DNA of 33,598 nucleotides, taken from an uncultured Bacteroidales bacterium. Its GTDB lineage: Bacteria > Bacteroidota > Bacteroidia > Bacteroidales > Muribaculaceae. Numbering within the stretch: the stretch's first letter is position 1; every line of letters begins with the position of its first letter. The position numbers were made by a program, and so were the translations under genes. Shown here one piece after another: positions 1-33,598 of the stretch. The stretch covers positions 1 through 33,598 of the forward strand of contig CASEAQ010000027.1 in the NCBI GenBank assembly GCA_949285735.1, read 5' to 3'. The notes under the pieces are model-generated. The model saw only the letters and a program-made list of their open reading frames with translations. It made no database searches and was not told the origin of the DNA.

Positions 1-31
1 ACATAAAACTCTAAGCCCGAATAATTGATTA

Positions 32-39
32 TATATTTG
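32..39 (+). promoter_or_regulatory. Bacteroidota -7 promoter box
   Basis: TATATTTG matches TAnnTTTG exactly. No convincing TTG element lies about 20 nt upstream. The predicted start of transcription is near 45. No credible gene follows until manC at 544, and a strong terminator sits at 394-425, so this box would drive a transcript of about 380 nt without a clear ORF. Confidence 0.45.
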
Positions 40-203
40 CATCAGCAAAGCAGAAACAAGTAAATCAACGCCCATGCGGCACCCGATTTATTCTGTTTTT
101 TGCCACCGGATTCCTAACCGTGAAGCATCATTATTTAGGGTTTAAGGTCATAAAGAGTTATGACAATTTATAGAAGAGAGTTTTTAGGGTTTATGTAAGT
201 AGA

Positions 204-244
204 GTGTGCCGTGTGCCTCTCACACCGAGATACACACGGCATAC
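204..244 (+). other. Long hairpin in the gene-poor leader
   Basis: Arms 204-215 and 233-244 pair over 12 bp with one G-U. Inside the loop, CTC (217-219) can pair with GAG (227-229), leaving an ATA bulge on the 3' side. No T-tract follows on either strand, so it is not an ordinary terminator. The CTC/GAG plus A-rich bulge layout recurs in three terminators of this window. Confidence 0.55.
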
Positions 245-393
245 GAAAAAACAAAAGACAATCATTCGTTAATTGTCAACACTTTTGTTTCTAACTTAAA
301 TGGTTTTAAGGTAAAAGGTTTGTTATTAAGGTTGTTTAGGAAATGGTAAATTAATCCCTCACCACAAATTAGACAGGTGATGTGGAAATGATT

Positions 394-425
394 AAAGGCA
401 CCTCGTGAGAAGTGCCTTTTTCTTT
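394..425 (+). terminator. Rho-independent terminator
   Basis: Stem AAAGGCAC (394-401) with GTGCCTTT (412-419), an inner CTC/GAG pairing and an unpaired AA at 410-411, followed by TTTTTC. It reads on the + strand and closes whatever is transcribed from 1-390; manC starts 120 nt later. Confidence 0.75.
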
Positions 426-543
426 GTCGCTGGTTTTATTAATTTTCACACGACATAGCATAATAATTAACACTATTAATTACCTAATAATGCCATTATT
501 GACTATCTTAGCAAAATAAAACCGTAAAAAACCTTTTGACCAC

Positions 544-1626
544 ATGAATAGCAGATATTGCGTGATAATGGGCGGCGGTGTCGGAAGCCGCTTTTGGCCG
601 TACAGCCGCAAAAGTATGCCAAAACAATTCATCGACTTCTTGGGAACAGGGCGCACATTGATGCAAATGAGCTTCGACCGAGCCAAAAGCATCGTGCCAA
701 TAGAAAACATCATCGTCGTGACCAACGAAGCATACCGCGACCTCGTGAAAGAACAGCTACCCGAGCTCGACGACACTCAGATTTTGCTCGAGCCGGCTCG
801 CCGCAACACTGCGCCGTGCATCGCTTGGGCGGCATTCCACATTCATGCCATCAACCCCGACGCATCGATGATGGTGTGCCCGAGCGACCACCTCATCTTC
901 AACGAAGACCTGTTCCGCCAGGAAATTTCCCACGGTTTCGACTTCGTTGAGAGCCACGATGCATTGCTGACCCTGGGCATAAAGCCCAACAGGCCAGAAA
1001 CAGGATATGGATATATACAAATAGGTGAAAAATCCGATGTTGACGGTATATTGCAAGTAAAAACATTCACCGAGAAACCCGATGCCGACATAGCTCGTAT
1101 ATTTGTAGATAGCGGTGAATTTTTCTGGAACTCGGGCATATTCCTGTGGTCGGCAAAGAGTATAATGAAAGCTCTGCACGACTATGCGCCCGATGTGTAT
1201 TGCAAATTTGAAGCCGGGGCAGACAAATTTGGCACCAACGCAGAAAACGACTACATCAAGGCAAAATTTGCCGAAAGCCCCAACATCTCAATCGACTTTG
1301 CTGTGATGGAGAAAGCTCCCAACGTGTTTGTTTCGTGCGTCAACTTCGGCTGGAACGACCTCGGGGCTTGGGGTGTGCTATATGAACATTCGCCCAAGAG
1401 CAAAGAGGGCAACGTGACGCAAAATTGCAACACCAAGCTCTACAACTGCAACAACAACATGATTGCCGTGAAACGCCACGACAAGCTGATTGTGGTTTCG
1501 GGCTTGAAAAACTTCATCATAGCCGACTCCGATGATGTGCTGCTGATATGCCCTCAAAGCGAAGAACAGCGCATCAAGCAATTTGTCAATGACGTGAAAT
1601 CCTCATTCGGAGATAAGTACCAGTAA
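544..1626 (+). CDS. manC: Mannose-1-phosphate guanylyltransferase
   Basis: Transfers GMP from GTP to mannose-1-phosphate, giving GDP-mannose, the cytosolic precursor of mannosyl and (through Gmd/Fcl) fucosyl groups in glycans and capsule. The nucleotidyltransferase signature is near the N-terminus: GGGVGSRFWPYSR at 10-22 followed by PKQF at 26-29. LLEPARRNTAP (81-91), PSDH (113-116), PETGYGYI (151-158), FTEKP (175-179) and FWNSGIF (194-200) are further family blocks. At 360 residues it is the single-domain form without the C-terminal cupin isomerase of the bifunctional enzymes. The family usually has RLWPLSR; here it is RFWPYSR, a mild variation. It is transcribed alone, converging on the sulfatase gene; no clear TAnnTTTG box was found directly upstream. 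Confidence 0.93.
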   Translation: MNSRYCVIMGGGVGSRFWPYSRKSMPKQFIDFLGTGRTLMQMSFDRAKSIVPIENIIVVTNEAYRDLVKEQLPELDDTQILLEPARRNTAPCIAWAAFHIHAINPDASMMVCPSDHLIFNEDLFRQEISHGFDFVESHDALLTLGIKPNRPETGYGYIQIGEKSDVDGILQVKTFTEKPDADIARIFVDSGEFFWNSGIFLWSAKSIMKALHDYAPDVYCKFEAGADKFGTNAENDYIKAKFAESPNISIDFAVMEKAPNVFVSCVNFGWNDLGAWGVLYEHSPKSKEGNVTQNCNTKLYNCNNNMIAVKRHDKLIVVSGLKNFIIADSDDVLLICPQSEEQRIKQFVNDVKSSFGDKYQ

Positions 1627-1642
1627 CAAAATTAGGAATTAG

Positions 1643-1775
1643 GAATTAGGAGTGAGGAATTAGAAATTTTTCGCCGTTGCAACAGTATTTGAAAGTTACT
1701 GCTGCAACGGCGATTTTTAATGATACAGGGAATTTGAACAAATAGGTAAAATTCCTAATTCCTCACTCCTAATTC
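1643..1775. repeat. 21-bp perfect inverted repeat enclosing a terminator
   Basis: Positions 1643-1663 and 1755-1775 are perfect reverse complements over 21 bp. The left arm is preceded by two more copies of the heptamer GAATTAG. Between the arms sits a second, independent hairpin (1672-1712). The right arm runs into the 3' end of the sulfatase gene, covering its stop codon and last residues. It may be a small dispersed repeat or MITE-like element, or an elaborate two-way terminator. Confidence 0.7.
1664..1720. terminator. Bidirectional terminator between convergent genes
   Basis: CGCCGTTGCA (1672-1681) pairs with TGCAACGGCG (1703-1712); after one mismatch the pairing continues for 5 bp. A-rich and T-rich runs flank both sides (AAATTTTT before, ATTTTTAA after), so it can work for manC (+) and for the sulfatase gene (-). 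Confidence 0.8.
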
Positions 1776-3298
1776 TTTTTATTTTTCACTTTCCTCAATA
1801 TCCCTTCGAGTTCAAACACTTTTTCGGGATATTTTGCTGCCACGTTTTCGCGTTCACCTGGCACAGTCATGTCATAAAGTTGCGGCGTGGGCGAATTTCC
1901 CAGTTCGGTATTGGTATTCTTCTGTATCTTGCGGCTGTCGTCGTTCGGCTCGATATATTTCCACTCCTTGGTTCTAATCGACAAAGTGTTGTTTGCCGCA
2001 TGCTCCACCACCCACGGACGATCGGTGCTGTCTGTTCCCAACAGGTTACCCAAACGGTCGAAACTGTCGAATGCGCTACCTTTGGGAATGCGGGCACCTG
2101 TGAGCGACGCAAGCGATGCAAGCCAGTCGATTTGCGACACAAGCACATCCGACACCTGTGGCTGCTTTATGCGGGCTGGCCAATGCACAATCACCGGCAC
2201 GCGAGTTCCGCCCTCAAACGTGCTATACTTGCCACCCCTCAAGTCGCCGGCAGGAGTATGCCCGTTGAGCAATTCCACTGCCCTGTCTTGGTAACCGTCA
2301 TCGACGACGGGACCGTTGTCGCTCGACAATATAATCAGCGTGTTTTCGGTAAGCCCGAGTTCGTCGAGAGTGCTCAATATCTGCCCCACGCTCCAGTCAA
2401 ACTGCATTATAGCCTCGCCGCGCAACCCCATCTTGTTTTTCCCACGGAAACGCTCGTGCGGGAAACGAGGCACATGAATGTCGTTGGTCGCAAAATACAT
2501 GAAAAACCGCTCGTTGCGATGCTCGTGCAAGTATGCCACTGCATGGGCAGTAATCGAGTCGGCAATATTCTCGTCTTTCCACAACGCCTTGCCTCCCCCC
2601 TTCATGTAGCCGATGCGGCTTATGCCGTTCACTATCGACTGGTCGTGCCCGTGGCTCGGCTTCAGGTTGTAAAGCAACTCAGGATTATCCTTTCCCGTCG
2701 GTTCGCCAGGGAAATTTTTCTCATAGCTCACATATATCGGGGCTGACGGATCGTAATTAGCCACCTTTCCATTTTCGATGAACACGCATGGCACACGGTC
2801 GGCAGTCGCAGCCATTATATATGAATAGTCAAATCCCAGGTCGCCAAGCCCGGCAGGCAACGGAGCATTCCAGTCCTGCTTGCCCGTCTCGGCTCCAAGT
2901 CCAAGGTGCCATTTGCCAAAAGCCGCCGTAGTGTAGCCCGCGCTCTTGAACATATCGGCAATCGTGTACTGCTCGGGGCGCACAATCATTCCAGCGTCGC
3001 CACGAGCGATGCCAGTGTCGTTGCGCCGCCAGGCATACTCTCCCGTCAACAGCGAATAGCGCGACGGCGTACTCGTAGCCGCAGCTGCATAACCATTGGT
3101 GAAACGTATGCCATTGTCGGCAAGCCGGTTCACATTGGGAGTCTCCACATTGCGTGCCCCATAACATTCAAGGTCGCCATAACCCAAGTCGTCGGCGTAA
3201 ATAAAAATCACGTTTGGCAATTGTTGTTTGTCGGTTTGTGCATATGCCGTGCCACAAGCCAAGGCGAACGACAACACTCCGATTGAAGAATTTCTCAT
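1769..3298 (-). CDS. Secreted serine-type sulfatase (S1 family)
   Basis: Removes sulfate esters, probably from host or dietary glycans in the periplasm. An N-terminal signal peptide (about 1-20, ending AYA) is followed by the metal-binding DD at 36-37. The active-site motif is S76-T-P-S-R80-Y-S-L-L-T-G. It is the Ser type, so the formylglycine must be made by an anaerobic sulfatase-maturating radical-SAM enzyme (anSME), not by the aerobic FGE acting on Cys. A C-terminal SSDNGP block supplies another metal site, and GGKYSTFEGGTRVP matches the family. The 509-residue length is usual. The sugar specificity cannot be read from the sequence. It is a single-gene unit with its own promoter at 3355-3362. 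The last codons and stop lie in the right arm of the inverted repeat at 1755-1775. Confidence 0.92.
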   Translation of the reverse strand: MRNSSIGVLSFALACGTAYAQTDKQQLPNVIFIYADDLGYGDLECYGARNVETPNVNRLADNGIRFTNGYAAAATSTPSRYSLLTGEYAWRRNDTGIARGDAGMIVRPEQYTIADMFKSAGYTTAAFGKWHLGLGAETGKQDWNAPLPAGLGDLGFDYSYIMAATADRVPCVFIENGKVANYDPSAPIYVSYEKNFPGEPTGKDNPELLYNLKPSHGHDQSIVNGISRIGYMKGGGKALWKDENIADSITAHAVAYLHEHRNERFFMYFATNDIHVPRFPHERFRGKNKMGLRGEAIMQFDWSVGQILSTLDELGLTENTLIILSSDNGPVVDDGYQDRAVELLNGHTPAGDLRGGKYSTFEGGTRVPVIVHWPARIKQPQVSDVLVSQIDWLASLASLTGARIPKGSAFDSFDRLGNLLGTDSTDRPWVVEHAANNTLSIRTKEWKYIEPNDDSRKIQKNTNTELGNSPTPQLYDMTVPGERENVAAKYPEKVFELEGILRKVKNKKN

Positions 3299-3354
3299 GT
3301 CTCGTTTTTATGGGTTTATGATAATAATTATTTTAAAGGCAAACTTTGCTTTTG

Positions 3355-3362
3355 CAAATTTA
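3355..3362 (-). promoter_or_regulatory. -7 box for the sulfatase gene
   Basis: Read on the minus strand this is TAAATTTG (TAnnTTTG). It places the transcript start near 3348, about 50 nt before the ATG at 3298. No clear -33 TTG was found. Confidence 0.5.
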
Positions 3363-3425
3363 AGCAATTTCTTCAGAAGCACCCCGTTTTTCCGTCCAAT
3401 AATTCAAGTAGGATATAAATAACGA

Positions 3426-3464
3426 CATAGGGAAGCCGCCAACACGCGTGGCGACCTCCCTATG
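3426..3464 (-). terminator. Hairpin downstream of fucO
   Basis: CATAGGGA (3426-3433) pairs with TCCCTATG (3457-3464), with an inner 5-bp stem CGCCA/TGGCG (3437-3441/3449-3453). It lies between the fucO stop and the sulfatase promoter, both on the minus strand. The following T-run is weak, so termination efficiency is uncertain. Confidence 0.5.
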
Positions 3465-3540
3465 ACTATTTTGCTTATACGAACTCTACCGCCCGACTTT
3501 GCACTACAGGCATTGGCAGCAATTCGCAGTGCAATATTTA

Positions 3541-4695
3541 TCAGAATGCCTTGTGATAAAGAGCCTCGATGTCTTCAACCGAAGTCGGACGCGGGTTGCC
3601 TCCCGTGCACACATCGTTGAACGCGTCGATTGCCAGCTGGTGCAAATCTTCTTCGCGAACACCTATCTCGTGCAGCTTTTGCGGAATGTTGATGCTCAAC
3701 GACAATGCGCGCACAGCCTCAACGGCAGCCTTCACGCCTTCAGCCTCGGTCATGCCTTCGGTGTTAACACCCATAGCCTTTGCTATGTTTATATATTTAG
3801 GTGCAGCTGGCGACTCGGCGTTGTATTCCATCACGTATGGCAGCAACAAGGCGTTTGCCACACCGTGAGGAGTGTCGTAGTGAGCACCCAGCGGGTGAGC
3901 CATCGAGTGGACGATGCCAAGCCCCACGTTGCTGAAGCCCATGCCTGCGATATATTGAGCTTGCGACATTGCCTCGCGAGCCACTGGGTCGTTGCCGTTG
4001 TCAACGGCAGCCTTCAAGTTGCCTGCAATCATTTCAATTGCTTTCAATTCCATCATGTCCGACATCACCCATGCACTCGGAGTGATGTAGCTTTCGATTG
4101 CATGTGTCAACGCGTCCATACCTGTGGCGGCAGTCAGCCCCTTTGGCATAGAGTACATCAATTCGGGGTCAACGATAGCCACGCATGGAATGTCGTTGGG
4201 GTCAACACACACCATCTTCTTCTTGGCTTCCTCGTCGATAATCACATAGTTGATAGTCACCTCGGCACCAGTTCCTGCAGTCGTGGGCAATGCAAACGTC
4301 GGCACAGCCTTGTTGTGGGTGTCGGCAGTACCCTCCAGCGAGCGCACGTCGGCAAACTCGGGATTGTTGACTACGATACCTATGCCCTTTGCAGTGTCGA
4401 TTGCCGAACCGCCACCCAATGTGACAATAAAGTCGGCACCCGAAGCCTTGAACGCAGCCACGCCATGCTGAACATTGGCGATAGTTGGGTTGGCTTTCAC
4501 GTCGGTGTAAACCTCATACGGGATATTGTTCTTGTCAAACACCTCTATCACCTTGTCGGCAACATGGAAACGAATCAAATCCTTGTCGGTCACAAAAAAC
4601 GCTTTTTTGAAACCTCTGCGCTTGGCTTCGATTGCAATGCTTTCGCGGCAACCTGCACCAAAGTAGGAGGTCTCGTTCAATATCATTCTATACAT
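3541..4695 (-). CDS. fucO: Lactaldehyde reductase (iron-containing alcohol dehydrogenase)
   Basis: NAD-dependent, Fe2+-containing dehydrogenase that reduces lactaldehyde to 1,2-propanediol at the end of L-fucose or L-rhamnose breakdown. The dinucleotide-binding GGGSAIDTAK lies at 94-103 and TTAGTGAE at 138-145. The four metal ligands expected for FucO are present: D194, H198, H263 and H277. H267 is a further conserved His. At 384 residues the length matches the family. No fucose isomerase, kinase or aldolase is beside it, so the exact substrate (lactaldehyde or another aldehyde) is inferred from overall similarity. The neighbouring sulfatase fits a mucin-glycan theme. The leader 4696-5038 is shared with the divergent recQ/uvrD gene; no exact -7 box was found for fucO. 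Confidence 0.85.
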   Translation of the reverse strand: MYRMILNETSYFGAGCRESIAIEAKRRGFKKAFFVTDKDLIRFHVADKVIEVFDKNNIPYEVYTDVKANPTIANVQHGVAAFKASGADFIVTLGGGSAIDTAKGIGIVVNNPEFADVRSLEGTADTHNKAVPTFALPTTAGTGAEVTINYVIIDEEAKKKMVCVDPNDIPCVAIVDPELMYSMPKGLTAATGMDALTHAIESYITPSAWVMSDMMELKAIEMIAGNLKAAVDNGNDPVAREAMSQAQYIAGMGFSNVGLGIVHSMAHPLGAHYDTPHGVANALLLPYVMEYNAESPAAPKYINIAKAMGVNTEGMTEAEGVKAAVEAVRALSLSINIPQKLHEIGVREEDLHQLAIDAFNDVCTGGNPRPTSVEDIEALYHKAF

Positions 4696-4924
4696 GGGTA
4701 TGTTGTTTTAAATTAGACACTGCCAAATTATAGAAAATATTCCAAATAGCCAAACTACGTCCATTAAAAAACCACAAATCCCTCACCCCCACACATTAAG
4801 CCCGTTCCGAGATGTAGAATACACAATCGCTGCTTGTCATTCCGAATCTCGTTCGAATGTGTACTAAAAAGCCCTAAAAATCAAAAGAAAACGATGTTTT
4901 TAACCGATTATTCAGTTTTATGTT

Positions 4925-4932
4925 TACTTTTG
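4925..4932 (+). promoter_or_regulatory. -7 box for the RecQ/UvrD fusion gene
   Basis: TACTTTTG matches TAnnTTTG. The predicted transcript start is near 4940, leaving a 5' UTR of about 100 nt before the ATG at 5039. This is the main feature recognised in the 343-bp divergent gap 4696-5038, together with the palindrome at 4975-4989. Confidence 0.5.
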
Positions 4933-4974
4933 CAGACGATATTTTGATGCCGTAAACGCATATACCTAAAAACT

Positions 4975-4989
4975 ATTGCATGATGCAAT
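4975..4989. promoter_or_regulatory. 15-bp palindrome in the 5' UTR of the helicase gene
   Basis: ATTGCAT-G-ATGCAAT has 7-bp perfect arms around one base. It lies downstream of the predicted transcript start and 50 nt before the start codon. It is shaped like a dimeric repressor site, but a chance palindrome cannot be excluded. Confidence 0.3.
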
Positions 4990-5038
4990 AACACATAACA
5001 TTCATAAAAAAATCAAAACATCTTCTTAATATCGAAAT

Positions 5039-8000
5039 ATGTCAATCTGGAAACGACTCATGGGAATCAAGGACACCGACGACACCCGCAATACCGTCGG
5101 CAACGCCGCCACACCCGTGTCATACGATTCCAGCCGATATGCCATGGTCGATGTCGAAGTTGGCTTTAACGACAAACGAATACACGACATCGGGGCACTG
5201 CGCCATGATGGGGCGACATTTCACAAGGCATCAAAAGAAGAATTGCTCGACTTTATTAGCAGCACCGACTTCATATGCGGACACAACATAATCCATCACG
5301 ATGCCAAATACTTGTTTGCCGACACGCCTTGCCGCTGGATTATGATAGACACCCTGTATGTCTCGCCGCTACTGTTCCCCGAACGCCCCTACCACAGATT
5401 GCTGAAAGACGACAAGCTGGTGAGCGACCAACTGAACAATCCCGTCAACGACTGCGAAAAAGCAAAAGACTTGTTGATGGACGAAGTTGCATGCTGGAAC
5501 TCGCTGCCCGACGGCAAGCGCAGGCTGTTTGTATCGCTGCTCAACGGCTATGAGGAATTTAATGGATTCCTGCGCTTCGTCGGCGCAGAGCAGCATATCA
5601 ACGACGACAACAACCAATTGGCTGAGCTGATAAGAAACATTTTTTCGGGGAAAATATGCCAACACGCCGACCTCGACTCGATAATCAAGCAATACCCTTG
5701 CGAATTGGCATACGCACTGGCATTAATCGACACCACCGACCACCGCTCAATCACTCCCGGGTGGGTACTGCACAACTATCCCGAGGTGGAATATGTCGTA
5801 AAGCTGCTGCGACACACTCCTTGCAACAGCTGCGAATATTGCAACACCCGATTAGACGTACACCACAACCTCAAGGCATACTTCGGCTACGACGGCTTCC
5901 GCACATACGAAGGCGAACCGCTGCAAGAGCGCGCCGCCAAGGCTGCTGTCGAGGGCAAGTCGCTACTTGCCATATTCCCCACTGGAGGAGGAAAATCGCT
6001 CACCTTCCAGCTACCAGCTCTCATGGCTGGCAACGCGGTGCACGGGCTTACGGTCGTCATCTCGCCATTGCAATCGCTAATGAAAGACCAGGTTGACAAC
6101 CTCGCCAACCGTGGCATCACCGATGCCGTGACCATCAACGGACTGTTAGACCCCATCTCGCGGTCTCTGTCGATACAACGGGTGCAAGACGGCGATGCTT
6201 CGCTCCTGTACATCTCGCCCGAAATGCTCCGTTCAAAGACCATCGAACGAATCCTGATTGCCCGCAACGTCGTGAGGTTTGTCATCGACGAGGCTCACTG
6301 CTTCTCGTCGTGGGGGCAAGACTTCAGAGTCGATTACCTGTATATAGGAAAATTCATCAGCGAATACCAGAAACAGAAAGGCTGCAAGACCCCAATTGCA
6401 GTATCGTGCTTCACTGCAACGGCTAAGCAAAAAGTGGTGCAAGACATCTGCGACTACTTCAAGCAAACGTTGAATTTAGACTTGGAGCTATTTGCCTCAA
6501 CGGCTTCGAGAACCAACCTCCACTACTCGGTGATACATTCCGAAACCGACGAAGACAAATACCAAAAGCTGCGAGAACTGATAGCAGAGTCGAATTGCCC
6601 CACCATCGTCTATGTGTCGCGCACCAAGCGCACCTTTGATTTGGCAAACAGGCTTACACGCGACGGCTACAAGGCTTTGCCCTTCAATGGAAAAATGAAC
6701 CCCGACGACAAGATTGCCAACCAAGATGCCTTCATGAACGACAATGCGCGCATCATCGTCGCCACCTCGGCATTCGGCATGGGTGTTGACAAGAAAGATG
6801 TGGGGCTCGTGATACACTACGACATCTCCGACTCGCTCGAAAACTATGTGCAAGAGGCAGGCAGGGCTGGTCGCGACCCGAGCCTCGATGCCCGCTGCTT
6901 TGTGCTTTACAGCGACAACGACCTCGACAAGCACTTTATATTGCTCAACCAGACGAAGTTGAGCATAAGCGAAATTCAACAGGTGTGGAAAGCCATCAAA
7001 GACCTCACCAAACAGCGTACCAAGGTGAGTTGCTCGGCACTGGAGATTGCTCGGCAAGCTGGCTGGGACGACTCGGTGACCGACATCGAGACCCGTGTAC
7101 GCACGGCACTGGCGGCACTCGAACAGAGCGGCTACCTCGTCAGGGGCAACAATTCGCCGCAAGTGTTTGCCACCGGCATCACCGTGAAAAATGTTGACGA
7201 GGCACGGGCTCGCATCTCGGCATCATTGCTGTTTGGTAGCGACGACATCGAAAAAGCCGTCAGGGTCATCAAGTCGCTCATTTCTCAAAAGTATATCAAC
7301 AAGGCACCCGAATCGCAGGCAGAATCGCGCATCGACTACCTTGCCGACATCTTGGGATTGAGCAAGCGCGAAGTGATTTCGGTCGTTGAACGAATGCGCC
7401 AAGAAGGCATTTTGGCTGATAGCCGGGATATATCGGCATACCTGTTCGATGCCGGTGACTCCGAACGTAAATCGCGGTCGCTGCTCACACGCTTTGCCCA
7501 GCTCGAAGAATATATCCTCAACCACATTCCCGACGGCTCGCTATGCACGTCATACAAGCAACTCAACGACAATGCCGTGAACGACGGCATAAGCACGTCA
7601 AAGGAAAAAGACATACGCACGTTGCTTTACTTCCTCACCATCAAAGGATACACTCGCAAAATAGCCGACACTGCGCAACACAACATCGAAATCAGCCGTC
7701 AAGCCAGCCTCGAAAACACCATTAAGCGTTTCCGCAAGCGGTTTGAAATAAGTTGCTTTGCAGTCGAATGGCTATACAAGCAAGTGGCAAACATCGAAAA
7801 AAAGCCAGGACAGGAAACCGCCTCAATACAGTTTTCGGTGGTCGAGCTGCTAAATTCGATAAAGTCGAGCCCCAAGAGCCTCTTCAGCGACATCGACGAA
7901 TTGCAACTCGAAGATGTGGAAGAAGCTCTACTCTATCTGTCGAAGATAGGCGCACTCAAGCTCGAAGGGGGCTTCCTCGTCCTTTACAACGCAATGAACA

Positions 8001-9946
8001 TTCAGCGGCTCAAGGACACCAAGTCGAGATACAAGCAAGACGACTACCGAATGCTCAACGAGTTTTACAAGCACAAGATACAGCAAGTACACATCGTGGG
8101 TGAATATGCCAACCTGATGGTTCGTGACTACAATGCCGCGCTGCAATACGTCCAAGACTACTTCCAAATGGACTACCGCAAGTTTATTGCCAAATACTTC
8201 AAGGGCAACCGCGTGAGCGAAATACAGCGCAACCTCACGCCCGAAAAGTATAAGCAACTGTTTGGGCAACTGTCGAAACGACAGATGGAAATCATCTCCG
8301 ACAAAGACTCGCATTGCATCGTCGTTGCCGCCGGTCCGGGCAGTGGCAAGACGCGCGTGCTGGTTCACAAGCTCGCCTCGCTGTTGCTGCTCGAAGATGT
8401 AAAGCACGAGCAACTGCTGATGCTCACATTCTCTCGGGCTGCTGCAACCGAGTTTAAGCAACGGCTAATGGGCTTGATTGGCAATGCCGCCCACTTTGTC
8501 GAAATAAAGACATTCCACTCCTACTGCTTCGACCTATTGGGCAGGATTGGCAACCTCGAAGATGCCAAAAACGTTGTCGCAGAGGCTGCCAAGATGATTA
8601 ACAACGGCGAGGTCGAGCCAAACAAGATTGGCAAAACCGTCCTGGTCATCGACGAAGCACAAGACATGGGAGCCGATGAACATGCCCTTGTGGAAGCTCT
8701 CATCACCAACAACGAGGAGATGCGTGTGATTGCTGTAGGAGACGACGACCAAAACATATACGACTTTCGCGGTTCAAGTTCACAGTACATGTACAAGCTG
8801 GCTAAAATGCCAGGAAGCCGCTTCATCGAGATGACCGAAAACTACCGCAGTACGCGCCATCTGGTTGACTTTGCCAACGGATTTGCACAAAACATCAAGC
8901 ACCGTATAAAAAGCACACCCATCATCTCGATGAGCGACGCCGACGGCTGGGTAAAAATTACACGACACCAATCAAAACACATCTATCAACCGCTTGTCAA
9001 CGAACTGATTCGCAACCAATGCGGAGGGAAAGCGTGTGTACTCACCCAAACCAACGAAGAGGCAGTAACTGTGATGGCTCTCTTGCGCCGGCTCGGCATA
9101 AACAGCAAGCTGATACAGTCGTTAGACGGTTTCCGCTTTTGGAACTTGGCAGAAACAAGATATTTCTTGAAATATATCGACACCCGTTCAACTACCCCGC
9201 TGATTCCCGAAAAATTGTGGGAAGATGCCAAAAGTGCCACCTTCAAGGCATATGACAGAAGCCAAAGCCTGACATACGTTAAACGCTGCATCGAACTCTT
9301 TGAACAAACCAACAAAACCCGATACAAAAGCGACTTCAAAGAATATGTGTTTGAATCGTCGGTAGAAGATTTCTGCGATATTTCGGGTGCCGATGTCGTG
9401 GTGTCAACCATCCACAAAGCCAAGGGGAAGGAGTTTGACGACGTGTATATGCTCATTTCCGACAACTACGCAAAAGACGACAATCTGATGCGCCGCTACT
9501 ACGTGGGCATAACCCGTGCTAAAAGCCGATTGTTTATCCACACCAATAGCGACTACTTCGATAATTTGAAAGCCGACAACTACAGCTCCGACTCAGTCCA
9601 ATACCCTATGCCCGAAGAAGTTGTCTTACAACTTTCACACAAAGACACCTACCTCGATTTTTTCAAAAAGCTGAAAAACAAAATCCTGACCATGCGCAGC
9701 GGCGATCTCCTGCACTTCGACAATTCGATATTGTACAATCCTAATACCAATCAACCTGTGGCAAAGCTATCCCGAGAAATGGAGAAAAAGTTGGCGGAGT
9801 GGAACACCCGTGGCTATAAAGTGACGTCGGCTTGCGTCAGGTTCATCGTCTCATGGAAATCAAAAGATGCACAAAAAGGCAACTCCGAAGTAGCAGTTCT
9901 GTTAGCCGACCTACTGCTCTCCCGCACGAATTCCCATGAACATTAA
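5039..9946 (+). CDS. DEDD exonuclease-like / RecQ / UvrD fusion helicase
   Basis: A 1635-residue protein with three modules. (1) Residues about 34-160 resemble a DEDD exonuclease: D38-x-E40, then HNIIHHD and a later NDCEKAKDLL block standing where HDALxDA is usual; activity is unproven. (2) A RecQ helicase: Walker A TGGGKS near 315-320, DEAH near 415-418 and QEAGRAGRD near 605, preceded by a CNSCEYCNTRLDVHH cysteine cluster and followed by winged-helix-like sequence near 770. (3) A UvrD/Rep superfamily 1 helicase: Walker A AAGPGSGKT near 1098-1106, DEAQD near 1205, GDDDQNIYDFRG, TENYRST, STIHKAKGKEFDD near 1455 and YYVGITRAKSR near 1487. Both motors look intact. It is probably cytoplasmic and acts on DNA ends, forks or recombination intermediates; anti-phage or RecBCD-like roles are possible but inferred. 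It stands alone with its own promoter and a terminator. Confidence 0.88.
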   Translation: MSIWKRLMGIKDTDDTRNTVGNAATPVSYDSSRYAMVDVEVGFNDKRIHDIGALRHDGATFHKASKEELLDFISSTDFICGHNIIHHDAKYLFADTPCRWIMIDTLYVSPLLFPERPYHRLLKDDKLVSDQLNNPVNDCEKAKDLLMDEVACWNSLPDGKRRLFVSLLNGYEEFNGFLRFVGAEQHINDDNNQLAELIRNIFSGKICQHADLDSIIKQYPCELAYALALIDTTDHRSITPGWVLHNYPEVEYVVKLLRHTPCNSCEYCNTRLDVHHNLKAYFGYDGFRTYEGEPLQERAAKAAVEGKSLLAIFPTGGGKSLTFQLPALMAGNAVHGLTVVISPLQSLMKDQVDNLANRGITDAVTINGLLDPISRSLSIQRVQDGDASLLYISPEMLRSKTIERILIARNVVRFVIDEAHCFSSWGQDFRVDYLYIGKFISEYQKQKGCKTPIAVSCFTATAKQKVVQDICDYFKQTLNLDLELFASTASRTNLHYSVIHSETDEDKYQKLRELIAESNCPTIVYVSRTKRTFDLANRLTRDGYKALPFNGKMNPDDKIANQDAFMNDNARIIVATSAFGMGVDKKDVGLVIHYDISDSLENYVQEAGRAGRDPSLDARCFVLYSDNDLDKHFILLNQTKLSISEIQQVWKAIKDLTKQRTKVSCSALEIARQAGWDDSVTDIETRVRTALAALEQSGYLVRGNNSPQVFATGITVKNVDEARARISASLLFGSDDIEKAVRVIKSLISQKYINKAPESQAESRIDYLADILGLSKREVISVVERMRQEGILADSRDISAYLFDAGDSERKSRSLLTRFAQLEEYILNHIPDGSLCTSYKQLNDNAVNDGISTSKEKDIRTLLYFLTIKGYTRKIADTAQHNIEISRQASLENTIKRFRKRFEISCFAVEWLYKQVANIEKKPGQETASIQFSVVELLNSIKSSPKSLFSDIDELQLEDVEEALLYLSKIGALKLEGGFLVLYNAMNIQRLKDTKSRYKQDDYRMLNEFYKHKIQQVHIVGEYANLMVRDYNAALQYVQDYFQMDYRKFIAKYFKGNRVSEIQRNLTPEKYKQLFGQLSKRQMEIISDKDSHCIVVAAGPGSGKTRVLVHKLASLLLLEDVKHEQLLMLTFSRAAATEFKQRLMGLIGNAAHFVEIKTFHSYCFDLLGRIGNLEDAKNVVAEAAKMINNGEVEPNKIGKTVLVIDEAQDMGADEHALVEALITNNEEMRVIAVGDDDQNIYDFRGSSSQYMYKLAKMPGSRFIEMTENYRSTRHLVDFANGFAQNIKHRIKSTPIISMSDADGWVKITRHQSKHIYQPLVNELIRNQCGGKACVLTQTNEEAVTVMALLRRLGINSKLIQSLDGFRFWNLAETRYFLKYIDTRSTTPLIPEKLWEDAKSATFKAYDRSQSLTYVKRCIELFEQTNKTRYKSDFKEYVFESSVEDFCDISGADVVVSTIHKAKGKEFDDVYMLISDNYAKDDNLMRRYYVGITRAKSRLFIHTNSDYFDNLKADNYSSDSVQYPMPEEVVLQLSHKDTYLDFFKKLKNKILTMRSGDLLHFDNSILYNPNTNQPVAKLSREMEKKLAEWNTRGYKVTSACVRFIVSWKSKDAQKGNSEVAVLLADLLLSRTNSHEH

Positions 9947-9970
9947 GGAGCTCAATAAATCCTGAGAAAA

Positions 9971-10017
9971 CAAAAAAGTGCAGGAAAGGCTTTTCCCACA
10001 CTTTTTTATCAGATGTT
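9971..10017. terminator. Bidirectional terminator
   Basis: AAAAAAGTG pairs with CACTTTTTT around an inner GGAAA/TTTCC stem with 2-nt bulges. A-run and T-run flank it on both sides, so it can end the helicase gene (+) and the small membrane-protein gene (-). Confidence 0.8.
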
Positions 10018-10032
10018 GCTTTGAGACTGAAA

Positions 10033-10242
10033 TCAACCCAACAGGAACTCCAATGCGACAAAGACAATCACCAATGCCAATCCCCACATCACTTGACCTG
10101 CCTGGAACTTGTTGTCCATTATATAGAAAGCCAGTTCGTGTTGGGGCAATCGTGCCGGCTTGTTCGTCGCACATCGACTTTCAAGTTCGGCTGCCTGAGC
10201 TGCCATATCTTCGATATAGCCCTTACTCTCTTCTGAAATCAT
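10033..10242 (-). CDS. Small single-pass membrane protein, unknown function
   Basis: A 69-residue protein I cannot assign to a family. Residues 1-45 are soluble and charged; about 48-69 (AGQVMWGLALVIVFVALEFLLG) form one C-terminal hydrophobic segment, so it is likely a tail-anchored inner-membrane protein. The gene is credible: it has an exact -7 box 30 nt upstream (10272-10279), an A/T-rich leader typical of Bacteroidota starts and a terminator after it. It lies downstream of alaS on the same strand but seems separately transcribed. The opposite-strand frames here lack such support. Confidence 0.7.
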   Translation of the reverse strand: MISEESKGYIEDMAAQAAELESRCATNKPARLPQHELAFYIMDNKFQAGQVMWGLALVIVFVALEFLLG

Positions 10243-10271
10243 AAAAATTTATTTTTATATTTAGTCTTGTG

Positions 10272-10279
10272 CAAATGTA
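10272..10279 (-). promoter_or_regulatory. -7 box for the small membrane-protein gene
   Basis: Minus-strand TACATTTG (TAnnTTTG). The transcript start would be near 10265, 23 nt before the start codon. The hairpin at 10281-10320 covers the expected -33 region. Confidence 0.5.
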
Positions 10280-10280
10280 G

Positions 10281-10320
10281 CGATTATGTGGGCAATATGC
10301 AAGCACACTGCCCACAATCG
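10281..10320 (-). terminator. Hairpin between alaS and the small membrane gene
   Basis: CGATT-AT-GTGGGCA (10281-10294) pairs with TGCCCACAATCG (10309-10320), 12 bp with a 2-nt bulge. It follows the alaS stop by about 10 nt, but no T-tract follows on the minus strand, so it could be a weak terminator, an mRNA 3' stabiliser, or an element governing the next promoter, which it overlaps. Confidence 0.45.
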
Positions 10321-10331
10321 TCGCCCCCCAA

Positions 10332-12959
10332 TTATTCCTTCACGTTGAGCAATTCAAGCATCTTGTCGAGAGCTGCCGACAGTCCGTCGATGCTCTTTCC
10401 GCCAGCCTGTGCAAAGTGTGGCTGACCGCCACCACCGCCTTGTATCAACTTGGCAGCCTCGCGCACCACGGTCGATGCGTTAAGCCCGTCCTTCACAAGG
10501 TTGTCGCTTATCAGCACGGTCAACATCGGCTTGTCGTGGTCGTGGGTGGCTGCAACAAATATGAAGTCGCTCGGGTGGTCGGCTTTCAAGGCAAATGCCA
10601 CACCCTTCACCACGTCGGCAAGCCTTAGGCCATAGCAGGTAGCCACAGTTATGCCTCGCACCACTTTTGAGTCGTGTTCCATGATCGCCCTCTTCACTAT
10701 GCCGATGCGCTCTTGCATAAACTCCTCGGCTTGCTTGCGCAACCCTGCATTCTCGGCAAGCGAGCGTTGCAATGCCGAAATCACGTTGGGCGCATTGTTC
10801 AACAATGCCTTTATCTGCATCATGCTGTCTTGGAACTCATACATCGCCTTTTCAACACCTGCTCCAGATATAGCCTCGATGCGGCGGATGCCAGCGGCAA
10901 TGCTGCTCTCCGACAGGATCTTGACCATACCGATATTGCCTGTGTTCTTTACGTGTGTACCACCGCACAATTCAACCGAGTCGCCATACTTTATGACGCG
11001 CACATCATCGCCATACTTCTCGCCAAACAGCGCCATTGCGCCCATTGCACGAGCCTCGGCGATAGGCATGTGGCGATATTCGCAACGCTCGATTGCCATG
11101 CGCACCTTCTTGTTGACAAGCTGCTCGACGCGGCGTATCTCTTCGTCGGTCATCTTCTGGAAATGCGAGAAGTCGAAACGCAGGAAGTTGGCACACACAT
11201 ACGAGCCTTTCTGCTCGACGTGAGTTCCCAGCACTTCGCGCAACGCCTCGTGCAACAAGTGGGTGGCAGTGTGGTTACAACTTATTGCCAAGCGAGCTTC
11301 CTTGTCGATGGCAGCCGTAAACGTAGCCGTCACGTCGCTGGGCAACTTCTTGGTGATATGCACTGGCAGATTGTTCTCGCGCTTGGTGTCGGTTATTTCT
11401 ATCACCTCGTCGCCGCAAATCAGCTTGCCGCTGTCGCCTACCTGGCCGCCCATCTCGGCGTAGAACGGAGTGCGGGCAAGCACAATTTGGTAAAACTCAT
11501 AATTCTTCTGTTTCACCTTGCGGTAACGTAATATCTCGGTTTCGATTTCCTCAACATCGTAACCCACAAACTCACACTCGCCATCGCGCAACACCACCCA
11601 GTCGGTAGTCTCGACGGCTGCGGCATTGCGTGCGCGCTGCTTCTGCTTGTCCATCTCCACGGTAAACTCTGCCGTATCGACAGTCAGCCCGTTCTCCTTC
11701 AAAATAAGCTCGGTGAGGTCGAGCGGGAAACCATAAGTGTCGTAGAGCACAAATGCGTCCTTGCCGCTCACCACGGTCTTGCCTTCGGCTTTGGTGTCAA
11801 CAATAACCTTGTTTATAAGCCTCATGCCAGTGTCGAGGGTGCGCAAGAATGCTTCTTCCTCTTCCTTGATTACACGCTTTATCAACTCGCTCTGCTGTGC
11901 CAGTTCGGGATAAGCCTCGCCCATCGACTCGATGAGAGTATCAATAAGGCGATACATGAACGCGCTCTTCAATCCGAGGAAAGTATAGCCATAGCGCACG
12001 GCACGGCGCAAGATGCGGCGTATCACGTAGCCAGCCTTGGCGTTCGACGGCAATTGCGAGTCGGCGATGGAGAATGCTATGGTGCGCACGTGGTCGGCGA
12101 TTACACGCATTGCCACATCAACCTTTGCGTCGCTGCCATATTCCATTCCAGCAATTTCGCTCACTTTGTGGATAAGCGGAGTAAAGACGTCGGTGTCGTA
12201 GTTAGACTTCTTCCCCTGCAATGCCATGCACAAGCGTTCAAAGCCCATGCCTGTGTCAATCACCTTGGCTGGCAGCGGTTCGAGCGAACCGTCGGCTTTG
12301 CGGTTATATTGCATGAACACCAAGTTCCATATTTCTATCACGAGCGGATTGCTCTTGTTCACCAAGTCGCGCCCTGCCACCTGCTTGCGCTCTTCGTCGC
12401 TGCGCAAGTCGATGTGTATCTCCGAGCACGGCCCGCACGGTCCAGTCTCGCCCATTTCCCAGAAGTTGTCGTGGCGGTTGCCGTCGATGATATGATCCTT
12501 GGGCAAGTGAGCCTCCCAGTAAGATGCGGCTTCGTTGTCGCGCTCCAGCCCTTCGGGGGCATATCCCTCAAACACTGTCGCATACAACCTGTCGGGGTCG
12601 AGCTTCAACACGTCAACGAGGTATTCCCACGCCCAGTCGATAGCTTCCTTCTTGAAATAATCCCCAAACGACCAGTTTCCAAGCATCTCAAACATCGTGT
12701 GGTGGTAGGTGTCAAGCCCCACCTCTTCGAGGTCGTTGTGCTTTCCACTCACGCGCAGGCACTTTTGCGAGTCGGCTGCCCGGCGGAACTTGGGGGTGAC
12801 ATTCCCCAAAATAATATCCTTGAACTGGTTCATCCCGGCATTGGTAAACATCAACGTCGGGTCGTCTTTAATCACCATTGGAGCAGAAGGCACGATGGTG
12901 TGCCCCTTGCTGCGGAAAAAATCTTTAAACGATTCCCTTATTTCCTTTGCTGTAAGCAT
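10332..12959 (-). CDS. alaS: Alanyl-tRNA synthetase
   Basis: Charges tRNA-Ala with alanine in the cytoplasm and edits mischarged Ser and Gly. The class II catalytic core opens the protein (FxxKGH then [15 protein letters not shown]). The editing domain has HTATHLL near 563-569 and CGGTH near 664-668, the zinc-type editing residues. The C-terminal C-Ala domain ends with a [14 protein letters not shown] block. At 875 residues it has full bacterial length. The start at 12959 begins directly with the conserved [11 protein letters not shown]. The leader of about 130 nt (12960-13085) carries a hairpin and a -7 box at 13092-13099 that overlaps the promoter region of the divergent MerR gene. The opposite-strand frames in this gene are shadows. 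Confidence 0.97.
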
Positions 12960-13037
12960 GTTGTTTTATATAGTTGTTTGTATTATTCACTTTTCCCAAT
13001 TTTGCGCCGACTTGCCTCAATGCGAGCCGGCAACTGC

Positions 13038-13072
13038 CTACAATGCCGCCACTTATGGTGGACCGGCAGCAC
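13038..13072 (-). promoter_or_regulatory. Hairpin in the alaS leader
   Basis: On the minus strand a TGCCGGTCCAC arm can pair with GTGGCGGCA, with a short loop and small bulges. It lies within the 125-nt untranslated leader of alaS. There is no T-box signature, and T-boxes are not expected in this phylum. A role in attenuation or mRNA stability is only a possibility. Confidence 0.3.
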
Positions 13073-13091
13073 TTTAACCTAAAATAATTCA

Positions 13092-13099
13092 CAAAATTA
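13092..13099 (-). promoter_or_regulatory. -7 box for alaS
   Basis: Minus-strand TAATTTTG, with a TTG (plus positions 13120-13122) 20 nt upstream, giving the full Bacteroidota promoter spacing. The -33 element lies in and past the -7 box of the divergent MerR gene (13112-13119), so the two promoters overlap. Confidence 0.6.
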
Positions 13100-13111
13100 C
13101 TCCATTATTAT

Positions 13112-13119
13112 TATTTTTG
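13112..13119 (+). promoter_or_regulatory. -7 box for the MerR-family gene
   Basis: TATTTTTG matches TAnnTTTG. Because transcription would start near 13125, a translation start at the upstream TTG (13117) is ruled out in favour of the ATG at 13204. Confidence 0.55.
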
Positions 13120-13203
13120 CAACGAATAGCCCCCGACTGGCACAGAAAAAAAGCACCCGAGCCATGTAGAGGCACACACAACGAGCAAAAAACTTCCGAC
13201 AAA

Positions 13204-13557
13204 ATGCCTGCCGACATCAACCTGACGAAAAAATTCTACAAAATAAGCGAAGTAGCCGAAATGCTCCACCTGCCGCTGTCAACGTTGCGCTTCTGGGAAC
13301 AGGAGTTCAGCATCATCCGCCCCAAACGGAGCGACGGCAACACCCGCTACTACACCCCTCACGACATCGAGAACGTGAGGCTCGTGCAATATTTGGTGAA
13401 GGAAAAAGGCATGAGGCTCGAAGCGGCTCGTGCCGAAATCAACCGCAACCGCGACAATGTGTCGAAGCGTGTCGAAGTAATCGACCGCCTGCGCGAAATA
13501 AGAGCCCAGCTTGCCAACATCAAAGCCGCCCTCGACTCAATCCGCTTCGACCGCTAA
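13204..13557 (+). CDS. MerR-family transcriptional regulator
   Basis: A 117-residue DNA-binding protein. The winged-helix HTH opens it (FYKISEVAEMLHLPLSTLRFWEQEF, then the NTRYYTPHDIENV wing), followed by a coiled-coil dimerisation helix (about 70-115). There is no C-terminal effector or metal-binding cysteine cluster, so it is a minimal MerR whose ligand is unknown. I chose the ATG at 13204 over the TTG at 13117 because a -7 box spans the latter. Short proteins of this type are frequent in Bacteroidota. It is divergent from alaS with overlapping promoters, so it may regulate alaS or itself; this is inference. Confidence 0.88.
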   Translation: MPADINLTKKFYKISEVAEMLHLPLSTLRFWEQEFSIIRPKRSDGNTRYYTPHDIENVRLVQYLVKEKGMRLEAARAEINRNRDNVSKRVEVIDRLREIRAQLANIKAALDSIRFDR

Positions 13558-13572
13558 CCAGGGGTAAACACC

Positions 13573-14037
13573 TCACACAGGCAAATTCAATTTATTGACC
13601 AACAGCACATTGCTCTGCGCCAACCTTTTGCTTTGCACCGAGCCTCGCAATATGCAACACCTCCCCGAAGCCACCCAATAAAATGCCTTGTCGGCAGCAA
13701 TCTGTTTTAATCGTGGAGCTTTGTTCTCCAACCAGTTCTTAAGCCATTCGGCTTTCTTTATCACTTCTTTCACATTGCTTGTATCGGCAGGATGCACTTC
13801 CAAGAAATAAGCCTTGCCGTCATACCCTATCGCATAATCCCAGCGAGAAGCATTCGGATATAATGTGCTTGTACAGCCATCAATATCCACACTACCATCA
13901 ATCAATCTTGTATCTTTGGCACTTACGACCTGAGCATTACCACCCAAAGCCCTTAACCCTCCAGCATAGCCTTTTGCTATGTCGGGAGTTTCTTCCACCG
14001 CCTCTTTAAAAGTATTCCCCATACCATTATCTGCCAT
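13573..14037 (-). CDS. Unrecognised protein, possible PD-(D/E)xK-like nuclease partner of the ATPase
   Basis: A 154-residue soluble protein that I cannot place in a named family. The middle has a pattern like a restriction-endonuclease-type core: SVDIDG (49-54), WD67YAI, then a strand FLE80VH82PA, followed by a helix KKAEWLKNWLE (94-104). D67 and E80-x-H82 could be the acidic catalytic pair with His where Lys is usual. This is inference from spacing only. The C-terminus looks like alternating strands (FYWVASG, NVLLVNKL). Its ATG overlaps the stop of the upstream ATPase gene by 11 nt, so the two are translationally coupled and very likely work as one unit. No predicted membrane segment or signal peptide. 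Confidence 0.7.
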   Translation of the reverse strand: MADNGMGNTFKEAVEETPDIAKGYAGGLRALGGNAQVVSAKDTRLIDGSVDIDGCTSTLYPNASRWDYAIGYDGKAYFLEVHPADTSNVKEVIKKAEWLKNWLENKAPRLKQIAADKAFYWVASGRCCILRGSVQSKRLAQSNVLLVNKLNLPV

Positions 14038-15187
14038 ATAAACTAACTATTTCAGAAGACCTGCCGGCAAAACTCGACAAGCCACCCCATTCCGAAATAT
14101 CAATATCGTCACTAAAGGCATCCAGCGATGATATGTCAACAAACTTAACACCTCCCAACGCCTCATGCTGAGTTGAATAATATGTCTTGATTTTCCTGCT
14201 TTTCAACCCATTAAACAGATTGGCTGCCGTGCTATTATCATCAACATCAAACAATTTGTTCATGGCTTCCTTAAATTCCTCTTCTTCGAGATTGCATATA
14301 TTATTGAATGCCCACACAAATTCCAAGAATGTCGAAGAATGTGTCGATACGGCTACTTTATACCCATTTTGCATCAACTCAATAATTTCAAGCAATACCG
14401 ACAATATCGCACGAGGGTGAAGCCCCATTTCTGGCTCTTCAATAATTACCCACTGGTAATCGGCTTTATTGACAACACTTGATGGGAAATCAGACAAGCA
14501 ATATATGGCAAGCAGTAATGGCATAAATTCTTTTTGCCCTGCGCTCCAAGCCATAAAAGGAATCCTAAGCCCGTCAACTTCGAGTTTTATTTTTCGCTGT
14601 TCGCCCGACTTGTCGATAATCACTTTCCCATCATGGAAAATGGTTTCGTTTATAGAACTTTTCGCCATACCCTTCAATCTGTTACCCATAGGAAATATCA
14701 TATCGGAACTGCCCAACCCGCCTTGCATAAATATGCGCAATGTCTCGCTGAACATTCTTATAACGTATGGTGTAGATACATCAAACTCCATGAAATTCTT
14801 AGGGCGACCATCAGAAATGCTCAATATCCGCTGCGCTGGTATATAAAATACGGCTTCCTTTGACACGCGCTCTTGACTTGCAATAATTTTCAATAGGTCT
14901 TGTGGTGAAAATGGCTTACCCGAAAATTCAATCCGTGTGCCTTCGCTAAAAAGCCCGTGCAATCCCTCTCCAAAATACCAGTCAAGTATATTTCGGGAAT
15001 CAACTTCGCTCAATATATAATCATAGTTTCTTAAAGTGGAAACTATATGCCGCTTATCTATCAAAAGTTTCAATAACTCCAAAGCCAAACTTTTTCCACT
15101 GGCTTGCGACCCGATGAAAAATGTCAAATCGCCAAAATCTATCTGCGCCTCTTTTATCGGACCAAAGTTATATATATCTAAATTCAT
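14027..15187 (-). CDS. OLD/AAA_21-like ABC-type ATPase
   Basis: A 386-residue ATPase of the overcoming-lysogenisation-defect / AAA_21 kind. Walker A G26-SQASGKS33, an ABC-type signature block WSAGQKEF near 213-220, Walker B VIIEEPEMGLHP near 244-255, and the switch histidine in VSTHSS near 280. No C-terminal TOPRIM domain follows, unlike true OLD nucleases, so nuclease activity would have to come from a partner. The next gene overlaps it by 11 nt. Such ATPase-plus-small-partner pairs are frequent among phage-defence systems (Septu and PARIS are named examples); this pair matches neither partner type that I know. Both genes are more A/T-rich than the neighbouring genes, which suggests recent acquisition. 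Confidence 0.85.
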   Translation of the reverse strand: MNLDIYNFGPIKEAQIDFGDLTFFIGSQASGKSLALELLKLLIDKRHIVSTLRNYDYILSEVDSRNILDWYFGEGLHGLFSEGTRIEFSGKPFSPQDLLKIIASQERVSKEAVFYIPAQRILSISDGRPKNFMEFDVSTPYVIRMFSETLRIFMQGGLGSSDMIFPMGNRLKGMAKSSINETIFHDGKVIIDKSGEQRKIKLEVDGLRIPFMAWSAGQKEFMPLLLAIYCLSDFPSSVVNKADYQWVIIEEPEMGLHPRAILSVLLEIIELMQNGYKVAVSTHSSTFLEFVWAFNNICNLEEEEFKEAMNKLFDVDDNSTAANLFNGLKSRKIKTYYSTQHEALGGVKFVDISSLDAFSDDIDISEWGGLSSFAGRSSEIVSLYGR

Positions 15188-15209
15188 AAATAAACCATTT
15201 TACCGACAA

Positions 15210-15217
15210 CAAAAATA
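15210..15217 (-). promoter_or_regulatory. -7 box for the ATPase module
   Basis: Minus-strand TATTTTTG (TAnnTTTG). The transcript would start near 15203, about 15 nt before the ATG, giving one short-leader message for both module genes. Confidence 0.5.
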
Positions 15218-15239
15218 CTAAAAAAGTTCTCATTTTCAT

Positions 15240-15545
15240 ATTTTTCCACATATCAAAGAAATACATAGCAATATTTGTTTTTCAATGGAGTGATTTGGCA
15301 TTGCCCCACGACGTTTGCTTATCGTGTTTTACGAATTGCCCGGTTATAATTCCTCCGGTAAAACATTGATTATCACTCCAATAAATTCACAATTTTAGTT
15401 ACTGAGTAAAAATACTCATTCCACTGAGTAAAATGTAAAAACACATGCAAAGCAACAGAATATCAATCTATTACAAATAACACATTTTATCTAACATAAT
15501 ATATTTCGACGCATTGCTGTACGACTTGGAAGTTTTTACTTGGGG
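15240..15545. other. Gene-free A/T-rich region with nested inverted and direct repeats
   Basis: No credible ORF lies in 15218-15617. TGGAGTGAT (15286-15294) is inverted as ATCACTCCA (15372-15380). Inside it GTTTTAC (15326-15332) is inverted as GTAAAAC (15358-15364). Just beyond, ACTGAGTAAAA occurs twice (15401-15411, 15423-15433) with GAGTA/TACTC able to pair (15404-15408/15413-15417). The pattern could be an operator region, a small RNA, or the scar of an insertion accompanying the ATPase module. Confidence 0.45.
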
Positions 15546-15550
15546 GGGGG
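15542..15550 (+). repeat. G9 homopolymer upstream of a promoter
   Basis: Nine consecutive G in an A/T-rich context, about 45 nt upstream of the -7 box at 15586-15593. Tracts of this length slip easily; here it could vary promoter spacing context but does not lie in a coding frame. Confidence 0.6.
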
Positions 15551-15585
15551 AGCAGTTTTTCGCTCGGGGTTAGGGCTTTTTTCCG

Positions 15586-15593
15586 TACTTTTG
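15586..15593 (+). promoter_or_regulatory. -7 box for the ATP-grasp-like gene
   Basis: TACTTTTG (TAnnTTTG). Transcription would begin near 15600, supporting translation from the ATG at 15618 and excluding the TTG at 15540. Confidence 0.55.
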
Positions 15594-15617
15594 CGGCACG
15601 TTTTTTATGATGCAACA

Positions 15618-16835
15618 ATGACTGCCGACAACCGACACTATACATACATTTTCAATCCCGAACATGATTTGGCTCTTGCCTATGGCACCGAGGGCTATAC
15701 AGCACCGCCGCGGGCGAGGTGGCTCAGGCGCGACCTGCAAATGCTCCCGGCTTGGTATGGCAACAGCGGTGCCGAAATCCTATCGCAAAACCAAGCCGAA
15801 GACCACGAATGGCTGAGCCGCATGGGCGAGTTGATGGGAATCTCAGCTACTCCCGTCGCGCTCAACAAGTTACAATGCCGCAACAGCCAATATATTCCTT
15901 GGGGCTGGAATCTCGACCTGCGCCAACGCCTGCTCAACGCCTGCGTGCCAGCAAGCGACTTGCCCAGCCGCCAGCAAATCGTGGAATTGCAGGAATTGTC
16001 GCATCGCCGCATCTCGATAGAAATACTAAAATTGCTGAATGAAACTATCGACATGGCATATCTGCCACTACCGATAGAGGTGCACAGCGTTGACGAAATA
16101 CGCAGCTTCAACACACTCCACCCCGGCTGCTACATCAAAGCCCCCTGGTCGGGCAGCGGCAAAGGGGTTTACCGTGTGCTCGATGCCGACTGCCGCAGCT
16201 TCGCGACTTGGGCACAGGGCATCATCAACCGCCAAGGCTCGATAATGTGTGAACAGCCGCTCGACAAGGTTCTCGATTTTGCAATGGAGTTCGAGTGCAA
16301 TGACGGCAAAGCCCGATTTGCCGGATATTCGATTTTCTCGAACGACAGCCATTGCTCCTACGACAGCGGGCTCGTAATGCCCAGCCCTATGCTACAGCAG
16401 CTCATTGCCAAGCAATTGCATGGCAACACCTTGCTATTGGCACAAGTGCAGGAAGCCCTCGCGAAAATAATCACGCAACTCATAGCACCGCACTACACCG
16501 GCTACCTCGGCATCGACATGATGGTTTACAACGACAACGGCACAATGCGCCTAAACCCGTGCGTGGAAGCAAACTTGCGCATGACGATGGGCATCGTGGC
16601 ATCGTTCATCGCCGAGCGGCACATAGCCACCGGCACTGGCGCAACATTCCGCGTAACCTACCACAAATCGCCCGACGACCTCAAAGCATTTGCCAACAAC
16701 GAGAGCCGCAACAATCCGTTGCAGCTCACCGACGACGGGCTGATAGCCTCGGGATTCCTACCGCTAACGCCCATTTATCACGACAGCCACTTCCTTGCCC
16801 ACATCATCGCAGGCAAGGCGCACCGTCTGTTATAA
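15618..16835 (+). CDS. ATP-grasp-like protein, function unknown
   Basis: A 405-residue soluble protein. The centre reads like an ATP-grasp ligase: a nucleotide-binding strand/loop YIKAPWSGSGKGVYRVL near 171-187, an EQPLDKVLDFAMEFEC block, and a metal-binding C-terminal block NPCVEANLRMTMG near 313-325 in the position of the usual E-x-N. The N-terminus opens with FNPEHDLALAYG near 12-23, a motif I know only from Bacteroidota hypothetical proteins. The ligated substrates are unknown. The start is set by the -7 box at 15586-15593. It converges on the glycosyltransferase gene with only 15 nt between them and no terminator seen. Confidence 0.7.
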   Translation: MTADNRHYTYIFNPEHDLALAYGTEGYTAPPRARWLRRDLQMLPAWYGNSGAEILSQNQAEDHEWLSRMGELMGISATPVALNKLQCRNSQYIPWGWNLDLRQRLLNACVPASDLPSRQQIVELQELSHRRISIEILKLLNETIDMAYLPLPIEVHSVDEIRSFNTLHPGCYIKAPWSGSGKGVYRVLDADCRSFATWAQGIINRQGSIMCEQPLDKVLDFAMEFECNDGKARFAGYSIFSNDSHCSYDSGLVMPSPMLQQLIAKQLHGNTLLLAQVQEALAKIITQLIAPHYTGYLGIDMMVYNDNGTMRLNPCVEANLRMTMGIVASFIAERHIATGTGATFRVTYHKSPDDLKAFANNESRNNPLQLTDDGLIASGFLPLTPIYHDSHFLAHIIAGKAHRLL

Positions 16836-16850
16836 AATTATGCAAGGCTC

Positions 16851-17801
16851 TTAAATCTCCTCGGCAATCTCATAGTTGTTACGGTCGGGGGCGTGGCGGC
16901 ACACGAGTTCACCCACGAAACCGGCAAGGAACAACTGTGTGCCGAGTATCATGGCTGTCAACGACAGGTAAAAGTATGGCGAGTCGGTCACCAATATGTA
17001 GCTATGCCCCGTGTACATATTATATAGCTTGATAGCCCCGACGGCAACCACCGCAATCAATCCAAGCAGGAACATCACGCTGCCAAGGAAGCCGAAAAAG
17101 TGCATTGGCTTCACGCCAAACTTCGATAAGAACCACAACGTACCAAGGTCGAGATAACCGTTAACAAAACGGCTAAGCCCAAACTTCGACTTGCCATATT
17201 TGCGAGCCTGATGGTGTACCACTTTCTCGCCAATCTTTATGAAACCAGCATTCTTGGCAAGGTATGGTATATAACGGTGCATGTCGCCATATACCTCGAT
17301 GTGCTTCACTACCTCCTTACGGTATGCCTTAAGCCCGCAATTGAAGTCGTGCAGATTCTTTATCCCACTCACTCTGCGCGCCGTAGCATTAAACAGTTTT
17401 GTGGGAATTGTCTTGCTCAACGGGTCGTAACGCTTCTTCTTCCATCCCGAAACCAGGTCGTAGCCATCTTTCATTATCATGTCGTAGAGGGCAGGTATCT
17501 CATCGGGGCTGTCCTGCAAGTCGGCATCCATCGTAATCACCACGTCGCCCTCGGCACGCATGAATCCCGTGTTCAATGCCGGCGACTTGCCATAGTTGCG
17601 GCGGAAGCTCACACCCTTCACACAAGGGTTCTTCTCCTGCAATTGCTTAATCACATTCCACGAGCCATCATTGCTCCCGTCATTAATAAACAATATCTCA
17701 TAGCTGAACCCATTTTCCTTCATCACGCGGGCAATCCACGCTTCAAGTTCGGGAAGCGACTCTGCCTCGTTATATAATGGTACGATAACCGATATATCCA
17801 T
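16851..17801 (-). CDS. Family 2 glycosyltransferase, membrane-anchored (GtrB/DPM1-like)
   Basis: A 316-residue inverting GT-A enzyme that probably moves a sugar from a nucleotide donor to polyprenyl phosphate. The N-terminal VIVPLYNEAESLPEL (5-19) starts the fold; the donor/metal motif is D92-A-D94 in TMDADLQD; a GKSKFGLSRF block (203-212) is typical of this subgroup. Two hydrophobic segments (about 233-260 and 276-300) anchor the C-terminus in the inner membrane. It follows the DUF4199 gene by 17 nt on the same strand, a frequent pair in this phylum. Donor and final polymer are not readable. Confidence 0.9.
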   Translation of the reverse strand: MDISVIVPLYNEAESLPELEAWIARVMKENGFSYEILFINDGSNDGSWNVIKQLQEKNPCVKGVSFRRNYGKSPALNTGFMRAEGDVVITMDADLQDSPDEIPALYDMIMKDGYDLVSGWKKKRYDPLSKTIPTKLFNATARRVSGIKNLHDFNCGLKAYRKEVVKHIEVYGDMHRYIPYLAKNAGFIKIGEKVVHHQARKYGKSKFGLSRFVNGYLDLGTLWFLSKFGVKPMHFFGFLGSVMFLLGLIAVVAVGAIKLYNMYTGHSYILVTDSPYFYLSLTAMILGTQLFLAGFVGELVCRHAPDRNNYEIAEEI

Positions 17802-17818
17802 TGCGATTTATTTACTTT

Positions 17819-18409
17819 TTATAATTTTCTCTTATTACCAGGAATCCTTGGCGGAACCCTCCGCAAGCTGAGCACGCTCGCCAGCGCCATCGACACAAGC
17901 GACCCGAGAAACGTGGTGAACATTATCATCTGCACCACTACCTCTATGGGTGAAGGCAACGCATGGCGTTCAACTATCGCTTCCATCACTCTGACCACCT
18001 CGGCGGCATCGTCGCCCGGAATCCCCTTGTATAAATCGATTGCCATCATCACTTGGTCGTAGATAAACGTAGGCATCACATACTGCATCCACACGTATGT
18101 CACCATGCCGCAAATGAGCGAGCCAAACAAGAATACCAATATACCAAGCATCCACAGCGACGCAAAGGGCGCATATCCGCGCATCGACGTGCGGTAGCGG
18201 CGCAACATCGGATAGACGACCGCCGGCGCTGCCACCATCATTGCCATAGCCACGAGCAACAGAGAGGAATGTGAAAAGCCATACATGATAGCCAATGCCA
18301 TCAACGTGAGGTAAATGCCAAACCCCAAGCCATACTCGGCTCCCCATCGGTAAACCGATTTCACTCCCGTCAAATTATCTTTCTCAATCATACCGACAAA
18401 GTTAAGCAT
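17819..18409 (-). CDS. DUF4199-type membrane protein
   Basis: A 196-residue integral membrane protein with about four hydrophobic segments (roughly 30-50, 54-75, 82-110 and 155-185). It resembles the Bacteroidota-specific DUF4199 proteins, whose function is unknown. It is the first gene of a two-gene unit with the downstream glycosyltransferase, so it may assist that enzyme or its lipid carrier; this is inference. The start is not settled: a TAnnTTTG-like box (18397-18404, minus) overlaps the first codons, so Met7 at 18391 is an alternative. Confidence 0.78.
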   Translation of the reverse strand: MLNFVGMIEKDNLTGVKSVYRWGAEYGLGFGIYLTLMALAIMYGFSHSSLLLVAMAMMVAAPAVVYPMLRRYRTSMRGYAPFASLWMLGILVFLFGSLICGMVTYVWMQYVMPTFIYDQVMMAIDLYKGIPGDDAAEVVRVMEAIVERHALPSPIEVVVQMIMFTTFLGSLVSMALASVLSLRRVPPRIPGNKRKL

Positions 18410-18530
18410 AAATACCGATAGCAGTTTTCATTTTACACATATTTTTTGCCACAGCCGCAAGCTACCACCCTTTATGCAACTGCGCGAAAATATTTCGGTG
18501 TTCTTTTTCTCGCATCTCATTATTTATTAT

Positions 18531-18538
18531 TAAATTTG
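18531..18538 (+). promoter_or_regulatory. -7 box for the patatin-amylase operon
   Basis: TAAATTTG (TAnnTTTG). Transcription from about 18545 makes the GTG at 18546 an unlikely start and favours the ATG at 18564. Confidence 0.55.
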
Positions 18539-18563
18539 TGCAATCGTGATTTCGCAAAAAAGT

Positions 18564-19361
18564 ATGGACAACCCACTCAAGAAGTTGCAAGGCAAGCGCA
18601 TAGGCATAGCCCTGAGCGGAGGCGGGGCGAGAGGTTTCGCCCATGTAGGAGTGTTGCAGGCATTGGAGGAATTGGGTATCATGCCCAGCATCATTGCCGG
18701 AGTGAGCGCAGGCAGCATCGTTGCCGTGCTGTATGCCTCGGGCATGAAAGCAGCCGACATTTCAAAGGAATTCGACCGCTTGTCGATGGGCGACCTAACC
18801 GAGCTTGCAGTTCCCAAGAACGGCTTCTTCAAGTTCTCCAAGCTAAAAGACTTCCTTCGGAAAAGGCTGTCGGTGACCATGCTCGAAGAATTGCCTATAA
18901 AAACTGTCGTGTGTGCCACCGATTTCGACAATTGCCGTCCAAAAGCCTTTGAGACTGGTGCGATTAGCGACTGCGTGGCTGCCTCGTGCAGCATACCCAT
19001 CGTGTTCCAACCCGTGAAAATCGACGGCATCACATACGTTGACGGAGGCGTGCTGCGTAACCTGCCGGCATGGGCAATCCGCGACAAATGCGACGTTCTG
19101 ATAGGTGTGAACGTGAGCCCTATGCCAGGCACGAAATACAAAAACTCGCTGCTCGACATTGCATCACGCTCCTACGACATCATGTCGCGAGGCAATGCAA
19201 CCGAAGACCTCGCAATGTGCGACATCGCCATCCAGCCGCAAGGCATCAGCGAACTCAACGTGTTTAACATCAAGCCTAAGAATAAAGTTATTAAATCGGG
19301 ATATGACGAAGCAATGACTGTTATTAAAAACTATGACAATCAATTAAACAACAACGTTTAA
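18564..19361 (+). CDS. Patatin-like phospholipase (RssA-like)
   Basis: A 265-residue serine acyl hydrolase of the patatin family. The oxyanion loop is SGGGARG (18-24), the nucleophile elbow is G46-V-S48-A-G50 and the catalytic aspartate is D160 in VDGGV, forming the Ser-Asp dyad. It lacks a signal peptide and outer-membrane domains, so it should act in the cytoplasm or on the inner leaflet. The exact lipid substrate is unknown. I chose the ATG at 18564 over GTG 18546 because of the promoter position. The GH13 gene follows after 9 nt, so the two are probably cotranscribed. Confidence 0.88.
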   Translation: MDNPLKKLQGKRIGIALSGGGARGFAHVGVLQALEELGIMPSIIAGVSAGSIVAVLYASGMKAADISKEFDRLSMGDLTELAVPKNGFFKFSKLKDFLRKRLSVTMLEELPIKTVVCATDFDNCRPKAFETGAISDCVAASCSIPIVFQPVKIDGITYVDGGVLRNLPAWAIRDKCDVLIGVNVSPMPGTKYKNSLLDIASRSYDIMSRGNATEDLAMCDIAIQPQGISELNVFNIKPKNKVIKSGYDEAMTVIKNYDNQLNNNV

Positions 19362-19370
19362 CACCAAATC

Positions 19371-21056
19371 ATGAAGCCTGTAATATACCAACTGTTGCCA
19401 CGCCTGTTCACCAACCAATGTTCATCGTGTGTGCATTACGGCACAATCGAACAGAATGGTGTGGGCAAAATGAACGACATCAACAATCGGGTACTCGACT
19501 CGATACGCGCACTTGGTGCCACCCATGTGTGGTACACTGGAGTCATAGAACACGCCACGACCACCGACTATTCGCAATACGGAATAGCGCGTGACAACCC
19601 ACACATCGTCAAAGGCAAGGCAGGTTCGCCCTATGCCATCAAAGACTACTACGACATCGACCCCGACATAGCCGTGGACGTGCCAAACCGCATGGCAGAG
19701 TTTGAAGCCCTCGTGAAACGCACCCACAATGCAGGCTTGAAAGTAGTAATCGACTTCGTTCCAAACCACGTGGCTCGGCAATACCACAGCGACGTGAAGC
19801 CAGCCGGCATCGAAGACCTCGGAGCCGACGACGACCGTACAAAACACTTCGCCCCCAACAACAACTTTTACTACATACCACGCCAGCAATTCATGCCGCA
19901 AGATGTGTTCCTCGGCGAAGGCAAGGAGACATACATTGAGTTCCCGGCACGTGCCACAGGCAACGATTGCTTCACGGCGTTCCCCACAAAGTGTGACTGG
20001 TATGAGACAGTGAAAATCAACTATGGCCGCGACTATGGCGACCACACCGAACACTTCGATCCCATTCCTGACACGTGGTTCAAAATGCTGCACTTCATGC
20101 GCTTTTGGGCATCAAAGGGCATCGACGCCTTCCGCTGCGACATGGTTCACATGGTGCCTGTGCAATTCTGGAAATGGGCTATACCTCAAGTAAAAGAAAA
20201 ATACCCCAACATTATTTTCATTGCCGAAATTTATGACGTAGGTCTATACCGCGACTATCTATACAACGGCAAGTTCGACTACCTATACGACAAGGTCACA
20301 CTCTACGACACGCTGCGCAACATCCAGTGCAACAACGCCTCGGCTGCCACGCTCACCAATTGCTGGCAGACGGTTGACGGCATCAGCGACCACATGCTCA
20401 ACTTCCTTGAAAACCACGACGAGCAACGATTTGCCTCTTGGGAATATGCAGGGAACGCCGCCCTGGTGGTGCCGTCGCTCGTGGTGTGTGCCACCATCAA
20501 CCGCGGCGCAATGATGATATATGCCGGACAAGAACTCGGCGAGCGAGCCATCGATGCCGAGGGCTTCAGCGGACGCGACGGCCGCACGTCGATATTCGAT
20601 TACTGGAGCATACCCACGGTGCGCCGATGGTACAACCATGGCAAGTGCAACGAAGAGCATCTGTCGCAATTCGAAATAAAACTGCGCAACACCTATGCCC
20701 GCATTTTGTCACTATGCAACCGCGAGAAGGCAATAAGCGACGGGCTATTCTTCGACCTGATGTATGTCAACTACGGCAACCTCAACCCCCATCGCCAATA
20801 TGCCTATCTGCGCGCCTACGGCGACGAGGTGCTGCTCATTGCCGTCAACTTCGACAACGCCCCATGCCACATCAACCTCGACGTGCCGCCGCTTGCCTTC
20901 AACTGCCTCAAGATAAAACAGGGCAACTACCAAGGTTTCGAGTTGCTTAGCGGACACAAACGCAACTACCGCTTTGCTATCGCTTCTCCGTTCAGCACCG
21001 AAATCCCAGCCAACGGGGCTGTCATCTGGAAATTAATTCCACAAAAAGAGAAGTAG
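19371..21056 (+). CDS. Cytoplasmic GH13 alpha-amylase-family enzyme
   Basis: A 561-residue retaining glycoside hydrolase or transglycosylase acting on alpha-glucans or related oligosaccharides. The four family blocks are present: VIDFVPNHV (region I), FRCD257MVH with the nucleophile, FIAE286IYD with the acid/base, and ENHD350EQR with the transition-state aspartate. No signal peptide or starch-binding (SusD/CBM) domain is present, so it acts inside the cell, for example on glycogen or imported maltodextrin. The specificity within GH13 cannot be read by eye. It is the second gene of an operon with the patatin-like gene (9-nt spacing), an unusual partnership. Confidence 0.92.
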   Translation: MKPVIYQLLPRLFTNQCSSCVHYGTIEQNGVGKMNDINNRVLDSIRALGATHVWYTGVIEHATTTDYSQYGIARDNPHIVKGKAGSPYAIKDYYDIDPDIAVDVPNRMAEFEALVKRTHNAGLKVVIDFVPNHVARQYHSDVKPAGIEDLGADDDRTKHFAPNNNFYYIPRQQFMPQDVFLGEGKETYIEFPARATGNDCFTAFPTKCDWYETVKINYGRDYGDHTEHFDPIPDTWFKMLHFMRFWASKGIDAFRCDMVHMVPVQFWKWAIPQVKEKYPNIIFIAEIYDVGLYRDYLYNGKFDYLYDKVTLYDTLRNIQCNNASAATLTNCWQTVDGISDHMLNFLENHDEQRFASWEYAGNAALVVPSLVVCATINRGAMMIYAGQELGERAIDAEGFSGRDGRTSIFDYWSIPTVRRWYNHGKCNEEHLSQFEIKLRNTYARILSLCNREKAISDGLFFDLMYVNYGNLNPHRQYAYLRAYGDEVLLIAVNFDNAPCHINLDVPPLAFNCLKIKQGNYQGFELLSGHKRNYRFAIASPFSTEIPANGAVIWKLIPQKEK

Positions 21057-21099
21057 AAAAAAGTTGTGCCGAAGAGCATCGAAAACGATTAAATAATAT

Positions 21100-21107
21100 T
21101 AACTTTG
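21100..21107 (+). promoter_or_regulatory. -7 box for prs
   Basis: TAACTTTG (TAnnTTTG), 36 nt before the prs start codon. It makes prs independent of the amylase operon. Confidence 0.55.
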
Positions 21108-21143
21108 CACCAGTTTTTTACAAGCCCTTTATTATAAAAACTT

Positions 21144-22085
21144 ATGAATTCTTTAACTCCATTTAAGATTTTCTCGGGTACAAACTCAATGTACCTTGCT
21201 ACGGAAATCTGCCAGAACCTTGGCGTCGAGTTAGGCAAAATGAACATCCAACACTTTGCCGACGGCGAATTTGAAGTGTCATTTGAAGAGTCAATCCGCG
21301 GTTGCGAGGTTTATCTCATACAATCGACGTTCCCCAACAGCGACAACCTGATGGAACTGCTCCTGATGGTCGATGCCGCCAAACGAGCATCTGCCAAGTC
21401 GATAATCGCCGTTGTTCCTTACTTTGGCTGGGCAAGGCAAGACCGCAAGGACAAGCCTCGCGTGTCGATAGCAGCCAAGCTCGTTGCCGACCTGCTCAGC
21501 ACAGCTGGAATCAACCGACTAATTACAATGGATTTGCACGCCGACCAGATACAAGGCTTCTTCAACGTTCCCGTTGACCACCTTTATGCTTCGTCGTGCT
21601 TCATCCCCTACATTCAATCGCTGAAGCTCGAAAACATGGTTATCGCGTCGCCCGACGTGGGTGGAGCCAAAAGAGCCAACAACTATGCCAAGTATCTCAA
21701 CACGCCGCTCGTGTTGTGCCACAAGCAACGCGCCAAAGCCAACGTGGTGGAAAACATGACCATTATCGGCGACGTGCGCGACAAGGACGTTATCCTTGTT
21801 GACGACATGGTTGACACAGCAGGCACCATCTGCCGCGCTGCCAACTTGATGAAGGAAAACGGCGCTCGCTCGGTACGCGCCCTCGCATCTCATGCCATAA
21901 TGAGCGATCCGGCTTCACAACGCGTAATGGACAGTGCACTGTGTGAAATGATATTCTCCAACAGCATACCGTTCCACAAAGATTGCCCAAAAGTGACAAC
22001 GCTGAGCATTGCCGGTCTTTTCGCCGACACCATCAACCGCGTACACGAAAACCGCTCAATCAGTTCGCAGTATCTGATAAAGTAA
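21144..22085 (+). CDS. prs: Ribose-phosphate pyrophosphokinase
   Basis: Makes PRPP from ribose-5-phosphate and ATP, feeding purine, pyrimidine, His, Trp and NAD synthesis. The protein has 313 residues, standard for class I enzymes. YFGWARQDRKDKPR near 93-106 is the flexible-loop and ATP-binding part, and the PRPP motif VILVDDMVDTAGTI lies near 214-227. A typical MDLHADQIQGFF block lies near 130. It is monocistronic: promoter at 21100-21107 and terminator at 22126-22166. Confidence 0.97.
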   Translation: MNSLTPFKIFSGTNSMYLATEICQNLGVELGKMNIQHFADGEFEVSFEESIRGCEVYLIQSTFPNSDNLMELLLMVDAAKRASAKSIIAVVPYFGWARQDRKDKPRVSIAAKLVADLLSTAGINRLITMDLHADQIQGFFNVPVDHLYASSCFIPYIQSLKLENMVIASPDVGGAKRANNYAKYLNTPLVLCHKQRAKANVVENMTIIGDVRDKDVILVDDMVDTAGTICRAANLMKENGARSVRALASHAIMSDPASQRVMDSALCEMIFSNSIPFHKDCPKVTTLSIAGLFADTINRVHENRSISSQYLIK

Positions 22086-22125
22086 CAATACAAATCACAT
22101 TTTTCTGTTTTTATCCATAAACAAT

Positions 22126-22166
22126 GAGGTTGCGCTCTGTTTTGAGCGTAACCTCTCTTTTTTTCC
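22126..22166 (+). terminator. Rho-independent terminator of prs
   Basis: GAGGTTGCGCTC (22126-22137) pairs with GAGCGTAACCTC (22144-22155), 12 bp with one G-U, TGTTTT loop, then TCTTTTTTT. A very clear terminator. Confidence 0.92.
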
Positions 22167-22215
22167 CATGCCCCACCCACACAACAGCCAGGCATATCTC
22201 GATGGATACAAAAAC

Positions 22216-22253
22216 AAAAGAAGAGAGAAATCTCGCGACAACTCTCTTCTTTT
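22216..22253 (-). terminator. Terminator after the tRNA-Asn pair
   Basis: AAAAGAAGAGAG (22216-22227) and CTCTCTTCTTTT (22242-22253) are perfect 12-bp arms; on the minus strand GTTTTTG follows. It lies 1 nt past the 3' end of the last tRNA. Confidence 0.85.
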
Positions 22254-22254
22254 G

Positions 22255-22328
22255 CGCTTCAAGATGGACTTGAACCAACGACCCCCTGATTAACAGTCAG
22301 GTGCTCTAACCGACTGAGCTATTGAAGC
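22255..22328 (-). tRNA. tRNA-Asn (GTT), copy 2
   Basis: Minus-strand cloverleaf: 7-bp acceptor stem GCTTCAA/TTGAAGC, D-stem GCTC/GAGC, anticodon stem CCTGA/TCAGG with loop CTGTTAA (anticodon GTT), T-loop TTCAAGT, discriminator G. CCA is not encoded. The T-stem GTTGG/CCATC has one T-T mismatch, present in both copies. 74 nt, identical to the copy at 22352-22425. Confidence 0.95.
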
Positions 22329-22351
22329 AGTCAAACTAATATGAAAACCTG

Positions 22352-22425
22352 CGCTTCAAGATGGACTTGAACCAACGACCCCCTGATTAACAGTCAGGTG
22401 CTCTAACCGACTGAGCTATTGAAGC
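22352..22425 (-). tRNA. tRNA-Asn (GTT), copy 1
   Basis: Identical in all 74 nt to the copy at 22255-22328 and separated from it by 23 nt; it is the promoter-proximal gene. Anticodon GTT, discriminator G, CCA not encoded. The repeat unit extends slightly beyond the tRNA on both sides (period 97 nt), as in a recent tandem duplication. Confidence 0.95.
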
Positions 22426-22459
22426 AGGTCGCAAACCCGTTCTTTTCGGAATTGCGATG

Positions 22460-22467
22460 CAAAGGTA
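22460..22467 (-). promoter_or_regulatory. -7 box of the tRNA-Asn operon
   Basis: Minus-strand TACCTTTG with TTG 20 nt upstream (plus positions 22488-22490): full promoter consensus with correct spacing. It starts transcription about 30 nt before the first tRNA. Confidence 0.65.
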
Positions 22468-22472
22468 GCACC

Positions 22473-22480
22473 TATTTTTG
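22473..22480 (+). promoter_or_regulatory. -7 box for the ctp-mfd operon
   Basis: TATTTTTG (TAnnTTTG), with TTG at 22452-22454 spaced 18 nt. It overlaps the divergent tRNA promoter. The 5' UTR to 22598 would be about 110 nt. A near-match TATTTTAG closer to the gene (about 22575) is an alternative. Confidence 0.45.
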
Positions 22481-22597
22481 ACATACGCAATAGTTGCCGC
22501 AAAAAAAATCAAAAAAAATACACCATTAACGCAATTTTACGCAGGACAACACCTAATATATCAATAGTAAGTAGTATTTTAGCGGTTGAATTAGAAA

Positions 22598-24265
22598 ATG
22601 ATGAAAAATATGAAGTTAAAATCGCCCCTGACCGGGTTACTGGCCATAGCCATTCTACTTCCAACCGCTTTAAGAGCTGCCGCATCGACCGACGAAGCAG
22701 CCATAGCCCGAAACCTCGATACATTTAACACCTTGTTCAAGGAGTTGAACACATATTATGTTGACAGCATCGACGCCGACAAATCGATAAAAGTCGCCAT
22801 AGATGCCATGCTTGGTGACCTCGACCCATACACCGAATATATGCCGGCATCAGACCAAGACTACATCTTGCGCCTGACCACCGGATATGGCGGCATCGGC
22901 TCTTATATAATGCAAGCCGGCGACTCGGTGATGATTAGCGAGCCATACGACGGCAGCCCTGCCGCACGTGCCGGGCTGAAACCTGGCGACGTAATCGTGA
23001 AAATCAACGGTGACACAACTGCCGGCTGGAACAGCGAGAAAGTGAGCCAGCACCTGAAGGGGCAAGCCAATACAAAGCTGAGCGTAACCGTAAGGCGCCC
23101 ATACGAAGGAATACGCCAATTCGACATCATGCGTGAAAAAATCCGCGAGACAGCCGTGCCTTATTATGGAGTGGCTCGCGACAGCATCGGCTACATTGCC
23201 GTGACGGCATTCTCCGAAAACTCTGCCGAGGAAGTGCGCAACGCCTTGCAACAGCTCATAGCCGACAGCCGCGTCAAAGCCATCGCCCTCGACCTGCGCA
23301 GCAACGGCGGCGGGCTGCTCGAAAGCGCGGTGCAGATAGTGGGCAATTTCGTGCCAAAGGGAACACTTGTGCTGCAGCAGCGTGGCAAGGAGAAGCAAGA
23401 TGAAAAGACCTACAAGACGACACAAGACCCGATTGCCGCCGACATTCCGCTGTTTGTCTTCATCGACGGCAACTCGGCATCGGCATCTGAAATCACAGCC
23501 GGGTCGCTGCAAGACCTCGACCGGGCAGTAATCATCGGCACCCGCTCGTTTGGCAAGGGGTTGGTGCAAGCCACGCGACAAATGCCCTACAACGGGTTGC
23601 TCAAGATTACCACGGGCAAATACTACATTCCGAGCGGTCGTCTCATTCAGGCAATAGACTATTCACACCGCAACATCGACGGGTCGGTCAACCGCATTCC
23701 CGACAGCCTCACAACCGTGTTCCACACCGCCCACGGGCGTGAAGTGCGCGACGGTGGCGGAATAAGCCCCGACATCACAGTCACCTACCCCGAAATGACG
23801 CGCCTCTACTACAACATAGTGCGCGACAACTGGGCATTCAACTTCGCCACAAGGTATGCCCACAAGCACCCGGCGATTGCAAGCCCCGAGGAATTTGAAA
23901 TCACCGACAGCATCTATAACGAGTTCAAGCAATTCATCGACCCCGAGCGGTTTAAATACGACAAGGTGTGTGAAGACCGCCTCGCCGACCTCGAAAAACT
24001 TGCAGAAATCGAAGGCTACATGAACGACAGCACTCGCGCACAATTCAAGGTGATGGCGCGATTGCTCAAGCACGACTTGAACAAAGACCTCGACACCCAC
24101 CGCAGCGAAATATCGCAAATGCTGGCAATGGAGATACTCAAACGCTACTACTACCAGCGTGGACCCATCATTCACTCGTTGAAGACCGACGAGTGCATCG
24201 ACCAGGCAATGAAGCTCGTTGCAAAGCCCGAGGAATATTACAAGATATTGAACGTCAAGCGATAA
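22598..24265 (+). CDS. S41-family carboxyl-terminal processing protease
   Basis: A 555-residue periplasmic serine protease of the CtpA/Prc kind. An N-terminal signal peptide (about 1-30, hydrophobic LTGLLAIAILLPTAL) is followed by a PDZ domain (about 95-175, GGIGSYIMQAG...SPAARAGLKPGDVI) and the S41 core. The Ser-Lys dyad is visible: the Ser in NSASASE (292-298) and K320 in RSFGKGL. The C-terminal 150 residues are helical and charged, as in the Bacteroidota members. It is first in an operon: its TAA is immediately followed by the mfd ATG. Confidence 0.93.
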   Translation: MMKNMKLKSPLTGLLAIAILLPTALRAAASTDEAAIARNLDTFNTLFKELNTYYVDSIDADKSIKVAIDAMLGDLDPYTEYMPASDQDYILRLTTGYGGIGSYIMQAGDSVMISEPYDGSPAARAGLKPGDVIVKINGDTTAGWNSEKVSQHLKGQANTKLSVTVRRPYEGIRQFDIMREKIRETAVPYYGVARDSIGYIAVTAFSENSAEEVRNALQQLIADSRVKAIALDLRSNGGGLLESAVQIVGNFVPKGTLVLQQRGKEKQDEKTYKTTQDPIAADIPLFVFIDGNSASASEITAGSLQDLDRAVIIGTRSFGKGLVQATRQMPYNGLLKITTGKYYIPSGRLIQAIDYSHRNIDGSVNRIPDSLTTVFHTAHGREVRDGGGISPDITVTYPEMTRLYYNIVRDNWAFNFATRYAHKHPAIASPEEFEITDSIYNEFKQFIDPERFKYDKVCEDRLADLEKLAEIEGYMNDSTRAQFKVMARLLKHDLNKDLDTHRSEISQMLAMEILKRYYYQRGPIIHSLKTDECIDQAMKLVAKPEEYYKILNVKR

Positions 24266-27200
24266 ATGGAATTAAGCGAACTATGCCTCCTTGTGGCTTC
24301 ACAAGCCCGCCGCGAGGCACTGAAGAAACTTTTAGCATCAAAACGCAACAAGACTATCAGCATCGACGGACTTGCCGGCTCGGCAGCCGCCGTGCTGTTT
24401 TCGTGCCTGCCCAAGCGCAAAACGCCCTACCTGATCATCGCCAACGACCTTGACGAGGCTGGCTACATATACTTCGACCTGTGCCAAATCGCCGGCGACG
24501 CACACACGCTTATTTTCCCTTCGGGCTACAAGCGCGACATCAAATATGGACAAATCGATGCACCCTCTGAGATATTGCGCACCGAGGTGCTCAACAAGTG
24601 GCACTCCGATACTGGAGTGCAATGGGTGGTGACATACCCCGAAGCCCTCGCCGAACGCGTCTCGCCACGGCAGAAGGTGGAAGAATCGACAATCACCCTG
24701 AGCAAAGGCGGCACAGCCGACTTGGTGGCTATCGAGAAGCAATTGCGGGCATTCGGCTTCAGCGAGCAAGACTATGTGTATGAGCCGGGGCAATTTGCCG
24801 TGCGCGGTTCGATTCTTGACGTGTATTCCTACGCCAACGAGCTGCCCTACCGCATCGACTTCTTTGGCGACGAAATCGAGAGCATTCGCACGTTCAACGT
24901 CGAGACGCAATTGTCAGAAACCTCCATCGACACCATTTCAATCATCAACGGCACTGCCACCGAAAGCATCGGAGGCATCACCATGCTCGAATACATCGGG
25001 CAAGAAGCTATATTGGTGTGCCGCGACAAAGACTGGCTGCTGCAACGCGTGAAAGCCATTTCCGAAGAAACGCTGTCGGAAAGCACCGTGATTGCCGACG
25101 AGGGCGACCGCGACGCAATGAAGAAAGTTGTCGATTGCATCGACTTCACCACCCGCTTCTCTGCCATGAGGCGCATCAACTTCAACTATGGTGCCGGAGC
25201 CGTAGGCGGCGAATGCGACGCACGGCTGCAACTCAACTTCTCGCCTCAAGCCATCTACCACAAGAATTTCGACCTCATTAGCGACTCGTTCCACGACTTC
25301 AGCCAAAAGGGATACAAGATACACATCTTGTCGGACAGCGAAAAACAAATCGAGCGGTTGAAAGCCATCTTCGAAGACCGTGCCGACGACATCAGCTTCA
25401 CGCCTGTCGGGAAGACCATACACGAGGGGTTCATCGACAACGAGCTGAAGATGTGCGTCTTCACCGACCACCAGATTTTCGACCGCTTCCACAAGTACAA
25501 CCTGAAGAGCGACCGCGCACGCTCGGGCAAACTCGCATTGTCGCTCAAGGAGCTAAACCAGATTGAAGTGGGCGACTACATCGTACACGTTGACCACGGC
25601 GTGGGCAAATTCGGCGGACTGGTGCGCACCACCGAAAATGGCAAGACGCGCGAAATGATAAAGTTGATTTACCTCAACAACGACACCGTATTCGTGTCGA
25701 TACACGCCCTGCACAAGCTCGCCAAATACCGTGGCAAGGAGGGTGTGGAGCCTCGCATCAACAAGCTCGGCAGCGGCGCATGGGAGCGCATGAAGGAGCG
25801 CACAAAGACCAAGCTAAAGGATATTGCTCGCGACCTCATCAAGCTATATGCCGCCCGCAAGGAGGAAAAGGGATTTGCATTCTCGCCCGACGGGTACTTG
25901 CAACAGGAGCTTGAAGCGTCGTTCATATATGAAGACACCCCCGACCAGCTGAAGGCGACCAACGAGGTGAAAGCCGACATGGAAAAGGCGAAGCCAATGG
26001 ACAGGCTGATATGCGGCGACGTAGGATTCGGCAAGACCGAGGTGGCAATTCGCGCAGCGTTCAAAGCCGCCACCGACGGCAAGCAGACCGCCGTGCTGGT
26101 GCCTACCACCGTGCTTGCCTACCAGCACTACACCACATTCAGCCAGCGACTGAAAGACTTCCCAGTGAAAGTGGAATACCTGAGTCGCGCCCGCAAGCCC
26201 AAGGAGGTGAAGCAGATTACCGAAGAGCTTGCCGCCGGCAAAATCGACATCATCATAGGCACTCACAAGCTCATCGGCAAGGGCGTGAAATTCCACGACC
26301 TCGGACTGCTGGTGGTTGACGAGGAACAAAAATTCGGCGTGGCAGTCAAGGAAAGGCTAAAGCAGCTGAAGGTGAACGTTGACACGATCACCATGTCGGC
26401 AACGCCCATTCCACGCACACTGCAATTCTCGCTGATGGGTGCGCGCGACTTGAGCGCAATCACCACTCCGCCAGCCAACCGCTACCCCATCATGACATCG
26501 GTCAACGCGCTCAACGACGACATTGTGCAAGAAGCCATCAACTTTGAGCTGTCGCGCAACGGGCAGGTGTTCTTCGTGAGCAACCGCATCGAGAATCTCG
26601 TGCAACTCAAGGAGATGGTCAACCGCCTCGTTCCCGATGCACGCGTGGCAGTCGGGCACGGGCAAATGCCCCCCGAAAAGCTCGAACAGATTATAATCGA
26701 CTTTGCCAACCACGACTACGACGTGCTGCTGGCAACGACAATCATCGAGAGCGGCATCGATATGCCCAACGTCAACACCATCATCATCAACAATGCCCAA
26801 AACTTCGGGCTTAGCGAACTCCACCAGCTGCGTGGCCGCGTGGGCCGCAGTTCGCGCAAGGCATTCTGCTACCTGCTGGTGCCGCCGCGCAAGCCGCTCA
26901 CCCCTGTGGCTCGCCGCCGCCTGCAAGCCATCGAGAGTTTTTCCGACCTCGGCAGCGGCATCCACATAGCCATGCAAGACCTCGACATTCGCGGTGCAGG
27001 CAACCTGCTCGGTGCCGAGCAGAGCGGCTTCATTGCCGACTTGGGCTATGAAACCTACCAGAAGATATTGCAAGAGGCTGTGATGGAACTGCGCACCGAG
27101 GAGTTTTCCGACACATTCAACGACGAGGAGGAACTCGCCAAGCAAAAAGAAACAGCTTACGTGTCGGACTGCACAATCGAGTCCGACATGGAATTGCTCT

Positions 27201-27625
27201 TCCCGGCAACCTATGTGCCACAAGAGAGCGAACGCGTGAGCCTATACCAAGAACTCGACAACATGGAGCGCGAAAGCGACGTGCTCGACTTCCGCAACCG
27301 CCTCGAAGACCGTTTTGGCAAGATTCCGCGCCAAGCCGCCGAACTGATACGCATCGTCACGCTGCGGCGCATCGCCCGCACCCTTGGCATCGAGAAAATA
27401 GCTTTGAAGGTAGGCAAGATGTACCTGTACTTCGTCGGCGAGGAAAACAAGGCCTACTACCAGTCGCCAGCATTTGGCAGAATACTCACATTCTTGCAGC
27501 AAAACCCGCGCCGATGCCACATACGCGACATCAAGGGGAAGCGTTCGTTGCTCATCGATAATGTTGACAGTGTGGAAGAAGCCATCAACATTCTAACAAC
27601 AGTGACAACCCTGCAAGCCTCATAG
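24266..27625 (+). CDS. mfd: Transcription-repair coupling factor
   Basis: ATP-driven translocase that removes RNA polymerase stalled at DNA damage and recruits UvrA. The N-terminal UvrB-homology part (about 1-350) precedes the RNAP-interacting domain (GDYIVHVDHGVGKFGGL near 434-450). The RecG-like motor has Walker A GDVGFGKTE near 585, DEEQKFGV near 684 and QLRGRVGRS near 855. The TRCF C-terminal domain includes FPATYVPQESERVSLYQEL. Full length at 1119 residues. It starts directly at the stop codon of the S41 gene with zero spacing, so translation is coupled; the pairing of a periplasmic protease with Mfd is probably transcriptional convenience. Confidence 0.97.
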   Translation: MELSELCLLVASQARREALKKLLASKRNKTISIDGLAGSAAAVLFSCLPKRKTPYLIIANDLDEAGYIYFDLCQIAGDAHTLIFPSGYKRDIKYGQIDAPSEILRTEVLNKWHSDTGVQWVVTYPEALAERVSPRQKVEESTITLSKGGTADLVAIEKQLRAFGFSEQDYVYEPGQFAVRGSILDVYSYANELPYRIDFFGDEIESIRTFNVETQLSETSIDTISIINGTATESIGGITMLEYIGQEAILVCRDKDWLLQRVKAISEETLSESTVIADEGDRDAMKKVVDCIDFTTRFSAMRRINFNYGAGAVGGECDARLQLNFSPQAIYHKNFDLISDSFHDFSQKGYKIHILSDSEKQIERLKAIFEDRADDISFTPVGKTIHEGFIDNELKMCVFTDHQIFDRFHKYNLKSDRARSGKLALSLKELNQIEVGDYIVHVDHGVGKFGGLVRTTENGKTREMIKLIYLNNDTVFVSIHALHKLAKYRGKEGVEPRINKLGSGAWERMKERTKTKLKDIARDLIKLYAARKEEKGFAFSPDGYLQQELEASFIYEDTPDQLKATNEVKADMEKAKPMDRLICGDVGFGKTEVAIRAAFKAATDGKQTAVLVPTTVLAYQHYTTFSQRLKDFPVKVEYLSRARKPKEVKQITEELAAGKIDIIIGTHKLIGKGVKFHDLGLLVVDEEQKFGVAVKERLKQLKVNVDTITMSATPIPRTLQFSLMGARDLSAITTPPANRYPIMTSVNALNDDIVQEAINFELSRNGQVFFVSNRIENLVQLKEMVNRLVPDARVAVGHGQMPPEKLEQIIIDFANHDYDVLLATTIIESGIDMPNVNTIIINNAQNFGLSELHQLRGRVGRSSRKAFCYLLVPPRKPLTPVARRRLQAIESFSDLGSGIHIAMQDLDIRGAGNLLGAEQSGFIADLGYETYQKILQEAVMELRTEEFSDTFNDEEELAKQKETAYVSDCTIESDMELLFPATYVPQESERVSLYQELDNMERESDVLDFRNRLEDRFGKIPRQAAELIRIVTLRRIARTLGIEKIALKVGKMYLYFVGEENKAYYQSPAFGRILTFLQQNPRRCHIRDIKGKRSLLIDNVDSVEEAINILTTVTTLQAS

Positions 27626-27640
27626 ACACAAAAGGAAAAT

Positions 27641-28135
27641 ATGGACAACTTCGTAGCAATAGACTTTGAAACAGCCAACTACGTGCGCTCAAGCGTGTGC
27701 AGCATAGGGCTTGTGTTCGTGCAAGACGGCGAAATCGTCGATGAACGCTACAGCCTGATAAAGCCCTACCCCAACTATTACCTGTCGGGCAACACGTCAA
27801 TACATGGGTTGACACGGGAGGACACCTGCGACGCACCGACATTCGAGGAAGTGTGGGAACAATTCGAGCCGCTGGTGCGCAACTTGCCTTTTGTGGCACA
27901 CAATGCCCCCTTCGACCGCAGTTGCCTCATCGCCGCACATCAGGCATACGACCTATATTACCCCAACTACCAGTTTTTCTGCACACTGCAAGCCTCGCGC
28001 CGCAAGTTGCGCGGACTGATTCCCAACCACCAGCTACACACCGTGGCAGCATTCTGCGGCTTCGACCTCGAAAAGCACCACAACGCCCTCGCCGATGCCG
28101 AAGCCTGCGCTCACATCGCCCTAAAACTGCTGTAA
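27641..28135 (+). CDS. DEDDh 3'-5' exonuclease (DnaQ-like)
   Basis: A 164-residue single-domain exonuclease. D8-F-E10 (ExoI), HNAPFDRSCL near 88-97 (ExoII) and HHNALADAEAC near 146-156 (ExoIII with its His-x4-Asp) supply all DEDDh residues. It lacks the helical and DNA-polymerase-binding extension of DnaQ epsilon, so it may be a stand-alone proofreading or DNA-repair nuclease (ExoX-like). It follows mfd by 15 nt, so it is probably cotranscribed with mfd and could act in repair resection; this is inference. Confidence 0.9.
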   Translation: MDNFVAIDFETANYVRSSVCSIGLVFVQDGEIVDERYSLIKPYPNYYLSGNTSIHGLTREDTCDAPTFEEVWEQFEPLVRNLPFVAHNAPFDRSCLIAAHQAYDLYYPNYQFFCTLQASRRKLRGLIPNHQLHTVAAFCGFDLEKHHNALADAEACAHIALKLL

Positions 28136-28149
28136 TCCCCCAAACAACC

Positions 28150-28328
28150 AAGCTCCAACGGCTCTTTCCCTTAAAGCAAGATGACGGCACGCTACAAAAT
28201 ACAGGGCGGCGGAGCCGTCCAACTATGCCTTAACCGCGGGTGACGCAGCCCAACGCAGTGGGCAAGGAACCTGCGGACAACCATCACCCCACCCTGCGAG
28301 GGCCTCGGAGAGGTCCAACGAAGCTCCA
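28150..28328. repeat. GC-rich multi-hairpin element, probable dispersed repeat
   Basis: This non-coding stretch is far richer in G+C than the sequence around it. It holds a two-tier stem-loop at 28234-28276 (8 bp CCGCGGGT/ACCTGCGG with one G-U, inner GCCCA/TGGGC), then CCCT/AGGG (28292-28302) and CCTC/GAGG (28303-28313). GGAGnnGTCCAAC occurs at 28211-28223 and again at 28307-28319. AAGCTCCA lies at both margins (28150-28157, 28321-28328). It resembles REP-type repeats; I have an impression of similar sequence being scattered in Bacteroidales genomes, but cannot verify copy number. Confidence 0.5.
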
Positions 28329-28338
28329 TAGCCATTCT

Positions 28339-28420
28339 TGCATGATAGCATCGAAATGGGTATATTTATACGGTGAATTTAAAAATTATCCGTAAAAATA
28401 TACCCATTCATGCTAATGCA
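28339..28420. other. 82-nt long imperfect hairpin between convergent genes
   Basis: 28356-28373 pairs with 28390-28407 over 17 of 18 bases. After a 4-nt bulge, TAGCAT and TGCAT (28346-28351, 28339-28343) pair with ATGCTA and ATGCA (28410-28420). The loop is A/T-rich. No T-run follows, so it is not a simple terminator. It could be a MITE remnant, a 3'-end stabiliser, or a DNA cruciform site. Confidence 0.65.
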
Positions 28421-28481
28421 ATCGCTTGGTAGTATTCACGCACGAACACAACCTGCCAGCAAAAAAATTTCTAATTCTATT

Positions 28482-28880
28482 TCACGGCAAACGGAATGTC
28501 ACCACAGTCGTGTACCACACATTTACGGGCTTGTTATTCTGCTTGCCCGGCTTGAAATCGGGCAGCGCCTTGACCACGCGCTCTGCCTCGGCATCAATTT
28601 CGGGCGAAACGCCCCTCACGATCTTCACGTCGCCAATCTTGCCAGTCTTCAACACCACAAACTGGAGTATCACATCGCCGCCCACCCCCTCAGCCAACGC
28701 CTTGGGAGGATACACGATGTGACCGTCAATCCACCTCATCAACTCAGCATCGCCGCCCGGGAACACTGGCATACGCTCGACAGCCATATACACATGCTCA
28801 TCTCCCCCGTCTTGCGCCACAGCCTGCACGGCAAACACACTTGCCATAGCCACAACCAAAAACACCAATACCTGTTTCAT
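28482..28880 (-). CDS. Secreted TonB C-terminal domain protein
   Basis: A 132-residue protein with a signal peptide (about 1-23, ending VQAVAQ) and then a single TonB_C domain: VFPGGDAELMRWIDGHIVYPPKALAEGVGGDVILQF...GKIGDVKIVRG...VVKALPDFKPGKQNNKPVNVWYTTVVTF. It lacks the transmembrane anchor and proline-rich spacer of true TonB, so it may be periplasmic and not an energy transducer. Such free TonB_C proteins abound in Bacteroidota. The start at 28880, not 28955, is supported by a -7 box at 28921-28928 that lies inside the longer reading frame. Confidence 0.88.
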   Translation of the reverse strand: MKQVLVFLVVAMASVFAVQAVAQDGGDEHVYMAVERMPVFPGGDAELMRWIDGHIVYPPKALAEGVGGDVILQFVVLKTGKIGDVKIVRGVSPEIDAEAERVVKALPDFKPGKQNNKPVNVWYTTVVTFRLP

Positions 28881-28920
28881 ATCCAAACACAATTTTATAG
28901 TTAACAAAAACATCCAATCC

Positions 28921-28928
28921 CAAATATA
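28921..28928 (-). promoter_or_regulatory. -7 box for the TonB_C gene
   Basis: Minus-strand TATATTTG (TAnnTTTG), placing the transcript start near 28914, about 34 nt before the ATG at 28880. Confidence 0.55.
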
Positions 28929-29119
28929 ACAAATTTCCATCAATAAAAATCCCAAATTCCCCTACAAAACATAACGCAAGTAAAAATAGTAGCAAAGGTG
29001 AGAGAAAGGTACATCGAGCTTAGATGCCACTATCCACCGACCAGGGTGCGGGATTTTTCGCTGGCGGCAATTATTACGTTAATCTGTTTAAATTCGGAGG
29101 GGGTACTTGGATTTTTTCG

Positions 29120-29127
29120 TATGTTTG
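29120..29127 (+). promoter_or_regulatory. -7 box for the aspartyl protease gene
   Basis: TATGTTTG (TAnnTTTG), transcript start near 29134, 75 nt before the ATG at 29209. The 328-bp gap 28881-29208 otherwise shows only the two divergent promoters. Confidence 0.5.
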
Positions 29128-29208
29128 TGTTATGGAATTGCTTGGTTGCTGAAAGTTTTTTTTTGCAAGGCAACGGCAATTCGGGTTAAACTAAAACTTG
29201 AACTCAGC

Positions 29209-30585
29209 ATGAACAGACTTTTAATACCTATTGTGGCGGCTTTGTTGCCGCTGGCGAGCATGGCGCAGCGTACCGACGAGCGCATCGGCACGCTGATGAA
29301 CGACGGCAAGTGGTTTGAGATTGAGCGCGAGATGCAAAGTCCTGCATTGCAAGACTCGTTGCACCCGTTGCTCTACGGAATGTGCAGGACGCTGACCGAC
29401 CACTACTTCAACCGCCCCGACTCGTCGTGCGTGCACACCAGCGAGTTGCTCCAAAACCACCAGCAGGAATTGGGTGCAAACGCCTTGAGCATGGCTGCCG
29501 TGCTCGGCATGGACATGGCTCGTGCCAACCACTACGGCGAAGCTGCCGACCTGATGCAGAGACTCGCCGACCAACTGACGGCGCAGGGCGTTGACGCAAG
29601 CGAGACTGCCGGCTACAGCACACTGGCACACCAATACCGGGTGCTCGACTCGATAGGCGACATTTGCAAGCCTCTGCACACTGTGGCAGAATACCACATA
29701 CCTATGCTAGTCAACAACGAGATGCACAAGGCAAGCGGACAAACCGAAGGACATTTCATCACCATGGCTGGCAGCATCAATGACACCAGCGAGGAGCTTG
29801 TGTTCGACACCGGCGCGGGGGTGAACATCATTTCATCGCGCCTTGCCAAGGAATGCAAGCTACGCCCGATGGGTGTCGGCGTGGTCATGCAGGGCATTGG
29901 CAAGCAATGGGGCGATTATATGCTTGCCGACACGTTGCGCATAGGCGAAATGACATGGAAAAATGTGCCTTTCCTCGTGGTTGACATCGAGACAGGCGAT
30001 GCCCGAGCCGACAGCATCGGAACAATGTTGCACCCCGTCATCGGGCTGCCAATCATGCTGTCGATGGGAGAAGTGCGGCTCGACTTCGAGAAACTGGAAT
30101 TGGTGGTGCCAGCCACCTGCACACCCAACCCGTTAAAGCTCTGCAACATGATGCGCACCGACAGCGAGGGGCTGTGCTTGTTGGCTCAAATGGGCGACGG
30201 CACCTGCGGCGAATTTCACTTCGACACGGGTAGCTACCTCTCCACAATGTCGGAAAAATGGTATGCCAACCACAAAGCCGAGGTCGATAGAACTGGCATA
30301 CCCGATTCAATACGGACGGCAGGCGTGGGCGGCGTGTTGATTACCAACAGCTACAGAATACCCGAAATGAAAATCCAATTGGGCGACAGCTGGGCAACCA
30401 TCGACTCGGTGATGGTGAACACAGGCATCGACAAGCGCACGGGCAAACCGTCGTCGATGGGGCTTGCCGGAGTGGCAGCGAGCAACGACGGCGTAATAGG
30501 GCTCAACCTGCTTGAACGCTTCAGCCAAGTAATCATAAACTTCAAAGAGATGTATGTAGCAGGCATAAAACCACGCCAAGACTGA
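29209..30585 (+). CDS. Secreted retropepsin-like aspartyl protease with two DTG motifs
   Basis: A 458-residue protein with a clean signal peptide (MNRLLIPIVAALLPLASMAQ), a helical N-terminal region (about 25-175, tetratricopeptide-like in feel but not clearly repeated) and two aspartyl-protease half-domains. D200-T-G in VFDTGAGVNIIS and D339-T-G in FHFDTGSYLSTMS are each followed by a hydrophobic strand. Retropepsin-like bacterial proteases usually carry one DTG per chain and dimerise; here both lobes are in one chain, as in pepsins. The start at 29209, not 29107, is set by the -7 box at 29120-29127. Substrates are unknown; probably periplasmic or at the cell surface. Confidence 0.8.
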   Translation: MNRLLIPIVAALLPLASMAQRTDERIGTLMNDGKWFEIEREMQSPALQDSLHPLLYGMCRTLTDHYFNRPDSSCVHTSELLQNHQQELGANALSMAAVLGMDMARANHYGEAADLMQRLADQLTAQGVDASETAGYSTLAHQYRVLDSIGDICKPLHTVAEYHIPMLVNNEMHKASGQTEGHFITMAGSINDTSEELVFDTGAGVNIISSRLAKECKLRPMGVGVVMQGIGKQWGDYMLADTLRIGEMTWKNVPFLVVDIETGDARADSIGTMLHPVIGLPIMLSMGEVRLDFEKLELVVPATCTPNPLKLCNMMRTDSEGLCLLAQMGDGTCGEFHFDTGSYLSTMSEKWYANHKAEVDRTGIPDSIRTAGVGGVLITNSYRIPEMKIQLGDSWATIDSVMVNTGIDKRTGKPSSMGLAGVAASNDGVIGLNLLERFSQVIINFKEMYVAGIKPRQD

Positions 30586-30660
30586 AAAATATCATTAGTC
30601 CGCAATTTAACTTCTGCAACTTAATCGTATCCATTAAATAACCACTTAAAATTTTTATTT

Positions 30661-31368
30661 ATGGAAAAAATCAACCGTATTCCCGAAGCATTTTTGATTG
30701 CCTTGGCAATTGTGGTGATGGGCTTCTGCCTTAAAGCCGGCATTGACAACTTCACCAACAAAGACCGCCGCGTCACCGCCAAGGGGCTTGCCGAACGCGA
30801 AGTGGCAGCCGACAAAGTGACATGGCCGATAGTATCGGTAGAACTTGGCAACGACTTGCCGCAGTTGTACAACAAAATAAACACCACCACCGACAAGATT
30901 AAGGCATTCCTTAAGCGCAATGGCGTGCCCGAAAGCGACATCTCGGTGAATCCGCCTGTGGTGCAGGACAAAAACGCCAACCTGTATTCCAACGAAAGGG
31001 TGATAAACCGCTACAACATAACATCGGTGATAACCGTCACTTCGAGCGATGTGGAAAAGATACGCGACATCATCACCCGTCAGGGCGAGTTGCTAAAAGA
31101 GGGAGTGGCGATTATCGACGGCGGATATGAAAACCCCATCGTGTATGAATACACGGGATTCAACGAAACCAAGCCCGAGATGATGAAGGAGGCAATAGCC
31201 AACGCTCAAGCCACAGCCGAGCAGTTTGCCGAAAACTGCCACAGCAGCCTCGACAAGATAATCACTGCCACACAAGGGCAATTCACCATCGAAGATCGCG
31301 ACAAAAATTCGCCACACATCAAAAAGATAAGGGTGGTATCGACCATCACATATTCACTGAAGGACTAA
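30661..31368 (+). CDS. SIMPL (DUF541) domain protein
   Basis: A 235-residue protein with one N-terminal hydrophobic anchor (about 10-28) and a SIMPL/DUF541 domain. The VTAKGLAEREVAADKVTWPI block near 38-57 is the typical entry of the fold, and the C-terminal strands end in RVVSTITYSLKD. Family members form periplasmic assemblies of unclear role; some are linked to membrane integrity. It is 75 nt downstream of the protease gene and is closed by the terminator at 31391-31430. I found no separate promoter, so readthrough from the protease gene is possible. Confidence 0.85.
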   Translation: MEKINRIPEAFLIALAIVVMGFCLKAGIDNFTNKDRRVTAKGLAEREVAADKVTWPIVSVELGNDLPQLYNKINTTTDKIKAFLKRNGVPESDISVNPPVVQDKNANLYSNERVINRYNITSVITVTSSDVEKIRDIITRQGELLKEGVAIIDGGYENPIVYEYTGFNETKPEMMKEAIANAQATAEQFAENCHSSLDKIITATQGQFTIEDRDKNSPHIKKIRVVSTITYSLKD

Positions 31369-31390
31369 TTGCAAATCTACCCAAAAGCAT

Positions 31391-31430
31391 GGGGCGCACC
31401 TCGACGAGAGAAGTGCGCCCCACGTTTTTC
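31391..31430 (+). terminator. Terminator after the SIMPL gene
   Basis: GGGGCGCAC (31391-31399) with GTGCGCCCC (31413-31421), inner CTC/GAG and an AGAA bulge, then ACGTTTTTCC. The architecture is the same as at 394-425 and 32291-32330. Confidence 0.85.
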
Positions 31431-31447
31431 CTTGTGCTGGCACCGAA

Positions 31448-32209
31448 TCAGCAAAACAATTCATTCGACTTGCGCTCTGTGCACAGGGGTCGCAAGTGCT
31501 CAATCAAGGCAGCTTCCATGTTCGGGTTTATCCTGCGTGCCGACTGCGGACACACAGCCACACACTTCATGCACATGATGCACGCTGCGCTATCCACTTT
31601 AGCCACGTCGCACTTGTCGATGGCATGCACCGGGCATTGCGCGGCACACAATCCACACCTGTTGCAGTCGGCAGTAGGTAACGGGGGCATGCTTGCTCCC
31701 ATTCCATTCTTATAAGGGCGGTTGCCGGGAATCTGAGGCTGCACGTCGATGCCCTCGGCAAGTTTTTCCTTTATCACCTGCGCCATGTCGGTCAGCTCCT
31801 CGATGTCCTGCTCGTCGGGGCGGCCAGTGGCATAGACGTGGGCAATCGAATGCTCGGCTATGGCAGCCACGGCGGCAATCACCTTGAAACCAGCTCCTGT
31901 GGCAAGGTCTTGCAGCTCGACGAGGGTGTCTTCATACGCCCTGTTGCCATACACGCACACTACCACAGCCCTGCTGTCAGCCCCGTTGAGCGAGGCAATG
32001 CGCTGTGCAGCAAGAGTGGGAACACGTCCGCCAAACGACGGAACGGCAATTATGGCGCAATCGTCGGGCGCAAACGCGGTGTCGCTCCCATTCCATTCGG
32101 GAAGGGTCAAATCCGTCTGCTGGCAATCATGCCCGATTGCGCTGGTTAAAATATCAGCCACCTTCTTGGTTCCACCTGTGGGGCTGAAATAAATTTCATG
32201 AATTTTCAT
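31448..32209 (-). CDS. EFR1-type flavodoxin-ferredoxin fusion
   Basis: A 253-residue electron carrier. The N-terminus (IYFSPTGGTKKVA, 7-19) is the flavodoxin-like FMN phosphate loop. The C-terminus holds two [4Fe-4S] clusters: C182-x2-C185-x2-C188-x3-C192 and C210-x2-C213-x2-C216-x3-C220, each followed by Pro or Gln-type ferredoxin spacing. The combination is the EFR1 family, thought to serve intracellular electron transfer in anaerobes. I start it at the ATG of MKIHEIYF (32209); the frame open further upstream (to 32368) has no promoter and a poor, non-homologous N-terminus. It is separated from the DJ-1 gene by a minus-strand terminator. Confidence 0.9.
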   Translation of the reverse strand: MKIHEIYFSPTGGTKKVADILTSAIGHDCQQTDLTLPEWNGSDTAFAPDDCAIIAVPSFGGRVPTLAAQRIASLNGADSRAVVVCVYGNRAYEDTLVELQDLATGAGFKVIAAVAAIAEHSIAHVYATGRPDEQDIEELTDMAQVIKEKLAEGIDVQPQIPGNRPYKNGMGASMPPLPTADCNRCGLCAAQCPVHAIDKCDVAKVDSAACIMCMKCVAVCPQSARRINPNMEAALIEHLRPLCTERKSNELFC

Positions 32210-32290
32210 TATAACTGTGGGTAAAAATATAACTATTTTCAAGTGCCAAAGGAGGCATTTTAAAACACAAAAAAAATCGCTGCCGCAAGC

Positions 32291-32330
32291 TAAAAAGAGG
32301 GAAGCGCACCTCACCGAGAAGTACGCCCCC
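32291..32330 (-). terminator. Terminator after the DJ-1 gene
   Basis: On the minus strand a stem GCGTAC/GTGCGC (one mismatch) with inner CTC/GAG and an AA bulge, extended by GGG/CCC, is followed by CTTTTTA. It ends the DJ-1 transcript before the EFR1 gene. Confidence 0.7.
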
Positions 32331-32380
32331 ATGTTTTGCATTTTCAAAATTTCCTTTCTTGCCGACACACCGTCATGTCT

Positions 32381-32959
32381 TTAGAAGTAGAAATTTTGTG
32401 TCTTGCTATTGTATAGCAGTAATCCTTCGGCAACTTCACGTGCCGTAGTTTCGCATTTCGATTTGGCTACAATGGCAAGGGCGAATGCTATTGCCGATGC
32501 CGGACCATTGGCTGTGATTATGTTGCCGTCTGCCACCACCGGGGTATATCCCTTCTTTGCATTTGGCATCTTCTCTTCAAATCCCGGGTAGCACACTGCT
32601 TCGCGCCCGTCGAGAATACCCAACGGAGCAAGCACCACTGCAGGCGATGCACAGATGGCGGCAATCTTTCCTCCTGCCTTGTTGTGGGCGACAAGCAGCG
32701 ACGTCAGTGGCGCAAATTCGGCAAGGTTGCTTGCCCCGGGCAGCCCGCCGGGCAATATTAGCCAACCAGCCTCCGAGAAATCCACCTCTCCAAATGTAGC
32801 ATCGGCTTTGATGGTGATGCCATGCGCACTTGTCACATCTTTGGTGTCGTAAATCGAAACCGTCTTCACGTCAATGTTAGCCCTACGGAGTATGTCGATT
32901 GTGGCAATGGCCTCCATGTCTTCGAACCCTGTTGCCAAAAATAGGTAGGATGTGTTCAT
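32381..32959 (-). CDS. DJ-1/PfpI (YajL-like) protein
   Basis: A 192-residue class I glutamine-amidotransferase-fold protein. E14 in GFEDMEA and the nucleophile C103 in AAICASPAVV match the conserved Glu and Cys of human DJ-1 and E. coli YajL; GGLPGASNLA (71-80) is the usual glycine-rich turn. Roles suggested for this subgroup include oxidative-stress protection, chaperone activity or glyoxal handling; the actual function here is unknown. It has its own full promoter (32999-33006 with TTG 19 nt upstream) and a terminator. The neighbouring EFR1 and ApbE genes give a redox setting. Confidence 0.93.
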   Translation of the reverse strand: MNTSYLFLATGFEDMEAIATIDILRRANIDVKTVSIYDTKDVTSAHGITIKADATFGEVDFSEAGWLILPGGLPGASNLAEFAPLTSLLVAHNKAGGKIAAICASPAVVLAPLGILDGREAVCYPGFEEKMPNAKKGYTPVVADGNIITANGPASAIAFALAIVAKSKCETTAREVAEGLLLYNSKTQNFYF

Positions 32960-32998
32960 AATGGTAAATTATTTTGTTAATAGATATGTGTACTGGAA

Positions 32999-33006
32999 CA
33001 AATATA
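32999..33006 (-). promoter_or_regulatory. -7 box for the DJ-1 gene
   Basis: Minus-strand TATATTTG, with TTG (plus 33026-33028) spaced 19 nt: a full-consensus Bacteroidota promoter about 40 nt before the start codon. Confidence 0.65.
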
Positions 33007-33184
33007 TTCATTTATTTGAGATATTCAAAACGAAAAATCCATATTTTGGGCAAATCGTGCAAAAAATATGCGTTTTTATTACAAATGAAACAAAAAACAA
33101 GAGATATAGACGCAGTTTCCCACGTAATTGTTACAGAGTTGTTACGCATCGGCACACACGCTTGCGGTTGACGGCGGCTTTGGC

Positions 33185-33192
33185 TATATTTG
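33185..33192 (+). promoter_or_regulatory. -7 box for apbE
   Basis: TATATTTG (TAnnTTTG), with TTG at 33162-33164 spaced 20 nt. The transcript start would be near 33199, 12 nt before the ATG at 33211. Confidence 0.6.
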
Positions 33193-33210
33193 CAAGAAAA
33201 AAGCATACAC

Positions 33211-33598
33211 ATGGAAAAAAGGAAATTCATCATGGTGTGGCTCGTGCTGATTGCCGCCGTTGCAGTGGTATTTTTCTACGACGGCAGCGAGGAGAAGAGC
33301 TACCGCATGGCTTCGGGTGTGGTGTGGCACACCGACTATAACATAACGTATGAGGCAACCCGTGACCTTGGCGACTCGATTGTGGCTGTCACCAACAGCA
33401 TCGACATGAGCGCATCGATGTACAACCCTCGCTCGGTGTTGAGCGCAATCAACAGCAACTCGACCGACACACCCGACACAATCGTTGCCCGGCTGCTGCG
33501 GCGCTCGATTGAGATAAACCGCGAGACCGGCGGGGCGTTCGACCCGACGGTTGCCCCACTTATGCGCCTGTGGAAAACGCAAAACGACAGTGCCGCGC
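33211..33598 (+). CDS. apbE: FAD:protein FMN transferase, 5' part
   Basis: The first 129 codons of an ApbE-family protein, open at the window end. A hydrophobic N-terminal segment (about 7-22) serves as signal or anchor. The family block INRETGGAFDPTVAPLMRLW lies at about 102-121, and SMYNPRSVLSAINS (70-83) matches the D/N-x-x-x-S-x-L-S-x-x-N entry of the FAD-binding part. ApbE covalently attaches FMN to Thr of flavoproteins such as NqrB/C and RnfG/D, so its target would be a membrane flavoprotein. The start codon follows a full promoter. Confidence 0.9.
   Translation, partial: MEKRKFIMVWLVLIAAVAVVFFYDGSEEKSYRMASGVVWHTDYNITYEATRDLGDSIVAVTNSIDMSASMYNPRSVLSAINSNSTDTPDTIVARLLRRSIEINRETGGAFDPTVAPLMRLWKTQNDSAA

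Follow-up and report, generated by a model that had tools for sequence, protein, structure and literature searches.

The window, by which we mean the whole stretch of 33,598 nucleotides analysed here, carries two overlapping genes on its minus strand: gene A (14027-15187), which according to open reading frame, profile and predicted-fold evidence encodes a 386-aa OLD/PtuA-like ABC ATPase (matched below to PDC-M56A), and gene B (13573-14037), which encodes a 154-aa protein with a predicted PD-(D/E)xK-type fold (D67, E80, H82, K95) and matches PDC-M56B. The 11 nt that the two genes share (14027-14037, minus strand) probably reflect translational coupling. Open reading frames and Pfam agree with the original prediction, which saw here an OLD/AAA_21-like ATPase devoid of TOPRIM and overlapped by 11 nt by a 154-residue protein. 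Neighbouring genes are alaS, a merR-type gene and an ATP-grasp-like gene (Pfam), much as expected from the housekeeping stretch that had been described, and the pair is indeed richer in A/T than its surroundings, with a G+C content of 0.40 (A) and 0.45 (B) compared to 0.54 for alaS, 0.54 for merR, 0.55 for the ATP-grasp gene and 0.505 for the entire window.

Upstream of A, a minus-strand spacer (15188-15587) is more A/T-rich still (G+C 0.335) and contains one TAnnTTTG motif (TATTTTTG) 30 nt ahead of the ATG. This single motif would partly agree with the previous proposal of one promoter for both genes; a clear -33 box was not seen upstream of A. In five relatives, TAnnTTTG recurs at 28-36 nt ahead of A, and it lies within 120 nt upstream in 7 of 23 loci (window included), as compared to a mean of 1.3 and a maximum of 5 loci after mono-nucleotide shuffling. 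Rfam gave no match at E≤0.1 between 15100 and 15700, and no direct repeat (≥11 nt) resembling a target-site duplication was found at both edges of the pair (13500-15700). The same spacer holds two ACTGAGTAAAA direct repeats (15401-15433), 22 nt apart and more than 200 nt upstream of A; what looks by eye like an inverted half-site lies between the two, and the arrangement is operator-like. It also holds a run of nine Gs (15542-15550), upstream of a TACTTTTG motif (15586) ahead of the ATP-grasp-like gene, whose expression the run could render phase-variable. Elsewhere in the window, we noted a plus-strand gene (5039-9946) whose 1635-aa product has DEAD/Helicase_C (RecQ-type) ahead of UvrD helicase domains and an N-terminus that resembles a DnaQ-type exonuclease by eye, as well as two tandem tRNA-Asn genes (22254-22425, minus strand).

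Protein A is matched in Pfam by AAA_15 (1.3e-19) and AAA_21 (2.5e-14), and TOPRIM is absent from its five matches at E≤1. Walker A (G26-S33), the signature (SAGQ, 215-218), Walker B (E250/E251) and the H-loop (H283) do not vary among the 10 sequences aligned. A profile search against sequences of solved structures returned OLD (6p74, 9e-11) and PtuA, and the AF2 model of A (pLDDT 82.1, pTM 0.86) finds its closest Foldseek matches in PtuA of retrons I-A, Eco7/Ec78 and Septu, with retron Eco8, Rad50 and SMC heads also near and 249 matches at E≤0.001. Past H283 follow some 100 further residues with invariant D351-I-S and W367-G-G-L, a C-terminal part that lies past the point where the AriA profile match stops.

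Protein B has no Pfam family at E≤1, and when sequences of solved structures were searched by profile its best match reached E 0.18. Its AF2 model, built on an alignment of 10 sequences, is confident (mean pLDDT 92.0, pTM 0.86) and shows an alpha-beta-beta-beta-alpha-beta core (helix 29-37, strands 46-51, 68-72 and 75-84, helix 86-105, strand 119-127), followed by helix 134-141 and strand 144-147. We take this order of elements to be that of PD-(D/E)xK enzymes. D67 sits just ahead of the second core strand in the model and E80-x-H82 on the third, and the original prediction had these residues where they are. Foldseek against the PDB gave 640 matches at E≤10, none at E≤0.001 and mostly with TM scores of 0.2-0.4, the best being Cdn1 (E 0.015, probability 0.94). 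The best 50 of the 640 include the bunyavirus cap-snatching endonuclease, N.BspD6I, PspGI, FokI, RecU, Hjc, AF1548, VC1899 and Can2, and about 44 of these 50, many of them repeated chains, are to our reading PD-(D/E)xK proteins. Another five we assume to lie outside the superfamily (LokiRagM twice, Vps33-Vps16, thioredoxin reductase twice), and XPB-Bax1 we assign to neither group. In a viral library, a restriction endonuclease came out on top (E 0.0096), again with no match at E≤0.001. PD-(D/E)xK nucleases such as Cdn1/Can2, N.BspD6I, FokI, RecU and Hjc are the best structural neighbours of B, albeit with weak similarity and with E-x-K where B has E-x-H.

Across 20 intact pairs (that of the window and those of 19 relatives, after exclusion of four in which parts are broken or missing), B shows a mean pairwise identity of 41% and a lowest one of 23%, yet W66, D67, Y68, Y72, F78, E80, H82 and K95 are invariant in 20/20. 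A Lys two residues past the Glu is not present in B, and all 20 carry His82 instead. Other residues at the Lys position are tolerated by known PD-(D/E)xK members, and His82, perhaps together with K95, may support catalysis in B. Because His82 replaces the motif Lys, we call B PD-(D/E)xK-like in its predicted fold, and for the same reason its activity is not assured. In sum, profile searches of Pfam and of solved-structure sequences gave no match for B and structure prediction a confident nuclease-like model. The idea of a PD-(D/E)xK-type core with His for Lys is supported by prediction (AF2, Foldseek), if through weak Foldseek matches.

When compared with PADLOC-DB v2.0.0, A matched PDC-M56A (7.3e-156, profile positions 3-376 of 382) and B the model for the adjacent gene, PDC-M56B (4e-59, positions 5-150 of 151); B had no other PADLOC match at E≤1, and NCBIfam offered no model at its cut-off for A or B. 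Judged by these profiles, the window pair is a copy of the catalogued two-gene defence candidate PDC-M56, with the same two-gene make-up, both proteins near full length and no difference evident, and the earlier claim of an undescribed system has to be given up. The PADLOC-DB fields examined give no function for PDC-M56. Our full-text literature search found no paper on it, a description in Krishnan et al. 2020 (reportedly a classification of ABC ATPases) being possible, and no experimental work on the A-B pair was found in the literature searched; the preprint behind the PDC set is said to be Payne et al. 2024. As far as these searches reach, PDC-M56 is uncharacterised. According to an excerpt of one report, PDC systems were gathered by ‘guilt-by-embedding’ and are mostly unvalidated (PMC12988326), and an excerpt of another describes how deletion of two other PADLOC PDC systems revealed no defence (PMC12409345).

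Both genes travel together. A adjoins B at 22 of 23 relative loci, the exception being L048 with a lone, shortened B, and three further loci have decayed, with A in two frames in L051 and B broken in L056 and L058. In keeping with the co-occurrence that had been proposed for follow-up, of 393 genomes from the order, the nine that contain A (E≤1e-40) are also the ones that contain B. One B match (G434, E 7e-4, inside a 2086-aa frame) was judged to be a chance hit and excluded from the counts, which with it would read 4/61 and 10/393, rather than 3 and 9. Pairwise distances of A and B correlate over the 20 pairs (Mantel r 0.68, p 1e-4), and in the trees of both, the window groups with copies from Parabacteroides, Mediterranea and Bacteroides and the cyanobacterial copies fall together, the B tree having low support (3 of 17 inner branches ≥95). 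Since homologous pairs span phyla (Bacteroidota, Ignavibacteriota, Cyanobacteriota and a Verrucomicrobiota plasmid), and since B starts at the same 11-nt overlap inside A in 8 of the 19 intact relatives, pairing of A and B is more than chance.

Their distribution is patchy. In a draw of 395 genomes across the phylum, B occurs in 6, counting the one that the window comes from, and in a cyanobacterial draw of 194 it occurs in 2 (one being the seed). B was found in none of the 8 genus mates and in a single one of 28 further genomes from the family; as genome completeness is 82-100%, such absence is not absolute. The ATP-grasp neighbour, in contrast, is present in 9/9 genomes of the genus. Comparison with relatives, as suggested originally, revealed an empty site in five of the eight genus mates: the interval 13558-15587 (to which no strand applies) is absent, merR adjoins the ATP-grasp gene, and alaS, merR and the ATP-grasp gene form an unbroken series that lacks the pair. 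For the remaining three, the 8-8.5 kb fetched show the ATP-grasp gene with neither alaS nor merR close by. So the pair is not conserved at this syntenic position in all relatives, and B matches no known non-nuclease family. While A is 72% identical to its Parabacteroides copy and 45% to the copy of a member of its own family (G409), the corresponding figures for AlaS are 67% and 74%, which implies that the pair does not follow its host. Another copy resides on a mobilizable plasmid of Opitutaceae TAV5, where A is 35% identical and B, unannotated, retains D67, E80, H82 and K95. Relatives of B were seen in 1 of 72,556 plasmid records and in none of 50,697 phage records; none were found in viral contigs either, which is weak evidence given that few patterns were used. 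Comparative genomics of this kind marks the pair as accessory and mobile.

How does the pair relate to known systems? PARIS (AriA plus AriB) likewise combines a stand-alone OLD-type ABC ATPase with a separate small nuclease, and the AriA model does match A (4.4e-24, PADLOC-DB), but A fits PDC-M56A far better and B is not AriB/TOPRIM. According to one report, the AriA hexamer of PARIS sequesters three copies of the AriB nuclease until a phage protein bound by AriA frees AriB (PMC12409363). Another puts PARIS forward as class 4 OLD, in which the ATPase and the TOPRIM each have a gene of their own (PMC10568477). Septu and PtuA-bearing retrons (PtuA plus PtuB) share the PtuA-like ATPase fold and the make-up of ATPase and small nuclease, yet B has no PtuB or HNH match by any model tried (Pfam, PADLOC). 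With OLD, Gabija GajA and the retron Eco8 effector, A has the ABC ATPase superfamily in common; OLD and Gabija, however, fuse TOPRIM to the ABC ATPase, whereas A is without TOPRIM and ends about 100 residues after H283. As for Lamassu, B has no LmuA match and LmuB is absent among the best 25 of 91 PADLOC matches of A. As had been predicted, B is thus a different partner from the ones in Septu and PARIS, with no HNH, PtuB or AriB match. Because the defining partners and domains were looked for and not found, we place the pair outside PARIS, Septu and Gabija, even though it would, by analogy, work like them. GajB is not found beside the window pair, but two loci from different species of one genus carry a gene for a 686-aa UvrD-like helicase (Pfam result for the L045 copy) 8-10 nt past B (L045:5586-7643, minus strand; L046:2764-4821, plus strand); A, B and this helicase may possibly form a three-gene variant of Gabija-like make-up.

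We moderately favour a model in which the pair is an ATPase-gated nuclease defence module, a copy of PDC-M56 whose A would sense and control and whose B would cut. Here, A, as a stand-alone OLD/PtuA-type ABC ATPase and probably as an oligomer, would pick up some sign of an invading phage or plasmid and control B. B, a small PD-(D/E)xK-fold nuclease (D67, E80, His82 at the Lys position and perhaps K95), would cut DNA or RNA when A permits, and cutting would destroy the invader or halt the host cell. The roles of A as sensor and gate and of B as effector are drawn by analogy with PARIS, the best precedent, and we infer oligomer, trigger, enzymatic activity, substrate and defence phenotype alike. 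In favour of this defence module are the PADLOC matches, the fold and invariant site of B, the invariant ATPase motifs of A, the co-occurrence of A and B and their correlated distances, the empty sites, the discord with AlaS identities, the plasmid copy and the copies in restriction operons or beside Septu-like and type III methyltransferase genes (see below). We count against it the weak Foldseek matches of B, the His in place of the motif Lys, the housekeeping neighbours, an undiscriminating neighbourhood test, the lack of B relatives in phage records and viral contigs and the two other PDC systems without defence. Linkage, co-inheritance, mobility, intact ATPase motifs, nuclease-like fold and invariant site come from sequence or prediction.

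Neighbours are housekeeping genes in the window and in many relatives. Several copies, though, keep other company. In L051, hsdS, the pair and hsdM stand in this order on a single strand, and genes for DUF5131 and RloB lie further out; in L010, an AAA_5 gene (PDC-M26A, 5e-47), A, B and a DUF2357/PDDEXK_7 gene follow each other with gaps of 60, 3 and 5 nt, the outer two being, we presume, McrB-like and McrC-like. In L045, a type III methyltransferase gene is found two genes away from A and one for PtuA three genes away from B. L009 has Septu-like PDC-M01A/B beside the pair, and within three genes of the pair are AbiLi (L002), a PD-T4-4_A-like ATPase (L004) and an HNH enzyme (L007). Two of these loci hold further genes of note. 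The PD-T4-4_A-like ATPase gene in L004 belongs to another ATPase pair (3276-5251, plus strand), being overlapped by 4 nt by a gene whose 232-aa product finds no counterpart in Pfam (E≤0.01) or PADLOC (E≤1e-5), and in L045 (9336-10883, minus strand) a 516-aa protein with no Pfam match at E≤1e-4 is encoded between A and the type III methyltransferase gene.

Altogether, a defence-type gene lies within three genes at no fewer than 7 of 23 loci, a count from hand-picked neighbours examined singly (ten in each of three scans). In an unselected comparison, 126 ORFs (≥120 aa, three nearest per side) of the 23 loci were set against 15 control regions of the same genomes, whose 124 chosen ORFs came down to 120 from 14 regions after four were dropped (three long ones and a partial one, the sole row of L066). 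At E≤1e-30, PADLOC matched 121 families in the case set and 73 in the control, without assignment to single proteins. Control matches probably come mostly, by a look at motifs, from L070 and from L073, which has Dnd-like genes and shares a contig with case locus L047, some 20 kb or more away. The comparison is not decisive and does not prove defence enrichment near the pair.

Such embedding has precedents: RloAB and PrrC are further genes found within type I restriction operons, and an excerpt of one study reports a pair of RNA-binding protein and AAA-like ATPase as well as DarTG2 between hsdS and hsdR (PMC12255303). The L051 copy is alike in sitting between hsdS and hsdM with the RloB gene further along, yet those protein families differ from A-B, and most A-B copies are not embedded. 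This brings up a narrower form of the defence module, akin to PARIS, in which A would recognise phage anti-restriction proteins and unleash B to back up a restriction system. Copies inside the type I and McrBC-like operons and near type III genes fit it, as does PARIS, which part of a report shows to be triggered by proteins such as Ocr (PMC12409363). We regard it as unlikely, with no restriction gene recognised among the window genes scanned nor at most of the 23 loci, and the embedded copies may simply have inserted where it was convenient.

Alternatively, B may be PD-(D/E)xK-like yet catalytically dead, binding either nucleic acid or A and leaving the work to A and another host nuclease. 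His for Lys in all intact pairs and the weak fold matches would agree with this, but D67, E80, H82 and K95 staying invariant down to 23% identity suits a catalytic site better than a scaffold, and to our minds a dead B is improbable. A role in DNA repair or mobile-element maintenance, instead of defence, could draw on the closeness of A to Rad50, SMC and RecN heads, on the housekeeping surroundings of many loci and on the plasmid copy; it seems rather improbable in view of patchy presence even within the genus, embedding in restriction operons and decayed copies at 4 of 23 loci. Finally, that B resembles PD-(D/E)xK proteins by chance alpha/beta similarity and that the biochemistry of the pair is unrelated, as the want of a Foldseek match at E≤0.001 and of a Pfam or PDB sequence match might suggest, is very doubtful with the core topology, D-x12-E-x-H at the right strands and some 44 of the best 50 Foldseek rows falling, as we assign them, in one superfamily.

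Going on with the ATPase-gated defence module, we tentatively entertain, at somewhat less than even confidence, that PDC-M56 represents a distinct class of split ATPase-nuclease systems, in which the TOPRIM or HNH effector of an OLD-type ATPase has given way to a PD-(D/E)xK nuclease whose D-E-H(-K) site is unusual, and which spreads between phyla and sometimes acts as a guard inside restriction operons. If true, the scaffold that OLD, PARIS, Septu and retron effectors have in their ATPases would be found with yet another nuclease fold, an indication of how freely effectors can be exchanged on this sensor. The invariant His at the Lys position and the further invariant Lys would offer a simple mutational test in a catalogued and apparently unstudied candidate.
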